A stretch of DNA of 64,000 nt from Quadrisphaera sp. RL12-1S. GTDB lineage: Bacteria; Actinomycetota; Actinomycetes; Actinomycetales; Quadrisphaeraceae. The notes beneath the pieces were generated by a model that ran no database searches, had not been told where the DNA came from, and worked only from the letters and a program-made list of their open reading frames with translations. This document shows, piece after piece, positions 1 through 64,000 of this stretch. The translations under genes and the position numbers were made by a program. Numbering within the stretch: the first letter of the stretch is position 1; each line of letters starts with the position of its first letter. Where the stretch lies: NCBI RefSeq assembly GCF_014270065.1, contig NZ_JACNME010000013.1:1-64000 (forward strand), given 5' to 3'.

Positions 1-464
1 GCGAAGGCGCGGGCGATCGTCAGGGCGTGCCGCTGCGCCGGGCTGAGCCGGCCCACCACCGTCCGCGCCTGGAGCGGGAAGCCCATGCGGTGGACGTCCT
101 GCAGCGCCTGGTCGACGTCCGCCTGGGCGGACGCGCGCTCCGCGCGCGTCCGCCCGAGCAGGAGGTTCTGCACCACGGTGAGCTGGGGCACGACGGCCGG
201 CTCCTGGTGGGCGATCCGCACCCCCTCGGCAAGGGCCTGCCGCGAGGTGAACTCGGTGCGGGTGACCCCGTCGACGGTGACGGTCCCCTCGTCGGGGCGC
301 AGGGCCCCGCCGAGGATGGCGAGCAGCGTGCTCTTGCCCGCGCCGTTCTCGCCGGCGAGCGTGCGCACCTCACCGCGCTGGAGGGTGAAGCTCACGCCGT
401 CGAGCGCACGCACACCGGGGAACGACTTCTTGATGCCGCGGACCTCGAGCAGGTGCTCGGCCAT
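1..464 (-). CDS. Sugar ABC transporter ATP-binding protein (N-terminal part, cut by window edge)
   Basis: Cytoplasmic ATPase of a ribose/xylose-type sugar importer; the 154 codons visible are the N-terminal part of a protein that in this family is usually about 500 residues with two ATPase domains. A Walker A motif GENGAGKST lies near residue 40, a Q-loop region AHQEPAVVP follows near residue 85, and a degenerate signature LSPAQRH is seen near the edge. The ATG at 464 is preceded by GGAGGAGG on the minus strand. It is the third gene of an operon after the dehydrogenase and the lipoprotein. The remaining domain and the permease should lie to the left of the window. The sugar is unknown. Confidence 0.9.
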   Translation of the reverse strand, partial: MAEHLLEVRGIKKSFPGVRALDGVSFTLQRGEVRTLAGENGAGKSTLLAILGGALRPDEGTVTVDGVTRTEFTSRQALAEGVRIAHQEPAVVPQLTVVQNLLLGRTRAERASAQADVDQALQDVHRMGFPLQARTVVGRLSPAQRHALTIARAF

Positions 465-506
465 CTCGCCTCCTCCTTGGTCGTCAGGACGTGGTGAGGT
501 CGTCCG

Positions 507-1571
507 TCACGGCATGCCGGTGGGGTACTGGGCGACGTTGCTGCTGTCGATGATGAAGCCCGGCACGTCCACCCAGCCCGGGACCTTCTTGCCCGCCAGC
601 AGCCACAGCGCGGCGTCCACCCCGGTGGACCCCTCGGTGGTGGGCTGCTCGCTCACCGTGGCCGTCATGTTCCCGGCGGCGATCTCCTTCTTGCCCTGGG
701 GGATGCCGTCCGTGCCGACCAGGAGCACCTTGCCGGTGAGGCCCTTGGCGGCGATGGCCGCCTCGACGCCCAGCGCCATGCCGTCGTTCTGGGAGTAGAA
801 CGCCTTGATGTCCGGGTTGGCCGTGAGCATCGCGGTGGCGATGTCCTGGGCCTTGGTCTGGTCCCACGACGCGGTCTGGGAGGCGACCAGCTGCAGGGCG
901 GAGTGCTTGGCCAGACCGGTCTTGAAGCCCTCGCCGCGGTTGAGGGCGTTCGAGGAGCCGGGGTCGCCCTCGATCATGGCGACCTTGCCGCCGCCGGGCA
1001 GCTTCTGGGCGATGTAGTCCGCGGCGGTCTCGCCGATGGCCTTGGCGTCAGGTCCGACGTACACCACGCCGGGCACGGAGCTCTTCGCGTCGTTGAGCAC
1101 GATGGCCGGGACGCCGGCAGCGAGCGCGGACTGGAAGACCGAGTCGAGCCCGGTGGCCGAGATGGGGGAGGCGAGCAGGGCCGTGCAGCCCTGGTTCATG
1201 GCGCTCTTGGCCTTGTCGAGCTGCTCGGTGATGGAGGACTCGTCGGTCACGTCGAAGGTCTGGTACTTGACGCCCAGCTCCTTGGCGCGCTTCTCGAACC
1301 CGTCCCGCTCGTAGCCCCAGAACTCGTTGGACAGGGTGCGGGTGACGTAGCAGAGCTTGGCGTCCTTCGGTGCGGTCGGCTGGCCGAGGCTGCTCGACAC
1401 GTCCTTGACGTCGGTCTGCGCCGAGGTGTCGACGAGGGAGGCGATGTCGGCGCCTCCGGAGCTGCCGGCCGCGGAGGCGGTGCCGCCGTCGGGCGTGGCC
1501 GAGCACGCCGTCAGGAGCGCGATGGTGGCGGCGCCGGCCAGCGCGGCGGCGACGGAGCGGGAGCGGGTCAT
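507..1571 (-). CDS. Sugar ABC transporter substrate-binding lipoprotein
   Basis: Extracellular sugar-binding lipoprotein of the RbsB/periplasmic-binding-protein I type, 354 residues. The N-terminus has positive residues, a hydrophobic stretch and the lipobox LLTAC around residue 22. The body shows typical features: two alternating lobes, a SNEFWGYERDGFEKRA region, and a VGTDGIPQGKKEI segment near the C-terminus. The ATG at 1571 is chosen because AAAGG sits 7 nt upstream; an in-frame ATG at 1589 would add six residues but has no ribosome site. It lies between the dehydrogenase and the transporter ATPase on the same strand. It feeds the importer and is probably controlled by the divergent LacI protein. 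Substrate cannot be read from sequence. Confidence 0.93.
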   Translation of the reverse strand: MTRSRSVAAALAGAATIALLTACSATPDGGTASAAGSSGGADIASLVDTSAQTDVKDVSSSLGQPTAPKDAKLCYVTRTLSNEFWGYERDGFEKRAKELGVKYQTFDVTDESSITEQLDKAKSAMNQGCTALLASPISATGLDSVFQSALAAGVPAIVLNDAKSSVPGVVYVGPDAKAIGETAADYIAQKLPGGGKVAMIEGDPGSSNALNRGEGFKTGLAKHSALQLVASQTASWDQTKAQDIATAMLTANPDIKAFYSQNDGMALGVEAAIAAKGLTGKVLLVGTDGIPQGKKEIAAGNMTATVSEQPTTEGSTGVDAALWLLAGKKVPGWVDVPGFIIDSSNVAQYPTGMP

Positions 1572-1684
1572 GGAAGGGCCTTTCGTCATCGGAAGGTCAC
1601 GGGGGTCCGGTGAGGCGGGGTCGAGCAGTCAGGCGGTCGAGCGGTCGAGCGGTGCAGCAGGCGGAGCGGTCGGGTGGAGGCTGC

Positions 1685-3022
1685 TCAGTCGGCGAGCAGG
1701 GCCTCGGTCTCGCGGCGCAGCTCCAGCGCCTCGGACAGCGACTCGTCGATCACCACGTCGTCCCACCCGACGGTGGCGCCGGCGGCGACGTCGTTGCGCA
1801 GCTCGACGTGGTGGGCCAGGGCGACGGGCAGCGCGCCCGTGGCCACGGAGTGCTTCGCGGAGACGAGCTTGCCGTAGACGGTGTACCCGCCCTCGCCGTC
1901 GAGCAGCTCCCCGGCCTTCAGGTCCTTCTTGGCGGTCGCGACGACGTCGCCGTAGAAGCCCTGCGGGTGGCCGGTGGAGATCCCGCGCAGCACCGCGTTG
2001 GCGATCGACATGTTCAGCTCCAGGCCCACGTAGTGGTACGGCCGGTAGAGGGCGGCGTACTGCTTGGTGGGGTCCGGGTGCCAGGGGTACTCGTCGAAGC
2101 AGGTGGAGACGTAGGCGTTGGTGGCCTTGACCACCACGTACACGCCCTCCTGGGTGTTGTGGGGGATCAGCTGCCCGTCCCGGGTCACGCTGGACATGAC
2201 GTCGACGGTGCCCTCGTGGGAGAGCGCGCCGCCCACCTCGCGCGGCCGGCTGATCGTGGCGATCTCCTCGACGTCACCGGGGGTGAAGGTGAGGCCGGTG
2301 TCCGCGGGCACCAGGCCGGCGGCGTTGGCCACCGCGGCCATCTCGATCGCGGCCTTCGTCCCGTCGCGGAAGGAGGTGTGCATGTAGGGGTTGAGCTGCC
2401 CGGAGTCGGTGAGCTCCTTGCTGAACTCCCAGTTCTCCCAGACGTTGTCGGGGTTCATCTGGTGGTAGTGCTCGAGGTACTTGGCGCCCTTGCCGGCGCA
2501 CACCACGTCGAAGCCGCTGGTGCGGGCCCAGTCGACCAGCTCCATGATCAGGGCCGGCTGGTCGCCGTACGCCATCGAGTACACGACGCCGGCCTTCTCC
2601 GCACGCTTGGCCAGGGCGGCGCCGGCGAGGGCGTCCGCCTCGACCGTGACCATGATGATGTGCTTGCCCGTCTCGATGGCGCGCAGCGCGTGGCGCACCC
2701 CGACGATGGGGTTGCCGGTGGCCTCGACGATGACGTCGAGGTCGTGCTCGAAGAGCTCCGAGGCGTCGGCGACGATCGTGGTGGTGCGGTGGGCGAGCGC
2801 CTCGGGGATGTCCGCGGCCTTCTGGTCCTCCGGCCACTCGACCAGGTCGAAGGCGCCGCGAGCGCGCTCGACGTTGATGTCCGCGATGGCCACCACGTGG
2901 ACGCCGGGGATGTTGCGGGCCTGGGCGAGGTACATCGTCCCGTAGCGGCCGGCGCCGATCAGGCCGACGCGGATGGGACGCCCCTCGCGCTCGCGGTCGC
3001 TCAGCAGTGAGTGCAGGTTCAC
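1685..3022 (-). CDS. NAD(P)-dependent oxidoreductase with homoserine-dehydrogenase-like fold and SAF domain
   Basis: Cytoplasmic oxidoreductase of 445 residues. A Rossmann motif GLIGAGRYG stands at residues 20-28, followed by an ATGNP segment typical of homoserine-dehydrogenase-like enzymes. The C-terminal hundred residues (from about 345) resemble a SAF domain, seen in a family often annotated only as oxidoreductase or FlgA-like. It is the first gene of the sugar operon, upstream of the binding protein and ATPase, so it probably oxidises the imported sugar, sugar acid or polyol. The ATG at 3022 lies just inside the divergent promoter region shared with the LacI regulator. Exact substrate and product are unknown; a biosynthetic homoserine dehydrogenase role is unlikely given this context. 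Confidence 0.8.
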   Translation of the reverse strand: MNLHSLLSDREREGRPIRVGLIGAGRYGTMYLAQARNIPGVHVVAIADINVERARGAFDLVEWPEDQKAADIPEALAHRTTTIVADASELFEHDLDVIVEATGNPIVGVRHALRAIETGKHIIMVTVEADALAGAALAKRAEKAGVVYSMAYGDQPALIMELVDWARTSGFDVVCAGKGAKYLEHYHQMNPDNVWENWEFSKELTDSGQLNPYMHTSFRDGTKAAIEMAAVANAAGLVPADTGLTFTPGDVEEIATISRPREVGGALSHEGTVDVMSSVTRDGQLIPHNTQEGVYVVVKATNAYVSTCFDEYPWHPDPTKQYAALYRPYHYVGLELNMSIANAVLRGISTGHPQGFYGDVVATAKKDLKAGELLDGEGGYTVYGKLVSAKHSVATGALPVALAHHVELRNDVAAGATVGWDDVVIDESLSEALELRRETEALLAD

Positions 3023-3136
3023 GGTGGCCTCTCTGGTCCGGGGTGCGCCGGACGCGGAGGAGCCACCCCCGAGGGGATGTGCAACGTCGTCGTCGCGGGC
3101 GGTGGGGCTGGTGGAGAACGGGTGACCGGCCCGTTG

Positions 3137-3160
3137 TGGAACCGGTACCAGTTTTGTACC
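3137..3160. promoter_or_regulatory. Probable LacI-type operator between divergent sugar genes
   Basis: TGGAACCGGTACCA (3137-3150) is a 14-bp dyad with 6 of 7 base pairs matching around a central CG, as is usual for LacI-family operators. An overlapping second dyad, GGTAC-N7-GTACC, covers 3144-3160. It lies between the dehydrogenase start (3022) and the LacI start (3246). Binding is inferred. Confidence 0.6.
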
Positions 3161-3245
3161 ATCGGGTCTGGCCGAGTGTCAACGGACTCGGCGGAGGAGC
3201 ACCGCGGGGCCCGTAGGGTGGCCCCACCCACGACGAGGAGGGCAC

Positions 3246-4280
3246 GTGAAGAAGGCCCCGACGATCCGCGACGTCGCGCGCACCGCAGGCGTGTCGGTCT
3301 CCGTGGTCTCGCGCGTCCTCAACGACGGCTCCGGGCCGGTCGCTGTCGAGACGAGGCGCAAGGTGGTGCAGGCCATCGACGAGCTCGGCTTCCGCCGCCG
3401 CGCTGCGGCCCGCGACCTGAGCAACGGCCAGACCCTCGCCGTGGGCCTGGTCCTGCCGGACCTGACCAACCCGTTCTTCTCCCGCCTGGCGGACCGGATC
3501 GTCTGGGAGGCGCGCTCCCGCGGCGCCCAGGTGCTGCTGCTGACCACCCAGGAGGACCCCCACATCGAGGGCGAGGCCCTCAACGACCTCCTCGACCGCT
3601 CCGTCGGCGGGGTCATCGCCACCCCCGCCGGCGGGAACGTGGACAGGTGGCACCGGCTGCGCGCCATGGGCATCGACCTGGTGTTCGTCGACCGCACGCT
3701 CGACGGGCTCGAGGAGGTCGACGTCGTCAGCCTCCAGAACGAGGCGTCCGCGGCCCGGGCCACCGACCACCTCCTCGGGCTCGGCCACACGCGCATCGCC
3801 GTCATCTCCGGGCCCGTCGAGACCTCGACCGGCAGTGCGCGCATCCGCGGCTACAGCACCGCCCTCCTGGCGGCCGGCCAGGTCGTGGACCCGGTCCTCG
3901 TGCGCGACGTGCCCTTCCGCGGCGAGCTCGGGGGCGACGCGGTCGCGGCGCTCCTGGCGCTCCCGGAGCCGCCGACCGCCCTCGTCGTCGCCAACACTGC
4001 ACAGGTGCGCAGCGCAGTGCACCGGCTCTTCCAGCTGGGCGTGGCCATCCCCGACGAGCTGTCCGTCGTCGTCTTCGACGACAACCCCTGGAGCGAGCTG
4101 GTCTCACCCCCGCTCAGCGTGGTGCGCCAGCCGATCGACATGCTCGCGCGCCACAGCGTCGACCTGGTGCTCGGGCGCATGCAGGGCCGGCTGCCCGAGG
4201 CGCCCCAGCGCCTCGAGGTGCAGGCCGACTTCGTCTCGCGCTCCAGCTGCGCCCCGCCGCGCCGCCTCGCGCACCGCTGA
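3246..4280 (+). CDS. LacI-family transcriptional regulator
   Basis: DNA-binding regulator of 344 residues. The N-terminal helix-turn-helix and hinge helix are clear (TIRDVARTAGVSVSVVSRVL at residues 6-25). A periplasmic-binding-like effector domain follows from about residue 62, with VGLVLPDLTNPFFSRLAD at its start. The GTG at 3246 has GAGGAGGG just upstream and a TAGGGT -10-like box at about 3213. It is divergent from the sugar operon at 507-3022 and most likely represses it and itself through the dyads at 3137-3160, with the imported sugar or a derivative as inducer. Confidence 0.93.
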   Translation: MKKAPTIRDVARTAGVSVSVVSRVLNDGSGPVAVETRRKVVQAIDELGFRRRAAARDLSNGQTLAVGLVLPDLTNPFFSRLADRIVWEARSRGAQVLLLTTQEDPHIEGEALNDLLDRSVGGVIATPAGGNVDRWHRLRAMGIDLVFVDRTLDGLEEVDVVSLQNEASAARATDHLLGLGHTRIAVISGPVETSTGSARIRGYSTALLAAGQVVDPVLVRDVPFRGELGGDAVAALLALPEPPTALVVANTAQVRSAVHRLFQLGVAIPDELSVVVFDDNPWSELVSPPLSVVRQPIDMLARHSVDLVLGRMQGRLPEAPQRLEVQADFVSRSSCAPPRRLAHR

Positions 4281-4359
4281 CCCGCAGACCCGCTGGGCGC
4301 CCTCCGCGCGTCCAGCGTCCGCACCGCCCCTCACCACCCACCCCGGACGGAGTCCCACC

Positions 4360-4677
4360 GTGTCCCAGCCCGTCGTCGTCACCGTCGTCTTCACCCCCGC
4401 CGAGGGCAAGCGCCCGGAGCTGGTCGCCGCGCTCTCCCGCGCCATCCCCGAGGTGCACGAGGAGCAGGGGTGTGAGCTCTACGCCATCCACGACGCGCCG
4501 GACGGCACCGTCGTGATGCTGGAGAAGTGGACGTCCGCCGAGATGCTCGACGCGCACGCCGCCGGCGAGCCGGTGCAGCGGCTCGACGCCTCCATCGTCG
4601 GGCTGGTCGCCGAGCCTCCGCTGGTCACCCGGATCGCACCGCTGCCCGTGGGAGACCCCCGCAAGGGGGCCCTCTGA
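4360..4677 (+). CDS. Antibiotic biosynthesis monooxygenase (ABM) domain protein
   Basis: Small single-domain protein of 105 residues with the ferredoxin-like ABM fold: TVVFTPAEGKRPELVAAL at the start, the EEQGCELYAIHDAP core and VMLEKWTSAEMLDAH. Such proteins are dimeric cofactor-free monooxygenases or of unknown function (YgiN-like quinone enzymes belong here). The GTG at 4360 follows GGACGGAG. It stands 80 bp downstream of the LacI gene on the same strand and may be cotranscribed with it. Specific substrate unknown. Confidence 0.8.
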   Translation: MSQPVVVTVVFTPAEGKRPELVAALSRAIPEVHEEQGCELYAIHDAPDGTVVMLEKWTSAEMLDAHAAGEPVQRLDASIVGLVAEPPLVTRIAPLPVGDPRKGAL

Positions 4678-4687
4678 CGGCTCGGGG

Positions 4688-4730
4688 GCCACGGGGTCCG
4701 CGGCCACCGGCACGGCCGGTACCCCGTGGC
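4688..4730. terminator. Two-tier hairpin after the ABM gene
   Basis: GCCACGGGGT (4688-4697) pairs perfectly with ACCCCGTGGC (4721-4730). The loop holds a second 6-bp hairpin, ACCGGC/GCCGGT at 4706-4720. It begins 11 nt after the ABM stop. There is no clear T-tract, as is common in high-GC actinobacteria. Confidence 0.5.
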
Positions 4731-4767
4731 GAGCGGCGGGGTCTGGTGCGGGCGGGCGGCGAGCCGC

Positions 4768-4773
4768 TAGCGT
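4768..4773 (+). promoter_or_regulatory. TAGCGT -10 box of a leaderless transcript
   Basis: TAGCGT is followed after 7 nt by the GTG of a short reading frame at 4781. This is the spacing of leaderless actinobacterial promoters and matches others in the window. No convincing -35 is visible. Confidence 0.45.
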
Positions 4774-4780
4774 CGCGTCC

Positions 4781-4822
4781 GTGATCTCCGCTGCGCGCCG
4801 CCTGTGGTGGCCGCCCTCCTAG
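4781..4822 (+). CDS. Candidate 13-residue leader peptide VISAARRLWWPPS
   Basis: A GTG-initiated 14-codon frame ends in TAG at 4820-4822. It contains two adjacent Trp codons followed by two Pro codons. A -10 box lies 7 nt before the GTG. A 7-bp stem with 3-nt loop (4811-4827) covers the end of the frame and its stop. The methyltransferase start is 107 nt further on. The layout resembles ribosome-mediated attenuation, but no such leader is known to me for this methyltransferase type. Function is inferred only. Confidence 0.35.
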   Translation: MISAARRLWWPPS

Positions 4823-4929
4823 GGCGGGCACTCCAGCAGCGCACCCAGCGCTTCGCAGTCCCTCAGCCCTCACCGGCTGACGGGCTCGCGCGAGCGGTGC
4901 CCCTGGCCGGTCAGACCCAGGAGCACCCC

Positions 4930-5691
4930 GTGACCACACCGACCACACCCCAGCAGGGCGCGTCCGGCTTCGGCGACGTGCTCGTCAGCGCCCGGTCGCT
5001 CGCCGAGTACCGGGCGATGTTCGCGCTCACCGACGCCGACCTGACCGGCACCGTGCTCGACTGCCCCGGCGGAGCCGCGTCCTTCACGGCCGAGGCCCGC
5101 GAGCAGGGCGTGGACGTGATCGCGGTCGACCCCACCTACCCGCCGGACGGGACCTCCTCGGAGCGCAGCCGCGCGCTGCGCCAGCTCGGCGAGCACGCGG
5201 CGGCCGAGGCCGAGCGGGGCTCGGCGTGGGCGCGTGACCACGCCGCGGACTTCGAGTGGACCACCTTCGCCACCCCGGCGGACCACCTCGCCCAGCGCCT
5301 CGCCGCCGCAGCCGCCTTCACCGCCCACGCGGCGACGGAGCCGGAGCACTACGTGCGCGCCGCCCTGCCGCAGCTGCCGTTCGCCGACGGCGCCTTCGAC
5401 CTGGTGCTGTGCTCCCACCTGCTCTTCACCTACGCCGACCGTCTCGACGACGCGTTCCACCTCGCTGCCCTGACCGAGCTCCTGCGCGTCTCGCGGGGCG
5501 AGGTGCGCGTGTTCCCGCTCGTGGTCGTCGGAGGGGTCCGGGAGCACCCCGGCCTGGAGGCGCTGCTGGGGCGGCTGGGCGACGACGTCGTCGTCGACCT
5601 GAGGGCCACGGACGGGTACGGCTTCCAGCGCGGAGCCGACCGCGTGCTGGTGCTGCGGCGCGCTCAGCCCGCGGACGACGGGAGGGCGTGA
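4930..5691 (+). CDS. Class I SAM-dependent methyltransferase
   Basis: Cytoplasmic protein of 253 residues with a Rossmann methyltransferase fold. A degenerate motif I, LDCPGGAASFTAEA, stands at about residue 42, followed by an acidic strand end (VIAVDP). The post-I segment PFADGAFDLVLCSHLLF at about residue 155 is typical of motif IV. The GTG at 4930 is chosen because AGGAG lies 7 nt before it; longer frames upstream run through the leader region. The untranslated leader holds a candidate Trp-rich peptide and GC hairpins, so translation or transcription may be attenuated. The small unknown gene at 5695 follows by 3 nt. Substrate unknown. Confidence 0.75.
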   Translation: MTTPTTPQQGASGFGDVLVSARSLAEYRAMFALTDADLTGTVLDCPGGAASFTAEAREQGVDVIAVDPTYPPDGTSSERSRALRQLGEHAAAEAERGSAWARDHAADFEWTTFATPADHLAQRLAAAAAFTAHAATEPEHYVRAALPQLPFADGAFDLVLCSHLLFTYADRLDDAFHLAALTELLRVSRGEVRVFPLVVVGGVREHPGLEALLGRLGDDVVVDLRATDGYGFQRGADRVLVLRRAQPADDGRA

Positions 5692-5694
5692 CCC

Positions 5695-6090
5695 GTGGCC
5701 ACGGACGTGCTCATCGCCGAGGCGTTCCCCGGTGACCCGCTGGGTGGCAACAGCAAGAAGATCTGGGCCAGGAAGCCGGGCCGAGGTGGTCGGAGGGGGC
5801 CCGGGGTCATCGACGCGCTCTACGACGTCCACGGGGTCCTGGACGAGTTCATCAGCCGGGACACCACCGTGCGGCGGCTGCCGGTGCTCGCGCGCTGGAA
5901 CGAGTTCCGCGACCACTACCACCGCAGGGGAGAGCTGGAGGCGCTCCTCGAGGAGGTCGAGCAGGCCCGCACGTGGACCGCCGCCAGCTTCGAGGCCGGC
6001 ACCGAGGTCGCGCTGGTGCTCGAGCGGCTGCAGGCGCTGGTCCGCCGAGCCCTCGACGAGGCCCTGGTCCTCGCCGTCATCGTCGACTGA
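5695..6090 (+). CDS. Hypothetical protein, 131 residues
   Basis: No family is recognised. The product has a Gly/Arg-rich N-terminal segment (about residues 26-37), then two predicted amphipathic helices rich in Glu and Leu (ELEALLEEVEQA and ALVLERLQALVRRALDEALV). It has no signal peptide or membrane segment. The GTG at 5695 has GGAGGG upstream and starts 3 nt after the methyltransferase stop, so the two are probably cotranscribed. Codon use matches the surroundings. The coding call rests on strong third-position GC bias. Confidence 0.65.
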   Translation: MATDVLIAEAFPGDPLGGNSKKIWARKPGRGGRRGPGVIDALYDVHGVLDEFISRDTTVRRLPVLARWNEFRDHYHRRGELEALLEEVEQARTWTAASFEAGTEVALVLERLQALVRRALDEALVLAVIVD

Positions 6091-6130
6091 CGAGAGCCGC
6101 TCAGCCCGTGCGGCGCGGGAAGATCGCGGG

Positions 6131-6655
6131 GTGAGCGTCCTCGTCGTCGTCGTGGGTCCGCAGGCGTCCGGGAAGAGCACCATCGCGCCAGCGCTGGGGG
6201 AGCGGCTGCGCGAGGGTGGCGACGTCGTCGCGGTGGTCGAGCTCGACGCCCTCGCCGCCATGGCGCTGCCGACCCTGCCCGGCTGGGACGTCGCGCACAG
6301 GATCTACGAGGCCGTCACGGGCCTGTGGCTGCGCTCGGGGACGACGTGCGTCATCGCCGAGGGGGGCGCGTCGCAGGAAGAGGCCGCGCGCCTGGTGCGC
6401 CAGGCACCCGCGGGCACCGCCGTGCTGGTGGTCGGGGTGACGACCAGCTTCGCCGTCGCCTACGAGCGGGCTCTGGCCGACCCCACCCGAGGCCTGTCGA
6501 AGCAGCACGACTTCCTCAGCGGCGTCTACGCGAGGTGGCCGGAGGAGCTGCGGCGGATCGACCCCGACGTGGTGCTCGACACCACCGAGCTGGACGTGGA
6601 GGAGTGCGTGTCGCGGCTGGTGGCCGAGGTGGAGCGGCGGCGTCTCGGCGCCTGA
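6131..6655 (+). CDS. P-loop nucleotide kinase-like protein
   Basis: Cytoplasmic 174-residue P-loop protein. The Walker A motif GPQASGKST stands at residues 9-17, and the fold resembles small adenylylsulfate/gluconate-kinase-like or zeta-toxin-like kinases. A DALAAMALPTLPGW segment follows, and a VVLDTTELDVEECV strand-helix closes the domain. The GTG at 6131 is the natural start since the P-loop follows directly. It stands 40 bp after the preceding hypothetical gene. The phosphate acceptor cannot be predicted. A second small kinase domain is found at 59361-60437 fused to an acetyltransferase. Confidence 0.72.
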   Translation: MSVLVVVVGPQASGKSTIAPALGERLREGGDVVAVVELDALAAMALPTLPGWDVAHRIYEAVTGLWLRSGTTCVIAEGGASQEEAARLVRQAPAGTAVLVVGVTTSFAVAYERALADPTRGLSKQHDFLSGVYARWPEELRRIDPDVVLDTTELDVEECVSRLVAEVERRRLGA

Positions 6656-6695
6656 CCCGCCGGCCGCCGCGCGACACCCCTGTCGCAGGAGGCCC

Positions 6696-7817
6696 GTGAT
6701 CCGCGACACTCCGACCGTGGACACCGTGCGCGGACGCGCCGCGACCCTCGTCGGAGCAGCGGTCGTCTGCCTGGGCGCGTGGGCGTGGGCCCTGGCGGCC
6801 ACCTCGATGGCCGCGGTGCGCGCGGCGGAGGCACGAGCCCTCGGGGACGGGCACACCGCGGAGATGCCGGGACAGGACGAGCTGGGGCTGGTGGCGCACG
6901 ACGCGCGGCTGGCCGCGCTGTTCGTCGTGGCCGCCGGCCTGGCGATCGCCCTGAGCGCACGGGCCCGGCGGTCGCTGGTCGGCGGCTGGGTGGCCGGCGT
7001 CACGGCCGCGGTGGTCGCCAACGCGTCCCTCGGTGGCGCCGTGGACGGCGGACCCGTGCTCCTGGCGGCGTCCGCCATGGCCCTGGTCGTGGGGGCGGCC
7101 GTCGCTGCGGGCGTGACGGGCTCGGCGGTAGGAGCTCGGCGCTCGGTGCCCGACCGGTCGCTGCCGGCGGGACCCGGTGGTGGTCGCGGACCGCTCGCGG
7201 CCGCCGGAGCGCTGGCCGCGGGGACCCTGCCGGTGCTCGTCTACCAGGGCATGGGCTCACCGCGCTACGCGCCGTGGGTGCCCGCGGACCTGGCGTCCTC
7301 GAACGTGGTGGCCGCCTCGGCGCTGACGGTGGCCGTCGTCGTCGCCGGGGTGCTGCTGGCCCGCGACCTGGTGGAGGCGGTGGCGGCGGTCGCCCTGCCG
7401 GCGGCGGCGCTGGCGGTGCTCGTCGGGCCTGCGGACGGGGTGTGGCAGGTCCGGGACGGGCAGTGGGTCCCCGGGGTGGTGCTGGCCCTGGCGGCGGCGC
7501 CCCTGGTGCTGGCCCCCGCGGCGCAGCGGTGGGGCCGGCGTCGAGGGCGCGCCGCGGCGGGGGCCGGGCTGGTGGCCACCGGGGGAGCGCTGGCGTTGCT
7601 GCCCATGCCCCTGGGGCTGACGGCCGTGGCGGGCGGCGTGTTCTCGATGATGGTCACCGGACCGGCGGGCGCCACCATCAACTACGACGGTCTCCCGGTG
7701 GTCGGCGGGGGCGCTCTGGTCGGCGCGGCGGTCCTGGGGGTCCACCTCGCCGTGCGTCCGGCGGCGAGAACGGCCAGCGTCCCGGGGGAGCCGCAGCCGC
7801 TCGGCGTCAGCTGCTGA
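6696..7817 (+). CDS. Polytopic membrane protein of unknown function
   Basis: 373 residues with about nine hydrophobic segments, starting with an N-terminal helix (LVGAAVVCLGAWAWALAAT). Between segments 1 and 2 is an extracellular or cytoplasmic loop with GHTAEMPGQDELGLVAHDAR. Segments are Ala/Val/Gly-rich, without motifs of a known transporter. The GTG at 6696 has AGGAGG 3 nt upstream. Its 3' end overlaps the convergent diguanylate cyclase gene by 11 bp. No function is proposed. Confidence 0.7.
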   Translation: MIRDTPTVDTVRGRAATLVGAAVVCLGAWAWALAATSMAAVRAAEARALGDGHTAEMPGQDELGLVAHDARLAALFVVAAGLAIALSARARRSLVGGWVAGVTAAVVANASLGGAVDGGPVLLAASAMALVVGAAVAAGVTGSAVGARRSVPDRSLPAGPGGGRGPLAAAGALAAGTLPVLVYQGMGSPRYAPWVPADLASSNVVAASALTVAVVVAGVLLARDLVEAVAAVALPAAALAVLVGPADGVWQVRDGQWVPGVVLALAAAPLVLAPAAQRWGRRRGRAAAGAGLVATGGALALLPMPLGLTAVAGGVFSMMVTGPAGATINYDGLPVVGGGALVGAAVLGVHLAVRPAARTASVPGEPQPLGVSC

Positions 7818-8877
7818 GCGGGCGCAGCTGGCGCCGCGACCGCTTCTCGGCGTACATGGCCTCGTCCGCCGACCGCAGGAGCGCGTGCAGGGGCTTCTCG
7901 GCGCTGGCCACGGCCGCGCCGATGCTCACGCCCACCCGCACCTGAGCGCCGCTGGGCAGCAGCACCGGTTCGCAGACGACGCTGCGCAGCGCCTCCACCA
8001 CGCGGTCCACGACGCCCGTGTGCACGAGCCCTGTCATGACGATCACGAACTCGTCCCCACCGGTCCGCGCGATGCGGTCGGTCGGGCGGACGCAGCGGCC
8101 CATGCGCAGGGCCGCCTCCACGAGCAGCGCGTCACCGGCGGCGTGGCCGTGCTCGTCGTTGACGGGCTTGAAGCCGTCCAGGTCCACGAAGAGCACGGCG
8201 TGCAGCTCGTCGGCGTCGGCCGTCGGCGCGTCAGCGACCAGCGCCTCCAGGCCCCGGCGGCTCAGCACGCCGGTGAGGCTGTCGTGGTGGGCGGCGTGGT
8301 GCAGGACGGCGATGTGCTGGGCGCGCTCGGCGTCACGGGCCGTCCGCTCGGCGGCGGCTCGCGCGGAGGCCTCGAAGGCGTTGGCGACGGCGGGCCACGT
8401 CACGGCGAGGAAGGCCAGCGCCAGCAGGGCCGTGGCGGGCAGGGGCAGGAGACCACCCACCAGCCCGAGGCCCTGGGCCAGCAGCGCGGCGGCCGTGGCC
8501 CCGGCGGTGATGACGGCGCTCTGCACCAGCCGCCGGCGCGAGGGCGCCACCACCACGGCGTGCATCGACGCCGACGTGGCGACCGCGGGCACGAGCACCG
8601 ACAGCTCCAGGGCCGCCAGCAGCACGGTCAGCAGCGAGCAGCCCAGCACGAGGACCGGCACCGCGGCGCGCCCGCCCGCCAGCCGCTCGATGGTCCGGCG
8701 GCCGAAGGGGCTGCTCGTGGATCCCACCAGCACCCCGAGGACGACGACGGGGAGCAGCGGCAGCTCGAGGCCCACCTGCAGCAGCAGCCACTGCGCGACG
8801 CAGCCGAGGCCGGCAGCAGCAGCTCCGCGGCAGAGCGCCGCGAGCGCACCGGATCCTGTGGCCTTCTGGACGATCAC
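7807..8877 (-). CDS. Membrane-bound diguanylate cyclase (GGDEF)
   Basis: Makes the second messenger cyclic di-GMP from two GTP. The first ~175 of 356 residues hold four to six membrane helices; the rest is a GGDEF domain. The active site reads RTGGDEFVIVM, and DLDGFKPVNDEHGHAAGD gives the usual metal- and nucleotide-binding strand. An inhibitory I-site RPTD lies exactly five residues before GGDEF, so product feedback inhibition is expected. The ATG at 8877 is used. The gene is monocistronic and convergent with the membrane-protein gene before it. A second such gene (25692-27200) lacks the I-site. Confidence 0.93.
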   Translation of the reverse strand: MIVQKATGSGALAALCRGAAAAGLGCVAQWLLLQVGLELPLLPVVVLGVLVGSTSSPFGRRTIERLAGGRAAVPVLVLGCSLLTVLLAALELSVLVPAVATSASMHAVVVAPSRRRLVQSAVITAGATAAALLAQGLGLVGGLLPLPATALLALAFLAVTWPAVANAFEASARAAAERTARDAERAQHIAVLHHAAHHDSLTGVLSRRGLEALVADAPTADADELHAVLFVDLDGFKPVNDEHGHAAGDALLVEAALRMGRCVRPTDRIARTGGDEFVIVMTGLVHTGVVDRVVEALRSVVCEPVLLPSGAQVRVGVSIGAAVASAEKPLHALLRSADEAMYAEKRSRRQLRPLSS

Positions 8878-8997
8878 TCAGACGCTCCCGAGGTTCGAAG
8901 CGCGCTCGAGCGGCGCACTCCTCCCCATCGACACGCGGCGGCCGACGGACGAGCCCCTCTCCCGGGAGACACCCGGACGGAGGAGGGGGTCGGTGCC

Positions 8998-10041
8998 TCA
9001 GGTGGTCAGCGGCGCGTCGAGGTCGGTGCGTGCGCGCAGCAGCTCGCGCGCGCGGCGCAGGGGCTCCACGAGGAAGCCTCGGAAGTCCTCCCGCTTGCCG
9101 GGCGGGAGCTGGCTGCGGGGCCCGAGCGCGGGGAGCACGTTGAGCAGCCAGCGCACGGTGGCGAGGACCTCGAAGGTGCCCAGGTGGTGGAGCGGTGCGC
9201 CGCGCTGCCGCTCGTACTCCTCCCGGACCGCAGCGCTGACGGCGCCGTGGCCGCTGCGCTCCACCAGCGCGCACGTCCAGGCGACGTCGAAGCGCGCGTC
9301 CCCCACCCGCCAGTCCCAGTCGAGGACGCAGACCTCGCCGTCGTCGTCGACGAGGACGTTCCACGGGTGGTAGTCGCGGTGCTGCACCACCGGTCGCTCG
9401 CACGCCAGGTCCGCGCGGTGCGCGTGCAGCCAGCCGACGACGTCGCCGAGCCCGGAGCGGGGGAAGGCCGCGACGTCGCGCTGGAGGCCGGCCAGCTCGG
9501 AGTCGGCGGCGCCCCGGCCGCGCGCCGCGGCTGTCGCCGCAGGCCCGAGCGGGTGGGCGTCCAGGGCGTGCAGCGCCACGAGCGGTCGCACGAAGGAGCT
9601 GACCAGGCGGCGGCGCTCACCGTCGTCGTCGGAGGACTCGTAGGCGGACCACCAGGAGCGGCCGGGGGCGCGCTCCATGAGGAGGAACGGCCGTCCCAGC
9701 ACCGCGGGGTCGAGCTCGAGGGCCAGGACCGCCGGCACGCGGCAGGCGCTGCCGCGCAGGAAGTCGAGCGCGCGGTGCTCGCGGGCCGCGTGCTCGACGC
9801 CGGCGCGGTCGGCGGCGTAGAGCTTGAGGACGGCGGGCGTCGAGGGCGCGTCGGCCGCGTGGGCGTCGAGGTGGGCGCGGGCGTCCGGCACCGGGACGGC
9901 CAGCGCGCACGCCAGCACCGAGGTGCTGGCCCAGCCGCCGGTGAGCTCCTCCAGGGGACCGGGGACGCCGAGGCGCTCCGCGCGCTCGCCCAGGGCGACG
10001 GTGAGGCGCTCCCGCAGCCGGTCGAGGTCCACCGGTCTCAT
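8998..10041 (-). CDS. Aminoglycoside-phosphotransferase-family kinase
   Basis: Cytoplasmic APH-fold kinase of 347 residues. The catalytic loop HRDYHPWN lies at about residues 221-228 and the metal-binding DWDW at about 241-244; LLMERAPG in the hinge region is also typical. Proteins of this family phosphorylate small molecules such as aminoglycosides, homoserine, choline or maltose; the substrate here is unknown, and an antibiotic-resistance role should not be assumed. The ATG at 10041 overlaps the stop of the isochorismatase gene by ATGA, so translation is coupled and the two products may act together. Transcription probably starts at the TAGCGT box at 10733-10738. Confidence 0.85.
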   Translation of the reverse strand: MRPVDLDRLRERLTVALGERAERLGVPGPLEELTGGWASTSVLACALAVPVPDARAHLDAHAADAPSTPAVLKLYAADRAGVEHAAREHRALDFLRGSACRVPAVLALELDPAVLGRPFLLMERAPGRSWWSAYESSDDDGERRRLVSSFVRPLVALHALDAHPLGPAATAAARGRGAADSELAGLQRDVAAFPRSGLGDVVGWLHAHRADLACERPVVQHRDYHPWNVLVDDDGEVCVLDWDWRVGDARFDVAWTCALVERSGHGAVSAAVREEYERQRGAPLHHLGTFEVLATVRWLLNVLPALGPRSQLPPGKREDFRGFLVEPLRRARELLRARTDLDAPLTT

Positions 10042-10673
10042 CCCGCCAGCAGGGACTCGAGCTCTGCCGTGGTGAGGAGGTTGACGCCGATGAGCTGCAG
10101 GTCCGCGAGGCGCTCCGCCGTCACCTGGGAGGTGGCGTCGGTGACCAGGGCGGTGCGGAGGTCGCGCTCGGCGGCGTCGAAGAGGGTGGCGCGCGGGCAG
10201 TTGGGCAGGTTGCAGCCGGCGACGACGACGGAGTCGACGCGCTGCTCGGCGAGCCATCGCTCCAGGCCGGTGCGGTGGAACGCGCTCCAGCGCGGCTTGT
10301 AGAGCACCACCTCACGCGGGCCGAGGAGCTGCGGCTCTCCAGCCAGCAGCGCGCTGTGGTCCAGCTCGACCACCCGCCCGCCGGTCAGCCGCGCGGGGAT
10401 CAGCGAGCCCGCGGTGCCCGGCGCTGCCACCACCGCTCCGGCCTCGACGCTGGCGCGTCGGACGGTGTCGACGTCGGAGCCACCGGGCTCGTAGAAGCGG
10501 ATGACGTGGGCGACCGGTCGCCCGGCGGCGCGAAAGGCGTCGAGGAGCCGCTCGAGAGCGGGCAGCGCGGCTTCGGTGCCGGGGACGGGCATGGCGCCGT
10601 CGATGAAGTCGGTCTGGATGTCGATGACCACGAGTGCGCTGCGCTCGAGGTGGAGGCTCGTGTAGTCGGTCAT
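10038..10673 (-). CDS. Isochorismatase-family cysteine hydrolase
   Basis: Cytoplasmic 211-residue hydrolase. The catalytic triad positions are visible: Asp in VVIDIQTDFIDG, Lys in LYKPRWSAF and Cys in VAGCNLPNCPRAT. This is the layout of nicotinamidase-like and other amidohydrolases of the family; a true isochorismatase role is not implied. The ATG at 10673 has AGGAGG about 10 nt upstream. The gene is followed by an overlapping APH-type kinase, and a TAGCGT -10 box lies about 60 bp upstream (10733-10738). The substrate is unknown. Confidence 0.88.
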   Translation of the reverse strand: MTDYTSLHLERSALVVIDIQTDFIDGAMPVPGTEAALPALERLLDAFRAAGRPVAHVIRFYEPGGSDVDTVRRASVEAGAVVAAPGTAGSLIPARLTGGRVVELDHSALLAGEPQLLGPREVVLYKPRWSAFHRTGLERWLAEQRVDSVVVAGCNLPNCPRATLFDAAERDLRTALVTDATSQVTAERLADLQLIGVNLLTTAELESLLAG

Positions 10674-10732
10674 GGCGCTGGTCCTCCTGCACGGCAGCTG
10701 TCGGGAGGTCCCGCGGACCGCACGAGCGGGCA

Positions 10733-10738
10733 ACGCTA
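10733..10738 (-). promoter_or_regulatory. TAGCGT -10 box for the isochorismatase operon
   Basis: On the minus strand TAGCGT lies about 60 nt before the isochorismatase ATG. It matches the -10 boxes seen before lysE, the 2-oxoglutarate oxygenase-like gene and the gene at 52508. Confidence 0.4.
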
Positions 10739-10844
10739 GGTGCGGGTGATCACCGAGGGCAAGATCAGTGCTGTCCTCGGCGTCCGGAGGCTGCGGGAAG
10801 CGCCCCCATGCGCGTAGTCGCCCGGTCACGCTGAGGGAGCCGAT

Positions 10845-10861
10845 CCCCGCAGCCGTCGGGG
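10845..10861. terminator. Short GC hairpin after the gene fragment
   Basis: CCCCG (10845-10849) pairs with CGGGG (10857-10861) across a 7-nt loop. It lies just downstream, on the minus strand, of the fragment ending at 10869. It is a weak terminator candidate. Confidence 0.3.
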
Positions 10862-10868
10862 GAGGCCC

Positions 10869-11039
10869 TCATGGCTCCGACGGCTCTCCTCGACGCGCCT
10901 GGGCGGTGCGCTCGCACCAGTCCACGAGCGCGTCGCGGTAGCGGTGGTCGACCCCCACCACCTCGGGGGTCACCCGGGCGCCGCCGCGCCACCACTGGAG
11001 CAGGTCCCGGCCCAGCACCTGGCCGGCGCGGGTGTGCAC
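10869..11039 (-). pseudogene. Short coding remnant or tiny gene of unknown family
   Basis: A 56-residue frame from a GTG at 11039 shows near-complete G/C at third positions and a normal amino-acid mix (RDLLQWWRGG, then HRYRDALVDWCERTA). This looks like the C-terminal end of a longer protein. The sequence upstream (11040-11280) loses this codon bias in every frame, so the rest of the gene seems eroded or deleted. It could instead be a genuine small gene started at the GTG. No family is recognised. Confidence 0.4.
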
Positions 11040-11280
11040 GAGGGCGGACCGACCGGGGTTCCGCGGGGCGGCACCGGGATCTCTGGCAGGGCTGCAGCCG
11101 CTGTCGGCTGCTGGGCGGTGGAAGACGTGCCCACGCTGTGGCGCCTCTCGACTCGTCGTCGGGCGCGTCCGCGGACGGAAGGGGCCTCGCTGGCTCCAGG
11201 TTGGCACAGGCCCGGTGGACCGATCAAGCCTCGCGGTGCCGCGCTGGACGGGCTCCCGTGCGAGGAGGAGTGACGCCGGC
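11040..11280. other. Non-coding stretch, possibly decayed gene
   Basis: About 240 bp without a frame showing the codon bias of this genome. It lies between the fragment at 10869-11039 and the 3' end of the second phosphotransferase gene. No repeats or hairpins of note were seen. Confidence 0.4.
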
Positions 11281-12291
11281 TCAGCGCTCGTCGTCCAGGA
11301 GCGCCGCGAGCGTGGCCCGCTGCGTGGCCACCCAGGGTCCGTACCGGGCGTTCGCGCTGGAGGCCCGGTGGACCTTCTCGAAGTGCAGGCTCGACACGAA
11401 CCGCTCGTAGACCTCCCACGCCTGCCGGCGCGCCGCGAGCCGCTCGAGCTCGGCTGGTGACGCCTCCACCGTCGTCCGGGCCTCCAGGTACCGCTGCAGC
11501 TGCGCCTCCACCTGCGCGGCGCTCATCGGCACGTACCAGGGGCCGCCGTGCACCTGCCCGCCGATGTAGGCGAGGTCCTGGGCGACGTCGCCGTCGTGCG
11601 CCCACTCCCAGTCGATGCACCGGGGCACCGAGCCGTCGTCGACGACGACGTTCGTGGCGACCGCGTCCCCGTGGACGAGCACCGGGCCCGCGGGTTCCTG
11701 GAACGCCCACTGCCGGCGTCGCAGGTGCTCGACCACCGCCGGGACCAGCGCGGTGGCGCTGCTGTCCGCGGCGACGTCCGGTGCGGCGGCGCACCACCCG
11801 GCGACGTCCCGCGCCAGGTCGGCGGCCAGGTCGCGGGGCCGGGGCGGCCGTCCGGACGCCTGGTGCGTGGCGTCGTGCAGCCGAGCCAGCTGCCGGGTGT
11901 GCGCGTCGAGCACCTGCGGCGTCCACGCCGTGCCGTCGACGACCCTCCCGGCCACGAAGCTCGTCACGAGGTAGCGGCGTGCCAGCGGGTTGTCGGTGGT
12001 GTCGTCGACGGTGATCCCGCGGGGGCCCAGATGCTCGGGCACCCGGCGCAGGGCGGCGAGCTCGTCCGCCATCGCGGCGGGCATCTCCTCCGGCGGCCGC
12101 CGGGGGAACCGGAACAGCACGTCCTGCTCCCCGCCCCGCACGCGCCACGCCGCGTAGCTCTCCCCGCTGCCGACCAGCTCGACGAGGAGGTCGTCACGGT
12201 CGAGCCGGTGGTCGGGGACGACGACGAGCCCCGCCGCCAGCGCCTCCCTCAGAGCGGCGCCCGTCCGGGCGGAGGTCGCGTCGACGTCCAC
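11281..12291 (-). CDS. Second aminoglycoside-phosphotransferase-family kinase
   Basis: 336-residue APH-fold kinase, only distantly like the one at 8998-10041. The catalytic loop VLVHGDAVATNVVVDD is at about residues 205-220 and the metal-site IDWEWAHDGD at about 226-235. The catalytic loop has HGDAVATN, in line with the general HGDxxxxN form of the family. The GTG at 12291 is chosen; frames running further upstream pass through repeat-bearing intergenic DNA. It stands alone, divergent from the phosphoesterase at 12534. Substrate unknown. Confidence 0.82.
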   Translation of the reverse strand: MDVDATSARTGAALREALAAGLVVVPDHRLDRDDLLVELVGSGESYAAWRVRGGEQDVLFRFPRRPPEEMPAAMADELAALRRVPEHLGPRGITVDDTTDNPLARRYLVTSFVAGRVVDGTAWTPQVLDAHTRQLARLHDATHQASGRPPRPRDLAADLARDVAGWCAAAPDVAADSSATALVPAVVEHLRRRQWAFQEPAGPVLVHGDAVATNVVVDDGSVPRCIDWEWAHDGDVAQDLAYIGGQVHGGPWYVPMSAAQVEAQLQRYLEARTTVEASPAELERLAARRQAWEVYERFVSSLHFEKVHRASSANARYGPWVATQRATLAALLDDER

Positions 12292-12365
12292 GTGAGCCCT
12301 TCCGGCGCGGGGCGGCGGTCGTCGGCCGACGGTGGCACAGGACCGGTCGGTCTGTCGCCCCCGGG

Positions 12366-12445
12366 ATGGGCAGGCTCGCGTCCGGTGGGCAGGCTGGCGT
12401 CCGGATCCGGGGCTGGAAGCGGACGTGAGGCTGCCCACCGGACGC
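12366..12445. repeat. Intergenic direct and inverted repeat
   Basis: Two near-identical units GGGCAGGCT(C/G)GCGTCCGG lie in tandem at about 12368-12403. GCGTCCGGTGGGCAG (12378-12392) is then perfectly complementary to 12431-12445, giving a 15-bp stem. The element sits between the divergent phosphotransferase and phosphoesterase genes. Confidence 0.6.
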
Positions 12446-12533
12446 AGGGTTCCCCACTGAGCACCGGCGCGCAGAGCAGACGAGGGCGCGGGGCGGGGCA
12501 GCAGCGACCGAGGACGTGCGAGAAGGTGGGGGC

Positions 12534-13319
12534 GTGGTGCGCATCGCCGTCGTCTCGGACGTCCACGGCAACCTCACCGCCTACCGCGCGGTGCTCGCCG
12601 ACGCCGACCGCCGCGGCGCCGACCTCGTCCTCAACCTCGGTGACGTGGCCGGCAAGGGTCCCCGGGGCTCGGAGTGCGTGGCCCTCACGCGGGAGCGCTG
12701 CGCGCTGACGGTGATGGGCAACTGGGAGGTGGTGCTCTCGGACCTGTCGCGGCGCATGGTGCACCCGGGCATGCAGTGGTGGCGCGCGGAGCTGTCCGAC
12801 GACGACCGCGCCTGGATGCGCTCCCTGCCGCTGGCCCACCACCTGCTGCTGTCGGGCCGGCAGGTGCGGTTCGTGCACGCCTCCACCGACAGCCCGTTCA
12901 CCCGGATCTGGCGCCACCACAGCAAGGAGGAGTTCGACTCCTTCTTCTCCGCGACGCCGCTGACGGAGCGGGACGGGCCGACGCCCGTCCCCGACGTCGT
13001 CGTCTACGGCGACCTCCACCACGCTTACAGCGAGGTGATCGACGGGCGGACGCTCATCAACTGCGGCTCGTCGGGCAACCCCCTCGACGAGGACCCGCAG
13101 CTGAGCTACCTGCTGCTGGAGGGGGAGCTCGACTCGGCCGAGCCCGCGCCGTTCAGCTACCAGTTCGTGCGGGTGCCGTACGACGTCGACGCCGAGGTGG
13201 CGGTCGCGCGGGAGCTGGCGATGCCCCTGACGGCGGAGTACGAGGTGGAGCTGCGCACGGGCGTGTACCGCTCGCTGCACGTCGAGCGGGGCCTGCGCAC
13301 GCCCCCGCCGGAGGGCTGA
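12534..13319 (+). CDS. Calcineurin-like metallophosphoesterase
   Basis: Cytoplasmic phosphoesterase of about 261 residues with a two-metal site. Motifs run in order: IAVVSDVHGN at residues 4-13, LNLGDVAGKGP at about 34-44, GNWEV in place of GNHE at about 62-66, and VYGDLHHAY in place of GHTH at about 159-167. This is the YfcE/MJ0936-like single-domain type. The substrate may be a phosphodiester or a phosphoprotein. Adjacent GTG codons at 12534 and 12537 are both possible starts; GGTGGGGG precedes them. The gene is monocistronic. Confidence 0.82.
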   Translation: MVRIAVVSDVHGNLTAYRAVLADADRRGADLVLNLGDVAGKGPRGSECVALTRERCALTVMGNWEVVLSDLSRRMVHPGMQWWRAELSDDDRAWMRSLPLAHHLLLSGRQVRFVHASTDSPFTRIWRHHSKEEFDSFFSATPLTERDGPTPVPDVVVYGDLHHAYSEVIDGRTLINCGSSGNPLDEDPQLSYLLLEGELDSAEPAPFSYQFVRVPYDVDAEVAVARELAMPLTAEYEVELRTGVYRSLHVERGLRTPPPEG

Positions 13320-13377
13320 CGGGGGTCCGGCCGGCTCCCCGCCGGGACGTTGCAGCCGGCTGACGATCACCCCTAGG

Positions 13378-13396
13378 TTAGGTGTGCCTCACCTAA
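13378..13396. promoter_or_regulatory. Iron box (DtxR/IdeR operator)
   Basis: TTAGGTGTGCCTCACCTAA is a 19-bp dyad, 8 of 9 pairs matching, and very close to the DtxR/IdeR consensus. It ends 16 nt before the start of the binding-protein gene at 13413. Iron-replete repression of the transport operon is expected. Confidence 0.9.
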
Positions 13397-13412
13397 CCAC
13401 TGGGAGACTGCT

Positions 13413-14390
13413 GTGACCACCCCTGCCCGCGTCCGCGCTGGCCGCCGACGCCATCCGCTCGTCGCCGCCGCGCTCGTCTGCACCGCCGCCCTGCTGGCCA
13501 GCTGCTCCTCCGCGGGAGCGGGCACGCCGAGCGCCGGCGCGACTGCCAGCGCCGAGCCCGCGGTGACCGCGACCGGTGCGCGCACCGTCACGCACGCCCG
13601 CGGCACCACCGAGGTGCCCGCCGCACCCCAGCGCGTGGTGGTGCTGGAGCCCGTGCAGCTCGACACCGCCGTGGCGCTCGGTGTGGTGCCCGTCGGAGCG
13701 GCCGTCGTCAGCGCGACCGCCGGCGTACCCGCCTACCTGGGCGTCGGAGACCGGGTGGAGCCCGTCGGCACGGTGAGCGAGCCCGACCTCGAGGCCATCG
13801 CCGCGCTGGCGCCCGACCTCATCATGGGCACCGAAGCACGGCACTCGAAGCTGTACGACCAGCTGTCGCAGATCGCCCCCACGGTCTTCCAGGCGTCGCA
13901 GACCGACCCCTGGCAGGACAGCGTCCGCCTGGTCGGCGAGGCCCTCGGCACGCCCGGTGCGGCCACGGCAGCGCTGCGGAAGTACACCGACCGCTGCGAG
14001 CAGGTCCGCGCCGCGCACCCCACCGCCGGGATGACCGCGCAGCTCGTCCGCCCGCGCGACGAGACCACGCTCAGCCTCTACAGCCCGACCTCTTTCGCCG
14101 GCAGCACCATCGAGTGCGTCGGGCTGACCATCCCGCAGCGCGAGTGGGCCCAGTCCATCCAGACGGACATCTCCCCGGAGCAGATCACCCAGGCGGAGGC
14201 CGACGTCGTCTTCGTCACCGCCACCGACCCGGCCGACCCCGCCGCGATCCCCTCGGCCATCCGGGCGAACGCCGCGGACTTCCCGCACGTGGTGCCCGTC
14301 GACACCAGCTGGTGGATCTCCGGCGTCGGGCCGCTCGGGGGCCAGAAGGTCCTCGACGACCTCGACAGGACCCTCAGCGCCGGCTCCTGA
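13413..14390 (+). CDS. Iron-siderophore ABC transporter substrate-binding lipoprotein
   Basis: Cell-surface lipoprotein of 325 residues in the FepB/FhuD class III binding-protein family. The N-terminus has a lipobox LLASC at about residues 26-30. The mature part shows TEVPAAPQRVVVLEPVQLDTAVALG and a VGTVSEPDLEAIAALAPDLIMG segment, both standard in this family. It should bind a ferric siderophore and hand it to the two permeases that follow. The GTG at 13413 has GGGAGA 6 nt upstream. The iron box at 13378-13396 indicates DtxR/IdeR control. The stop overlaps the next start by TGATG. Confidence 0.95.
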   Translation: MTTPARVRAGRRRHPLVAAALVCTAALLASCSSAGAGTPSAGATASAEPAVTATGARTVTHARGTTEVPAAPQRVVVLEPVQLDTAVALGVVPVGAAVVSATAGVPAYLGVGDRVEPVGTVSEPDLEAIAALAPDLIMGTEARHSKLYDQLSQIAPTVFQASQTDPWQDSVRLVGEALGTPGAATAALRKYTDRCEQVRAAHPTAGMTAQLVRPRDETTLSLYSPTSFAGSTIECVGLTIPQREWAQSIQTDISPEQITQAEADVVFVTATDPADPAAIPSAIRANAADFPHVVPVDTSWWISGVGPLGGQKVLDDLDRTLSAGS

Positions 14391-15472
14391 TGCCCGCACG
14401 CCCCCTGGAGGCCGCTGCGCCGTCGTCGTCCCGGGCGGACCGAGGACGACGACGGCGCGCGCCGCTGCCCGTCGTCCTGCCCTGCGTGCTGGTCGGGGGG
14501 CTCGCCGCGCTGGCCCTGGCCGTGGCGCTGTCGCTGGCCGTCGGCGCCAAGCCGCTGGCGCCCACCGCCGTGCTGGACGCGCTCGCCGGGCGCGGCACGG
14601 CGGAGGCCGACTACGTCATGGGGCTGCGGCTGCCCCGGACGGCCGCGGCCGTGCTCGCCGGCGCCGCTCTCGCGGTGGCCGGCGCGCTGGTGCAGGGCCT
14701 CACCCGCAACCCCCTGGCCGACCCCGGCCTGCTGGGCGTCAACGCCGGAGCCGCCTTCGCCGTGGCGCTGGGGGTGGCGCTCCTCGGGCTGGGTGACCCC
14801 TGGTCGGTGCTCTGGCTGGCCCTCGCCGGCGCCTGCGTGCTGAGCACCGCCGTGGTCGTGGTGGGAGGCGTCGGCAGCGCGGGCGGCGGGCGTGGCGGCG
14901 GTCGCGGCGGCGACTCGCTGCGCCTGGTGCTCGCGGGCGTGGCGCTGGGGGCGGCGCTGTCGGGCGTGACCACGGGCCTCGTGCTCAGCGACCCCGACGC
15001 CTTCGACCGGATGCGCAGCTGGAACGCCGGCTCCGTGCTCGGGCGCGGCTGGGAGGTGCTCGTCCCCGCGGTGCCGTTCGTGCTCGCCGGGCTGGTGGTG
15101 GCCGCCGCGTGCGCCCGCGGGCTCGATGCGCTCGCGCTCGGCGACGACCTCGCCCGCTCCCAGGGCGTGCGGACCGGGGGGCTGCGCCTGGCCGTGGTGG
15201 CCGCTGTGACGCTGCTCGCCGGGGCCGCCACCGCGGTGGCCGGGCCGCTGGTCTTCGTCGGCCTGGTGGCACCGCGCGTGGCGCGCTGGCTGGTCGGCCC
15301 GCACCAGGGGCGGCTGCTCGCCACCTGCCTGCTGCTGGGGCCGGTGCTCGTGCTGCTCGCCGACGTGCTCGGGCGGGTGCTCATCGCCCCCGCGGAGGTG
15401 CCGGTGGGCGTGGTCATCGGCGTGGTCGGGGCGCCGCTGCTCATCGCCGTGGCGCGGCAGAGCACCCGGTGA
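14390..15472 (+). CDS. FecCD-family iron-siderophore permease, first subunit
   Basis: Membrane permease of 360 residues with about nine to ten helices. The family hallmarks are visible: RLPRTAAAVLAGAALAVAG, QGLTRNPLADPGLLGVNAG, and the ATPase-contact region GPLVFVGLVAPRVARWLVG near the C-terminus. A Gly/Arg-rich loop (GGGRGGGRGG at about residues 165-175) is unusual. The ATG overlaps the binding-protein stop by one base (TGATG), and the stop overlaps the next gene's GTG. It pairs with the following gene to form the import channel. Confidence 0.95.
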   Translation: MPARPLEAAAPSSSRADRGRRRRAPLPVVLPCVLVGGLAALALAVALSLAVGAKPLAPTAVLDALAGRGTAEADYVMGLRLPRTAAAVLAGAALAVAGALVQGLTRNPLADPGLLGVNAGAAFAVALGVALLGLGDPWSVLWLALAGACVLSTAVVVVGGVGSAGGGRGGGRGGDSLRLVLAGVALGAALSGVTTGLVLSDPDAFDRMRSWNAGSVLGRGWEVLVPAVPFVLAGLVVAAACARGLDALALGDDLARSQGVRTGGLRLAVVAAVTLLAGAATAVAGPLVFVGLVAPRVARWLVGPHQGRLLATCLLLGPVLVLLADVLGRVLIAPAEVPVGVVIGVVGAPLLIAVARQSTR

Positions 15473-16491
15473 GCCCGGTGACAGGGCTCGCCGCGGGCCT
15501 GCGCAGGCCCGTGCGACGGCGTCCGCGCAGCGCGGTGGTCGGTGCCGTGCTCGTCGTCGTCGTCCTGCTCCTGGTGCTGGTGAGCCTGGGGCTGGGGCAG
15601 TTCCGGCTCACCCCGGGCCAGGTCCTGCAGGCGCTGGGCGGGGACGGGCTGGGGCACGTGGTGGTGGTGCGCTGGCGGCTGCCGCGCGCGCTGGCTGCCG
15701 TGGTGCTCGGGGCCGGGCTGGCGGTGGCGGGGGCCCTGTTCCAGACCGTCACGCGCAACCCGCTGGCCAGCCCCGACGTGGTGGGGCTCGCTCACGGCGC
15801 GTTCACCGGGGTGCTCGTGGCGCTCGTCGCCGGGGCTGGCAGCTGGGAGGCGCTGACGGCCAGCGCCGTCGCAGGCGGTCTCACCGCTGCCGTGGCCGTC
15901 TGGCTGCTCGCCCGCGGCGGGGTGGTCGGCGGGCTGCGGCTGGTGGTGGTCGGCATCGGGGTGTCGGCGCTGCTCGCGTCGGTCAACACGTGGCTGCTGC
16001 TGCAGGTGGAGCTCGACGTCGCGATGTTCGCCTCCGCGTGGGGCGCCGGGTCGCTGAACGGCGTCACCGCGGTGCAGGCCCTGCCCGCTGCGGTGCTCAC
16101 GGCCGCGCTCGTGGTGGTGGCACTGGCGCTGTCGCGATCCCTGCGGCAGATCGACCTGGGCGACGACGTCGCCGCCGCCACCGGGGTGCGCGTCCCCGCC
16201 GTGCGGACCGCAGCGCTGCTCCTCGGGGTGCTGCTGGTGTGCGTCGCCACCGCGGTGGTGGGGCCGGTGGCGTTCGTGCCGCTGGTCGCCCCGCACGTGG
16301 CGCGGCGTCTGGCGCGCACCCCGCACCAGCCGCTGCTGCTCTCCGGCGCCGCGGGAGCGCTGCTCCTGCTGGCCTCCGACGTGGTGGCCCAGCACCTGCT
16401 GCCGGTGCCGCTGCCCGCCGGCGTGGTGACGGTCTCCCTCGGCGGCGCCTACCTCGTGCACCTCGTGGCCCGCGAGGTGCGACGGCGCTGA
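15469..16491 (+). CDS. FecCD-family iron-siderophore permease, second subunit
   Basis: Permease partner of 340 residues. RLPRALAAVVLGAGLAVAG, QTVTRNPLASPDVVGLAHG and GPVAFVPLVAPHVARRL give the FecCD pattern. The GTG at 15469 overlaps the first permease stop (GTGA). The usual fepC-like ATPase gene should come next but is absent; DUF2252 follows instead, so the ATPase must come from elsewhere. The 3' end runs into an 11-bp triple repeat (16487-16519). Confidence 0.94.
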   Translation: MSPVTGLAAGLRRPVRRRPRSAVVGAVLVVVVLLLVLVSLGLGQFRLTPGQVLQALGGDGLGHVVVVRWRLPRALAAVVLGAGLAVAGALFQTVTRNPLASPDVVGLAHGAFTGVLVALVAGAGSWEALTASAVAGGLTAAVAVWLLARGGVVGGLRLVVVGIGVSALLASVNTWLLLQVELDVAMFASAWGAGSLNGVTAVQALPAAVLTAALVVVALALSRSLRQIDLGDDVAAATGVRVPAVRTAALLLGVLLVCVATAVVGPVAFVPLVAPHVARRLARTPHQPLLLSGAAGALLLLASDVVAQHLLPVPLPAGVVTVSLGGAYLVHLVAREVRRR

Positions 16492-16519
16492 CGTGGCGCT
16501 GACGTGGCGCTGAGGTGGT
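16487..16519 (+). repeat. Three tandem 11-bp units across a gene junction
   Basis: GCTGACGTGGC occurs twice (16487-16497, 16498-16508), then as GCTGAGGTGGT (16509-16519). The units include the permease stop codon and the DUF2252 GTG start, and each contains a TGA. It looks like local slippage duplication of the junction. Confidence 0.7.
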
Positions 16520-18221
16520 GCGGACGGGGCTCGCACGGCTCGCGCGCAGCCGTCGGGACCTGTACACCGGTGCGGTGGTCGAGACGACGGGCACCCAGGA
16601 CGACGGCACCGCGACGGAGGGGCTGGAGGGCACCGCCTCCACCGCCACCCGCGAGGAGCTGTTCCAGCTGGCGCGGCGACGCGGGCTGCGCGTCACCCGC
16701 CGGATGACGCGGACGGCCCTGCTCGACCTGCTGTCGCAGGGGGCCGACGCCGAGCAGGGCGGCCCCGGCGCCCCGGACCACGGCGGTGACGGCGAGGCGC
16801 CCGCCGCCTCCCGGGTGGAGGCGTTCACGCTGCTCGCCCAGCGCCGGGCCGCCGGCGAGATGGTGCTGCTGCCGCGGCTGCTCACCGGCTCCGAGCGCCG
16901 CATCCACGTGCGCCAGACCATCCGCGAGGACCACCAGACCCGCATCGCCACCCACGACGAGGAGGCCCGGGAGAAGTTCGACAAGCTCGCCGCCTCGCCG
17001 TTCTCCTTCTTCCGCGGCACAGCGCTGCTCTTCTACCGCGACATGGCCGGGGAGGACCCGTGGATGCCGACGGTGCTGTCCGCCGGTGACGTGCACCCGG
17101 ACAACTTCGGGGTGGTGCCCAACCGCGACGACGTGCCCGTCTTCGGCATCGACGACTACGACGAGGCCGCCTACGCCCCCTTCACGTGGGACCTCAAGCG
17201 CGGCGCCACCGGCTTCATGGTCGCGGCGGAGAGCGAGGGCGCCAAGGGCGAGGCGCGGCAGCGGAGCACCGCGGAGGCGTTCGTGCGCGGGTACGCCGAC
17301 GCGATGCGCGCCTACGCCGCGGACGCCACCGAGGCCTTCGACGAGATGCGCCGCGACAACGCCCCGCCGCTCATCGCCGCCCTGCTCGACCACGCCGTCC
17401 GCGGCTCCCGCGCCGCCTACCTCACCAGCAAGTACCTCGACGACACCGGCCGCCGCTTCGCGCCCAGCAAGAAGATCGTGCCGGTCAGCAGCCGCCTGGC
17501 CGAGTTCCAGGAGCTGGTGGACCGCTACGTGGCCGAGAACGAGATCGAGGTGCCGCCCCGCGCGGACGGCATGCGCGTCAAGGACGTCGCCGTCCGCAAG
17601 GGCCAGGGCACCGCCTCCCTCGGGCTGGCCCGGTACTACCTGCTCATCGGGGGCGCCGACGAGAAGGGCACCGACGACCTGCTCCTCGAGGTCAAGCAGG
17701 CCCGCCGCTCCGCGCTCGCGGGCCTGGTGCCGCCCTCGGACATCAGCCCCGACGACCACGAGGACCACGCCGACCCCTCCGTGGGCGGGGACGACCCCGA
17801 CGGCGGTGCCTCCGCGCGCCACGGCGCCCGCATCGCGCACGCGCAGCGCGTGGCCATGGTCAACGGCGGAGTCTTCTACGGCAGCGTCCAGCACGACGGT
17901 GACAGCTACCTGGTGCGCGAGCGCAGCTGGTACCGCGACAGCGTGGACCTCACCGGCCTGTCCGGGCAGGGGTGGCACGACTACGCCCGCGTCTGCGGCC
18001 GCGTGCTGGCCAACCTGCACGCCCGCTCCGACGAGGCCGGCCGGGTGGACCACGACGTCGAGCCGGAGATCCTCGCCGCGATGGCCCCGCTGGACCTGTT
18101 CGTGGAGGACGTCGTGGAGTTCGCCGCGGAGGCCGCCGACCGGGTGCGCACCGACCACGCCACCTACCGGCGCGACCACGCGCACGGGGCGTTCTCCAAG
18201 GTCGACCGGGTCTACCGCTGA
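16515..18221 (+). CDS. DUF2252 family protein
   Basis: Large cytoplasmic protein of 568 residues of a kinase-like family with no known reaction. Its marks are SAGDVHPDNFGVVPN at about residue 190, FGIDDYDEAAYAPFTWDLKR at about 212-231, and QRVAMVNGGVFYGSV near 450. The first 110 residues carry an extra SAP-like helical segment (TREELFQLARRRGLRVTRRM), which many family members lack. The GTG at 16515 is the first in frame but has no clear ribosome site; a GTG near 16575 is an alternative. It follows the iron permeases by 23 bp and may be read through from that operon. Confidence 0.88.
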   Translation: MVRTGLARLARSRRDLYTGAVVETTGTQDDGTATEGLEGTASTATREELFQLARRRGLRVTRRMTRTALLDLLSQGADAEQGGPGAPDHGGDGEAPAASRVEAFTLLAQRRAAGEMVLLPRLLTGSERRIHVRQTIREDHQTRIATHDEEAREKFDKLAASPFSFFRGTALLFYRDMAGEDPWMPTVLSAGDVHPDNFGVVPNRDDVPVFGIDDYDEAAYAPFTWDLKRGATGFMVAAESEGAKGEARQRSTAEAFVRGYADAMRAYAADATEAFDEMRRDNAPPLIAALLDHAVRGSRAAYLTSKYLDDTGRRFAPSKKIVPVSSRLAEFQELVDRYVAENEIEVPPRADGMRVKDVAVRKGQGTASLGLARYYLLIGGADEKGTDDLLLEVKQARRSALAGLVPPSDISPDDHEDHADPSVGGDDPDGGASARHGARIAHAQRVAMVNGGVFYGSVQHDGDSYLVRERSWYRDSVDLTGLSGQGWHDYARVCGRVLANLHARSDEAGRVDHDVEPEILAAMAPLDLFVEDVVEFAAEAADRVRTDHATYRRDHAHGAFSKVDRVYR

Positions 18222-18244
18222 CGGCTCCTGGTCGGACCGACGCC

Positions 18245-18700
18245 GTGGGTGACTGGCGCGAGGACCGGGTCGGGTCAGCGCTGCGGGGTGAGAACCCCAG
18301 CGTCTTCGCGCGGCTGCCCGGAGCCTTCGCCGCGCTCGGAGACGCGCAGTTCCTGCCCGGGTACTGCGTGCTGCTCACCGACGACCCGGCGGCCACGCGC
18401 CTGTCGGACCTCGGCGCCGGTGCGCGTCGCGACTACCTCGACAGCGTCGCGGCGCTGGCCGAGGCGGTGGAGCGTGCGTGCGCAGCGGCCGACCCGGCCT
18501 TCCGGCGCGTGAACATCGAGATCCTCGGCAACGCCAGCCCGTTCCTCCACACCCACGTCTGGCCCCGGTACGGCTGGGAGCCTGACGACGTGGTCCGGCG
18601 CCCCGTCTGGGTCTACCCGGTCGAGCGCTGGCACGACCCGGCCACCGCGCGCGGGCCCCAGCACGACGCGCTGCGCCGGGCGATCGCGCAGCGGCTCTGA
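18245..18700 (+). CDS. HIT-family hydrolase-like protein
   Basis: Cytoplasmic 151-residue protein of the histidine-triad superfamily. The active-site strand reads NASPFLHTHVWPRYGWEP at about residues 98-115; here the His-x-His pair is kept but the third histidine is replaced (HTHVWPRY). This variant is common in actinobacterial proteins called diadenosine tetraphosphate hydrolase. The LPGYCVLLTDDPA segment at about 40-52 is the usual substrate strand. The GTG at 18245 is chosen; it lies 23 bp after DUF2252. Nucleotide substrate is inferred from the fold only. Confidence 0.8.
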   Translation: MGDWREDRVGSALRGENPSVFARLPGAFAALGDAQFLPGYCVLLTDDPAATRLSDLGAGARRDYLDSVAALAEAVERACAAADPAFRRVNIEILGNASPFLHTHVWPRYGWEPDDVVRRPVWVYPVERWHDPATARGPQHDALRRAIAQRL

Positions 18701-18729
18701 GCCCTGACGGCGCTCGTCGTCGTCGTGGG

Positions 18730-19356
18730 TCACAGGCCGAGGAGCAGCGTCACCGCCAGCGCAGCCATGACCACGGCGATCACCGCGTCCAGCACCCGCC
18801 AGGCGACGGGCCTGGCGAACAGCGGCCGCAGCAGGCGCGCCCCGAAGCCCAGGGCGGCGAACCAGATGGCGCTGCCCGCTGCGGCGCCGGCGGCGAACCA
18901 CCAGCGCTCCTCGCCGTGCGTGCTGGCGATGGAGCCGAGCAGCACCACCGTGTCGAGGTAGACGTGGGGGTTCAGCCACGTCAGCGCCAGGCACGTGGCC
19001 AGCGCCGCGGCCAGTGAGGTGCTCGTGCCGCCGGTCTCCGTGCGCAGCGCGGCGTCCGCCGCCGGGCGCAGGGCGCGGCGGGCCGCGAGCACCGCGTAGC
19101 CGGCCAGGAACAGCGCGCCGGCCAGCCTCACGACGACGAGCGCCGCCGGCCACGCCTGCAGCGCCGCTCCCGCGCCGGCGACCCCCGCGACGATGAGCAC
19201 CAGGTCCGACAGCGCGCACACCGCGACGACGGCGAGCACGTGCTCTCCCCGCAGGCCCTGCCGCAGCACGAAGGCGTTCTGGGCGCCGATGGCCACGATG
19301 AGGGACAGGCCGAGGCCGAGGCCCGCGGCGGCGGCGAGGAGGTGGGCGTCGCTCAC
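18730..19356 (-). CDS. lysE: LysE/ArgO-family amino-acid exporter
   Basis: Inner-membrane exporter of 208 residues with six helices. The family signature [20 protein letters not shown] is at residues 15-34, and [17 protein letters not shown] at about 125-141 is the second conserved part. It exports basic amino acids such as lysine or arginine. The GTG at 19356 is chosen because a TAGCGT -10 box ends 7 nt before it (19369-19364), implying a leaderless mRNA. The divergent ArgP-type regulator at 19439 is the standard partner, which makes the assignment firm. Confidence 0.93.
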
Positions 19357-19363
19357 GCAGGTG

Positions 19364-19431
19364 ACGCTAGGCAGCGCTGCGGGGTGAAGTCGATCGACAC
19401 CTCCTGCACGCCGTGAAGGATCGCTTAACGT
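19364..19431. promoter_or_regulatory. Divergent leaderless promoters of lysE and its regulator
   Basis: A minus-strand TAGCGT (19369-19364) lies 7 nt before the lysE GTG. A plus-strand TAACGT (19426-19431) lies 7 nt before the regulator GTG at 19439. The region between should hold the LysR-type binding site; CGATCGACACC and a TGAAGGATCGC segment are within it, but no clear dyad was fixed. Confidence 0.55.
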
Positions 19432-19438
19432 CGGTCGT

Positions 19439-20362
19439 GTGGACCTCGACCTCGGGCAGCTGCGGGCGCTGGCCGCCGTCGTCGACGCCGGCACGCTCGA
19501 GGCGGGAGCCCGCCAGCTGCACATCACCACGTCCGCGGTGAGCCAGCGGCTGCGGGCGCTGGAGTCCGCCACCGGGCGGGTGCTCCTCGTGCGCTCGCGA
19601 CCCGTCCGCCCGACGGCGTCGGGGGAGCGGGTGCTGCAGCTGGCCCGGCAGGTGTCGCTGCTGGTCGCCGACGCCTCCGCCGCCCTCGGGGCGCCTGGCG
19701 ACGACGCCGAGGGTGCTGCCAGCGCTCGGAAGGCCCGACCGCCCGTGCTCCCGCTGGCCGTCAACGCCGACTCCCTCGCCACCTGGGTGCTGCCGGCGCT
19801 CGCCCACCTCGCCGGAACCGACGCGGAGGTCTGCCTCGACCTGCGTCGCGAGGACCAGGCGCGCACCGCCCGGCTGCTGCGCGACGGCACCGTGGTCGGC
19901 GCGATCACGGCGGACGCCGTCGCCGTCCCCGGCTGTTCGGTGCGCCCGCTCGGCGCCATGCGCTACCTGGCGGTGGCCGCCCCGGAGGTGGCGCAGCGCT
20001 GGCGCTCGCACCCGGAGAGCGCGCCCGTGGTCGTCTTCGACCGCGACGACGAGCTGCAGGACGACTGGCTGGCCGCGCGCGCCGGGGCGGGGGAGCGGCT
20101 CGACCCGCCGCGCCACCACGTGCCGGCGTCCGTGGACTTCTCCGAGGCCGTCCGGCTGGGGTGGGGGTGGGCGCTCCTGCCGCGGGTGCACGCGGCTGCT
20201 GACCTGTCCGCCGGGAGGCTCGTGCTCCTCGACGAGGCGCCGGTGGACGTGCCGCTGTTCTGGCAGCAGTGGAAGCTGCGCAGCCCGGCCCTGGACGCCG
20301 TGGCGGCGGCGCTCCTCTCCGCGGCGCGCACCGCCCTCGTCCCGCCCCCCACCTCCCCGTGA
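19439..20362 (+). CDS. argP: LysR-family regulator of ArgP/LysG type
   Basis: Transcription regulator of 307 residues. The helix-turn-helix lies at residues 1-60 ([20 protein letters not shown] then [13 protein letters not shown]), with the effector domain from about 90. ArgP/LysG proteins sense lysine or arginine and activate the adjacent exporter; the divergent lysE here fits. The GTG at 19439 is supported by the TAACGT box 7 nt upstream. The last codons and stop lie inside a CCGTGATCATGG repeat (20357-20382), so the repeat now supplies the stop codon. Confidence 0.92.
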
Positions 20363-20413
20363 TCATGGGCGTTCTGCGCACCACCCGCCGTGATCATGGG
20401 CGTTGTGCACACC
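20357..20413 (+). repeat. Two direct copies of the CCGTGATCATGG repeat
   Basis: Copies at 20357-20382 and 20388-20413 share CCGTGATCATGGGCGTT followed by a (C/G)TGCGCACC-like tail. They face two inverted copies at 20804-20860 across a small gene. The first copy supplies the argP stop codon. Confidence 0.85.
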
Positions 20414-20434
20414 TGCGGCACGACCGTCCCGATC

Positions 20435-20770
20435 GTGAGCGAGCGGCGGCTCAGCCAAGTGAGCGTGCTGCTGGTCGGTGGCGTCTTCGCCCTCCTGCTC
20501 GCTGCCGTCCTGCTCTGGTATGTGCCGATCAGGGCGGGGAACACGGGGTGCGGGGACGCCGCTGACAGCCACGCCGGTGTCGAGTGGCGCTACCTCGACG
20601 GCCCTCTGGACCCAGTCGAAGAGCAGGAGAACGCCGCCTGCAACGCCAGGGGAGAGCCTTTGTGGGTCGCGGGCCTCGCTGCTGCCGCCGTGGGAGCAGC
20701 CTCGCTGGGCGCTGCGATCGTCGTCGTCGCCGGTGTCTGGGTGCGTGACCGGCGCAGTGTCAGGTCCTGA
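20435..20770 (+). CDS. Small two-helix membrane protein of unknown function
   Basis: 111 residues with two membrane helices: [20 protein letters not shown] near the N-terminus and [20 protein letters not shown] near the C-terminus. Between them is a polar loop with three cysteines ([17 protein letters not shown]) that could be outside the cell. The GTG at 20435 starts MSERRLSQ; an ATG at 20390 lies within the repeat and is less likely. Codons such as TTG, CCT, AGG and GGA are more frequent than in neighbours. The gene is enclosed by inverted pairs of the GATC repeat, which suggests a separate origin. No function is proposed. Confidence 0.6.
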
Positions 20771-20803
20771 CGGTGCGCCTGGTCCTGGTGCTGAGCGCGC
20801 GCG

Positions 20804-20860
20804 GGTGCGCAGAACGCCCATGATCACGGGGGGTCGTGCGCACAACGCCCATGATCACGG
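20804..20860 (-). repeat. Two inverted copies of the CCGTGATCATGG repeat
   Basis: On the minus strand CCGTGATCATGGGCGTT occurs at 20829-20813 and 20860-20844. The copy at 20804-20829 is the exact reverse complement of 20357-20382 over 26 bp. Together the four copies bracket the small gene at 20435-20770. Confidence 0.85.
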
Positions 20861-20880
20861 AGGGGGTGGGGGAGCGCCCG

Positions 20881-20886
20881 TAGGCT
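20881..20886 (+). promoter_or_regulatory. TAGGCT -10 box of hisD
   Basis: TAGGCT ends 8 nt before the hisD GTG at 20895, the spacing expected for a leaderless transcript. Confidence 0.45.
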
Positions 20887-20894
20887 TGGGGCTC

Positions 20895-22268
20895 GTGAGC
20901 AGTGCGACCTCCTCGACGAGCGCCCCCACGACGGCCGCAGCGGCGATGCAGCGCCTCGACCTGCGCGGCAGCCACGTCGACGCCCGCGAGCTCCGCGCCC
21001 GGATGCCGCGCGCCGAGGTGGACGTCGAGGCGGCGCTCGCCGTCGTCCGTCCCGTGGTCGACCAGGTCCGCGAGGGGGGTGCCGACGCCGTCCGCGACCT
21101 CGGTGAGCGGTTCGACGGCGTGCGCGTGGGCGCCCTGCGCGTCCCGGCGGAGGCGCTCACCGACGCCCTCGCAGCTCTGGACCCCGCCGTCCGCGCGGCG
21201 CTCGAGGAGTCGATCCGGCGCAGCCGCCTCGTGCACGCCGATCAGCGCCGCACCGACGTCGTGACGCAGGTGGTCGAGGGCGGCACGGTCACGGAGCGCT
21301 TCGTGCCCGTGCAGCGCGTGGGCCTGTACGTGCCCGCCGGCGTGGCGCCGCTGCCCAGCAGCGTGGTGATGAACGTCGTCCCGGCGCAGGAGGCCGGCGT
21401 GGAGAGCCTCGCCGTCGCCACGCCGCCGCGCCGCGGCAGCGGCCCCGACGCCGCCCTGCCCGACCCGACCATCCTCGCCGCGTGCGCGCTGCTCGGGGTG
21501 GACGAGGTCTACGCCGTCGGCGGCGCGCAGGCCGTGGCCATGCTCGCGCTCGGCGCGCGCGAGGCCGACGGCTCCCAGAGCTGCCCCCCGGTGGACCTCG
21601 TCACCGGCCCCGGCAACATCTACGTCACCGCCGCCAAGCGCCTCCTGCGCGGCGTCATCGGCACCGACGCCGAGGCCGGCCCCTCCGAGGTCGCCGTGCT
21701 CGCCGACGACACCGCCGACCCCGAGCACGTCGCCGCCGACCTCATCAGCCAGGCCGAGCACGGCGAGGCCTCCGCGGCGGTGCTCGTCACCGACAGCGCG
21801 GACCTGGCCGACGCCGTGGACGAGGCGCTGGCCCGCCGCGTGCCGGCCACCCGGCACGGCGACCGGATCGCGGTCGCTCTCGCGGGTCCGCAGTCCCTCG
21901 TGGTGCTGGTCGACGACGTCGAGGCCGGTCTCGCCGTCGTCGACGCCTACGGGGCCGAGCACCTCGAGATCCAGACCCGCGACGCGGTGAGCGTGGCGGC
22001 GCGGGTGCGCAACGCCGGCGCGGTGTTCGTGGGCGCGTACTCGCCGGTGTCGCTGGGCGACTACTGCGCAGGCTCCAACCACGTGCTGCCCACGGGCGGC
22101 ACGTGCGCGCACACCGCGGGACTGAGCGTGGCGACGTTCCTGCGCGGCATCCACGTGGTCGAGTACTCCCAGGCCGCCCTGGCCGACGTCGCCCCCCACG
22201 TGCTGGCCCTCTCCAGCGCCGAGGACCTGCCGGCGCACGGCGAGGCGGTCTCCGCCCGCCTTCCCTGA
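20895..22268 (+). CDS. hisD: Histidinol dehydrogenase
   Basis: Oxidises L-histidinol to L-histidine in two NAD-dependent steps, the end of histidine synthesis, in the cytoplasm with zinc. The protein has 457 residues. Conserved parts are visible: [63 protein letters not shown] and the active-site region [20 protein letters not shown]. The GTG at 20895 is favoured by the TAGGCT box; an ATG at 20946 (MQRLDL) would give 440 residues, nearer the family mean. No other his gene follows; the next gene is an oxygenase-like protein on its own promoter. Confidence 0.97.
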
Positions 22269-22333
22269 GACCGCGGTCGGCGGTCCCCGGTGACGGCGTA
22301 ACAGCACCGTCACCCACGGGCCGCCGCGCATGC

Positions 22334-22339
22334 CTAGCG
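22334..22339 (+). promoter_or_regulatory. TAGCGT -10 box of the oxygenase-like gene
   Basis: TAGCGT is followed after 8 nt by the GTG at 22348. It would place the transcription start at or next to the start codon and argues against the in-frame ATG at 22330. Confidence 0.5.
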
Positions 22340-22347
22340 TCACAGGG

Positions 22348-23406
22348 GTGAGCGCTGGCTTCGAGGTCCCCGTCGTCGACATCTCCTCGTACGCGACCGG
22401 TGGCACGGCCGCCGAGCGTGCGACCACCGCCGCCGCCATGGACGCCGCCTGCAGGACCGTCGGGTTCGTGCAGGTGGTGGGCCACGGCGTGCCCGACGGC
22501 GTCGCCGCCGGGCTGGCGTCCGCCATCGACGACTTCTTCGGCCTGCCGCTGGAGACCAAGAAGCTGCTGCGCGCGCCGAAGGGCGTCAACCGCGGCTACA
22601 CCCCGCCCAAGAGCGAGAACCTCTCGCTGTCGCTGGGGGTGGAGGCCGCCAGCCGCATGAACGACTTCTTCGAGGCGTTCAACACCGGCGCCGCCGTGAG
22701 CGACTACCCCGACGCGCCCGTCCCGCTCGACCCGGCGCACTACCCCGAGGACCTCTGGCCCTCCGAGGAGCTGGTCCCGCGCTTCAGGGAGCGCGTCCAG
22801 GCGTGGGAACGGGAAGCGGGGAGGGTCGCCCGGACCCTCACCGACGTCTTCGCGGACGCCCTCGGCCTGGAGCCGGGCTGGTTCCGCGGGTCCACCGGCC
22901 ACAGCCTCGACGTGCTGCGCATGAACAACTACGCGCTGCCGCCGGGCACGGTCGACCTCGACGGCGACCTCACCGGCATGGGCGAGCACACCGACTTCGG
23001 CATCGTCACCGTGCTGTGGGCCGACCAGGTGCCCGGCCTGCAGGTGCTCGGCGCGGACGGCGGCTGGCACGACGTCGTGCCCGCCGACGGCGCGCTGCTC
23101 GTCAACCTCGGCGACGTCATGGCCCGCTGGACCAACGAGCGCTGGATGTCGACGCTGCACCGCGTGAAGCCGCCGATCGTGGACGGGACCATCGAGCGGC
23201 GGCGCTCGGCGGCGTTCTTCCACGACGGCGACGTCGACGCCGTCATCACCGCCCTGCCCGGGACCGTCGAGGACGGCGAGGAGCCGCTCTACCCGCCGAC
23301 CACCGTGGGCGAGCACATCGCTGCGAAGCTCGCGGGCTCGCGCGACCTGCAGAAGAACGCCGACGCGGCGCGCGAGGCCGCGCGCGTCCTCGCCTCCACC
23401 CGCTGA
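22348..23406 (+). CDS. Isopenicillin-N-synthase-like 2-oxoglutarate/Fe(II) oxygenase
   Basis: Cytoplasmic non-haem iron oxygenase-fold protein of 352 residues. The N-terminal VPVVDISSY and GFVQVVGHGVP are the DIOX_N marks. The iron site is His-x-Asp in GEHTDFGIVTVLW with the distal His in STLHRV, and the Arg-x-Ser of RRSAAFF binds 2-oxoglutarate. The substrate is unknown; relatives include gibberellin and ethylene-forming oxygenases and many uncharacterised bacterial proteins. The GTG at 22348 is chosen over the ATG at 22330 because the -10 box lies between. It is not part of a visible biosynthetic cluster. Confidence 0.88.
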   Translation: MSAGFEVPVVDISSYATGGTAAERATTAAAMDAACRTVGFVQVVGHGVPDGVAAGLASAIDDFFGLPLETKKLLRAPKGVNRGYTPPKSENLSLSLGVEAASRMNDFFEAFNTGAAVSDYPDAPVPLDPAHYPEDLWPSEELVPRFRERVQAWEREAGRVARTLTDVFADALGLEPGWFRGSTGHSLDVLRMNNYALPPGTVDLDGDLTGMGEHTDFGIVTVLWADQVPGLQVLGADGGWHDVVPADGALLVNLGDVMARWTNERWMSTLHRVKPPIVDGTIERRRSAAFFHDGDVDAVITALPGTVEDGEEPLYPPTTVGEHIAAKLAGSRDLQKNADAAREAARVLASTR

Positions 23407-23420
23407 GGTGGCGCGGACGC

Positions 23421-23473
23421 GCGTGATCGTGGCGGGGAGGTGGCGGCGACCCTCCTCCCTCCCACGATCATGC
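23421..23473. terminator. Imperfect long hairpin with GATC core
   Basis: GCGTGATCGTGG (23421-23432) pairs with CCACGATCATGC (23462-23473) with one mismatch, extended inward by GGGGAGG/CCTCCC. It begins 15 nt after the oxygenase stop. It looks like a diverged member of the GATC repeat family used as a terminator. Confidence 0.5.
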
Positions 23474-23537
23474 GCATGAGCGCCACGACCAGCGCGGTGT
23501 TCGACCCGGTCACGGACTCAGGGCAGAATCCGACCAC

Positions 23538-25037
23538 GTGGCAGACGCAGCACCCACGCCCACCAGCACGCGCGACGGGCGTTCACCCGACTCCGGCGGT
23601 CCCGGCGGCCCCAGCGGCCTCGACCGGTACTTCTCGATCACGGCCCGCGGGTCGACGGTCGGGCGGGAGGTCCGCGGAGGCTTCGCGACCTTCTTCACGA
23701 TGGCGTACATCGTCGTCCTCAACCCGCTGATCATCGGCACGGCGGCGGACGCCGACGGCCGCGTGCTGGGCGTGCCCGCGGTCGCCGCCGCCACGGCGCT
23801 GGTTGCGGGCGTGATGACCCTGCTCATGGGCGTGGTCGGCAAGTACCCGTTCGCCATCGCGGCCGGGCTCGGCCTCAACGCCTTCGTGACGTTCTCGGTG
23901 GCCAAGCAGATGACGTGGGCCGAGGCCATGGGCCTGGTGGTGGTCGAGGGCATCGTCATCACCGTCCTGGTGCTGACCGGCTTCCGCACCGCGGTCTTCC
24001 GCGCCGTCCCCGCGCAGCTCAAGACCGCCATCGGGGTGGGCATCGGCCTGTTCATCGCGCTCATCGGCTTCGTCGACTCCGGCTTCGTGCGCACCCCCGC
24101 CGGCGGCGGCACGCCGCTGGAGCTGGGCGTCGGGGGCAGCCTCACCGGCTGGCCGACCGTCACCTTCGTGGTGGGCCTGCTGCTGACGCTCGTGCTCATG
24201 GCCCGCAAGGTCAAGGGCGCGATCCTCATCGGCATCATCTCGGCGACCGTCTTCGCCGTCGTCGTGGAGGCCATCACGGGCGTGGGGCCGCGCACGGCGG
24301 CCGACGGCGCCACCAACCCCTCGGGCTGGAGCCTCGTGGTGCCGAAGCTGCCCGAGCAGCTGGTGGGCACGCCCGACCTGTCCATCATCGGCGCGGTCGA
24401 CCTCTTCGGCGGGTTCGCCCGCGTCGGCGTGGTCGCCGCCGTCCTCATCATCTTCACGCTGGTGCTGGCCGACTTCTTCGACACGGTCGGCACGGTCACC
24501 GGCGTGACCGCCGAGGCCGGGCTGCTCGACGCCGACGGGCAGGTCCCCGGCGTGCAGCGCGTGCTGCTGGTCGACTCCGTGGCGGCCGCGGCCGGTGGCA
24601 TCGGCTCGGTCTCGTCCAACACCACGTTCGTCGAGTCGGCCGCTGGCGTCGGCGAGGGCGCCCGCACCGGCCTGGCCAGCGTGGTCACGGGCGTGCTGTT
24701 CCTGCTCGCGGTGTTCTTCACCCCGCTGGTGGAGATCGTGCCGTTCGAGGCCGCCTCGCCGGCGCTCGTCGTCGTCGGGTTCCTCATGGCCACGCAGATC
24801 CGCTCGCTCGACTGGAGCGACCTCACCATCGCCGTCCCGGCGTTTCTCACCATGGTGGTGATGCCGTTCACGTACTCGATCAGCAACGGCATCGGCGCGG
24901 GGCTGGTCTCGTACGCGCTGCTCATGGCGGTGACCGGGCGGGCGAGGAAGGTGCACCCGCTGCTGTGGCTGCTGGCGGCGCTGTTCGTCGTGTACTTCGC
25001 GATCGCCCCGATCGAGTCGCTGCTCGGCGTCCGCTGA
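23538..25037 (+). CDS. NCS2-family purine permease (AzgA-like)
   Basis: Membrane symporter of 499 residues with about 12-14 helices. GGFATFFTMAYIVVLNPLII at about residues 48-67 and the signature SSNTTFVESAAGVGEGARTG at about 357-376 place it in the AzgA branch, which takes up adenine, guanine and hypoxanthine. LADFFDTVGTVTGV before it is the other family hallmark. The GTG at 23538 follows a CAGAAT -10-like box by 8 nt. It is followed by a repeat-bearing gap and thpR. The base carried cannot be fixed from sequence. Confidence 0.92.
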   Translation: MADAAPTPTSTRDGRSPDSGGPGGPSGLDRYFSITARGSTVGREVRGGFATFFTMAYIVVLNPLIIGTAADADGRVLGVPAVAAATALVAGVMTLLMGVVGKYPFAIAAGLGLNAFVTFSVAKQMTWAEAMGLVVVEGIVITVLVLTGFRTAVFRAVPAQLKTAIGVGIGLFIALIGFVDSGFVRTPAGGGTPLELGVGGSLTGWPTVTFVVGLLLTLVLMARKVKGAILIGIISATVFAVVVEAITGVGPRTAADGATNPSGWSLVVPKLPEQLVGTPDLSIIGAVDLFGGFARVGVVAAVLIIFTLVLADFFDTVGTVTGVTAEAGLLDADGQVPGVQRVLLVDSVAAAAGGIGSVSSNTTFVESAAGVGEGARTGLASVVTGVLFLLAVFFTPLVEIVPFEAASPALVVVGFLMATQIRSLDWSDLTIAVPAFLTMVVMPFTYSISNGIGAGLVSYALLMAVTGRARKVHPLLWLLAALFVVYFAIAPIESLLGVR

Positions 25038-25048
25038 CCCCCTCCCGT

Positions 25049-25098
25049 CCGTGATCATGGACCTCCGAAGCACTTTCCGACCGTGATCATGGACTTCC
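25049..25098 (+). repeat. Composite GATC repeat, near-identical to 60485-60534
   Basis: Two direct copies of CCGTGATCATGGAC(C/T)TCC (25049-25066 and 25081-25098) are joined by a 14-base spacer. The whole 50 bp matches the reverse complement of 60485-60534 with a single mismatch (25063). It lies between the permease stop and thpR start. Confidence 0.9.
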
Positions 25099-25106
25099 CG
25101 AACACC

Positions 25107-25652
25107 ATGAGGCTCTTCGTCTCCCTCGAGCCGCCGCCGGAAGCGCTGCAGCCGGTGGCGGACGCCGTCGTCGAGCTCGGCCGGGTGCCGGGGGTCCGGT
25201 GGTCGCCGCCGTCCCGCTGGCACGTCACGCTCGCCTTCCTCGGAGACCTCGACGACGACGACGTCCGCCGCCTCGCGCCGCCGCTGCGCTCCGCGGTGGC
25301 GGCGGCCGGGCCGGTGCGGCTGCGGCTGGCCGGCACGGGCACCTTCGGCACGAGCGTGCTGTGGGCGGGGGTCGCCGGCGACGTCGAGCGGCTGTCGTCG
25401 CTCGCCGCCGGCGTCGCCGGGGCGGCCCGAGCGGCCGGGCTGGGGCTCGAGGAGCGTCCCTACCGGCCGCACGTCACGCTGGCCCGCGCCGCGGGCCGCG
25501 GCGGCGCCGGTGCGCTGGGACAGCTGGCCGACCAGCTGGCCGGGGTGCGGGGGCCGACCTGGACGGCCGTCGAGGCGCGGCTCGTGCGCAGCCACACCTC
25601 CGACGGTCGCTACGAGGTGCTGGAGCACCTGCCCCTCCTGCCCCCGGCGTGA
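25107..25652 (+). CDS. thpR: RNA 2',3'-cyclic phosphodiesterase (2'-5' RNA ligase family)
   Basis: Cytoplasmic 2H-phosphoesterase of 181 residues. Both catalytic His-x-Thr motifs are present: HVTLAFLG at about residues 39-46 and HVTLARA at about 124-130. The family hydrolyses 2',3'-cyclic phosphates on RNA and was first noted as a 2'-5' ligase. The ATG at 25107 begins MRLFVSLEPP, the normal start of the family; the ATG at 25089 is inside the repeat. The gene ends 39 bp before the convergent diguanylate cyclase. Confidence 0.92.
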   Translation: MRLFVSLEPPPEALQPVADAVVELGRVPGVRWSPPSRWHVTLAFLGDLDDDDVRRLAPPLRSAVAAAGPVRLRLAGTGTFGTSVLWAGVAGDVERLSSLAAGVAGAARAAGLGLEERPYRPHVTLARAAGRGGAGALGQLADQLAGVRGPTWTAVEARLVRSHTSDGRYEVLEHLPLLPPA

Positions 25653-25691
25653 CCCGGGGTGGTGGCGCGTGCCGCGACCGCCGGACCGCCG

Positions 25692-27200
25692 TCAGGCGAG
25701 CGCGCGGCCGGCGGCGAGACCCGGGAGCGCTGCCGGCCCGGACGCGGGCCCGGACGCCGGTGCGTCGGGCGCGCCGGTGTCGGAGCGCACGCGGTCGCGG
25801 CCGGCGGCCTTGGCTGCGTAGAGCAGGTCGTCGGCGCGCCCCAGCAGCGCGTGGAAGTCCTCGCCCGGACGCCGGTGCACCAGCCCCGCGGACACGGTGC
25901 GGGGACGGGGCACCGCCCGGCGCACGTCGTCGAGGAGGTCCTCGGCCCGCGCTACGTCGGCGTCGGCGAGGAGCACCACGAACTCCTCGCCGCCCCACCG
26001 GTAGAGCCCCGCCGTGGGGGGCAGCACGCGGCGCCAGGCCGCGGAGGCCTCGCGCAGCAGGGCGTCCCCGGCGTCGTGGCCCAGGGTGTCGTTGACGGCC
26101 TTGAACCCGTCCAGGTCCAGCACCGCGAGCGCCGCGGGGTCGCTGCCCCGCGCGAGCAGGGCGTCGGCGGCGGCGCTGCAGCGGCGGCGGTTGGGCAGGC
26201 CGGTGAGCTCGTCCCGGTGCGCCAGCTGCTCCAGGCGCAGCGCCTGGTCCGCCGCGACGCGCAGTGCGGCGTGCAGGCGGACCGTGCTCAGCACCGCGGT
26301 GAACACCGCACCGCAGCCGAGCACCAGCCAGTCGGCCGCGTGCCCGGTGGCCCCCTGCACCACCAGGGCGGCGGCGGGGAGGCAGGCGGCTGTCGGCAGC
26401 AGCACGAGCATCGTCCGGGACGCTCCCGCGGAGGTCTGGTGGGCGGTGCGCCAGGAGCGGGCGGCGGTCTCCCGCGACGAGGTCCCCGCGGTGGCGGACG
26501 CCTCCCGGGGCACGAGCGCGCACCCCGCCGCCAGCAGCGAGTAGGCGACGGCGAAGGGCACGGCGAGCCACGGCACCAGCGACGGCGGCAGCCACACCAT
26601 GTTCAGCAGGTAGGCCAGGTTGCCGCCCAGGAGGAGCACCGTGGCCAGGACCACGGCGGCCGCCGGGAGCCGGGCCGTGCTCCCGCCGATCGCCGCGCGG
26701 ACCACGAGCAGCAGGAGCGCCAGGTCGAGGCACAGGTACAGCAGCGAGGTGGCGGTCGCGAGGGACGGCTCCTGCGCGAGCAGCGGGCGCGCGAGCGCGG
26801 ACAGCACCACCAGCGCGGGGCCGCTGACCACGATGGTCGCGTCGAGGGTGGTCCCCCGGCGCCCCACCCGGGCGCTCAGCGCCGCGGAGCGCACCAGCGC
26901 GGCGTACCCCAGCACGTAGCCGACGTGGACCAGGGGTGTCTGCGGTGGCGCGCCACCGCTGACCCACGAGCCGTAGAACAGGACGTTCGCCGCGGCGATC
27001 AGGCTCCCGCCGGCCGCCGCCCACGGACGCCGCCGGCGGCCGGCCACCACCCCCAGCAGAGCGGGGGGTGCGATGGCGATGGCCGCCACCACGAGCAGGG
27101 GCACGGCTCCTGCCGGAGCGGCGGCCACGGCGACCGCGGCGCAGGTGCAGGCGGCGGCCGCGGTCAGCTCCACGGCGGTGCCGGTCGTGCGGTGGGTCAC
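25692..27200 (-). CDS. Multipass membrane diguanylate cyclase (GGEEF)
   Basis: Cyclic di-GMP synthase of 502 residues. About ten hydrophobic segments fill residues 1-320, and the catalytic domain runs from about 325. The active site is YRWGGEEFVVLL, with AVLDLDGFKAVNDTLGHDAGD before it. Five residues before GGEEF the sequence is PPTA rather than RxxD, so the usual inhibitory site is missing, unlike the cyclase at 7807-8877. A disordered Ala/Gly/Pro tail of about 25 residues ends the protein. The signal sensed by the membrane part is unknown. Confidence 0.92.
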   Translation of the reverse strand: MTHRTTGTAVELTAAAACTCAAVAVAAAPAGAVPLLVVAAIAIAPPALLGVVAGRRRRPWAAAGGSLIAAANVLFYGSWVSGGAPPQTPLVHVGYVLGYAALVRSAALSARVGRRGTTLDATIVVSGPALVVLSALARPLLAQEPSLATATSLLYLCLDLALLLLVVRAAIGGSTARLPAAAVVLATVLLLGGNLAYLLNMVWLPPSLVPWLAVPFAVAYSLLAAGCALVPREASATAGTSSRETAARSWRTAHQTSAGASRTMLVLLPTAACLPAAALVVQGATGHAADWLVLGCGAVFTAVLSTVRLHAALRVAADQALRLEQLAHRDELTGLPNRRRCSAAADALLARGSDPAALAVLDLDGFKAVNDTLGHDAGDALLREASAAWRRVLPPTAGLYRWGGEEFVVLLADADVARAEDLLDDVRRAVPRPRTVSAGLVHRRPGEDFHALLGRADDLLYAAKAAGRDRVRSDTGAPDAPASGPASGPAALPGLAAGRALA

Positions 27201-27281
27201 CCCCTGCTGGTCGGCGCACGACGCACCGGCCTTGATCGCGGTACCCCGGCCGGGTGCTCGCCGGTGACGGGCGTGGAGCGG

Positions 27282-28250
27282 TCAGCGGCCGCGGGAGAGG
27301 TAGACGCGCCGGACGACGTCCTCCACGTCGGGCTCCTCCACGGACAGGTCCCGCACCTGCGCGCGCTCGCTGACCGCTGACAGCACCGCCGCGGCCGTGG
27401 TGGCGGAGTCGTCGAAGGCCAGCCGCTGGCGCAGCCCGCCGGCCTCGCTGCCCAGGTGCTCGGCGTACGGCACACCGTGCAGGTCGGCCGTCGGCGCGGC
27501 GAGGTCCACCACGAGCACCCGCCGGGCGCCCACCTCCTTCGACAGCCCGGCCAGCGACCCGTCGTAGGCCAGGCGCCCGTGGTCGACCAGCAGCACCCGC
27601 TCGCACAGCCGCGAGACGTCGCCCATGTCGTGCGTGGTGAGCAGCAGCGTGGTGCCGTGCGCGGCGCGCTCGGCCAGGAGGAACTCCCGCAGCCGCTGCT
27701 TGCTCAGCACGTCCAGGCCGATGGTCGGCTCGTCGAGCACCAGCAGGTCGGGGGAGTGCAGGAGCGCCGCGGCCACCTCCCCGCGCATCCGCTGGCCCAG
27801 CGAGAGCTGGCGCACCGGTGAGGAGAGGAACTCCTCCAGCTCCAGGCGCTCGACCAGCTCCGCGGTCCGCTCCCGCTCGCGCGAGGCGCTCAGCCCGTGC
27901 ACCGCCGCCAGGATGCGGTAGCTCTCGGCCAGCGGCAGGTCCCACCACAGCTGCGAGCGCTGCCCGAACACCACCCCGAGCCGCCGCGCCAGCGCCCGCC
28001 GCTGCCCGACCGGCTCGAGCCCGCACGTCCGCACCGTGCCGGCGCTGGGCACGAGGATGCCCGCGAGCATCTTGATCGTGGTCGACTTGCCCGCGCCGTT
28101 GGCGCCGATGTAGCCGACCGACTCCCCGCGCTCGATGGTCACCGTGAGGTCGTCGACGGCGGTCACCTCCCGCCGACCGAGCAGCCCGGACCGCACGCGG
28201 AACGTGCGCGTGAGCCGCTCCACCTGCACCGCGGGCGTCGTCGTCGTCAT
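27282..28250 (-). CDS. ABC transporter ATP-binding protein (COG4586 type)
   Basis: ATPase of 322 residues. Walker A GANGAGKST is at about residues 50-58, the signature reads QLSLGQRMRGE, Walker B LLVLDEPTIGLD and the switch LLTTHD. The long C-terminal part from about 235 and the WWDLPLAESY insertion after the Q-loop are typical of the ATPase that works with the two permeases that precede it. The ATG overlaps the second permease stop by ATGA. Relatives include cyanobacterial viologen exporters; here the exported substrate is unknown. Confidence 0.92.
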   Translation of the reverse strand: MTTTTPAVQVERLTRTFRVRSGLLGRREVTAVDDLTVTIERGESVGYIGANGAGKSTTIKMLAGILVPSAGTVRTCGLEPVGQRRALARRLGVVFGQRSQLWWDLPLAESYRILAAVHGLSASRERERTAELVERLELEEFLSSPVRQLSLGQRMRGEVAAALLHSPDLLVLDEPTIGLDVLSKQRLREFLLAERAAHGTTLLLTTHDMGDVSRLCERVLLVDHGRLAYDGSLAGLSKEVGARRVLVVDLAAPTADLHGVPYAEHLGSEAGGLRQRLAFDDSATTAAAVLSAVSERAQVRDLSVEEPDVEDVVRRVYLSRGR

Positions 28251-29062
28251 CCTCCGCCTCCCTGGTAGTGCCTGACCCCGGTGCGCCAGGCCAGCGCCGC
28301 CACGGCCCACATCCACACCGCCGCGAGCGGTGCCAGCCAGCCGGCCCACCCCGGCAGCCACCCCGGGCCCGGCAGGCCCAGCAGCGCCACCACCGGCAGG
28401 TACGCCGTGAAGGCGATCGGGATGGCGAACCCGAACACCGCCACGAGCGGCTTCGCCCACACCGACGCCGGCTGCGTGGCGGCGTACCGGCCGCCGTAGA
28501 CGGCGGCGGCGGTGGCCTCGGCGGCGTCGACCAGGAAGAACTGCACGCCCGCCGCCGCCACGAACACCGCGGCGAACGTCAGCGCGCTCGTGAGGACGAC
28601 GACGGCGAGGAACACCACGTGCAGCGGCGTCCACGCGATGTCGTTGACGGCCACGCCCACCCCGAGCGCCACCGCGGCCACCGCGATGCGCGTGACGCGG
28701 CGCAGGCTGACGTCGCTGGTCACCAGCTGCGCGAGGAGCGGCTGGGGGCGCAGGTAGAAGACGTCGAGGGTGCCCGAGCGCAGGTAGACCGGCAGGGTGT
28801 CGAGGTGGCCGACGACGAGGTCGGCCAGGCTGAACGACAGGTCCGCGATGCCGAAGACCAGGACGACGGCGGCCAGGTCGAGGCCTCCCAGGGAGTCGAC
28901 CGAGCGGAAGAGCACCAGCACCTCGGCCAGCTGGACCACGCCCACCAGCAGCGAGCTGACCAGGTCCAGCGCGAAGCCGCCGCGGTAGCTGGTCTGGCTG
29001 CGCACCCGGCTGGCCACCACGGCGCGGTAGGGCCTCCACCGCGAGGAGAGCGGCTCAGCCAC
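28247..29062 (-). CDS. ABC-2 family exporter permease (COG3694 type)
   Basis: Membrane permease of 271 residues with six helices. The motif VYLRSGTLDVFYLRPQPLLAQ at about residues 92-112 is characteristic of this exporter family and is shared in weaker form by the partner permease. The GTG at 29062 has GGAGG about 10 nt upstream and overlaps the previous stop by 8 bp. It forms a heterodimeric channel with the product of 29055-29912, driven by the ATPase at 27282-28250. Confidence 0.9.
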   Translation of the reverse strand: MAEPLSSRWRPYRAVVASRVRSQTSYRGGFALDLVSSLLVGVVQLAEVLVLFRSVDSLGGLDLAAVVLVFGIADLSFSLADLVVGHLDTLPVYLRSGTLDVFYLRPQPLLAQLVTSDVSLRRVTRIAVAAVALGVGVAVNDIAWTPLHVVFLAVVVLTSALTFAAVFVAAAGVQFFLVDAAEATAAAVYGGRYAATQPASVWAKPLVAVFGFAIPIAFTAYLPVVALLGLPGPGWLPGWAGWLAPLAAVWMWAVAALAWRTGVRHYQGGGG

Positions 29063-29912
29063 CCTGCACCTCCAGCCGGTGGCGCCCCGCGCGGGTCATC
29101 AGCTGGCCGAGCACCAGCGCCACGACGAGCCAGGCCAGCTGCACCAGCAGGGCTCCCGCGGCGGCCCCGCCGGCCACGCGCCCCGACAGCAGGTCCACCG
29201 GGATCTGCAGCATGGACGGGAACGGCGTCGCCTGCGCCAGCGCGAACAGCCAGCCCGGGAAGATCGACACCGGGACGAACAGCCCCGCGAAGAAGCCCGC
29301 CACCACCATGTAGAAGACCTGCAGCCCGCGCGTCTCGACGGTCCAGAAGCCGGTCGCCGCGACGAGGTAGACCACCAGGTGCGACACGACCACCGCCAGC
29401 AGCGCGCTGAGCAGCCCGGCCCCCAGGACCAGCGGGTCCGTGGGCAGGCGCATGCCCCCGACGAGAACGGCCAGGACGACGATCGGCACCCCGCGCGGCA
29501 GCAGCGAGAACAGGGCCCGGCCGACCTCCTGCGCGGTGGTGGAGGTCTGCAGGTCGATCGGGCGCAGCAGGTCGACGGCGACGCTGCCGTCCTTGATGCG
29601 CCCCGCGAGGTCGATGCGCCCGAAGAGGTTCACCGACCCGAGCAGCGCCTGGCTGAGCCAGGCGTAGGCGATGACGGCGCGGGTGTCGTACCCGGCCAGC
29701 TCGCCACCGCCCGCGGCGACGGCGGCGGTGAGCACGCTGACCTTGAGGAAGCCGAACGTCACGTTGGCGACCAGGCCGCCGAGGGCCGCCGCCCGGTAGG
29801 TCGACCCGCGGCGCCAGCCGGCGGCGACGAGGCGCCCGTGGACGCGCAGCCAGGTCGCTGCGCCGGAAAGCGGGCCCGCCTGCGCTGGCTGCCCGTCGTG
29901 ACGCACGGTCAC
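29055..29912 (-). CDS. ABC-2 family exporter permease (COG4587 type)
   Basis: First gene of the three-gene exporter operon; 285 residues, six helices. IKDGSVAVDLLRPIDLQTST at about residues 106-125 is the counterpart of the partner's conserved loop, and the VPVSIFPGWLFALAQATPFP segment near 220 is typical of the group. The GTG at 29912 is used. No regulator is linked. Substrate unknown; efflux of a toxic cation or a lipid are both known for relatives. Confidence 0.9.
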   Translation of the reverse strand: MTVRHDGQPAQAGPLSGAATWLRVHGRLVAAGWRRGSTYRAAALGGLVANVTFGFLKVSVLTAAVAAGGGELAGYDTRAVIAYAWLSQALLGSVNLFGRIDLAGRIKDGSVAVDLLRPIDLQTSTTAQEVGRALFSLLPRGVPIVVLAVLVGGMRLPTDPLVLGAGLLSALLAVVVSHLVVYLVAATGFWTVETRGLQVFYMVVAGFFAGLFVPVSIFPGWLFALAQATPFPSMLQIPVDLLSGRVAGGAAAGALLVQLAWLVVALVLGQLMTRAGRHRLEVQGG

Positions 29913-29976
29913 AGGAACGTACTCCTGTGATCGCCGCGCGCCAACCCCCGATCGCCACCTCGGCGCGGCGGGGGGG

Positions 29977-30462
29977 TCAGAGCTCCAGCGCGTAGGTGCG
30001 GTACGTGATGTCGCGCACCCAGCCCTCGCTCTCGTAGAGGGCTTGCGCGGCGGTGTTGGTGTGCGCCGTCTCCAGGACGGCCGTCGTCGCGCCCGCGGCC
30101 CGGGCCCGCTCGGCGACGGCGCGCAGCAGCGCCCGCCCGGCGCCCCGGCCGCGGGCGGCGGGGGCGACGAAGAGGTCGTAGAGGACCCACGCCGGAGCGA
30201 GCTCGAGGGAGGCCCACGTGGGGTAGCACTGCGCGAAGCCCACGGCGGCCCCGTCGCGGGTGGGGTCCTCGGCGAGCAGGACGACGCTGTCCCCGTTCCC
30301 GATCCGCGCCGCCAGGTACGAGGTCACGTCGGCGGGGTCGCGCGGGTGCTCGTAGAAGTCGAGGTATCCGGCGAACAGCCGCGCCACCGCCTCGACGTCG
30401 TCGACGGTCGCCGTCCGCACCACGAGGCCGCCGCTCGGGACGCTGGTGGGTGTGCTGGCCAT
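29977..30462 (-). CDS. GNAT-family N-acetyltransferase
   Basis: Cytoplasmic acetyltransferase of 161 residues. The acetyl-CoA loop reads LFVAPAARGRGAGRALL at about residues 97-113, and HTNTAAQALYESEGW is the conserved C-terminal helix. It resembles the small-molecule or protein N-acetyltransferases of the RimI/spermidine type. The ATG at 30462 follows a CAGGAT -10-like box by 7 nt. It stands alone, divergent from the small membrane gene at 30532. Substrate unknown. Confidence 0.87.
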   Translation of the reverse strand: MASTPTSVPSGGLVVRTATVDDVEAVARLFAGYLDFYEHPRDPADVTSYLAARIGNGDSVVLLAEDPTRDGAAVGFAQCYPTWASLELAPAWVLYDLFVAPAARGRGAGRALLRAVAERARAAGATTAVLETAHTNTAAQALYESEGWVRDITYRTYALEL

Positions 30463-30531
30463 GCTCCACATCCTGGCGCGCCACCGGCGGGGTGGTTGCG
30501 GGGGAGGGGGAGCGGGCCGCACAGTGGGCGG

Positions 30532-30867
30532 GTGGACCAGCAGCGGCGTGCGGTGGGGCGGCTCGTCGTCGCGCTCGCCGTGCTGCTGGGGCCGCTGCTC
30601 CTGCTCGGCCCGCAGCTGGCCGACGGCCACGTGCTCGCGGGAGGGGCGCTGGTCGCGGCCGTCCTGGCGGGCTCCGCCCTCGGCGGGGGCCTGGCGGTGG
30701 TGGCGGCGGTCGCCGTCCTGCTGCTCACCGCGCCACCGCGGGCGCCCGCGGCGGTGCGCTGGCTGGCGGACGTCGTCGTCCGCCTCGAGGACCGGCCGGG
30801 ACGTCCCGGCCGCACGCGCTCGCGGGCGCCGGGCGCGGGGACCTCCCCGCGCCGCCTCGCCCTCTGA
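30532..30867 (+). CDS. Small membrane protein upstream of YidC paralogue
   Basis: 111 residues with two or three hydrophobic helices in the first 75 (LVVALAVLLGPLLLLGPQ, then AGGALVAAVLAGSALGGG and LAVVAAVAVLLLTA) and a basic Pro/Arg-rich tail. Small proteins of this shape (DUF6412-like) are commonly encoded directly before a second YidC gene in actinobacteria, as here, with a 63-bp gap. It may assist the insertase. The family match is from memory and moderate. The GTG at 30532 is the likely start. Confidence 0.6.
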   Translation: MDQQRRAVGRLVVALAVLLGPLLLLGPQLADGHVLAGGALVAAVLAGSALGGGLAVVAAVAVLLLTAPPRAPAAVRWLADVVVRLEDRPGRPGRTRSRAPGAGTSPRRLAL

Positions 30868-30930
30868 CCGACCGTCAGGCGACCCGGCGCGGGGGACCAC
30901 CCGTCCCCCTCACCCGTCCGGAGCGTCCGC

Positions 30931-31827
30931 ATGCCCTCGTCCTGGTCCCTGCTCAACCCCCTCGCCTGGCTGGAGTCCGCCGTGTCCGGCGTGCTCGTGG
31001 CCGCCCACGCGCTGCTCGGCGCGCTCGGGCTCGACCCCTCCTCGGGCGCCGCGTGGGTCGGCGCCGTCGTCGTCCTCGTGGTGCTGGTGCGGCTGGCGCT
31101 CCTGCCGCTCGTGCTCCGGCAGGTGCGGGCCTCGCACCGGCTGGCGCGCATCGCCCCGCAGCTGCGCGAGCTGCAGGGGCGCTACTCCCGCCCGTCCGGG
31201 CCCGGTGGGCGCCAGCAGCTGACCCGCGACCCCGCCGAGCTGGCCCGGTGGCGGGCCGAGCAGAAGGCGCTGCACGCCGAGGCCGGGGCCTCACCGCTGT
31301 CGTTCCTGCCGGTGCTGCTGCAGCTGCCGGTGATGATCGCCCTCGCGCGGGTGCTCGACGGCGCCGCCCGCGGGCACGCCGTGGGGCTGCTCACCCCTCT
31401 GCTCGCCGCGCAGGCCGGAGCGGCCACCGTGCTCGGCGCCCCGCTGTCGGGCTCGCTGCTCGGCGGCGGGGAGGGCGCGGTGCTGGCGGTGGTGCTCGTC
31501 GCGGTGGTGGCGCTGTGCACCTGGGTGACCACGCGCCGCCAGCTCACCCGGGGGACGGCGCCCGAGGCGCTGGACGGGCCGGTCGGGCAGGCGCAGCGGA
31601 TGACGGTGTGGCTGGTGCCGCTGGTGATGGCCGCGACCAGCGCCGCCGTCCCGCTGGGGCTGCTCGTGTACTGGGCGAGCTCGGCGGTGTGGTCGCTCGG
31701 GCAGAGCGCTGCGCTGCTGCGGTGGCTGCCGACGCCGGGGACGCCGGCCGCCGCCGCGCGGGAGCAGCGCCTCGCAGGGCTGGGGCGTCCCGTCGAGCGG
31801 GCAGAAGTCGGCCGGCAGGCCCGCTGA
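30931..31827 (+). CDS. YidC/Oxa1-family membrane insertase paralogue
   Basis: Membrane protein insertase of 298 residues. After a first helix, the region VRLALLPLVLRQVRASHRLA at about residues 54-73 holds the conserved arginine groove, followed by a charged cytoplasmic loop, and LSFLPVLLQLPVMIALARVL gives the core helix. The tail ends in a basic cytoplasmic segment. It is not in the usual rnpA-yidC-jag setting, so it is probably a second, specialised copy. The ATG at 30931 is clear. Confidence 0.88.
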   Translation: MPSSWSLLNPLAWLESAVSGVLVAAHALLGALGLDPSSGAAWVGAVVVLVVLVRLALLPLVLRQVRASHRLARIAPQLRELQGRYSRPSGPGGRQQLTRDPAELARWRAEQKALHAEAGASPLSFLPVLLQLPVMIALARVLDGAARGHAVGLLTPLLAAQAGAATVLGAPLSGSLLGGGEGAVLAVVLVAVVALCTWVTTRRQLTRGTAPEALDGPVGQAQRMTVWLVPLVMAATSAAVPLGLLVYWASSAVWSLGQSAALLRWLPTPGTPAAAAREQRLAGLGRPVERAEVGRQAR

Positions 31828-31901
31828 GGCGCTCCCAGCGCACTTCTGCATGCCCGGCGGGACGCGGCCACCACCACTCGTCCGGCGATGTATCGTCAGG
31901 C

Positions 31902-32222
31902 ATGGCATTGACCGAGCCTGCGGTGCTGGTGCTCACCGCGCTGGTGGGGGAGGCGCGGCACGGGTACGCGCTCATCGGCGAGGTGCAGGACCTGTCAGAC
32001 GGGCGTGTGACGCTGTCGGTGGGGACGCTCTACGGCCTGCTCGACCGGCTCGCAGGAGAGGGACTCATCGCGCGCGACCGCGAGGAGGTCCACGCCGGGC
32101 GGACGCGCCGCTACTACCGCCTCACCGACGACGGCGCCGCCGCTCTGACCGCCGAGGCGGAGCGGCTGGCGCAGCTGGCCCGCGCGGCCTCGGCGCGGCT
32201 GCGCGCCGCCCGGGCGGTGTGA
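31902..32222 (+). CDS. PadR-family transcriptional regulator
   Basis: Winged-helix DNA-binding protein of 106 residues. RHGYALIGEVQDLSDGRVTL and SVGTLYGLLDRLAGEGLIAR form the PadR core at residues 18-58, and GRTRRYYRLTDDGAAALTAE is the wing and following helix. The ATG at 31902 comes 5 nt after TATCGT (31891-31896), so the mRNA may be leaderless. The membrane-protein gene at 32226 follows by 3 nt, the usual PadR arrangement in actinobacteria. Confidence 0.92.
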   Translation: MALTEPAVLVLTALVGEARHGYALIGEVQDLSDGRVTLSVGTLYGLLDRLAGEGLIARDREEVHAGRTRRYYRLTDDGAAALTAEAERLAQLARAASARLRAARAV

Positions 32223-32225
32223 GCC

Positions 32226-33251
32226 GTGGCCGAGTCGTCGTCCTCCCGGGCCGTGCCCTCGCCGCTCGAGCGCGGCTACCGCCGGGTGCTGCGCGTGCTG
32301 CCGCGCGGCTACCGCGCGCAGTGGGAGGAGGACATGGTCGCCGCACTGCTCGACTCCGAGCAGGAGGCCGCCGCCCGGGCCGTGGCCGCCGAGGGGCCAG
32401 CGCGCCAGGACGAGGAGCGCGAGCTCGTGCTGCTGCAGCGCCCACCGCTGCGCGAGGTGGCCGGGGTGCTGGGGCTGGCGGTGAGGCTCCACCTGGCGGC
32501 TCCCTCCACCCCTGGGGCGACGGCGCGCAGCCGTGCCGTCGGTGACGCGGTGCGGCTGACGGCGCTGCTCGGACTGCTGGTGCCGGCGGCGTTCGGCGTC
32601 CAGCAGCTGGTGCTCCTGCCCTGGTGGGCGCGGCAGCCGGGGTGGTCGCAGGTCACACGGGCTGACGGCACCTGGTGGGTGGCGAGCGGCCTGGTGGCGC
32701 TGCTGACGTGGACGCTGCTCGTGGCGGGGCACCGGCGCGCGGCCGTCGGCGTGGCGCTGGCCGGCGTGGTGGCGCCCTGGGTGGCCGGGGGAGCGCAGCT
32801 CCCGCTCTGGGCGCTGCAGCCGCGCGAGCTGGTGGTGTGGCTGGTGCTGCTGGTGCCGCTGCTCTGCACGGCGGCCTGGCACCGGGACGCCCCGCCCCCG
32901 GCGAGGCGGTGGTGGTGGGCGCTGCCGGCGTCCGCGGTGGTGCTCCTCGGCCTCGCGGGTCTCCAGCTCGTCGGTGCGGTGGGCGCCCTGGACACCCCCG
33001 ACCTGGTGGTGGCGGCAGCGGCCCTGGCCGTCGGGTGGTGGCGCCACGACCGCGGGTGGTGCGGCGCCGCGGTGCTGCTCGGCGGTGTGGCCCTGGTGCG
33101 CGCGCTCGCGACGCTCGGGTACCTGACCGGCCTGCCGGAGGTCTACGGGCTGGTGGGCGCAGCGGTCACCACCGCGTCCGGGCTGGTGGTCGTCGTGGCG
33201 CTGGCGCGCTGGTGGCGGCTGGCTGGGCAGGGGCGGCCCGCCCGGGTGTGA
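32226..33251 (+). CDS. Membrane protein cotranscribed with PadR
   Basis: 341 residues. The N-terminal soluble part includes RGYRRVLRVLPRGYRAQWEE, a pattern often found in proteins encoded next to PadR regulators, and is followed from about residue 105 by eight or so membrane helices. It has no transporter motif. The GTG at 32226 starts 3 nt after the PadR stop, so the two are cotranscribed and probably controlled by PadR. Role unknown; membrane-stress functions are known for other PadR partners. Confidence 0.75.
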   Translation: MAESSSSRAVPSPLERGYRRVLRVLPRGYRAQWEEDMVAALLDSEQEAAARAVAAEGPARQDEERELVLLQRPPLREVAGVLGLAVRLHLAAPSTPGATARSRAVGDAVRLTALLGLLVPAAFGVQQLVLLPWWARQPGWSQVTRADGTWWVASGLVALLTWTLLVAGHRRAAVGVALAGVVAPWVAGGAQLPLWALQPRELVVWLVLLVPLLCTAAWHRDAPPPARRWWWALPASAVVLLGLAGLQLVGAVGALDTPDLVVAAAALAVGWWRHDRGWCGAAVLLGGVALVRALATLGYLTGLPEVYGLVGAAVTTASGLVVVVALARWWRLAGQGRPARV

Positions 33252-33256
33252 CCACC

Positions 33257-33315
33257 GACATGCAGAAGTCCGCCCGGACCCCCGCTGAAGGGGTCCGGGC
33301 GGACTTCTGCATGTC
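33257..33315. terminator. Perfect 26-bp-stem bidirectional terminator
   Basis: 33257-33282 is the exact reverse complement of 33290-33315, with a 7-nt loop (CGCTGAA). It lies between the convergent PadR-linked membrane gene (stop 33251) and the semialdehyde dehydrogenase (stop 33341). The arm ACTTCTGCATG is found again at 31842-31852. Confidence 0.85.
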
Positions 33316-33340
33316 CGGCGTCACGCGCCGGTGTGGCGGG

Positions 33341-34831
33341 TCAGGCCCAGGGGTCGGCGATGCCGGCGTAGAGCGTCTCGAGGTACTCCTCGATGCCCTC
33401 CTCGCCGCCCTCGCGGCCCAGGCCCGACTGCTTCACCCCGCCGAACGGCGCCGCCGGGTTGGAGATGACGCCGGCGTTGATGCCGAGCATCCCCGTCTCC
33501 AGCCGCTCGGTCAGCCGCAGCGCCCGGGCCGTGGAGCCCGTGTACGCGTAGGCGATGAGCCCGAACTCGGTGTCGTTGGCCAGCGCCACGGCGTCGTCCT
33601 CGGTCTCGAAGGTCGTCACCGGCGCGACCGGGCCGAAGATCTCCTCCTTGAGCAGCCGCGAGCCGAGCGGCACGTCGGCGAGGACGGTGGGGGAGAAGAA
33701 GTAGCCCGGCCCCTCGACGCGTCCGCCGCCCGTCAGCACCTTCGCGCCGCGGGAGACCGCGTCGTCGACGAGGTCGGCGATCTTGGTGCGACCCTTCTCG
33801 TTGATGATCGGGCCCACCTGCGCGCCGTCCTCGGTGCCGCGCGCCACCTTCATCCCGCCGATGCGCGCCGCCAGCTTCGCGGAGAACGCCGCTGCCACCG
33901 AGGAGTGCACGTAGAACCGGTTGGCCGAGGTGCAGGCCTCCCCGCCGTTGCGCATCTTCGCCAGCAGCGCCCCCTCGACGGCGGCGTCGACGTCGGCGTC
34001 CTCGAAGACGAGGAACGGGGCGTTGCCGCCCAGCTCCATCGACGTGCGCAGCACGCCCTCCGCGGCCTGCTTGAGCAGCGTCTTGCCCACCGGCGTGGAG
34101 CCGGTGAAGGACAGCTTGCGCAGGCGGGGGTCGGCGATGAGCGGCCCGGTGACGTCACCGGCCCTGGTGCACGGGATGACGTTGACCACGCCGTCCGGCA
34201 GCCCGGCGTCGAGCAGGATCTGGGCGAACAGCAGCGCCGTCAGCGGCGTCTCCGCCGCCGGCTTCAGCACCACCGTGCAGCCCGCCGCCAGCGCCGGGGC
34301 GATCTTGCGGGTGGCCATGGCCAGCGGGAAGTTCCACGGCGTGATGAACAGGCACGGGCCCACCGGCTTCTTCACCACGAGCAGCCGCTGCTTGCCGTCG
34401 GGGGCGGGCAGGTAGCGCCCGGCCACGTGCGCGGCCTGCTCGCTGGACCACCGCAGGAACTCCGAGCCGTAGGCCACCTCCCCGCGGGCCTCGGCCACGG
34501 ACTTGCCCATCTCCAGGGTCATGAGGAGGGCGAGGTCGTCGGCGCGGGCGGTGACGGCGTCGAACGCGCGGCGCAGCAGCTCCGCCCGCTCGCGCGGTGC
34601 GGTGCGGCCCCACGAGGCCTGCGCGGCGACGGCGGCGTCGAGGGCGGCGGCGCCGTCCTCCACCGACGCGTCCGCGACCGTGGTGAGCACGGCGCCGGTG
34701 GCCGGGTCCTCCACGTCGAAGCGCTGGCCGGTGGACGCGGGCACCCAGCGCCCGCCGATGAGGAGGTCGGTGGGGACGCTCGCGACGAGCGCCTCCTCAC
34801 GGCCCTGCTGCGTGGAGGTGTCGGTGCTCAT
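33341..34831 (-). CDS. Succinate-semialdehyde dehydrogenase-like aldehyde dehydrogenase
   Basis: NAD(P)-dependent aldehyde dehydrogenase of 496 residues. Catalytic Glu266 lies in MELGGNAPFL and Cys300 in GGEACTSANRF; FITPWNFPLAMATRKIAPAL and SFTGSTPVGKTL are the cofactor site. The overall pattern is that of GabD-type enzymes, which oxidise succinate semialdehyde to succinate. It is the last gene of an operon with a lactonase, a zinc ribbon protein and an alcohol dehydrogenase, which fits a lactone to hydroxy acid to semialdehyde to diacid route as in BlcA. The ATG overlaps the dehydrogenase stop (ATGA). Confidence 0.92.
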   Translation of the reverse strand: MSTDTSTQQGREEALVASVPTDLLIGGRWVPASTGQRFDVEDPATGAVLTTVADASVEDGAAALDAAVAAQASWGRTAPRERAELLRRAFDAVTARADDLALLMTLEMGKSVAEARGEVAYGSEFLRWSSEQAAHVAGRYLPAPDGKQRLLVVKKPVGPCLFITPWNFPLAMATRKIAPALAAGCTVVLKPAAETPLTALLFAQILLDAGLPDGVVNVIPCTRAGDVTGPLIADPRLRKLSFTGSTPVGKTLLKQAAEGVLRTSMELGGNAPFLVFEDADVDAAVEGALLAKMRNGGEACTSANRFYVHSSVAAAFSAKLAARIGGMKVARGTEDGAQVGPIINEKGRTKIADLVDDAVSRGAKVLTGGGRVEGPGYFFSPTVLADVPLGSRLLKEEIFGPVAPVTTFETEDDAVALANDTEFGLIAYAYTGSTARALRLTERLETGMLGINAGVISNPAAPFGGVKQSGLGREGGEEGIEEYLETLYAGIADPWA

Positions 34832-35991
34832 GCCTGCGATCCTCCACCCGTCGCGCTCTCGTCGCCGAAGAGGACCACCTGGCGCACCGCGCGGCCCTCG
34901 GCCAGGGCGTCCATCGCCTCGTTGATGCCGTCCAGCGTGGTCCGCGAGGAGATCAGCGCGTCGACCGGCAGCCGCCCCTCGCGCCACATCTGCGCGTAGG
35001 TGGGGATGTCGCGCGCGGGCACCGCCGACCCCAGGTAGCTGCCGACGATCGTGCGGGCCTCCGCGGTGATGCCGAGGGGCTTGATGGTCGCCTCGGCGGT
35101 CGGCGCGGGCAGCCCCACCGTGACGGTGGTGCCGCCGACGCCGGTGAGGGCCACCGCCGTCTCGAAGGCCCTGGCGCTGCCTGCGGCCTCCACGACCACC
35201 GGCGCCTTGAGGCCTGATGAGAGCGCCTCGGCGGGGGTGAACACCGCCGAGGCGCCCAGCTCGCGGGCGCGGGCCAGCTTCTCCGGCACCGCGTCGACAC
35301 CGACGACGTCACCCAGGCCCAGTGACACCGCGGTGATGAGGGCCGCCATGCCCACGCCGCCCAGGCCGACCACCACCACGGTGTCGCCCTGGGCCGGCTT
35401 GCCGGCGTTGAGCACGGCACCCCCGCCGGTCAGCACCGCGCAGCCGAGCACGGCCGCCACCTCGGGCGGCACGTCGTCGTCGACGGGGACCACCGAGCGG
35501 CGGTCGACGACGGCGTGCGTCGCGAACCCGCTGACGCCGAGGTGGTGGTGGACGTCGCCGCGGCGACCAGACCCGTCGCCAGCGTCAGCCCAGTGCAGGC
35601 GCCGCCCGCCGCCGAGCAGCTCACCGGCGTTGTTCGCGGCCGAGCCGGGCGTGCAGGGGAGCCGCCCCTCGGTGCGGCAGCCGGCGCACTCCCCGCAGCG
35701 CGGCAGGAACGCCATGACCACGCGCTGCCCGACGGCGACGTCGTCGACACCCTCACCGACCTGCTCCACGCGGCCGCAGGCCTCGTGGCCCAGCAGCATC
35801 GGCACGGGACGCACCCGGTTGCCGTCCACCACGGACAGGTCGGAGTGGCAGACGCCCGCCGCCTCCATGCGCACCAGCAGCTCGCCGGGCCCGGGTGGGT
35901 CGAGCTCGACGTCGACCACCTCGATCGGCCGGCTGCTCGCGTACGGGCGCTCCCTGCCGATCTCCACCAGCACGGCGCCGCGCGCCCTCAT
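34828..35991 (-). CDS. Zinc-dependent alcohol dehydrogenase (BlcB-like role)
   Basis: Medium-chain NAD-dependent dehydrogenase of 387 residues. The catalytic zinc ligands are Cys48 (GVCHSDL), His69 with Glu70 (GHEACG) and a Cys in LGCAVLTGG; the structural zinc is held by CGECAGCRTEGRLPC. VVVVGLGGVGMAAL is the nucleotide loop. A His-rich stretch (GDVHHHLG) lies in the insertion typical of class III-like enzymes. In this operon it should oxidise the omega-hydroxy acid freed by the lactonase to its semialdehyde. Start and stop both overlap neighbours by ATGA. Confidence 0.92.
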   Translation of the reverse strand: MRARGAVLVEIGRERPYASSRPIEVVDVELDPPGPGELLVRMEAAGVCHSDLSVVDGNRVRPVPMLLGHEACGRVEQVGEGVDDVAVGQRVVMAFLPRCGECAGCRTEGRLPCTPGSAANNAGELLGGGRRLHWADAGDGSGRRGDVHHHLGVSGFATHAVVDRRSVVPVDDDVPPEVAAVLGCAVLTGGGAVLNAGKPAQGDTVVVVGLGGVGMAALITAVSLGLGDVVGVDAVPEKLARARELGASAVFTPAEALSSGLKAPVVVEAAGSARAFETAVALTGVGGTTVTVGLPAPTAEATIKPLGITAEARTIVGSYLGSAVPARDIPTYAQMWREGRLPVDALISSRTTLDGINEAMDALAEGRAVRQVVLFGDESATGGGSQA

Positions 35992-36425
35992 GACGCCGCT
36001 CCGCCCGAGGTGGTGCCCCCGGCGGCGGCGGCCTTCGCGGCCTTCGCGGCCTTCGCCGCGGCCAGCGAGGCAACGACGTCGTCCCCGGCGCGCAGCGGCC
36101 GGCCCGCGAAGACGCCCTCGTGGGCGAGCACCGGACGGCGGTCACCGGCCAGCTCCGGGTGGCGCTCCTCGAGCCTCTCGCGCCGCTCGGCCACCGACCG
36201 CCAGTGGGCGACCGTCTCCCGGTCACCCCGGCCGACGCCCTCCCAGCTGCGCGGCATCGCCTCGCGCGGCACGCCCGTCGAGGCGCGCCCTCCGATGTTG
36301 AGGCGCGACGGGCGGCGACGGGTCGCGCCGCCGCACGCCGGGCACGCCGGGTCGGGCGACGTCATCGACGGCACGCCCGCCTCGAAGCGGTGGCCCTGCT
36401 CGCAGGTGAAGTCGTGCAGGACCAT
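35988..36425 (-). CDS. Zinc-ribbon protein (FmdB/DUF1178-like) in the lactone operon
   Basis: 145 residues. The first 32 form a zinc ribbon: a Cys-x2-His pair in FTCEQGHRFEAG and a Cys-x2-Cys pair in CPACGG. The middle is charged (RSVAERRERLEERHPE), and the tail is low-complexity Ala/Lys. It has no enzyme motif, so it may bind nucleic acid or a partner protein, or tune one of the enzymes. It starts on the stop of the lactonase gene (TGATG) and overlaps the dehydrogenase by ATGA. Such a gene is not part of Agrobacterium blcABC. Confidence 0.7.
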   Translation of the reverse strand: MVLHDFTCEQGHRFEAGVPSMTSPDPACPACGGATRRRPSRLNIGGRASTGVPREAMPRSWEGVGRGDRETVAHWRSVAERRERLEERHPELAGDRRPVLAHEGVFAGRPLRAGDDVVASLAAAKAAKAAKAAAAGGTTSGGAAS

Positions 36426-37249
36426 CAGCGGTACACCCCGTCGGGGGCGTAGCGCAGCTGGGCGGCCTGCTCGCCGTCGTGCCCGAAGATGACCTCGGCG
36501 CCCGTGGCCTCGGCGATCTTCCGCAGCTTCTCCACGCTCTCCAGCCACGCCAGGTTGTTCCAGACGATGGCGGCGCCGACGGCCGGCGGGCCCCACGAGT
36601 CGCGCAGGTACACCGCGTCGGAGGTGAAGATCTTGGTGCCCTCCTGCGGGAGGTCCACCTTCAGCGACATGGTCCCCCAGGTGTGGCCGGGGGTCTCGAT
36701 CACGGAGATGCCGGGGAGGATCTCCACGTCGCCGCTGACCGTCTCGATGGGCAGGCCCTGGTAGTCGCTGACGATGTGCGCGCCCTGGCTGTACCCCTGG
36801 ATCCTGGAAGCGCCCTCGACCTCCTTGTCGTTGGCGATGATCCGCGTCTTCCCGTTCATGAAGTCCCGGGCGTTCGCGGCGTGGTCGAAGTGCAGGTGGC
36901 TCAGCACGAGGATGTCGACGTCGTCCGGGGTGAGCTCCAGCGAGGCCAGCGAGGAGTCGAGGTAGCCGGGCCCGTCGACCGGCTCCTTGACGGGGAAGAA
37001 GTCGTGGAAGCCGGTGGGCGCCCAGCGCTCCTCCCAGTCGCGCGGCACGCCGGTGTCCCACAGCACACGGCCCTCGGGGTGCTCGATGAGCACGGCGTGG
37101 GTGGGGCAGTCACCCCAGACCACCGGGTCGTCCCTGTGGTGGCGGTCGCGGATGGTGCGACCGCCCTTGAGCAGCAGCCAGGTCAGGTCGGTCTCCATCA
37201 CGCCGGTGGAGAGCACGTGGAGCTTCATCTCGGGAGCGGCACCAGTCAC
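36425..37249 (-). CDS. Metallo-beta-lactamase-fold lactonase (AHL lactonase family)
   Basis: Cytoplasmic dinuclear-zinc hydrolase of 274 residues. The metal site HLHFDH is at residues 118-123, with [10 protein letters not shown] near 186, FTSDAVYL near 207 and FGHDGEQ near the C-terminus. This is the order seen in AiiA/AttM (BlcC) lactonases, which open gamma-butyrolactone and N-acyl-homoserine lactones. It is the first gene of the operon whose next enzymes would oxidise the resulting hydroxy acid. The GTG at 37249 is chosen because AGGAG lies 6 nt upstream; ATG 37228 is an internal alternative. Which lactone is used is unknown. Confidence 0.87.
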
Positions 37250-37325
37250 GGGGTACTCCTCGTCTCGCGTCGTCGCGGAGCCGCCGCGCGGTGCGCGGCG
37301 CACGACCACCCTGCGTCGGACGCGG

Positions 37326-37525
37326 GGCGGAGACCATGGAGGCGGCCCACACAGTGGCAGCCTCCGGGTGTGCGCGGTAGACACCTGCCCGTGACTACCC
37401 TCGAGGGCGCGGGGACGACGACGGCGGCGGAGACCATGGAGGCGGCCCACACAGTGGCAGCCTCCGGGTGTGCGCGGTAGACACCTGCCCGTGACCACCC
37501 TCGAGGGCGCGGGGACGACGACGGC
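37326..37525 (+). repeat. 100-bp tandem duplication in the regulator leader
   Basis: 37326-37425 and 37426-37525 are identical except for one base (T at 37395, C at 37495). Each copy carries the same inverted CACAC...GTGTG segment and the same GTG start context. Only the second GTG (37491) opens the regulator frame; the first (37391) opens a 29-residue frame ending at 37480. Confidence 0.97.
37391..37480 (+). CDS. Upstream short reading frame created by the duplication
   Basis: GTG at 37391 begins [13 protein letters not shown], the same N-terminus as the regulator, then shifts into the second repeat copy and stops at TAG 37478-37480. The stop is 10 nt before the regulator GTG. If translated it could couple or dampen regulator synthesis. 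No evidence of product function. Confidence 0.35.
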
Positions 37526-39215
37526 GGCGGCCGCGGTGCCCGGGTCCTTCGCCGCGCCGTCACCGACCGACCTGCTGCGCGCCGTCCACGACTCCGCCAC
37601 CGACCTCGCCAGCGTGCGCGACCGCACGGTGATCCTGCGGGCCCTCGTGCGGCGCACCCGCGCTCTGCTCGGCGCCGACATGGCCTACCTGTCGCTGAAC
37701 GACCTCGACGCCGGGGAGACCTGGATCCACGTCACCGACGGCGTGCGCACCCGCGCCTACGCCGAGATCCGGATGCCGCTGGGCACGGGGATCCTCGGCT
37801 CCGTCGCCGCCGGCGGCACCTCCGTGCACACCGACGACTACCTCGCCGACGCCGAGCTCAACCACCTCTCCCACATCGACGAGGCCGTGGCCGCCGAGGG
37901 CGTGCGCGCCATCAGCGGCGAGCCGCTGCGCGTGGACGGGCACCTGGTGGGAGCGCTGCTCGTGGCGCACCGCACGCCGGTGGCCATGCCGTCGGCGGGG
38001 CTCGAGGCGCTGCGCCTGCTCGCCCTGCAGGCGGCCGTGGCCCTGGAGCAGACGCGCCGGGCCGGCGAGATCGCCGAGCTGCGCGCCGCCGCCGCCACCG
38101 CCGAGCGGGACGCCGCCCTGCTCGAGCTCGACGCGCGGCTGCTCGCCGCGGTCGGCGGTGGCGGCGGGTGCCGCGCGGTCGTGGAGGAGCTCGCCGCGCA
38201 GGTCGGTGCCCCGGTGGCCCTGTTCGACGCCGACGGGCGCGTCCGCTGCAGCGCCGGCGGCCCTCCCCGCGGCCCGGGCGCGGGCGCCCGCGACGACGAC
38301 GGGGACGAGGCCTGCGTCGTCGTCCCCGGGGACGGCGCCGCGGAGCTGGGTCGCCTGGTCAGCCCAGTCGTGGGGGAGCGGGCCCTCGGTGCGCTGGCGC
38401 GGGGCGCTCTGGCCGTGGCGGCCGCGCTGCAGGTGGAGCACGAGCTCGCCGAGGCCGCTGACAGGTCGCCGTCAGCGCTGCTCGACGACCTCCTCGACGA
38501 GCGCGGCGTCCGACGGGACGTGCTCGAGGAGCGCGCGCTGGCGCGGGGGCTCGACCTGCGGTCGCCGTCGTCGTCCCTGGTGGCGCTGGTGCCCCCGGCC
38601 GACCGCCAGCGCAGCGTGGCCGCGCTGCGCCCGCTGGTCGAGGGCGCGGGGCTGGTGGCCGTGCACGCCGGTCACGTGTGCCTGGTCTGCACCCGGCGCG
38701 GTGCGGGCGCTGACGAGCTGGGCGCCGCGGCGCAGGCGGCGCTGGCGGGGGCCGGGGTCAGCGCGGTGGTCGGGTGCGCCGACGCCGAGGACCCCGGCGA
38801 CCGGCGCGGCGGCGGACCCGTCGGGCGCGCTCACGCCGAGGCCGCGCAGGTGGCGAGGGCCGCGCAGGTGCTGGGGTGGCGCACCGGCCACGCCGACCGC
38901 GCGCGCCTCGGCGTCGCCGGGCTGCTGCTGGGCGGGACCGACGAGCGCGTGGTGGAGGCGATGGTCGAGCGGCTGCTGGGCCCGGTGCTCTCCTACGACG
39001 CCGCCCACGGCACGCACCTGGAGCAGACCGCGGCGGCCGTGCTGGAGGAGGGCTCGCGCGGCGCCGCGGCAGCGCGCCTGTACGTGCACGTCAACACCGT
39101 GCGGCAGCGCGTGGAGCGGCTCGACGCGCTGCTCGGGGCCGGGTGGGACGCCCCGCCGCGCAGCCTGGACGTGCAGGCCGCGCTCCGGCTGCGGGCGCTG
39201 CGACGGGACGGCTGA
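37491..39215 (+). CDS. GAF-domain PucR/CdaR-type transcriptional regulator
   Basis: Regulator of 574 residues. A GAF sensor domain lies at about residues 30-195 ([39 protein letters not shown]), followed by a coiled segment, a second degenerate sensor-like region, and a C-terminal PucR-type helix-turn-helix from about 510 ([16 protein letters not shown]). It is divergent from the lactone operon and is probably its activator, sensing a lactone or hydroxy acid. The GTG at 37491 is in the second copy of the 100-bp duplication. The Agrobacterium counterpart BlcR is an IclR protein, so control differs here. Confidence 0.85.
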
Positions 39216-39227
39216 CGCCGCCCCGTC

Positions 39228-39259
39228 GACGCGGTGACGCGGTGACGCGGTGACGCGGT
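39228..39259 (+). repeat. Four tandem GACGCGGT units
   Basis: GACGCGGT is repeated four times without error, between the convergent stops of the regulator (39215) and the DUF1275 gene (39262). It may vary in copy number by slippage. Confidence 0.85.
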
Positions 39260-39261
39260 GC

Positions 39262-40122
39262 TCAGGCGGGCGCGTGGTCCGCCGTGCGGTGGTGGCGCCG
39301 GGCGACGACGACGCCGCGCACGCCCACCCCGAGCAGCACCAGCGCTGAGGCGGCCACCCCGGCGCCGATGTGCCAGCGCAGCAGGAGCGCGCCCACCAGG
39401 GCGCCGACCAGCATCGACGCGACGGCGCCGCCCCGGCGCAGCAGCACCGCCCGGTCGTGGGTGCGTCCGGACCAGCCGTGGTCGGCGGACAGGCCCACCA
39501 GCGCCGAGGTGACCACCACCGTCGGGACGTCGGGGACGCCGATGCGGCGCGCCGCGACCGCCTGGGCGCCCATCGCCGCCGCCGTGATCGCGGTGACGGC
39601 GTCGAGCCAGGTGCTGTTGAGCGCGGTGGTGGCCAGCGCCACCGCCACGGCGCCGACGACCGCGGCGACGGCCACGAGCGTCCACGCGGAGAGCCGGTCC
39701 GCACCGGCCCGCGGGGCCCTGCCGCGGCCCGCGCGTCCCAGGAGCGCCGCGCCCACCACGAAGCCCGCCAGCGCCAGGCTGGCGCGCAGCAGCGTGCTGG
39801 CGTCGTACCCGGCCAGACCCAGGCCGATGAAGATGACGTTGCCGGTCATGTTGGCGGTGAAGACGCCGTGCAGGCCCAGGTAGGTGGCGGCGTCCAGCAC
39901 CCCCGTGCCGAACGTCACCAGCAGCATGGGCACCAGCGCCGAGCTCGCCTCCAGGGAGCGCTCCTCCCGGGAGCGCGGCGTCTCGGGCGGGCCGCCGACC
40001 GCGGCCCGCCCGGTCTGGGGCAGCACCACCGCCGGGGTGGGGACGGCGCTGGCCGCCGCCGTCGTCGTCGCCGGGACCACCGTGGTGGTGACCTCGCCGG
40101 GCGCGGCGGGTCCGCTGGTCAT
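39262..40122 (-). CDS. DUF1275 (YoaK-like) membrane protein
   Basis: Membrane protein of 286 residues. After a disordered 60-residue Thr/Pro/Ala-rich N-terminus come six helices. The family signature GVLDAATYLGLHGVFTANMT, continuing GNVIFIG, stands at about residues 74-100. Function of the family is unknown, though some act in transport. It is the last gene of MocR-BenE-DUF1275, with its ATG overlapping the benE stop (ATGA). Confidence 0.88.
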   Translation of the reverse strand: MTSGPAAPGEVTTTVVPATTTAAASAVPTPAVVLPQTGRAAVGGPPETPRSREERSLEASSALVPMLLVTFGTGVLDAATYLGLHGVFTANMTGNVIFIGLGLAGYDASTLLRASLALAGFVVGAALLGRAGRGRAPRAGADRLSAWTLVAVAAVVGAVAVALATTALNSTWLDAVTAITAAAMGAQAVAARRIGVPDVPTVVVTSALVGLSADHGWSGRTHDRAVLLRRGGAVASMLVGALVGALLLRWHIGAGVAASALVLLGVGVRGVVVARRHHRTADHAPA

Positions 40123-41444
40123 GGCCGTCCTCCTGCGGATCGGGTGCGGGGGCGCAGCCAGAGGTAGCACAGGGCGCCGGCGAGCAGGCCCCACACGGCG
40201 CTGCCGACACCCGACAGGGTCACGCCGCTGGCCACCACGAGGAACGCCAGCACGGCGGCGGTGCGGTGCTCGGCGGGCTGGTCCGCCTGCACCGCCGAGG
40301 CCAGGCCGCCGAGGAAGGCGCCCAGGAGCGCGAGCCCCGCGACCGCCTGCACCAGCAGCGGCGGCCCCGACGAGACCAGCGCGGCCGCGGCGGTGGACAG
40401 CAGCGCCAGCCCCAGGTAGGTCACGCCCCCGGTGACGGCGGCGGGCCAGCGGCGGCGGGTGTCCGGGTGCACCTCGGGCCCGGCCATGATCGCCGCGGAC
40501 AGCGCGGCGAGGTTGAGCGCGTGCACCCCCACGGGGGCGCCGAGCACCGTGGCGGCGCCGGAGCCGACCAGCGCGGTGCGGGCGGGCGGGTCGGGGTAGC
40601 CGGCGCCGCGCAGCACCGCCAGGCCGGGGACGTTCTGGCTGGCCATGGTCACCAGGTAGAGCGGCACGCCGATGCTCAGCAGCACCAGCGGGTCCAGCTG
40701 CGGCGTGGTCCAGGTGAGCACGGGCGCCCAGCCGAGGCCGGCAGCGCCAGCGGCGGCCGACCCGGCGACGGGTCCGGCGGCCGGACCCCGCTCCAGGGTG
40801 AGGGCCAGGGCGACGACGAGCGCTGACGGCACCGCCCACGCCGGCGCCAGGCGCCGCAGCACCAGCCACACGAGCACGACGGCGCCCCCGGCGAGCGGGT
40901 CGCGGGCCACGGCCGTCACCGGTGCCAGGCAGAGGGGCAGGAGCACGCCGGCCAGCAGCGCGCCCGACAGCGGCGCGGGCACGCGGGTGACCAGGCGGGA
41001 CAGCGCCGGCCACGCCCCCGTGAGCACCACCAGCAGCCCGCACAGCACGAACGCGCCCACCGCCTCGGGGAACGCCACCCCGCCCGCGCCCGCCGCCACC
41101 AGCACGGCGGCGCCCGGCGTCGACCAGGCGAAGGAGACGGGCGTGCGCGTGCGCCAGGAGACCGCGATGGCGAGCACGCCCTGCAGCGCGCACAGGGCGA
41201 CGAGGCCGGAGGCGGCCTGCGCCGGGGTGGCGCCGACGGCGGCCAGGCCCGTGAGCACCACGGTGAAGGAGCTGGCGTACCCGGTGACGGCGCCGACGAC
41301 GCCGGCCGCCACCTGCCGCCCGCTCCCTCCCCGGCCCGCCCCTCCCCCCAGCGCCCCTTCCCGCGGCCGAGCGCTCGGCTGCGGCTCCGACGGGGGCGGG
41401 AACCGAAACGAGGCGCTCGGCTGCGGTCCGGGTGGGGTGCTCAT
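40119..41444 (-). CDS. benE: BenE-family (benzoate) transporter
   Basis: Membrane transporter of 441 residues with about 11-12 helices. GYASSFTVVLTGLAAVGATP at about residues 55-74, FAWSTPGAAVLVAAGA and VPLYLVTMASQNVPGLAVLR are hallmarks of BenE proton symporters for benzoate. The N-terminus has two PQPSA repeats in a disordered part. It lies between a MocR-type regulator and DUF1275, all overlapping by ATGA. No benzoate-degrading gene is in view, so the aromatic substrate is only assumed from the family. Confidence 0.88.
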   Translation of the reverse strand: MSTPPGPQPSASFRFPPPSEPQPSARPREGALGGGAGRGGSGRQVAAGVVGAVTGYASSFTVVLTGLAAVGATPAQAASGLVALCALQGVLAIAVSWRTRTPVSFAWSTPGAAVLVAAGAGGVAFPEAVGAFVLCGLLVVLTGAWPALSRLVTRVPAPLSGALLAGVLLPLCLAPVTAVARDPLAGGAVVLVWLVLRRLAPAWAVPSALVVALALTLERGPAAGPVAGSAAAGAAGLGWAPVLTWTTPQLDPLVLLSIGVPLYLVTMASQNVPGLAVLRGAGYPDPPARTALVGSGAATVLGAPVGVHALNLAALSAAIMAGPEVHPDTRRRWPAAVTGGVTYLGLALLSTAAAALVSSGPPLLVQAVAGLALLGAFLGGLASAVQADQPAEHRTAAVLAFLVVASGVTLSGVGSAVWGLLAGALCYLWLRPRTRSAGGRP

Positions 41445-42901
41445 GCGGTCCACCTCGCCGGGGTGCGCGACGTCGGGGCGCTCGCCACGGCCCGCGCCCG
41501 CGCTTCGCGCAGCACCGCCACGAGCGCCGGCGCGTCCTCGGGGGCCACGGTCAGCGGTAGGCGCAGCCACCGGTCGCCGGTGCCGTCCACCGTGAACCGC
41601 GGCCCGGGCACCAGCCGCACCCCGAGGTCGAGGGCGTGCGAGACCAGCTGCGTGGCGCTCGGCGTGGGCAGGCCCACCCACAGCACCAGCCCGGCCTGGC
41701 CCCCGGACGGCGCGGTGCGCACCGTCCAGTCCGGCACCCCCGCCGCCAGCGCCGCGAGCAGCCCGGCCCGGCGCTGCGCCAGCAGCGCCCGTCGCTCGGC
41801 CAGCAGCTCCGGCGCCCGCGCCAGCAGGTGCACCGCCACCAGCTGGTCGAGCACGGGGGAGGTGATGTCGAGCCCCGCGCGCACCTGCGCCAGCCGTGAC
41901 ACCAGCTCCGGGGAGGCGCGCACCCACCCCAGGCGCAGCCCCGCCCAGAAGCTCTTGCTCACCGACCCCAGCGTCACCACCTCCTCGCCCGGCGACCCCC
42001 GGCGTGACTCGGCGAGCGCCGCCAGCGGGGTCTGGGCCTCGGCGGGGTCCACGAGGTCGGCGAAGGTCTCGTCCGCGGCCACCACCGGCCCGCCCGCCAG
42101 GGCGGCCAGCAGCTGGGTGCGCGCGTCGTCGTCCTGCACCAGGCCGGTGGGGTTCTGCGCGTCGGGGGTGACGTGCGCCAGCGCGGTCTGCGCCACCGCT
42201 CGCCGGCCCGCCGGTGACGCCGGCAGCTCCCACCCGTGCTCGCCCAGCGGCAGCGCCACCGGGCGCACGTGGTGGGCGCGGACGGCGTCGACGACGGCGG
42301 GGTAGGTCGGCTGCTCCACCAGCGCCCGCTGGCCAGGGCGCGACAGGGCCCCCAGCAGCAGGTTCCACCCCTGCAGCGCCCCGCTCGTGACGAGCACCTG
42401 CTCCGGCCGCGTGGCCAGGCCGCGCGCGGTGAGGTGGGCCGCCACGGCGTCGCGCAGCACCGGCAGCCCGAAGGCGTGCATGCCGTGGTGCGCCAGCTGC
42501 AGCGGCAGGTCCGCGCTCGCGGCGGTGACCGCGTCCAGCACGGCGGCCGGCGCGGGCAGCGCGGCCATGGTCAGGTCCAGCACGCCCTCCGGCTCGCGCT
42601 CGCCGCCCGGGTCGACGTCGGGCCGCTCCAGGGGGCTGCCGCTGGTCGGCAGCGCCACGCGGCTGCCGGCCCCGTGGGCGCTGCGCAGGTACCCCTCGGA
42701 GCGCAGGACGTCGTAGGCGGCGCTCACCGTGGTCCGGCTGACGCCGAGCGCCGCGGCCAGCGCTCGCTCGCTGGGCACCCGGGCGCCCACGGGGAGGCGG
42801 CCGTCCAGCGCGAGGCCGCGCACGCCGTCGGCGACCGCCGTGTAGGCGGCTCCGGCGCCGAGCCAGGGCGCGAGCAGGGAGGAGAGTCGGCCGGGGTCCA
42901 C
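41441..42901 (-). CDS. MocR-family GntR/aminotransferase regulator
   Basis: Regulator of 486 residues: a GntR winged helix at residues 10-80 (GLALDGRLPVGARVPSERAL, VSRTTVSAAYDVLRSEGYL) joined to a type I aminotransferase-fold domain. The PLP lysine is in LGSVSKSFWAGLRLGW, and HVTPDAQNPTGLV is the cofactor region. Such proteins sense pyridoxal phosphate or amino compounds. The GTG at 42901 starts next to a dyad (42918-42945). A divergent YczE gene is a classic MocR partner; BenE and DUF1275 follow it in the operon. Confidence 0.92.
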   Translation of the reverse strand: MDPGRLSSLLAPWLGAGAAYTAVADGVRGLALDGRLPVGARVPSERALAAALGVSRTTVSAAYDVLRSEGYLRSAHGAGSRVALPTSGSPLERPDVDPGGEREPEGVLDLTMAALPAPAAVLDAVTAASADLPLQLAHHGMHAFGLPVLRDAVAAHLTARGLATRPEQVLVTSGALQGWNLLLGALSRPGQRALVEQPTYPAVVDAVRAHHVRPVALPLGEHGWELPASPAGRRAVAQTALAHVTPDAQNPTGLVQDDDARTQLLAALAGGPVVAADETFADLVDPAEAQTPLAALAESRRGSPGEEVVTLGSVSKSFWAGLRLGWVRASPELVSRLAQVRAGLDITSPVLDQLVAVHLLARAPELLAERRALLAQRRAGLLAALAAGVPDWTVRTAPSGGQAGLVLWVGLPTPSATQLVSHALDLGVRLVPGPRFTVDGTGDRWLRLPLTVAPEDAPALVAVLREARARAVASAPTSRTPARWTA

Positions 42902-42917
42902 CCGTCCATCGTGGCGG

Positions 42918-42945
42918 ACTTGGCCCTGTTGCGGCAGGGCCAAGT
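42918..42945. promoter_or_regulatory. MocR operator: 11-6-11 perfect dyad
   Basis: ACTTGGCCCTG (42918-42928) is perfectly inverted at 42935-42945 around TTGCGG. It fills the 60-bp gap between the divergent MocR (GTG 42901) and YczE (GTG 42962) genes, as expected for a single site controlling both. Confidence 0.75.
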
Positions 42946-42961
42946 GGCAGACAGTGGCTGG

Positions 42962-43642
42962 GTGCCGACGCCCCGCCTCCTCTCCCGCGTGCTGCTGCCC
43001 GTCGTCCCCGACCGCCGGCCGCTGCGCGCCCTCGTCCTCGCGGTGGGCCTGGCCGGCTACGGCGCCAGCATCGCCCTCATGCTGCGCTCCGACCTCGGCG
43101 TCATGCCGTGGAGCGTGCTCGACCAGGGCATGTCCCGGACCTTCGGCGGCGAGGTCGGCACCTGGTCGATCCTCACCGGTGTTGTCGTGCTGCTGTGCTG
43201 GGTCCCCCTGCGGCAGCGCCCGGGCGTCGGCACGCTCGCCAACGTCGTCCTCGTGGGCCTGTCCATCAACGCCACGCTGGCGCTGGTCCCGGCCAGCGCG
43301 GGCGAGGGCGCGGTGGCCGCCTGGTCGCTGCTGCTCGCCGGCGTCGTCCTCAACGCCCTCGCCACCGGCGTGTACGTGGGGGCCGGCCTCGGCCCGGGAC
43401 CGCGCGACGGACTCAGCATCGGCCTGGCCCGCAAGGGCCTGCCGCTGCGCGTGGCGCGCACCGGGGTGGAGCTGCTGGTGCTGGGCATCGGCTTCGCCCT
43501 CGGCGGCACGGTCGGGTGGGGGACGCTGGTCTACGCCCTGGCCATCGGCCCGCTGGTGCACCGGACGATCCCCGCGTTCCGCCTGCGCACCCCCGCCGAG
43601 CGCGCCGGCGGTCCGGAACCGGCCGCCGCACCCGCGCACTGA
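42962..43642 (+). CDS. YczE/YitT-like membrane protein
   Basis: 226 residues, about five to six helices. GYGASIALMLRSDLGVMPWS at about residues 33-52 and GVYVGAGLGPGPRDGLSIGL at about 137-156 are the two family repeats. In Bacillus and many actinobacteria it is paired with a MocR regulator, as here, and is thought to transport or sense a related metabolite. The GTG at 42962 is just downstream of the dyad. A terminator hairpin follows at 43657-43678. Confidence 0.87.
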   Translation: MPTPRLLSRVLLPVVPDRRPLRALVLAVGLAGYGASIALMLRSDLGVMPWSVLDQGMSRTFGGEVGTWSILTGVVVLLCWVPLRQRPGVGTLANVVLVGLSINATLALVPASAGEGAVAAWSLLLAGVVLNALATGVYVGAGLGPGPRDGLSIGLARKGLPLRVARTGVELLVLGIGFALGGTVGWGTLVYALAIGPLVHRTIPAFRLRTPAERAGGPEPAAAPAH

Positions 43643-43656
43643 CCGCCCCTCCCGGT

Positions 43657-43678
43657 CGCAGCCGCGCGCCCGGCTGCG
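43657..43678. terminator. Hairpin after yczE
   Basis: CGCAGCCG (43657-43664) pairs with CGGCTGCG (43671-43678) over a 6-nt loop, 15 nt after the yczE stop. Confidence 0.55.
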
Positions 43679-43730
43679 GTGGGGGTGACGGGTGTTCCGC
43701 TGCGGCCGCCGGAGGAGCACCCTGCTGGCC

Positions 43731-44066
43731 GTGGCTGATGACGACGACGTCCGGCGGCTCGCGCTCGCCCTCCCCGACACCACGGAGAAGTCCTCCTGGG
43801 GTACCCCGGGGTTCCGCGTGCACGACAAGCTCTTCGCCCGCCTGCACGACCAGCCCGGCGTGCTCGTGCTGCGGCGACCCAGCGTCGAGGACGCCGAGGA
43901 GCTCGCCGCCGCTGACCCGGTCGCCTTCTTCCGCACGCCCCACTACGCCGGGTACCCGTACGTGCTCGCCCGGCTCGCGGAGCTCGAGGTGGACGAGCTC
44001 GCCGAGGTGCTCCGCGAGGCCTGGGAGGTGCAGGCGCCCGCCCGCCTGCGCGAGCAGACCCGCTGA
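43731..44066 (+). CDS. MmcQ/YjbR-like protein (DUF419)
   Basis: 111-residue cytoplasmic protein. LALALPDTTEKSSWGTPGFR at residues 9-28, KLFARLHDQPGVLVLR and AFFRTPHYAGYPYVLARLAE are the pattern of this small double-wing DNA-binding-like family; the function is not known. The GTG at 43731 gives a normal-length protein; an in-frame GTG at 43692 would add 13 basic residues. It ends 25 bp from the convergent methyltransferase. Confidence 0.8.
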   Translation: MADDDDVRRLALALPDTTEKSSWGTPGFRVHDKLFARLHDQPGVLVLRRPSVEDAEELAAADPVAFFRTPHYAGYPYVLARLAELEVDELAEVLREAWEVQAPARLREQTR

Positions 44067-44090
44067 CGGCGCGAGCGGTCGTCCGGCCGC

Positions 44091-44933
44091 TCAGCGCTGC
44101 CGGGTGCGCGCGAGCACCACCTGGAACAGGTAGCGGTGCCTGATGCGGCCGCCGAAGCGCCGGTCGGCGAGGTCGCCCAGGCAGGCCAGCAGACCCTCCC
44201 GCGCCTCCGGCTCCAGCACGGCGACCTGCGAGTAGGTGCTGATGAGGTCCAGGTACTGGTCGGTGGAGTACTCGACCTCCACCGGGAAGCCCTGGTGGCT
44301 CACCTCGGTGAAGGCGTCGTGGCGCTCGAACTCGGCCGTGGTCGGTGAGACCTCGGTCTCCGGCGTCAGCGTGAAGCGCGTGCCCCCGTTGCGGCCCCGC
44401 TGGCCGAACCGCTCCCAGCAGGCGCTCGCGGCGTCGAAGAACTCCTGCGAGCCTCCCGCGACGTGCGAGGACCACACCACCGCCAGCACCCCGCCGGGAC
44501 GCAGCGCCGCGGCGGCCTTGCGCGCCCGCACGGCCGGGTCGAGCCAGTGCCAGGCCGTGGCGCAGAGCACCGCGTCGAACGGATCCGCCGGCAGCGGCCA
44601 GTCCTCGAAGGGCGACACCACCACCTCGACCTGAGCACCCGGCACGGCACCGACCGTCCGGCGGGCGAGCGCGGCCATCTGCGCCCCGAGCTCCACCGCC
44701 GTGACGCTCCAACCCCGCTCGGCCATCGACACCGTCGCCTGCCCGGTGCCGGGAGCGACCTCCAGCACCCGCGAGCCGTTCCGGAGACCGGCGGCGTCTG
44801 CGAAGGCGTCGAACAGCGCCGCCGGGTACGTCGGGCGGGTGCGGGCGTAGCGCTCGGCGTCGTCGTCGAAGGTCGTGCGCCGGTGCAGGCGGAGCTCGGT
44901 CGGCAGAGCCGGGACGTCGTCGCGCTCACTCAC
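44091..44933 (-). CDS. Class I SAM-dependent methyltransferase
   Basis: 280-residue Rossmann methyltransferase. Motif I is VLEVAPGTGQATVSMAERG at about residues 56-74, followed by VTAVELGAQM, then AVLCATAWHWLDPAVRARKA and LRPGGVLAVVW. This is the trans-aconitate/UbiE-like group acting on small molecules. The first of three adjacent GTG codons may also serve; the one at 44933 begins MSERDDVP. It is divergent from the MFS exporter at 45079, so the two may share control. Substrate unknown. Confidence 0.85.
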   Translation of the reverse strand: MSERDDVPALPTELRLHRRTTFDDDAERYARTRPTYPAALFDAFADAAGLRNGSRVLEVAPGTGQATVSMAERGWSVTAVELGAQMAALARRTVGAVPGAQVEVVVSPFEDWPLPADPFDAVLCATAWHWLDPAVRARKAAAALRPGGVLAVVWSSHVAGGSQEFFDAASACWERFGQRGRNGGTRFTLTPETEVSPTTAEFERHDAFTEVSHQGFPVEVEYSTDQYLDLISTYSQVAVLEPEAREGLLACLGDLADRRFGGRIRHRYLFQVVLARTRQR

Positions 44934-45078
44934 GACCACCACCCTGGGCGACCGCCGCCGAGGGCGTCCAGCCGGTCGGCTGTGGCAGGGTGGTGCTCGT
45001 CGAGGCGCCTGCCCGGCCGCACCGAGACGCCCGTCCGCGTGAGCAGCTCTCCGCGGTCCGGCCGCGAGAGGGACCCTC

Positions 45079-46371
45079 GTGACCACGAGGACGCCGGGCG
45101 CGCCGCAGCGCCCGCAGTCGTACCGCCAGCTGCTGGCCCTGCCGGGGGCCGCCGCCTTCTTCGCGGCGGCGAGCACCGGACGGGTGGGGGTGGCCGCCAC
45201 CGGCCTGGGCCTGGTGTGGCTCGTGCACGGGACCAGCGGGTCCTTCGGGGCGGCGGGGGCGACCGTCGCGGCGTTCGCCGTGGCGGAGGCGCTGGCCGGT
45301 CCGCAGGTGGCCCGCGCCGTGGACCGGTGGGGCCAGACCGCGGTGCTCCCGGGTGTGCTGGCCGTGCACGCGGCCGCCGTCGTCGCCGTGGTGGCCCTGG
45401 CCACCGCGGGGGCTCCGGGGGCTCGGGGGGCAGCAGTGGTGGTCGCGGCGGCCGCTGCCGGGGCGAGCGCGCCACAGCTCGGCGCCCTGTCCGCGGTGCG
45501 CTGGACGGTGCTTCTCCACGACCACCGCGAGGATCTGCCGCGGGCGTTCGCCCTGGAGTCGCTGGCCAACGCCGTCGCGTTCCTCGTGGGGCCGGTGCTC
45601 GTCAGCGCTCTGGCCGCGCGGGGCGCGCCCTGGGCGGGCAGCGCGGCGGCGCTGGCAGTGGTGCTCGGCGGCGGGGCGCTGCTCTCGCTGCAGCGCCGCA
45701 CGGCGCCGGCCGCGGGAGCAGGACGACGACGGCCTCCCGGTCCGTCGTCGGCTGCGCCTGCGCGGCGGTCTCTCGCGAGGCCGGTGCCGCTGCTGCTCGT
45801 CGCGGCGAGCTGCCTGCTGGGGGTGCACTTCGGCGGGCTGCCGATCGTCACGGCCGCCTGGGGGGACGTGCTCGGCGGCCCGGCGTCGGCCGCTCCGCTG
45901 GTGGCGGTCAGCAGCGGGGCGGGGCTGCTCGGCGCGTGGGTCTTCGGGCTGCGCAGCTGGCGGACGCCGCCGCTGGTGCAGGTCGTGGTCGCTGCCGGAT
46001 CGCTCGCCGTGGGCTGCGGCGCGGCTGCCCTCGCGGCACCTGCCGAGCGCGTGTCCGGGACCGCCTCCTCCGCACTGCTGGTGGGTGGGCTGGCGCTGGC
46101 CGGCGTCGTCGTCCCCGTGGTGGTGGTCCAGGTGGGCGTGGTGCTGGAGCGGGAGGTGCCGCGCGCGGTGCTCACCGAGGCGCTGGCCTGGACCAGCTCG
46201 GCGAGCGCCGCGGGCAGCGCGGTGGGGGCGGTGGCGGTGGGCCGGGTGGTGGACGCCGCGGGAGCGGGGGCGGGCGCGTCGGCGCTCGTCGTCGTCGCGG
46301 TCCTGCTGGCGGGGGTGGTCTCGGGAGCGCAGGCGCAGCGCCCGTGTCACCCGAGTGAGCGACATCACTGA
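45079..46371 (+). CDS. MFS transporter
   Basis: Membrane protein of 430 residues with about 12 helices split into two halves by a Pro/Arg-rich loop (around residue 220). The N-terminal half keeps a weak motif A in [36 protein letters not shown] resembles the conserved helix 5 region. The Ala/Val-rich sequence gives no substrate clue; drug-exporter-like. The GTG at 45079 follows GAGAGGG. Divergent from the methyltransferase at 44091-44933. Confidence 0.82.
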
Positions 46372-46474
46372 ACAATGTCTGGAGCGAAGGATCACGAAGG
46401 TGCTCACCGCGTCGATCAAGGACACGTCGCCGCCGCACGGCGCGAACACACCTCGATCGAAGGAGCGCAGCAGC

Positions 46475-48070
46475 ATGGACGTCACGGGGCCGGTCACCAC
46501 CCAGCGCTGGACCATCGCACGCACCCTGGGCGCCCTGCTCGTGGCCGTCGGAGTGGCCGTCGTGCTGCTGGTCGCCGGTGCGGTGAGCACCCAGCGGCAG
46601 CTCGGGGTGGCCAACGGCCGGGTCGACCACACCCACCGGGTGCTGGAGGAGGTCTCGCGGACCTCGGAGCTGCTGGCGCGCGCGGAGTCGAGCCAGCGCG
46701 GCTTCGTCATCACCGGCAAGGACGAGTACCTCACCGGGTTCTCCGGCGCCTCCAGCGACCTGCGGGCAGCGCAGGAGGAGCTGCGCCAGCTCACGGCCGA
46801 CAACCCGGCCCAGCAGCAGCGCCTCGACCAGCTCGGACCGCTGCTGACCGCCAAGCTCGCGGAGATGCAGTCGACCATCGACGCCCGCCGCGGCGAGGGC
46901 GGCTTCACCGCCGCTCAGAGCATCGTCCTGACCGATGCGGGCGCGGCCTCCGGCCGGCAGATCGCTCAGCTGCTCGCCGACGTCTCCGGACAGGAGGAGG
47001 GCCTGCTGGTCACCCGCAACGCCGCCAGCGACCGCTCTGCGGCCCTGGCGCAGGGACTGCAGGTCGGTGGGGGGCTCGTGGTCGTGGCGGTGCTGGCCGT
47101 GGGCGGCACCCTCGTGATCCGGAAGATCGTCAGGCCGGTGCGCGAGGTCACCGCCGCACTGGCGGCGCTCGCTGCGGGCGACCTCACGCAGACCGTCGCG
47201 GTGCGGACCACGGACGAGACCGCGCTCATGGCGTCCTCGCTGAACCGCGCCACCAGCGCCCTCAGCACCAGCATGAGCCGGGTCCGCGAGTCCGCCCAGT
47301 CCCTGGCCAGCGCCTCCGCCCAGCTCACCGCCTCCTCCTCCGCGATCGCCGAGGCCGCTGACGCCACCGCCGGTCGTGCGGTGCAGCTGACCGCCAGCGC
47401 CTCCAGCGTGGCCGGGGAGGTCGCCACCGTCTCCGCCGGCAGCGAGGAGATGGGCGCCTCCATCCTGGAGATCAGCAACAGCGCCCAGGAGGCCGCGCGC
47501 GTGGCCTCCGAGGCGGTCGCCCTGGCCACCACGTCGTCCGAGGCCGTCGACAGGCTGGGGCGCTCGTCGTCGGAGATCGGTGCGGTGGTGAAGGTCATCA
47601 CGAGCATCGCCGAGCAGACCAACCTCCTGGCCCTCAACGCGACCATCGAGGCCGCCCGGGCGGGAGAGGCCGGCAAGGGCTTCGCCGTGGTCGCCACCGA
47701 GGTGAAGGACCTCGCCCAGGGCACGGCGCGGGCCACCGACGACATCGCCCGCCGCGTGCAGGCGATCCAGGGGGACACCAGCAGCGCCGTGGACGCGATC
47801 GCGCGCATCACCGAGGTCATCGCCAAGATCAGCGACTTCCAGACCACCATCGCGTCGGCGGTGGAGGAGCAGACGGCCACCACGCAGGAGATGACCCGCG
47901 GCGCGGCCCAGGCCGCCGGAGGCACCGACGAGATGGTGGCGACCATCGAGGGGGTCGCCACCAGCGCGCGCGACACCACCGCGAGCGTCAAGGAGTCCCA
48001 GGAGGCGGCCTCCGAGCTGGCCCGGATGTCGCGCGAGCTGGACCACCTGGTCGGTGGGTTCAGGATCTGA
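46475..48070 (+). CDS. Methyl-accepting chemotaxis protein with CHASE3-like sensor
   Basis: Chemoreceptor of 531 residues. TM1 is at about 18-40, an extracellular helical bundle of CHASE3 type covers about 42-190 ([19 protein letters not shown] is its hallmark), TM2 about 195-215, then HAMP and the signalling domain. The CheA/CheW-contact hairpin tip reads [20 protein letters not shown] and is well conserved. The ATG at 46475 has AAGGAG 9 nt upstream. No che or flagellar gene is in the window, so it works with a system encoded elsewhere and shows the organism is probably motile. Confidence 0.95.
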
Positions 48071-48161
48071 GGCGCTCGCACCGCACCTCACCGCCACGCC
48101 CCGCACCGCCCGCCGCCGCCCCGCCACCGCGGCGGGCGGTGCGGGCGCCGAGACTGGAGGG

Positions 48162-49856
48162 GTGACGGGACCCCGGCAGGTGCTGCTGCAGCGCCGGGGT
48201 CCCGACGCCGTGGTGGCGCTGGTGGACGGTGCGCCGGAGCACCTGCAGGAGGCGGACCTGTCCCGGTTCGTCGCTCGGCTGGAGGCCGCGGGTGCCGGGC
48301 CGCGCTGGGTCTGGGACGACACCACGCGCTGGTACCCGGCGCTGCTGGCCGCCGGCCTGCGGGTGCGGCGCTGCCTCGACCTGCGGCTGGTGCACCGACT
48401 GCTGCGGCGCTCGCCGCTGGTCGACCAGGGACTGCTGACCGGCCCGGAGACCGCGGCGTGGGACGAGCTGGTGCCGCGCAGCGCCACGTCCGCGGCCGCG
48501 GGGTCCGCCGGTGGGGGCGCCGAGGGGCTGTTCGACCTGCACGTGCACGTCGCGGCCCTCGACGCCGCCGCCGAGCACGCGGCCCAGCAGGCGGCCCTGG
48601 CGGCGTCGCTGCAGCGGGGCCGGCTCCAGCTGCTGGTGGCCGCTGAGAGCGCCGCCGCGCTGGTGGCCGCGGAGATGACGCACGCCGGGCTGCCGTGGCG
48701 CGCCGACGTCCACGAGGCGCTGCTCGCCGCCGAGCTCGGGCCGCGCCCGCCCGCGGGGGAGCCACCGGCCGTGCTGGCCGCTCTGCTCGCGCGGGCGAGG
48801 GAGGCGCTGGGGGCGCCGTCGCTCAACCCCGACAGCCCGGCCGACCTGCTGCGCGCCCTGCGGCGGGTGGGGCTGGAGCCGCCGGACACCCGCTCCGGCA
48901 CCCTCTCGCAGCTCGACCACCCCGCGGTGGCGCCGCTGCTGGAGCACCGCCGCCTGTCCCGGCTGCACGCCGCCAACGGCTGGCGCTGGCTGCGCGAGTG
49001 GGTGCACGACGGCCGCTACCGCCCCGACCACCTGCCCGGCGGCGTGGTCAGCGGGCGCTGGGCCGCGCAGGGCGGGGGCGCGCTGTCGGTGCCGGCGGTG
49101 CTGCGCCCGGCGGTGGCCGCCGACGAGGGGTGGCGCCTGGTGGTGGCCGACGTGGCCCAGCTCGAGCCGCGCGTGCTCGCTGCGGTCTCCGGGGACGTCG
49201 ACCTCGCCCGCGCTGCGGCCGGCGGCGACCTGTACCAGGGCGTGGTGGACAGCGGCGCGGTCGCGACCCGCTCCGACGCCAAGCTCGCGGTGCTCGGGGC
49301 CATGTACGGCGCCACCGCCGGCAGCGGCGGGCGAATGGTCGAGCACCTCGCGCGCCGCTACCCGCGCGCCGTGGAGCACCTGGAGCTGGCCGCGGCCGCG
49401 GGAGAGTGCGGCGAGGTGGTGAGCACGTGGCTCGGCCGGGGGTCGCCGCGGCCGGGCGGCGCGTGGACGCAGCAGGCCCCCGACGTCCCGGTCAGCGAGG
49501 CGGACCTGCGCGAGCGGCGCTCGTGGGGGCGCTTCACCCGCAACTTCGTGGTGCAGGGCTCGGCAGCCGAGTGGGCCGCCAGCTGGATCGCGCTGCTGCG
49601 CGAGGAGCTGTGGCGGATCGGCGGTGCCGGTCGGGTGGAACAGCGGCCGCACCTGGTGCTCTTCCTGCACGACGAGGTGCTCGTGCACACCCCCGCCGCA
49701 CTGGCGGAGGAGGTGGCGGACGCGGTGCGCGGCGCCGCTGAGCGCGCGGGGCGGCTGCTCTACGGGGAGTTCCCGATCGCGTTCCCGCTGGACGTGCACG
49801 TGGGCAGCTCCTGGGCGGACGCCGCCGACGACGCCGACGCCGGTGCGCCGGCCTGA
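48162..49856 (+). CDS. Family-A DNA polymerase-like protein (3'-5' exonuclease/polymerase type)
   Basis: 564 residues. The C-terminal half is a PolA-type polymerase: motif A VVADVAQLEPRVLAAVSGD, motif B region KLAVLGAMYGATAGSGG and motif C LFLHDEVLVH with the catalytic HDE. The N-terminal part is the exonuclease-like domain but with weak acidic motifs. No 5' nuclease domain is present, so it is shorter than PolA (about 900). Actinobacteria carry this as a second polymerase; a repair role is inferred. The GTG at 48162 follows TGGAGG. Confidence 0.86.
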   Translation: MTGPRQVLLQRRGPDAVVALVDGAPEHLQEADLSRFVARLEAAGAGPRWVWDDTTRWYPALLAAGLRVRRCLDLRLVHRLLRRSPLVDQGLLTGPETAAWDELVPRSATSAAAGSAGGGAEGLFDLHVHVAALDAAAEHAAQQAALAASLQRGRLQLLVAAESAAALVAAEMTHAGLPWRADVHEALLAAELGPRPPAGEPPAVLAALLARAREALGAPSLNPDSPADLLRALRRVGLEPPDTRSGTLSQLDHPAVAPLLEHRRLSRLHAANGWRWLREWVHDGRYRPDHLPGGVVSGRWAAQGGGALSVPAVLRPAVAADEGWRLVVADVAQLEPRVLAAVSGDVDLARAAAGGDLYQGVVDSGAVATRSDAKLAVLGAMYGATAGSGGRMVEHLARRYPRAVEHLELAAAAGECGEVVSTWLGRGSPRPGGAWTQQAPDVPVSEADLRERRSWGRFTRNFVVQGSAAEWAASWIALLREELWRIGGAGRVEQRPHLVLFLHDEVLVHTPAALAEEVADAVRGAAERAGRLLYGEFPIAFPLDVHVGSSWADAADDADAGAPA

Positions 49857-49874
49857 GAGGTGGACGACGCGCAG

Positions 49875-49967
49875 TTCCGCCCCATCACGCGAGCTTCCGC
49901 CCCATCACGCGAGCTCCCGCCCCATCGGGCCGGCCGATGGGGCGGAAAGCCGCGCGATGGGGCGGAA
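49875..49967. repeat. Direct and inverted repeats between convergent genes
   Basis: TTCCGCCCCATCACGCGAGC is repeated exactly at 49875-49894 and 49895-49914. A third unit begins at 49915, and two inverted units CGATGGGGCGGAA follow (49935-49947, 49955-49967). CCGCCCCATCGG (49917-49928) pairs with 49934-49945 as a 12-bp hairpin with 5-nt loop. Confidence 0.85.
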
Positions 49968-49992
49968 GCGCGTCCCGCGGGGCGGAGCTCGC

Positions 49993-50019
49993 CGGCAGGT
50001 GCGGCAGGTGCGGCAGGTG
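49993..50019 (+). repeat. Three tandem GGCAGGTGC units
   Basis: A 9-bp unit occurs three times just before the 3' end of the ABC permease gene at 50027. Confidence 0.75.
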
Positions 50020-50026
50020 CAGCGCG

Positions 50027-50797
50027 TCAGCGCACCGAGGCCCGCCGCAGGAGCACCAGCTCGCCGGTGCAGGCCACGGCCGTGACCAGCGCGGCCAGCG
50101 CTGCGAGCCACCACGGTCGGAAGCTGACCGCGAGCTCGCCCAGGTGCGGGGCGAGCAGCAGGGCGCTGACAGCCAGCAGGGCGCCGCTCCCGAGCCCCAG
50201 GAGCAGCGGCCCCCGCGCCCCGAGCCTCACCCACGCCGCGGCGAACAGCGCGCCCAGCGAGAGCACGGCGAGGCTGCCGAGGAACAGCACCGCGACGAGC
50301 CGCAGCGGGTCACCGCCACCGAGGACCACCACGTCCATGAGGTACAGCCCCACGAACCACTGCCCCGTCAGCCGCTCCACCCCCAGCAGCGCCAGGCCGG
50401 CGACGGCGACGTACGCCGACAGCAGCCCGTGGAACGCCAGCGTGCCCGTGGTGAAGGCGCGCCGCCCGGTGCCCAGCGCGAGCGCCAGCGGGAACGTGGT
50501 GGCCACCGACTGGACGCCGTAGTACCCCAGGAAGCCAGGCAGCGCCCACAGCACACCGGGGTTGTTGCGGCTGTTGCTGACCCACTCGGGCGTGCCCGGC
50601 CGCGACCCCAGCTGGTAGAAGAACCCGGCGATCACCGCCGAGACGACGAGCACCAGCCCCAGCGTCACGAGCGGCACCGCGAAGGTCATGAAGCGCTTGG
50701 TGGTCTGCAGGGCCACCACGTCGAGCGCGGAGACCGCCCGCACCGCGGTGGGAGCCTGCGCCGGGGTGTCGAGGTCGGGGGCTGCCGTGGTGGTCAT
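50027..50797 (-). CDS. ABC transporter permease of a YtrA-regulated operon
   Basis: 256-residue membrane protein with six helices, starting after a 35-residue cytoplasmic N-terminus (FMTFAVPLVTLGLVLVVSAV is TM1). It has no named permease motif, but its position after an ABC ATPase and a GntR/YtrA gene, with an ATGA overlap, makes it the channel partner. Similar operons respond to cell-envelope antibiotics. It is the last gene and converges on the polymerase. Confidence 0.8.
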   Translation of the reverse strand: MTTTAAPDLDTPAQAPTAVRAVSALDVVALQTTKRFMTFAVPLVTLGLVLVVSAVIAGFFYQLGSRPGTPEWVSNSRNNPGVLWALPGFLGYYGVQSVATTFPLALALGTGRRAFTTGTLAFHGLLSAYVAVAGLALLGVERLTGQWFVGLYLMDVVVLGGGDPLRLVAVLFLGSLAVLSLGALFAAAWVRLGARGPLLLGLGSGALLAVSALLLAPHLGELAVSFRPWWLAALAALVTAVACTGELVLLRRASVR

Positions 50798-51735
50798 GCG
50801 CGGGCTCCTGCCGTCTCGAGGGTCGGGTGCGCGGTGCGGTGGGTGGGGTCGTCGTCGTCCTGGTCGGCGCCGTGGGCGGCGACCACGTCCTGCAGACTCG
50901 CCTGCTCGACCTGCGCGCCCGCGGTCCGTGCGGCTGCTGCTGCCTCCGGCGTCAGCGGTGCCTCCACGGTGGTGGAGCGCAGCCCGCCCAGCCGGCTGCT
51001 CGTCAGCACCGGCAGCCCCGCGGTGAGACCGTCGACGACGACGGCGGGGCCGCTGACCGTGTACGCGGCGCTGCGCGCCTCGTCGAGGCTGCAGTCGCGC
51101 ACCACGCGGCCGCCCTCGAGCACCACCACGTGGTCGAGCAGCGCCTCCATCTCGTCCACCAGGTGGGTGGAGACCAGCACCGTGCGCGGGTGCTCGGCGA
51201 GGTCTGCCACCAGCTGGGCGTAGAAGGTGCGCCGCGCGCCTGCGTCCAGACCCAGGTACGGCTCGTCGAAGACCGTCAGGGGCGCCCGCGAGCACAGCCC
51301 CAGCACGATGCCCAGCGCGGACAGCTGACCGCGGGAGTACTTCTTGACGTCGGTGCGCGCCGGCAGCCTGAACGCGTCGACCAGCTCGGCGGCGCGCTCG
51401 CGGTCCCACCGCTCGTGGAAGCGCGGGGCCACGGCCAGGACGTGCCGGAGGCGGAAGTCGTCGGGGTAGCGCTGGTCGTCCCGGACCAGGCTCACCGCGC
51501 TGGTGGTGGGCGCGTGGGTGAACGGGTCCCGCCCGAACACCTCGACCCGTCCGGCCGTGGGCCTGTCGTGCCCGGCGGCCAGCGACATCAGCGTGGTCTT
51601 GCCGGCGCCGTTGCGCCCCAGCAGGCCGCAGACCGTGCCGTGCGGCACCTCGAGGCTGACGTCGCTCAGGGCCGCGGTCTGGCCGAAGGTCCGGCTGACG
51701 CCGCGGAGGCGGAGGGCTGGCTCGTCGGTGGTCAC
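50794..51735 (-). CDS. ABC transporter ATP-binding protein
   Basis: 313 residues. Walker A is GRNGAGKTT at about residues 41-49, the signature is weak (KKYSRGQLSALGI), Walker B is LTVFDEPYLGLD and the switch VLVSTHL. The C-terminal 95 residues form an extra domain usual in the YtrB/antibiotic-exporter ATPases. Start overlaps the GntR stop and stop overlaps the permease start (ATGA at both ends), so the three are cotranscribed. Confidence 0.9.
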   Translation of the reverse strand: MTTDEPALRLRGVSRTFGQTAALSDVSLEVPHGTVCGLLGRNGAGKTTLMSLAAGHDRPTAGRVEVFGRDPFTHAPTTSAVSLVRDDQRYPDDFRLRHVLAVAPRFHERWDRERAAELVDAFRLPARTDVKKYSRGQLSALGIVLGLCSRAPLTVFDEPYLGLDAGARRTFYAQLVADLAEHPRTVLVSTHLVDEMEALLDHVVVLEGGRVVRDCSLDEARSAAYTVSGPAVVVDGLTAGLPVLTSSRLGGLRSTTVEAPLTPEAAAAARTAGAQVEQASLQDVVAAHGADQDDDDPTHRTAHPTLETAGARA

Positions 51736-52208
51736 AGGGGACTCCTCTCGCGGGTGGTGGCGGGCCCTCGCTGCTGGGGGGCTCCTGAGGACGGCGGGAC
51801 CGGCGCTGCGGCGGGCTGGGCTGCGGGCTGGGCTGCGGGCTGGGCTGCGGGCTGCGCTGCGCGCTCGGTGATGAGCCGCTGGACCTCGTCGAGGCCCAGG
51901 CCCAGCGCCCGGGCCTCGTCGAGCAGCGGTGCGACGAAGGCGTCGGAGAACCGGGCGGTGCGGTCGGCCAGGAGCGCGGCGCGCGCGCCCTCGCTGACGA
52001 ACATCCCGAGCCCGCGGCGCTTGTGCAGCAGCCCCCTCTCCACCAGCAGGTTCACGCCCTTGCCGACGGTGGCCGGGTTGATGCGGTGGAACGCCGCGAG
52101 CTCGGTGGTGGAGGGCACCTGCGCGCCCTCGGGGTAGGCGCCGGCGGCGATGCCGTCGGCGACCTGGTCGGCGATCTGCTGGAAGATCGGTCGTCCGTCG
52201 TCGATCAC
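51732..52208 (-). CDS. GntR-family regulator, YtrA subfamily
   Basis: DNA-binding protein of 158 residues. The winged helix at residues 5-75 (PIFQQIADQVADGIAAGAYP, STTELAAFHRINPATVGKGV) is followed by a short dimerisation helix pair, as in YtrA. The C-terminus is a low-complexity tail of four to five AAQP units. The GTG at 52208 has AAGGAGG 5 nt upstream. It probably represses its own ABC operon through the dyad at 52225-52242. Confidence 0.92.
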   Translation of the reverse strand: MIDDGRPIFQQIADQVADGIAAGAYPEGAQVPSTTELAAFHRINPATVGKGVNLLVERGLLHKRRGLGMFVSEGARAALLADRTARFSDAFVAPLLDEARALGLGLDEVQRLITERAAQPAAQPAAQPAAQPAAAPVPPSSGAPQQRGPATTRERSPL

Positions 52209-52224
52209 ACTGCCTCCTTGGTTC

Positions 52225-52242
52225 GTTAGTCGAGTAACTAAC
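52225..52242. promoter_or_regulatory. YtrA-type operator
   Basis: GTTAGT-N6-ACTAAC is a perfect 6-6-6 dyad lying 17 nt before the regulator start, as expected for an autoregulated YtrA operon. Confidence 0.7.
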
Positions 52243-52302
52243 CAGGTAACCGGGGCGGCGTCAACACCCCGCGGTGCGTTCTCTGGTGTGCGCTGCCGCG
52301 AC

Positions 52303-52373
52303 GTGTCGGAACCCCGTCGCGAGGTGTCGGAACCCGGGCCCCGTTCCGGCACGACGCGACGGGGTTCCGACAC
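52303..52373. repeat. Long inverted repeat between divergent genes
   Basis: GTGTCGGAACCCCGTCGCG (52303-52321) is exactly inverted at 52355-52373. A diverged inner copy (GGTGTCGGAACCCGG) lies at 52323-52337. It sits between the GntR operon and the gene at 52508. Confidence 0.85.
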
Positions 52374-52493
52374 CTCCTGACAGCGACTCGGCAGATCGCG
52401 CCCGCCACCCGCCGGCCGCCACCCGCCGGCCGGCCCGCACTGCCGCCGCAGGTGCTGCTGGGCGCGCAGCGGCCCGCTGTCACCGTGCGGGTC

Positions 52494-52499
52494 TAGCGT
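52494..52499 (+). promoter_or_regulatory. TAGCGT -10 box
   Basis: TAGCGT ends 8 nt before the GTG at 52508. It is the same leaderless layout seen upstream of the gene at 22348. Confidence 0.5.
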
Positions 52500-52507
52500 C
52501 GGTGGGT

Positions 52508-53497
52508 GTGACCGACGACGAGGTCCTCACGTGGCTGCTCGACTCCGACCCGGCGCTGCGCTGGCAGGTCCAGCGCGATCTCGCCGGCGAGCCCCAGGAG
52601 GTCTGGGAGGCCACGCGCGCCCGCACGGCCACCGAGGGCTTCGGCGCCCGCCTGCTGGCCCTCCAGGACGACGACGGCCAGTGGGCGGGCGGACCCTTCT
52701 TCCCCCGCGAGGTCCGCGAGGGCACCTTCCCCGACGAGCCCGGCCAGCCCTACACCGCCACCACGTGGTCGCTGAACCAGCTGCGGGAGTGGGGCGTGCC
52801 CGCCTCCGCGCTGCGGCCCGGCACCGCCGAGCTGCTCGCCGCCGTGCGCTGGGAGTACGAGGACCTGCCGTTCTGGGGCGGCGAGGTGGACGTGTGCATC
52901 AACGCCTTCACCCTCGCCAACGGGGCGTGGCTCGGCGCCGACGTCTCCGCTGTCGAGGCGTGGTTCCCCGCCCACCAGCTCGACGACGGCGGGTGGAACT
53001 GCGAGTGGGTGGAGGGCTCGACCCACGGCTCCTTCCACTCCACCCTCAACGCGGTGGTCGGCCTGCTCGACCACGAGCAGCGCACCGGCGGCTCCGACGC
53101 GCTGCGGGCCGCCCGCCACCGCGGCGAGCAGTACCTGCTCGACCGCCACCTCCTGCGTCGGCTCAGCACCGGGGAGCCGCTGGGGCCCTGGGCCACCCAC
53201 TTCGCCTACCCGTACCGGTGGACCTACAGCGCCCTGCGCGCCGCCGACCACCTGCGCGCGGCGGCCCTGCGCGACGGGCGCACTCCCGACCCGCGGCTCT
53301 CCGAGGCGATCGCGGTGGTCCGTGCCGCGCGCGACGACGACGGCACCTGGCACCAGCAGGGACGCCATCCCGGACGCGTGTGGTTCGACGTCGACAGCGG
53401 GGTCGGTGAGCCGTCGCGGTGGCTGACGTTCCACGCGCTGAGGCTGCTGGCGTGGTGGGACGGGCCGGTCGTCGAGGAGCATCCGGCTGGGGGATGA
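52508..53497 (+). CDS. Prenyltransferase/squalene-cyclase-like alpha-toroid protein
   Basis: 329 residues rich in the aromatic and Gly motifs of alpha/alpha toroids: DDDGQWAGGPFF at about 58-69, QLDDGGWNCEWVEGSTHGSF at about 160-179, and RDDDGTWHQQGRHPGRVWFD near 280. No DxDD catalytic acid motif of squalene-hopene cyclase is evident, so a cyclase reaction is not claimed. The GTG at 52508 follows the TAGCGT box by 8 nt. The AAA ATPase gene follows by 35 bp. Confidence 0.75.
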   Translation: MTDDEVLTWLLDSDPALRWQVQRDLAGEPQEVWEATRARTATEGFGARLLALQDDDGQWAGGPFFPREVREGTFPDEPGQPYTATTWSLNQLREWGVPASALRPGTAELLAAVRWEYEDLPFWGGEVDVCINAFTLANGAWLGADVSAVEAWFPAHQLDDGGWNCEWVEGSTHGSFHSTLNAVVGLLDHEQRTGGSDALRAARHRGEQYLLDRHLLRRLSTGEPLGPWATHFAYPYRWTYSALRAADHLRAAALRDGRTPDPRLSEAIAVVRAARDDDGTWHQQGRHPGRVWFDVDSGVGEPSRWLTFHALRLLAWWDGPVVEEHPAGG

Positions 53498-53532
53498 CGC
53501 GCAGAGGTGATCACCGCCCCCACCATGCAGGG

Positions 53533-55086
53533 GTGACGGACGCCGACAGCCCCGACAGCACGGCCAGCCCCAGCGACGACCGCGCCGACCTCGCCCGCGC
53601 CGTCGTCGGCTTCATCGAGTGGGCGCACGAGACGAGCGGCCAGCGGCTGCAGCCCCTCGTGCGGCGCCTGCGCGACCACGTGGGCGAGGGGGCGCTCGAC
53701 CAACCGGTGGTCACCAAGGACCTGTCCGCCTTCGAGCGCGTCAACCTGCAGCTGGCGCTGGACCAGTGGCTCGCCGAGCCCGCCCGTTCGGTGGAGGTCC
53801 TGGGCTACTCGATGCCGCCGGGCTGGGCCGAGGTCGACGTCCTGCAGATCCTGCACGGCGCGCACCTGCCGCCGATGCGCGCGACGGCGCCCGCCGTCGA
53901 CGACCTCCCGTCAGGGCCCGGTCGCACCACGGCCGTGTGGAGCGCGGTGCTCCTGCTGGTGGACGACCACCGGGGCCGCCACGTGGTGCACGTCAGGGCG
54001 CCCGACGCGCGGCACGGGCAGCAGTCGCTGACGGTGGAGGTCGCCGGGCTGCCCACGGACCAGGCGCAGGCGCTGCTGGGCGAGCTCGAGGCCCTGCGCT
54101 CCTCCAGGAACGTCTACCGCGGCCAGGTGCTCGAGCTGGGAGCGGACCCCCAGGGCTGCCTCACGGTCCGCTTCCCCGAGCTGCCGCGCACCGAGCGCGA
54201 CGACGTGATCCTTCCCGACGCGGTGCTCGCGCGGGTGGAGCGGCACACGCTCGCCGTCGCCGCCCGCCGCGAGGTGCTCCGGGCCAGCGGCCAGCACCTC
54301 AAGCGCGGTCTGCTGCTCTACGGGCCGCCGGGCACCGGCAAGACCCACACCACCCGCTACGTCGTGACGCACCTGCCCGGCACCACGGCGCTGCTGCTGT
54401 CCGGACGCGCCCTGCACCTCATCGGGGCGGTGGCGGAGATGGCCCGCGAGCTCCAGCCGGCGGTGCTCGTCCTGGAGGACGTCGACCTCGTCGCCGAGGA
54501 CCGCTCCTACGGCGGCGAGACCAACCCCGTCCTGTTCGAGCTCCTCGACGCGATGGACGGCGCCGCCGCCGACGCGGACCTGCTGTTCCTGCTGACCACC
54601 AACCGCGCCGAGGCCCTCGAGCGGGCGCTCGCGGCGCGACCGGGGCGCGTGGACGTGGCGCTGCAGATCGGGTTGCCGGACGCGGACGCACGCCGGCGCC
54701 TGCTGCGCCTCTACGCCCGCTCCGTGCCGCTGACGGCGGCGGACGACGTGGTGGAGGAGGTGGTGTCCCGCACCGAGGGCGTGACCGCGTCCTTCGTCAA
54801 GGAGCTGGTCCGCCGGGCGGTGCTCGACGCGGCGCTGGCGCACGAAGACGCCGCGAGCGGAGGGGCCGCCGTCCGCGAGGTCAGCGGCCAGAACCTGCGC
54901 AACGCCCTGGACGACCTGCTGGACTCCACCCAGACCCTCACCCGAGCCCTGCTCGGCGTCCCCGTCGGTGAGGGGGCGCAGCCGCTGTCACCGGCGCGGG
55001 ACGGCCTGGTGTCCGCCGTCGACGACGTCGTGACGGAGCAGGAGGAGCGCTCGCGGGCGGCCGGGCCCCGCCAGGACCCGCACTGA
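53533..55086 (+). CDS. AAA-family ATPase
   Basis: 517 residues. The AAA module begins at about residue 255: Walker A LYGPPGTGKTHTTRYV, Walker B PAVLVLEDVDLVAED, sensor 1 LLFLLTTNRAE and an arginine finger region ARPGRVDVALQIGLPD. The first 230 residues form a unique N-terminal domain without a known name. It resembles FtsH/proteasomal-ATPase-like AAA modules but has no protease domain. The GTG at 53533 begins MTDADSPD. A perfect terminator follows at 55093. Confidence 0.85.
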   Translation: MTDADSPDSTASPSDDRADLARAVVGFIEWAHETSGQRLQPLVRRLRDHVGEGALDQPVVTKDLSAFERVNLQLALDQWLAEPARSVEVLGYSMPPGWAEVDVLQILHGAHLPPMRATAPAVDDLPSGPGRTTAVWSAVLLLVDDHRGRHVVHVRAPDARHGQQSLTVEVAGLPTDQAQALLGELEALRSSRNVYRGQVLELGADPQGCLTVRFPELPRTERDDVILPDAVLARVERHTLAVAARREVLRASGQHLKRGLLLYGPPGTGKTHTTRYVVTHLPGTTALLLSGRALHLIGAVAEMARELQPAVLVLEDVDLVAEDRSYGGETNPVLFELLDAMDGAAADADLLFLLTTNRAEALERALAARPGRVDVALQIGLPDADARRRLLRLYARSVPLTAADDVVEEVVSRTEGVTASFVKELVRRAVLDAALAHEDAASGGAAVREVSGQNLRNALDDLLDSTQTLTRALLGVPVGEGAQPLSPARDGLVSAVDDVVTEQEERSRAAGPRQDPH

Positions 55087-55092
55087 CCCCAC

Positions 55093-55140
55093 GTGATCAT
55101 GGGCGTCGTGCGCAGGAGTGCGCACGACGCCCATGATCAC
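55093..55140. terminator. Perfect 22-bp-stem hairpin built from the GATC repeat
   Basis: GTGATCATGGGCGTCGTGCG at 55093-55112, extended to 55114, is the exact reverse complement of 55119-55140, with a 4-nt loop. It lies between the convergent AAA ATPase (stop 55086) and ene-reductase (stop 55156), so it can end both transcripts. Confidence 0.85.
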
Positions 55141-55155
55141 GGACGGGGAGGTGGG

Positions 55156-56229
55156 TCAGAGGGCGAGGCGCGGGTAGTCGGTGTAGCCCTGCGCGCCGCC
55201 GCCGTAGAACGTGGAGCTGTCAGGCTCGTTCTCGTCGGCCCCCACGCGCCAGCGCTCCGCGAGGTCGGGGTTGGCGATGACGGGGCGGCCCACCGCCACG
55301 GCGTCGGCGACGCCGTCCGCCACCAGCTGCTGGGCGGTCTCGCGGGTGCTCGGCGCGCCGAAGCCGTTGTTGGCCACGAGCGGGGCGCCGACGCGGCGGC
55401 GCAGGTCCTGCACGAGGTGGCCGCCGAGGTCGGCGTGGAGCACGGACAGGTACGCCAGGTCGAGGTCGGCGATGCCGGTGGCGAGCGCCGCGTAGGTGGC
55501 GGCGACGTCGTCGGCGTCCTTCTCCCAGACGTCCTGGATGTTGTGGGCGGGGCTGATGCGCAGCCCCGTGCGGCCGGCGCCGACGGCCTCGGCCACGGCG
55601 CGGACGGTCTCCACCACGAAGCGTGCGCGGGCCTCCGGCGAGCCGCCGTACAGGTCGGTGCGGGTGTTGGAGGCGGGGGAGAGGAACTCGTGCAGCAGGT
55701 AGCCGTTGGCGCCGTGCACCTCCACGCCGTCCAGGCCGGCGGCCACGGCGCGCTTCGAGGCGGTCACGAACTGCTCGCGCACCTCCTCGATCTCGTCGAG
55801 GGTCAGCGCGTGGGGCGCCTGGTACGGCTGCTTGCCGTGGGGACCGTGCACCTCGCCGTCGATGGCGACCGCGCTGGGAGCCACGATCCGGTCGGTGCCG
55901 GTGATGTCGACGTGCGAGACGCGGCCGGCGTGCATGACCTGCATGACGATGGTGCCGCCGGCCTCGTGCACGGCCTCGGCGACGCGGCCCCAGGCGTCCT
56001 GCTGCTCGTCGGTGGTGATGCCCGGCTGACCGGGGTAGCCCTGGCCCTCCTTGGCGGGGTAGGTGCCCTCGGTGACGATCAGGCCGAGGCTCGCGCGCTG
56101 CGCGTACATCTCGGCCACCAGGTCACCCGGCACCCCGGCCTCGCCGGAGCGCAGGCGCGTCAGGGGCGCCATGACGATGCGGTTGGACAGCTTGAGGTCG
56201 CCGAACACGGCGGGGGTGAAGAGATCCAC
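55156..56229 (-). CDS. Old Yellow Enzyme-family ene-reductase
   Basis: FMN-dependent, NAD(P)H-using alkene reductase of 357 residues with a TIM barrel. NRIVMAPLTRLRSGE at about residues 17-31, the catalytic-site HAGRVSH and GVEVHGANGYLLHEFLSPAS with ANNGFG complete the pattern. It reduces activated C=C bonds and nitro or nitrate esters. The GTG at 56229 begins VDLFTPAVFGDLKL, the usual start of the family; an ATG at 56268 would add 13 residues. An OhrR-like regulator lies just upstream on the same strand. Confidence 0.92.
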   Translation of the reverse strand: MDLFTPAVFGDLKLSNRIVMAPLTRLRSGEAGVPGDLVAEMYAQRASLGLIVTEGTYPAKEGQGYPGQPGITTDEQQDAWGRVAEAVHEAGGTIVMQVMHAGRVSHVDITGTDRIVAPSAVAIDGEVHGPHGKQPYQAPHALTLDEIEEVREQFVTASKRAVAAGLDGVEVHGANGYLLHEFLSPASNTRTDLYGGSPEARARFVVETVRAVAEAVGAGRTGLRISPAHNIQDVWEKDADDVAATYAALATGIADLDLAYLSVLHADLGGHLVQDLRRRVGAPLVANNGFGAPSTRETAQQLVADGVADAVAVGRPVIANPDLAERWRVGADENEPDSSTFYGGGAQGYTDYPRLAL

Positions 56230-56280
56230 GGTGTGTGCCAACGACCGGCCGTGGGCGATGTGTTCCAACGTTCAACGACA

Positions 56281-56294
56281 GTGGCGATCGCCAC
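56281..56294. promoter_or_regulatory. Perfect 14-bp palindrome upstream of the ene-reductase
   Basis: GTGGCGATCGCCAC lies between the MarR stop (56307) and the reductase start (56229). It may be an operator for an internal promoter. The protein binding it is not known. Confidence 0.45.
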
Positions 56295-56306
56295 AGATCG
56301 GCGTCG

Positions 56307-56810
56307 TCAGGTTTGGGGCCGGCCCGGCGGGGGAGGCCCGGCGGCCGTGGCCGCGGAGATCACCGCGGTGAGGGAGTCGCGCAGGGCCACGAGGTCGCCG
56401 ACGTCCATCCCCAGTCGCGCCATCACCGCGCGCGGCACGGCCAGCGCCTCCTCGCGCAGTGCCGCCCCCCGCTCGGTGAGCTCGACGACGACGACGCGCT
56501 CGTCCCGCTCGTCGCGGGCCTTGGTGACCAGGCCCGTGCCGGCCAGGCGCTTGAGGAGCGGCGAGAGGGTGCCGGAGTCGAGCTGGAGCAGTCCGCCGAG
56601 CTCCTTCACGGTCAGGCGGCGGTGCTGCCAGAGCGCCAGCATCACCAGGTACTGCGGGTGGGTGAGGCCCAGCGGCTCCAGGACCGGCCGGTAGAGCGCG
56701 ATGACGCTGCGCGCGGCCACCGCCAGCGCGAAGCAGACCTGCTGGTCGAGGGCGAGCAGGTCCGTCGGCTCCGTCGGGGCCGGCTGGGCACCGGGCGCGC
56801 TGGTCGTCAC
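56307..56810 (-). CDS. MarR-family regulator, OhrR-like
   Basis: 167-residue winged-helix regulator. The N-terminal LDQQVCFALAVAARSVIALY and LGLTHPQYLVMLALWQHRRL match OhrR, whose single reactive cysteine sits at the same place (here about residue 26), so peroxide or electrophile sensing is likely. The wing region KARDERDERVVVVELTERG is intact. It heads an operon with the ene-reductase and probably represses both itself and the gene at 56882 via the dyad at 56845-56858. The ohr peroxidase gene itself is not present. Confidence 0.88.
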   Translation of the reverse strand: MTTSAPGAQPAPTEPTDLLALDQQVCFALAVAARSVIALYRPVLEPLGLTHPQYLVMLALWQHRRLTVKELGGLLQLDSGTLSPLLKRLAGTGLVTKARDERDERVVVVELTERGAALREEALAVPRAVMARLGMDVGDLVALRDSLTAVISAATAAGPPPPGRPQT

Positions 56811-56844
56811 AGGGGCCAGCCTACCGACCAGTGGCGTACCATCT

Positions 56845-56858
56845 GGTTGTACACAACC
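56845..56858. promoter_or_regulatory. Candidate MarR/OhrR operator
   Basis: GGTTGT-AC-ACAACC is a 14-bp dyad with perfect 6-bp arms, between the divergent OhrR-like gene (GTG 56810) and the small gene at 56882. It resembles the TGT-ACA style of OhrR boxes. Confidence 0.6.
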
Positions 56859-56881
56859 GATCAGGTGGGGGAGTGGGCGAC

Positions 56882-57124
56882 GTGTCGTTCCTGCGCAGGG
56901 TGTTCGGCCGGCTCGACCGCGCCGTCGGCTCCGTTGAGCAGAACCTGAAGGCCGTCTACGGAGGGGCCCAGGTGGACGAGCAGCAGGCGGGGACCCAGGC
57001 CGCCCGCGCCGAGCACCGCCTGACGGGTGTGCAGGGCCAGTTCGAGGTGCACCGGGACGCCACCGGCCGCACGTACCTCGTCTCCAAGCCGCCGTCGCGC
57101 GAGGGCGCAGGCGACGAGGAGTGA
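56882..57124 (+). CDS. Small protein of unknown function
   Basis: 80 residues, charged, no membrane helix. An N-terminal amphipathic helix (LRRVFGRLDRAVGSVEQNLK) is followed by a Gln/Ala-rich linker and a C-terminal strand pair (QGQFEVHRDATGRTYLVSK). The GTG at 56882 has GGGGGAG 8 nt upstream; GTG 56873 is an alternative. It is divergent from the OhrR-like gene and may be under its control. No family recognised. Confidence 0.6.
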   Translation: MSFLRRVFGRLDRAVGSVEQNLKAVYGGAQVDEQQAGTQAARAEHRLTGVQGQFEVHRDATGRTYLVSKPPSREGAGDEE

Positions 57125-57140
57125 CGAGGAGCGACGGCGC

Positions 57141-57440
57141 TCAGGGGGAGTCCGGCACCTCGAACTGCACCCTCACGATCTGCTCGCACAGCGGCGCGAA
57201 GAGCTCCCGGCGGATGCGGTTGTGCTCCTCGTCGACGTCGTAGGTGCGGTAGCTGGCCTCGTCCACCCAGTCGTTGGTGATGGCGAAGTCCCACGGCTGG
57301 TCGCGCAGGCGCAGGTCCGTCCCCACCCGGCACGCCAGCCGGCCAGCGGACTCGAGGGCCGCGACGGCGTCGAGCCCCGGTTGCACCTCCGCCAGGGCCA
57401 CGCCCTCGCGGAGCTTGCCGACCACCACGTTGCGGATCAC
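57141..57440 (-). CDS. Stress-responsive A/B-barrel (Dabb) domain protein
   Basis: 99-residue single-domain protein with the dimeric alpha/beta barrel pattern: IRNVVVGKLREGVALAEVQP at the start, DFAITNDWVDEASYRTYDVD in the middle, and LCEQIVRVQFEV at the end. The family has no uniform reaction; some members are cyclases or stress proteins. The GTG at 57440 is the start. It converges on the small gene ending at 57124. Confidence 0.8.
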   Translation of the reverse strand: MIRNVVVGKLREGVALAEVQPGLDAVAALESAGRLACRVGTDLRLRDQPWDFAITNDWVDEASYRTYDVDEEHNRIRRELFAPLCEQIVRVQFEVPDSP

Positions 57441-57482
57441 CGGGCCACGGTCGCACGCCGCGGCTCCTGCCGCCCCTGGTGG

Positions 57483-58418
57483 TCAGGTGCAGGCGACGCC
57501 GTCCCCGTCCCGGTCCAGCCGGGGGTTCCAGCCCGGGTCGCCGCTGTGCAGCGGGGTCGCCCCGGCGGCCTTCGCGGCGGAGCAGCTCCCGTACGGAGCG
57601 GTCGTCGCCGAGGCTGACGCCGTCGTCGTCGCCCCCGACGGCGCAGTCGACGGTCGCGGGCCGACCCCGCCGTCGTCGCGCGGCAGGTGCTCGCCCGGGC
57701 AGGTGCTCAGCACGTCGGCCATCGCGTCGTGCTCGGCCTGCGTGACCCAGACCCCGTACTTGACCTTCACCGCGATCTGCCGCGCCACGTACTGGCACCG
57801 GAAGCCCTTGTTGGGCGGCAGCCACGTGGCGGCGTCGCCGTCGCCCTTCGCCGCGTTCAGCGGCCCGTCCACGGCGAGCAGGTTCAGCGGGTCGTTGGCG
57901 AACTGCTCCCGCTTCTCCAGCGGCCACTGCTGCGCCCCGGTCTGCCACGCGTCGGACAGCGCCACGAGGTGGTCGATCTGCACCTCGGAGCTGCGCGGCC
58001 CGCGCTGGAACCGGATCTGCTTGGGCGTGTACGGGTCCACCAGCACCCCGCTGGAGACCTGGCAGGGATCGGTGCGGCTGTAGACGACGTCGGTCATGTC
58101 CCGCGCCAGCACGTCGTCCCGGGTGTCGCAGCCGTTCGCGTCGACGTCCTGCCACGCCTGCCCGAACTGCTCGCGCGAGTACCCGGTCTTCGGCGCCTTG
58201 CCCTTGACCGGCAGCGTCGCCAGCGCGGCCGCGGCGGAACCCGCGGGTGCCGGCTGCGTGCTGCGCTGCCCGGACCCGAGCAGGTCCGCGAGGCCGCCGA
58301 GGCCACCGGCGGAGCGGGCGATGAGCACGAGGAGCACGACGAGGACGACCGCGACGACGACGACGCCGACGCGCGACCGCACAGGACGGGTGGCCCCCCG
58401 GGGGGAAGTCCGGGACAC
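57483..58418 (-). CDS. Secreted or membrane-anchored HNH-type nuclease with excalibur domain
   Basis: 311 residues. An N-terminal membrane anchor (VGVVVVAVVLVVLLVLIARS at about 17-36) is followed by a GmrSD/DUF1524-type nuclease domain: SSEVQIDHLVALSDAWQTGA at about 145-164 holds the His, and FANDPLNLLAVDGPLNAAKG the Asn. The last 35 residues form an excalibur calcium-binding motif, GWNPRLDRDGDGVACT. Extracellular DNA or RNA degradation is inferred. The ATG at 58418 is used. It stands alone. Confidence 0.87.
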   Translation of the reverse strand: MSRTSPRGATRPVRSRVGVVVVAVVLVVLLVLIARSAGGLGGLADLLGSGQRSTQPAPAGSAAAALATLPVKGKAPKTGYSREQFGQAWQDVDANGCDTRDDVLARDMTDVVYSRTDPCQVSSGVLVDPYTPKQIRFQRGPRSSEVQIDHLVALSDAWQTGAQQWPLEKREQFANDPLNLLAVDGPLNAAKGDGDAATWLPPNKGFRCQYVARQIAVKVKYGVWVTQAEHDAMADVLSTCPGEHLPRDDGGVGPRPSTAPSGATTTASASATTAPYGSCSAAKAAGATPLHSGDPGWNPRLDRDGDGVACT

Positions 58419-58541
58419 GCGCCGAGCCTGTCACGCCAGCCCCTCCCCGCGCAGCGCCACCGCCGGCACCTGTGGACGGGCGAGGCCGTGCGCCTCGTCG
58501 TCGTCGTCGACCTGTGGACGCATGGCAGCACCTCTTGAACC

Positions 58542-58565
58542 ATTCGTAGCATTAATGCTACGAAT
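58542..58565. promoter_or_regulatory. Perfect 24-bp palindromic operator over a promoter
   Basis: ATTCGTAGCATT and its exact complement AATGCTACGAAT abut at 58542-58565. A TTGAAC -35 (58535-58540) and a TACGAA -10 (58559-58564) are spaced by 18 bp, so the palindrome covers the -10. It ends 6 nt before the XRE gene. Autorepression is very likely. Confidence 0.85.
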
Positions 58566-58571
58566 AGAGGC

Positions 58572-58841
58572 ATGGGCAGGACCCCGCGCAGCAGTGAAGA
58601 TGCGGTGCACGACCGCATCGCCGTGCTGCGGGCCGAGCGGCGCGCCAGCCGCAAGGAGCTCGCCGAGGCCGTCGGCGTGCACCCGCAGACGATCGGCTAC
58701 CTCGAGCGGGGCGAGTACAGCCCGTCACTGGCCCTTGCCCTGCGCATCGCCCGGTTCTTCGACCTGCCCGTCGAGGCCGTGTTCAGCCTCGAGCCCCTGC
58801 CCCCGCTCAGCGCCGAGCTCTACGGAAGGACAGCCCGATGA
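58572..58841 (+). CDS. Small XRE-family transcriptional regulator
   Basis: 89 residues, almost all helix-turn-helix: IAVLRAERRASRKELAEAVG and HPQTIGYLERGEYSPSLALA at about 17-56. It resembles the short YozG-type regulators that are paired with a membrane protein. The ATG at 58572 lies 6 nt after the perfect palindrome it probably binds. Its stop overlaps the start of the membrane gene (ATGA). Confidence 0.92.
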   Translation: MGRTPRSSEDAVHDRIAVLRAERRASRKELAEAVGVHPQTIGYLERGEYSPSLALALRIARFFDLPVEAVFSLEPLPPLSAELYGRTAR

Positions 58842-59347
58842 ACGCCGCGACCCGCTCCCGCTCCACCAGCCGCACGACCGGCCTGGCCGCCACCTTCGAG
58901 GACGAGCGCTACACCTGGACCCGCCGGCGCACCGTGCGCCGCGCGGCGGTCGGGGTGGAGGCCGCCGTCGTCGGGTTCCTCACCGGGGTCCCGCTCGTGG
59001 CCGCGCTCGGCGGAGCGGACGGCGCCGCCCCGGTGGTCTGCTGGGTGGCGGCGTGCCTGGTGTTCATCCCCGTGCACTCGGTGGTGAACCTCGGCGTCCG
59101 AGGGGTCTTCGACCGCCGCGAGACCACCCTCGACGAGGTGCAGCGCGCCATGCGCGACGCGGCGACCTCCGCGGTGAACCCGCTGCGGGTCGTCCTGGGG
59201 CTGCTCGCCGTGGTGGCCGCGGTGCTCGTGGCGCAGCACGGCGGCGGGACGGCCTCAGGGCTGGCCGTCGGCTTCGCCCTGTGGTTCGCGAGCTGGCTGC
59301 TCTCCACCTGGCACCTCGCCTGGACCCTCCCCGACGAGGAGGACTGA
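58838..59347 (+). CDS. Membrane protein paired with the XRE regulator
   Basis: 169 residues with four helices (AAVGVEAAVVGFLTGVPLVA, APVVCWVAACLVFIPVHSVV, then two near the C-terminus) and a charged cytoplasmic loop with FDRRETTLDEVQRAMRD. It starts within the XRE stop (ATGA), so both are made together. XRE/membrane pairs of this shape are common in Gram-positives; the function is unknown and may involve regulator sequestration at the membrane, which is only an inference. Confidence 0.75.
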   Translation: MNAATRSRSTSRTTGLAATFEDERYTWTRRRTVRRAAVGVEAAVVGFLTGVPLVAALGGADGAAPVVCWVAACLVFIPVHSVVNLGVRGVFDRRETTLDEVQRAMRDAATSAVNPLRVVLGLLAVVAAVLVAQHGGGTASGLAVGFALWFASWLLSTWHLAWTLPDEED

Positions 59348-59360
59348 CCACCCGCCGCGG

Positions 59361-60437
59361 TCACGAGGGGGTGGAGAGGACGACGACGGGCTGGCCGGCC
59401 CAGACGTCCTCCTCCTGGACCACCAGCCCGAGCCGCTGCGCCACCGCGAGCGAGCGCCCGTTCGTGGCGGCGACGAAGCAAGCCACGCGCTCCAGCCCGA
59501 ACCGCGGTGCCGCCTCCAGCCACGCCCGGCCCGCCTCCGTGGCGTAGCCGTGGCCCCAGGCGCGGCGGGCCAGGCGCCACCCCACCTCCACGGACTCCGG
59601 GCGGCGGCGGTGCCGGCCGAGCCCGCAGAAGCCGAGGAACGCGCCGTCGCCCACGCGCTCCACGGCCGCCAGCCCGAACCCGTGCACCTCGAAGCAGGCG
59701 TCGGCGTACCGGGCGAGCCGGTCCGAGGCGGCGCGGTCCAGCGGACCGGAGCTGAAGTGCTCCATGACCTCGGGGTCGGCGTTCATCGCGGCGAACGGCT
59801 CCAGGTCCGCCTCTCGCCAGCGGCGCAGGAGCAGCCGCTCGGTCCTGAGCACCACCTCCGGCTCGCCGCGAGCCGCCCACCCGCCGAAGCGGTGGCCCGC
59901 TGCGAGCAGCGACGCCGGCACGGCCACCTGCTCGGGACGGGCGTGCACGCGGGCGCGCAGGTCCCCGACCGCGCGGGCCACCGTCGTCGTCGCCGTGTCG
60001 ACGACGACGGCGGCGGGCTCGTCGGGATCGCGCCGCCACGCCGGCCGGCCGGTGACGTCCTCCCAGGTGGGGACGACCTGGCCGGGCAGGTCCGCGGTGC
60101 GCTCGCGCACCCGCCGCTCGTGCAGGGCGGGATCGGAGCAGACGACGTCCACCTCCAGCAGCGGCACCCCGACCTCGTCGGCGAGCGTCCGCCAGCCGTC
60201 GCGGGCGGCGCGCACGGGGTTCACCGCGTCGAGGACGGCGTGGCGGCCGCTGCGCAGCGCGTCCCCGGCCACGGCGTGCGCGAGGCGGTAGCCGGTGGCG
60301 TCGCCGTCCCCGTCCCGCACGCCCAGGGCGGCCTCGAAGGCGTCGACGCGCACGTGCGGGGCACCGAGGGAGCGGGCGAGCTCCCGCGCCAGCGTCGTCT
60401 TTCCGACCCCGGGCAGGCCGCTGAGCACCACGAGCAC
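59361..60437 (-). CDS. Fusion of P-loop kinase-like domain and RimJ/L-type acetyltransferase
   Basis: 358 residues in two domains. Residues 1-170 form a small kinase: Walker A LSGLPGVGKTTLAREL at 5-20, with VLDAVNPVRAARDGWRTLAD in the middle. Residues about 196-357 are a GNAT of the RimJ/RimL group: RTERLLLRRWREADLEPFAA, GWRLARRAWGHGYATEAGRA and ATNGRSLAVAQRLGLVVQEE. The linker is continuous and in one frame, so this is a true fusion. It may phosphorylate and acetylate one substrate, or acetylate after activation; both are inference. The GTG at 60437 is the start. Confidence 0.87.
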   Translation of the reverse strand: MLVVLSGLPGVGKTTLARELARSLGAPHVRVDAFEAALGVRDGDGDATGYRLAHAVAGDALRSGRHAVLDAVNPVRAARDGWRTLADEVGVPLLEVDVVCSDPALHERRVRERTADLPGQVVPTWEDVTGRPAWRRDPDEPAAVVVDTATTTVARAVGDLRARVHARPEQVAVPASLLAAGHRFGGWAARGEPEVVLRTERLLLRRWREADLEPFAAMNADPEVMEHFSSGPLDRAASDRLARYADACFEVHGFGLAAVERVGDGAFLGFCGLGRHRRRPESVEVGWRLARRAWGHGYATEAGRAWLEAAPRFGLERVACFVAATNGRSLAVAQRLGLVVQEEDVWAGQPVVVLSTPS

Positions 60438-60452
60438 GCCCCCACCCTCTCA

Positions 60453-60534
60453 CCGTGATCATGGACTTCCGGAGCAGGTGTTCCGGAAGTCCATGATCAC
60501 GGTCGGAAAGTGCTTCGGAAGTCCATGATCACGG
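60453..60534. repeat. Triple GATC repeat with 21-bp hairpin
   Basis: CCGTGATCATGGACTTCCGG (60453-60472), plus one more base, pairs perfectly with 60482-60502 around an 8-nt loop. A third unit lies inverted at 60516-60534. 60485-60534 is the near-identical partner of 25049-25098. It separates the fusion gene start (60437) and the YciI stop (60548). Confidence 0.9.
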
Positions 60535-60547
60535 ACGGGCGGGTGGG

Positions 60548-60835
60548 TCAGGAGGTGGGGAAGGCGCCCTTGAGGCTGCCGCCCACCACGGTCCAGCCGA
60601 CCGTGCGCCGCTCGGCGACGATGCCGCCGTCGGTGACGAACGGGTCCTGGTCGACGGTCGCGTCGACCTCCGAGGCGGACGCGCCCTCGAAGACGAGCAC
60701 CGCGCCGTCGGCGTCGGTGGGGCCCGAGACCAGCAGGCCCGGGAGCGTGCCGAGCCACTCCCGGTGCGTCGGGCGCAGCGCGTCGCGCCGTGCCGAGTCG
60801 GCTGTGTACGAGTACGTCACCACGAAGACGGCCAT
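60548..60835 (-). CDS. YciI-family protein
   Basis: 95-residue ferredoxin-like protein: FVVTYSYTADSARRDALRPT, HREWLGTLPGLLVSGPTDAD and DPFVTDGGIVAERRTVGWTV follow the YciI pattern, with the conserved His at about residue 26 and Asp near 64. Some members are dehydrochlorinases; most are unassigned. The ATG at 60835 is chosen; a GTG at 60853 is in frame. It lies downstream of nothing on its strand and ends in the GATC repeat. Confidence 0.85.
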   Translation of the reverse strand: MAVFVVTYSYTADSARRDALRPTHREWLGTLPGLLVSGPTDADGAVLVFEGASASEVDATVDQDPFVTDGGIVAERRTVGWTVVGGSLKGAFPTS

Positions 60836-60919
60836 GCCTGCAGTCTCGCCCACCGCCCGGCAGCCCCTCCCCGCCCCCTCCCCGTGACGATCAAGGAAGT
60901 CGTCGTGGGAGGGGGGAGG

Positions 60920-61651
60920 TCAGGGGAGGCGGTGGACGAGGACCACGCTGTCCTCGAGGTGCCCGTGCTGGTCGCCGGGCCCGGCGGCCGGGCGTCCGGC
61001 GACCTCCGCGCGCACCACCTCCCACCCGTGGCCCCCGCCGGCGTCGAGGGCCAGGTCGGCCAGCACCTGCTGCGGCGTGGGCCAGCCGACCGCCTCGCGG
61101 TCCAGCTGCGACCACGGCGGCGGCTCGGCGTGGTCCACCACCAGCAGGTGCCCGCCGGGGGCCACCGCGGCGGCCGCGCGCCGCAAAACCTCCGCCCGCG
61201 GCCAGCCCACCGGCGCCTGGAGGAACTGGGCGTTGACCAGCTCGAACTCGCCCTCGGGGAACGTCCGCGTCAGGTCGTGCCGCTCGAGGACGACGTCGAC
61301 GCCCCGCGCAGCCGCCAGGCCGCGCGCCTTCGCCACGGCGGCGTGAGCGACGTCCACCCCCGTCACCGCCCACCCGCGCTCCGCGAGCCAGATGACGTCG
61401 CCGCCCTCGCCGCAGCCCAGGTCGAGCGCGCGCCCCGCCGTCACACCGCGCGCCTCCAGGGCCGCCACGGCCTCGACGAGCCGGGCGTTGGCGTTGCCGC
61501 TCCACCGGGTGCCGTCGCCGCTGTACAGCTCCTCCCACCACGCCGGCAGGCCTTCGGCCGAGTCCGGCAGCGGCGGCATCTCGCGCGGCGGCCCCCCGTG
61601 CCCGTGGCCGTGGTCGTGCCCGTGGTCGTGCCCGTGCTGGTGGTCGCTCAT
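60920..61651 (-). CDS. SAM-dependent methyltransferase with His-rich N-terminus
   Basis: 243 residues. The first 20 are a His/Gly/Asp string (HQHGHDHGHDHGHGHGG) likely to bind metal. The rest is a class I methyltransferase: ALDLGCGEGGDVIWLAERGW at about 75-94, VTGVDVAHAAVAKARG, and NAQFLQAPVGWPRAEVLRRA. This is close to the tellurite/thiopurine-like detoxification methyltransferases in actinobacteria. It overlaps the flavoprotein gene stop by ATGA and shares its control region with the XRE-cupin regulator. A role in metal(loid) or redox stress is inferred. Confidence 0.85.
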   Translation of the reverse strand: MSDHQHGHDHGHDHGHGHGGPPREMPPLPDSAEGLPAWWEELYSGDGTRWSGNANARLVEAVAALEARGVTAGRALDLGCGEGGDVIWLAERGWAVTGVDVAHAAVAKARGLAAARGVDVVLERHDLTRTFPEGEFELVNAQFLQAPVGWPRAEVLRRAAAAVAPGGHLLVVDHAEPPPWSQLDREAVGWPTPQQVLADLALDAGGGHGWEVVRAEVAGRPAAGPGDQHGHLEDSVVLVHRLP

Positions 61652-62667
61652 CGTGCTGCTCCCTGCAGGAGGAGGGCGCCCGCGACGTCCTCGCGGGCCA
61701 GGTCCATCGTCATCGCCGCGCCGGCCTGCATCCCCGCCGCCGTCACCGCGGGCACCGTCGCCATCGGGGCGGAGGCGTTGCCCGCCGCCCACACCCCCGG
61801 GACGCTCGTCAGCCCGGTCGGGTCCGCCACCACGGCGCTCGTGGCCGCGACCACCCCCATGAGCTCCACGTCCGCGACCTCCACGCCCAGCGCCGCGGTC
61901 AGCGACGCGTCGACCCGCACCTGCGAGGCCGCCACCACCGCGCCGACCTCCAGCGCGCGGCCGGAGGCCAGCCGCACGCGCACGCCGCCGCCGTGGTCGA
62001 CGTCGTCGTCGTCGACCGGCTCCAGGGCCACCACCTCGCCGGCCACGAACTCCACCCCCACCGCCTGCAGCTGCTGCCGCTGCGACTCCTCGACCTCCGG
62101 ACCGGTGTGCGACAGCACCAGCACGCGGTCGCTGACCTGGCGCCACAGCGTCGCGGCGTGGGCGGTCATCGCGCCCGTCGACAGCACCGCCACCGACCGG
62201 CCGCGCACCTCCCACCCGTGGCAGAACGGGCAGTGCAGCACGCGGCTGCCCCACAGCTCGCGCAGTCCCGGCAGGTCCGGGAGGACGTCGGTGCCGCTGT
62301 GGGCCAGGAGCAGGCGGCGCGCCGTCGTCGCCCTCCCGTCCTCGAGGACGACGGCGAAGCGCAGCGGCTCCCCGTCCCCGCTGCTGCGCTGCAGCGACGT
62401 GACGCGGCCGTCGACCACGGTGCCGCCGTACCCCGCCAGCTCCGCACGGCCCGCGGCGACGAGCTCGAGCGGTGGCGTCCCCTCCCGTCCGAGCAGGTTG
62501 TGGACGCCGTCGGCGGGGGCGTTGCGCGGCTGGCCGGCGTCGACCACCAGCACCGAGCGCCGCATGCGCGCCAGCGCCACGGCGCCCGCCAGTCCGGCGG
62601 CACCACCGCCGACCACCACGGCGTCGTACTGCTCGTCCAGCTGCTGCGGCAGCGGTGCTGAGGTCAT
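61648..62667 (-). CDS. NAD(P)/FAD-dependent oxidoreductase of thioredoxin-reductase type
   Basis: 339 residues. AVVVGGGAAGLAGAVALARM at residues 16-35 binds FAD, and HCPFCHGWEVRGRSVAVLST at about 144-163 carries a CxxC pair followed by the NADPH loop. GVWAAGNASAPMATVPAVTA near the end is the second FAD contact. The CPFC motif is found in a branch distinct from true thioredoxin reductase (CATC). It leads a two-gene operon with the His-rich methyltransferase, opposite an XRE-cupin regulator. Substrate unknown. Confidence 0.9.
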   Translation of the reverse strand: MTSAPLPQQLDEQYDAVVVGGGAAGLAGAVALARMRRSVLVVDAGQPRNAPADGVHNLLGREGTPPLELVAAGRAELAGYGGTVVDGRVTSLQRSSGDGEPLRFAVVLEDGRATTARRLLLAHSGTDVLPDLPGLRELWGSRVLHCPFCHGWEVRGRSVAVLSTGAMTAHAATLWRQVSDRVLVLSHTGPEVEESQRQQLQAVGVEFVAGEVVALEPVDDDDVDHGGGVRVRLASGRALEVGAVVAASQVRVDASLTAALGVEVADVELMGVVAATSAVVADPTGLTSVPGVWAAGNASAPMATVPAVTAAGMQAGAAMTMDLAREDVAGALLLQGAAR

Positions 62668-62693
62668 GTCCCGACCCTGAGGCCGGGGCGGCC

Positions 62694-62722
62694 GTTTCGG
62701 CAAGCGCTGTTGCCGGAACAGC
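62694..62722. promoter_or_regulatory. Operator dyads between flavoprotein operon and XRE-cupin gene
   Basis: GTTTCGGCAA (62694-62703) is inverted as TTGCCGGAAC (62710-62719) with one mismatch and a 6-nt spacer. Overlapping it, GCTGTT-N5-AACAGC covers 62706-62722. It lies between the starts at 62667 and 62746 and is the likely site for the XRE-cupin protein. Confidence 0.65.
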
Positions 62723-62745
62723 AACGGCGGGTGCACGCTGGGCCC

Positions 62746-63360
62746 GTGGTGGACAGGGCGACCGACGGTTCCGGCGACGACCTCGACGGCGTCCTGGACG
62801 CCGTCGGTCCGCGGCTCAAGGCGCTGCGCCAGCAGCGCGGCGCCACGCTCGCGCAGCTGTCCGAGGCCACGGGAATCTCGGTGAGCACGCTCAGCCGGCT
62901 CGAGTCCGGGCAGCGCCGCCCCACCCTGGAGCTGCTGCTCCCGCTGGCGAAGGCGCACGCCGTGGCCCTGGACGAGCTGGTCGGTGCGCCCGCCACGGGT
63001 GACCCCCGCGTGCACCTGCGCCCGCAGCGCGCGCACGGGCGCACGGTGGTTCCGCTGACGCGGCAGCCGGGCGGGCTGCAGGCCTGGAAGATCGTCATGG
63101 CGCCCGAGCCGGACCGGACGCCCGAGGGGGACGGGCTCAAGGTCCACGAGGGCTGGGAGTGGTTCTACGTGCTGGCCGGGAAGGTCCGCCTGGTGCTGGG
63201 CGAGCACGACCTCGTGCTCCGCGAGGGCGAGGTCGCCGAGTTCGACACCCGCACGCCGCACTGGTTCCACAACCCCGGGCCCGGACCGGCGGAGCTGCTC
63301 AGCCTGTTCGGGCCCCAGGGGGAGCGGATGCACGTGCGGGCCCGCACCCGCCGCGACTGA
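62746..63360 (+). CDS. XRE-family regulator with cupin sensor domain
   Basis: 204 residues. The helix-turn-helix covers about 20-75 (LKALRQQRGATLAQLSEATG, ISVSTLSRLESGQRRPTLEL). The cupin domain covers about 105-195: VHEGWEWFYVLAGKVRLVLG and the conserved EFDTRTPHWFHNPGPGPAEL, with a metal-type His/Glu set. It senses a small ligand and controls the divergent flavoprotein-methyltransferase operon. Two adjacent GTG codons (62746, 62749) can start it. Confidence 0.92.
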   Translation: MVDRATDGSGDDLDGVLDAVGPRLKALRQQRGATLAQLSEATGISVSTLSRLESGQRRPTLELLLPLAKAHAVALDELVGAPATGDPRVHLRPQRAHGRTVVPLTRQPGGLQAWKIVMAPEPDRTPEGDGLKVHEGWEWFYVLAGKVRLVLGEHDLVLREGEVAEFDTRTPHWFHNPGPGPAELLSLFGPQGERMHVRARTRRD

Positions 63361-63663
63361 CGCGTCGAGCGAGGGGCGCCCCCGGCCACCGGAAGGCCTC
63401 GGCGGGCGCGACGCCCAGCCTCTCCTCGGGCCTGTCACCGCGGTCTCCCAGCACGTCTTCGCCAGCAGTTCACCGCCGTTCCCACTTCCGTCCACCTCCT
63501 CGTGCAGGGCCGCTCGAGCGCTGGACCGCGGGCCTCGCCAGGTGCAAGATCCCGACCGGCACCCCCCCCTTGCGGTGGACACGACCCCCCCAGGGGCGGG
63601 CGGCCGTCCGCCGGTGGACACGCCACCGGGACCCTCTCGCCGAACCACGAGGAGTGCATCGAG
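63361..63663. other. Intergenic gap before the Tat gene
   Basis: About 300 bp without coding bias. It holds C-rich tracts (for example near 63571-63579) and GC palindromic bits but no clear operator. The promoter of the gene at 63664 should be here; GAGGAG at 63649-63654 is its ribosome site. Confidence 0.5.
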
Positions 63664-64000
63664 ATGGTGGAGCTGAACCGTCGTCACCTGCTGCTGGGAG
63701 GCGTCGCCTCCGTCGCCGGCGCCGGAGCCTTGCCCCTGCTGAGCGCCGCGCCCGCGGCGGCCGACGCGCGCTGGGCCCAGGTGACCTTCAGCGGGGTCCC
63801 CGGGGGCGGTGATCTGGTGACGTTCTACGGGGCGTGGGGCGTCCTGGGCGCCACGTACGCCGAGGGCCGCACCATCGTCGACCAGGCCCGCATGGACGTG
63901 TCCGACTCCGGCGTCAAGTACTGGACCAAGAGCCCGCGCGAGGGCCGTGCGCTCCCGCAGCAGCCGATCGACACGAACGGGGGCATCTTCAGGGAGAACA
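63664..64000 (+). CDS. Tat-exported protein, N-terminal part (cut by window edge)
   Basis: The frame starts MVELNRRHLLLGGVASVAGA, a twin-arginine signal with a hydrophobic core and an APAAADA cleavage region near residue 35. Export folded through the Tat system is expected. The mature part begins ARWAQVTFSGVPGGGDLVTF and is Gly/Tyr-rich with a KYWTKSPREGRALPQQPIDT stretch; the family is not recognised. The ATG at 63664 has GAGGAG 9 nt upstream. The gene continues beyond 64000. Confidence 0.8.
   Translation, partial: MVELNRRHLLLGGVASVAGAGALPLLSAAPAAADARWAQVTFSGVPGGGDLVTFYGAWGVLGATYAEGRTIVDQARMDVSDSGVKYWTKSPREGRALPQQPIDTNGGIFREN

Follow-up and report, generated by a model that had tools for sequence, protein, structure and literature searches.

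A candidate gamma-butyrolactone catabolic operon in Quadrisphaera, with a lactonase accompanied by a zinc-ribbon protein and an exchangeable dehydrogenase

The DNA analysed here, referred to as the window, is a stretch of 64,000 nucleotides from the actinobacterium Quadrisphaera sp. RL12-1S. It contains four overlapping genes that encode a lactonase (lac), a zinc-ribbon protein (zr; protein, ZR), a zinc-dependent alcohol dehydrogenase (adh; Zn-ADH) and an aldehyde dehydrogenase (aldh; ALDH), with a divergent regulator gene alongside (Table 1). The gene positions proposed in an earlier note on this DNA were confirmed. The lac gene starts with GTG and has GAGGAG upstream, lac and zr overlap by 1 nt (TGATG), and zr/adh and adh/aldh each overlap by 4 nt (ATGA). 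The genes were also found to be conserved together in relatives: in a lactonase-driven scan, the order lactonase-zr-ADH was kept in 15 of 15 loci, five of which come from the same family as the window. Of these 15 loci, 14 share the ATGA overlap between zr and ADH, 14 have a PucR match and 11 have an ALDH directly downstream.

Table 1. Features of the locus, numbered from the first nucleotide of the window.
Feature	Position	Strand	Basis or remark
lac, metallo-beta-lactamase-fold lactonase, 274 aa	36425..37249	-	Pfam Lactamase_B, HLHFDH motif, metal ligands
zr, FmdB-like zinc-ribbon protein, 145 aa	35988..36425	-	PF09723 and TIGR02605 matches, alignment
adh, zinc-dependent MDR alcohol dehydrogenase, 387 aa	34828..35991	-	Pfam ADH_N + ADH_zinc_N
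aldh, succinic-semialdehyde-dehydrogenase-type aldehyde dehydrogenase	33341..34831	-	TIGR01780, Aldedh; start ATG 34831
GAF-PucR regulator gene, divergent	37491..39215	+	GAF + PucR HTH_30 domains (Pfam)
Candidate operator palindrome GGTGTG-N7-CACACC, copy 1, one mismatch	37367..37385		Motif search
Candidate operator palindrome, copy 2	37467..37485		217 bp upstream of lac, 5 bp before probable PucR start
Tandem duplication of 100 bp, 99/100 identical	37326..37525		Covers palindrome and first PucR codons

The regulator combines a GAF domain with a PucR helix-turn-helix domain, so the contrast drawn earlier with the IclR-type BlcR of Agrobacterium is real. Its frame is open from 37470; the gene probably starts at GTG 37491 instead, a codon supported by the alignment with four relatives of the genus. 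The candidate operator occurs with at most two mismatches in 8 of 8 family genomes compared, at a distance of 114-148 bp upstream of lac, the motif having been derived from these same sequences, and in 27 other upstream regions from outside the family the best match has at least three mismatches. The tandem duplication, which doubles the candidate operator in the window, is found in none of seven relatives.

The lactonase is a member of Pfam Lactamase_B (63.7 bits, cut-off 22.7), and its closest NCBIfam model is that of the AhlS lactonase at 154.5 bits, under the cut-off of 475. Scores against AiiA (99.8 bits, cut-off 375) and AttM (89.2 bits, cut-off 390) are likewise below threshold, and the protein reaches the curated cut-off of none of the five quorum-quenching lactonase models matched in NCBIfam. 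Residues H118, H120, D122, H123, H189, D211 and H257 are common to AttM/BlcC, and the HxHxDH motif and other metal ligands are invariant across 16 aligned lactonase rows, AttM included. Identity to BlcC is 28% over 277 columns (E 3e-21), which makes it a distant homologue only. The quorum-quenching lactonase GcL is among the nearest solved relatives over the full length; the window's lactonase differs from the AhlS/GcL enzymes in having a conserved ZR companion in what appears to be a catabolic operon. QsdA, the lactonase of the qsd pathway, belongs to another lactonase family. A lactonase tree was built without L043, whose lac match shifts to another frame around residue 31, without L112, L116 and L070, which have no full lactonase, and without L029-L033, whose genomes were already included; in row L046, which overran its stop codon, the stop was written as X.

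Zn-ADH carries ADH_N and ADH_zinc_N domains, and its nearest NCBIfam model is the NDMA/mycofactocin-dependent ADH TIGR03989 (248.9 bits, under the cut-off of 440); for the radical SAM enzyme of mycofactocin maturation, the best match in the genome scores 32 bits, where the cut-off is 265, and no control genome passed either. Relatives of Zn-ADH are found on plasmids of Kocuria (68%), R. rhodochrous (64%) and Sphingomonas MM-1 (61%). ALDH scores 521.6 bits with Pfam Aldedh and 555.8 bits with the succinic semialdehyde dehydrogenase (SSADH) model TIGR01780, under its cut-off of 646.35. Its identity is 66% to the pAO1 plasmid's SSADH gene, 58% to an ALDH in a Sphingomonas cluster, and 49% to BlcA over 465 residues. 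That Sphingomonas cluster also holds an alpha/beta hydrolase and an NAD(P)/FAD oxidoreductase, which may be read as a putative Baeyer-Villiger enzyme.

A wider comparison covered 41 clusters, namely the window and 40 others, all retrieved through either the lactonase or ZR. ZR matches with E above 1e-25 were left out, G824 was counted once with L042, which is the same place, and L071 and L118 (E. coli gabD) lie outside the comparison. Zn-ADH is encoded inside the operon in 24 clusters (type A) and on the opposite strand in five (type C). An iron enzyme is present in nine, seven with the lactonase and two without, and in seven clusters it lies between lac and zr, where no Zn-ADH of the window's kind was matched. 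Among the iron enzymes of these nine loci, the six that were aligned (five full sequences and one partial; those of L100, L115 and L116 were left out) all have an insert of 13 residues that falls between helices 8 and 9, as placed by sequence alignment and not by structure. BlcB and an Arthrobacter iron ADH (Fe-ADH) are missing this insert. According to the available part of one report, it is found in all HOT proteins, which convert 4-hydroxybutyrate (GHB) to succinic semialdehyde (SSA) with 2-oxoglutarate (PMC5125639). In the region of the 19-residue HOT insert (helices 5-6), the iron enzymes are longer than BlcB and similar in length to the Arthrobacter Fe-ADH, which this insert does not set apart from HOT.

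Other genes of these clusters are consistent with a GHB route. After zr, a YdiJ-like gene is present in three of the nine iron-enzyme loci (L095, L096 and L070); for that of L095, the only one scored, the best model is D-2-hydroxyglutarate dehydrogenase YdiJ at 506 bits, under the cut-off of 1350. The joint presence of HOT-like and YdiJ-like genes recalls the HOT (ADHFE1) and D-2-hydroxyglutarate dehydrogenase system, with the differences that these loci are bacterial, form an operon with ZR and include a lactonase in two of three, and that the window itself uses Zn-ADH. A succinyl-CoA:acetate CoA-transferase is above cut-off in L101 and L104, the two of the five type-C clusters that the search covered. 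In six of the 24 type-A clusters ALDH does not adjoin ADH, and the ALDHs near six type-B (HOT-like enzyme in the ADH's place) and type-C clusters share only 35-37% identity with that of the window, the two scored having betaine-aldehyde dehydrogenase as nearest models. In Pseudoclavibacter L036, a stretch that looked by eye like the remnant of an ALDH found no support as such, since Pfam gives DUF1097 only and NCBIfam nothing.

ZR is an FmdB-like protein that falls just below the curated cut-offs of PF09723 (33.5 vs 34.4 bits) and TIGR02605 (26.9 vs 31.3 bits). Three other ZRs were scored with PF09723; those of L099 (44.4) and L109 (34.4) reach the cut-off and that of L105 (24.3) is below it. 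Zinc ribbons of the FmdB type bind their metal through a CxxC...CxxC motif. The window's protein has instead the pattern C8-x3-H12 ... C28-x2-C31, and all four residues are invariant across 16 aligned rows, in which a C-terminal stretch around PELAGDRRPVLAHEG is also conserved. An AlphaFold2 prediction was poor (mean pLDDT 66, pTM 0.32), and a search of plasmids for ZR gave no match. A full-length lactonase, an open frame in 37 cases and frameshifted in L043, is present in 38 of the 41 clusters, each time with ZR on the same strand. In samples retrieved by the lactonase alone, ZR accompanied it in 15 of 15 and 4 of 4 cases. The earlier note's idea of an added zinc-ribbon gene is not supported: ZR is the steadiest companion of the lactonase, and the dehydrogenase is the variable part. 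The conserved zr/ADH overlap would also fit a partnership between ZR and ADH, a reading made less likely because ZR keeps with lac when ADH is on the opposite strand or replaced. No title among the matches listed in a literature search describes a lactonase-zinc-ribbon operon.

Taken together, these observations suggest that the operon probably lets soil actinobacteria use gamma-butyrolactone (GBL) and/or GHB, converting them to succinate. The lactonase would open the GBL ring to give GHB, Zn-ADH would oxidise GHB to SSA, and the SSADH-type ALDH would turn SSA into succinate, which feeds the TCA cycle. The GAF-PucR protein may govern the divergent promoter, perhaps through the palindrome, and ZR would act with the lactonase in metal loading, stability or complex formation, and not with one particular dehydrogenase. 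The likeness of ALDH to the pAO1 enzyme, the HOT-like enzymes, the YdiJ-like and CoA-transferase genes, the intact lactonase ligands and the constant ZR pairing point to this route, and the sub-threshold YdiJ and SSADH scores, the helix 5-6 insert shared in length with the Arthrobacter Fe-ADH, the distant ALDHs of types B and C and the type-A clusters with ALDH apart from ADH count against it.

The earlier note had equated the three enzymes with those of Agrobacterium blcABC (attKLM), which converts GBL through GHB and SSA to succinate. This stands for the lactonase and ALDH and fails for ADH, as the annotation makes BlcB an iron-containing ADH and no BLASTP alignment between it and Zn-ADH exceeds 15.8 bits. 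The sequence from lactone to hydroxyacid, semialdehyde and diacid is still most likely that of blcABC, and both systems have the three-step logic and a divergent regulator gene; gene order differs, and no zinc ribbon is annotated in blcABC. The pAO1 SsaDH, with the same predicted reaction as ALDH, turns SSA into succinate in the lower nicotine pathway, as the accessible part of the source describes (PMC6214936), with SSA derived from methylaminobutyrate and not from a lactone. The qsd gamma-lactone pathway of Rhodococcus erythropolis is another actinobacterial lactone catabolism that begins with a lactonase (PMC3689677, available part); it features an acyl-CoA ligase and the TetR-type QsdR (PMC6262395, available part), and the available parts of both sources mention no zinc ribbon.

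Other readings of the same genes must be considered. A longer lactone is possible as a substrate because ALDH is closer to the Sphingomonas-cluster enzyme than to BlcA and other ADH kin lie in similar clusters: the three plasmid-borne relatives named above adjoin NAD(P)/FAD oxidoreductases and alpha/beta hydrolases. The same chemistry acting on a larger or substituted lactone, such as delta-valerolactone, epsilon-caprolactone or a Baeyer-Villiger product, would then yield glutarate, adipate or the like. This appears unlikely, given the HOT-type enzymes in the ADH's place in relatives, the closer likeness of ALDH to the pAO1 SSADH, the CoA-transferase of two type-C clusters and the ADH relatives that lack such neighbours; no Baeyer-Villiger enzyme was recognised in the ORF lists by eye. 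ADH may instead act before the lactonase, oxidising 1,4-butanediol or 2-hydroxytetrahydrofuran to GBL, with GHB left to another enzyme. Arthrobacter MYb23 has another candidate for GHB oxidation because, upstream of its PucR-lac-zr-ZnADH genes, it carries genes for an Fe-ADH that is 33% identical to BlcB, for an SSADH-type enzyme and for an MHS-like transporter, and a second MDR enzyme adjoins lac-zr in L101 and L104 or lies beside Zn-ADH in L106 and L107. This order of steps is improbable, as the type-B substitution by a HOT-like enzyme suggests that both enzymes perform the same step, GHB oxidation.

Signal quenching, raised in the earlier note and directed at AHLs of neighbours or the gamma-butyrolactone hormones of actinobacteria, found no support and is very unlikely. 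The kinship with GcL is in its favour, as is the ability of BlcC to degrade both GBL and an AHL (PMC3907764, available part), but the lactonase lies under all five quorum-quenching cut-offs and shares its operon with two dehydrogenases that would consume its product, and none of the four genes encodes an acyl-CoA ligase such as that of the qsd operon. A search of the genome for AfsA gave no match, and 14 control genomes were likewise silent.

If GBL or GHB is indeed the substrate, the chemistry is of the blcABC type and already known; what seems to differ here is a ZR-accompanied lactonase with an exchangeable dehydrogenase. It is conceivable, though we hold it only tentatively, that ZR serves this lactonase clade as a dedicated partner, either a metallochaperone or a subunit of two-component lactonases, and that the pair forms a fixed module taking two unrelated GHB oxidases, a 2-oxoglutarate-coupled HOT or an NAD-type Zn-ADH. 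The role of an FmdB-like ZR becomes testable in this setting, as its steady pairing with one enzyme suits a co-expression study. The locus also cautions against naming this lactonase clade "quorum-quenching lactonase" by homology alone. Ultimately, it would provide actinobacteria with a candidate operon for GBL/GHB catabolism, and it would show how unrelated enzymes can fill one step of a pathway while the lactonase persists.

The four genes, whose successive overlaps are 1, 4 and 4 nt, lie where the earlier note had placed them and are summarized in the table. In alignment, the lactonase retains the full set of metal ligands shared with AttM, and the SSADH-type dehydrogenase (ALDH) shares 66% identity with its pAO1 counterpart, SSADH.

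Features of the window and of related clusters (L handles denote contexts from other genomes or plasmids)
Feature	Location	Observation
Operon lac-zr-ADH-ALDH	window 33341..37249, minus strand	
lac product		Lactamase_B domain
zr product		zinc ribbon; scores slightly below Pfam and TIGR cut-offs
ADH product		ADH_N/ADH_zinc_N domains
ALDH product		Aldedh domain
Regulator gene	window, plus strand	GAF-PucR; divergent from operon
Tandem duplication	window 37326-37525	lac/PucR intergenic; 100-bp unit, 99/100 identical
Putative membrane protein	window 40119-42368	BenE benzoate transporter family-like by eye
Arthrobacter MYb23	L035:868-5044	Fe-ADH (33% to BlcB), SSADH-type gene and MHS-like transporter upstream of the cluster's PucR gene
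Rhodococcus opacus plasmid	L056:9001-11600	Zn-ADH adjoins SSADH-type gene (67-69% to window)
Propionibacterium MAG	L043:5303-8245	lac-zr-ADH immediately preceded by genes for DhaL and DhaK-type kinase subunits; PucR unmatched; frame change in lac match near residue 31
Decayed cluster	L116:6491-9029	partial PucR, truncated zr, HOT-like gene; without lac
Decayed cluster	L112:7390-7842	lac C-terminus alone left, adjoining zr

The earlier note's proposal would have failed had the four genes not stayed together in relatives; their grouping is conserved. A close lactonase (identity at least 87%) occurs in 8 of 13 Quadrisphaeraceae genomes, window genome counted, the zinc ribbon is found in the identical eight, and all seven relatives examined share the window's five-gene set. 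A lactonase-driven scan of GTDB genomes yielded 15 loci, five of which (L029-L033) come from family genomes already in the set, from Quadrisphaera, Pseudokineococcus, a record titled Streptomyces sp. NP160, Arthrobacter, Pseudoclavibacter, Rhodococcus, Mycobacterium/Mycolicibacterium, Brachybacterium, a Propionibacterium MAG and an Actinomycetaceae MAG. The order lac-zr-ADH is present in all 15, and zr and ADH overlap by ATGA in 14. The lactonase clade is rare: 6 of 396 phylum genomes gave a match at E 1e-30, all but the window's own being relatives at 35-37%, and 4 of 355 class genomes gave one, each with the zinc ribbon alongside.

Zinc-ribbon-driven searches, weak N-terminal matches counted, gave 5/396 phylum, 7/394 class and 30/396 order genomes at the cut-offs applied. 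Together with fetched contexts they provided 41 clusters (the window and 40 others), a biased set because every cluster was found via lac or zr. In type A (24/41), lac and zr precede a Zn-ADH gene; PucR was matched in 23 of these and ALDH directly adjoins in 18. Type B (7/41) combines lac, an iron enzyme resembling the 2-oxoglutarate-coupled enzyme HOT, and zr, while in type C (5/41) the Zn-ADH that accompanies lac-zr is encoded on the other strand, convergently in L105 and divergently in the remaining four. Two clusters (L099, L109) have lac-zr with no close relative of either dehydrogenase matched nearby, two show the iron enzyme and zr but no lac within the sequence available (L070, which lies at a contig end, and L116, whose zr is also truncated), and L112 is wrecked. 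Within this set, chosen via lac or zr, the steadiest companion of the zinc ribbon is the lactonase and no particular ADH. Its residues C8, H12, C28 and C31 do not vary across 16 aligned rows, and conservation is about equally tight in a C-terminal segment around PELAGDRRPVLAHEG; the AlphaFold2 model is poor (pLDDT 66), and a mechanism can only be inferred. In the lactonase tree, types A and C are grouped (95/85) with type-B rows outside, and the three types require two changes. As the branches leading to the outgroup rows are very long, a replacement of HOT by Zn-ADH is only inferred from this tree.

Upstream of lac, at a distance of 114-148 bp, 8/8 family genomes have the palindrome GGTGTG-N7-CACACC with 0-2 mismatches; at most 2 of 200 shuffles per region equalled it, a partly circular test because the motif was read from the same sequences; in 27 upstream regions outside the family, the best match had at least three mismatches. 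The window's duplication doubles this candidate operator and the PucR start; a 29-codon frame, closed by TAG, now begins at the first-copy start. The other seven family genomes showed no second copy; in three of them this region has diverged.

As to substrate, all six iron enzymes aligned carry the 13-residue insert that serves as a HOT criterion, and HOT oxidises 4-hydroxybutyrate (GHB) to succinic semialdehyde (available text of PMC5125639). In L095, L096 and L070, zr is followed by a YdiJ-like gene, whose product could recycle the HOT co-product (model score for L095 only). In L115 the match spans just 53 residues and is located elsewhere, and none was found in the remaining five iron-enzyme loci within the DNA examined, where the L098 and L100 sequences stop within or at zr. 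Succinyl-CoA:acetate CoA-transferase scores above its curated cut-off in type-C clusters L101 and L104, and the identity of the window's ALDH to pAO1 SSADH counts on the same side. On the other side, a lactone other than gamma-butyrolactone (GBL) is possible, because relatives of the Zn-ADH and ALDH are also found on plasmids, clustered with NAD(P)/FAD oxidoreductases and alpha/beta hydrolases; neither a zinc ribbon nor a lactonase above 60% turned up in the plasmid searches.

The earlier note's likeness to Agrobacterium blcABC stands in part. That system runs from GBL via GHB and succinic semialdehyde to succinate (available text of PMC3907764), and the two operons may share this function. 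The window operon is not a blcABC member because ADH and regulator differ: the pAtC58 row is blcR, SSADH, iron-containing ADH (BlcB) and attM, whereas the window has GAF-PucR and a Zn-ADH with no detectable similarity to BlcB. Overall, this is a conserved operon that probably degrades GBL/GHB, whose pathway logic is already known and whose parts list is new.
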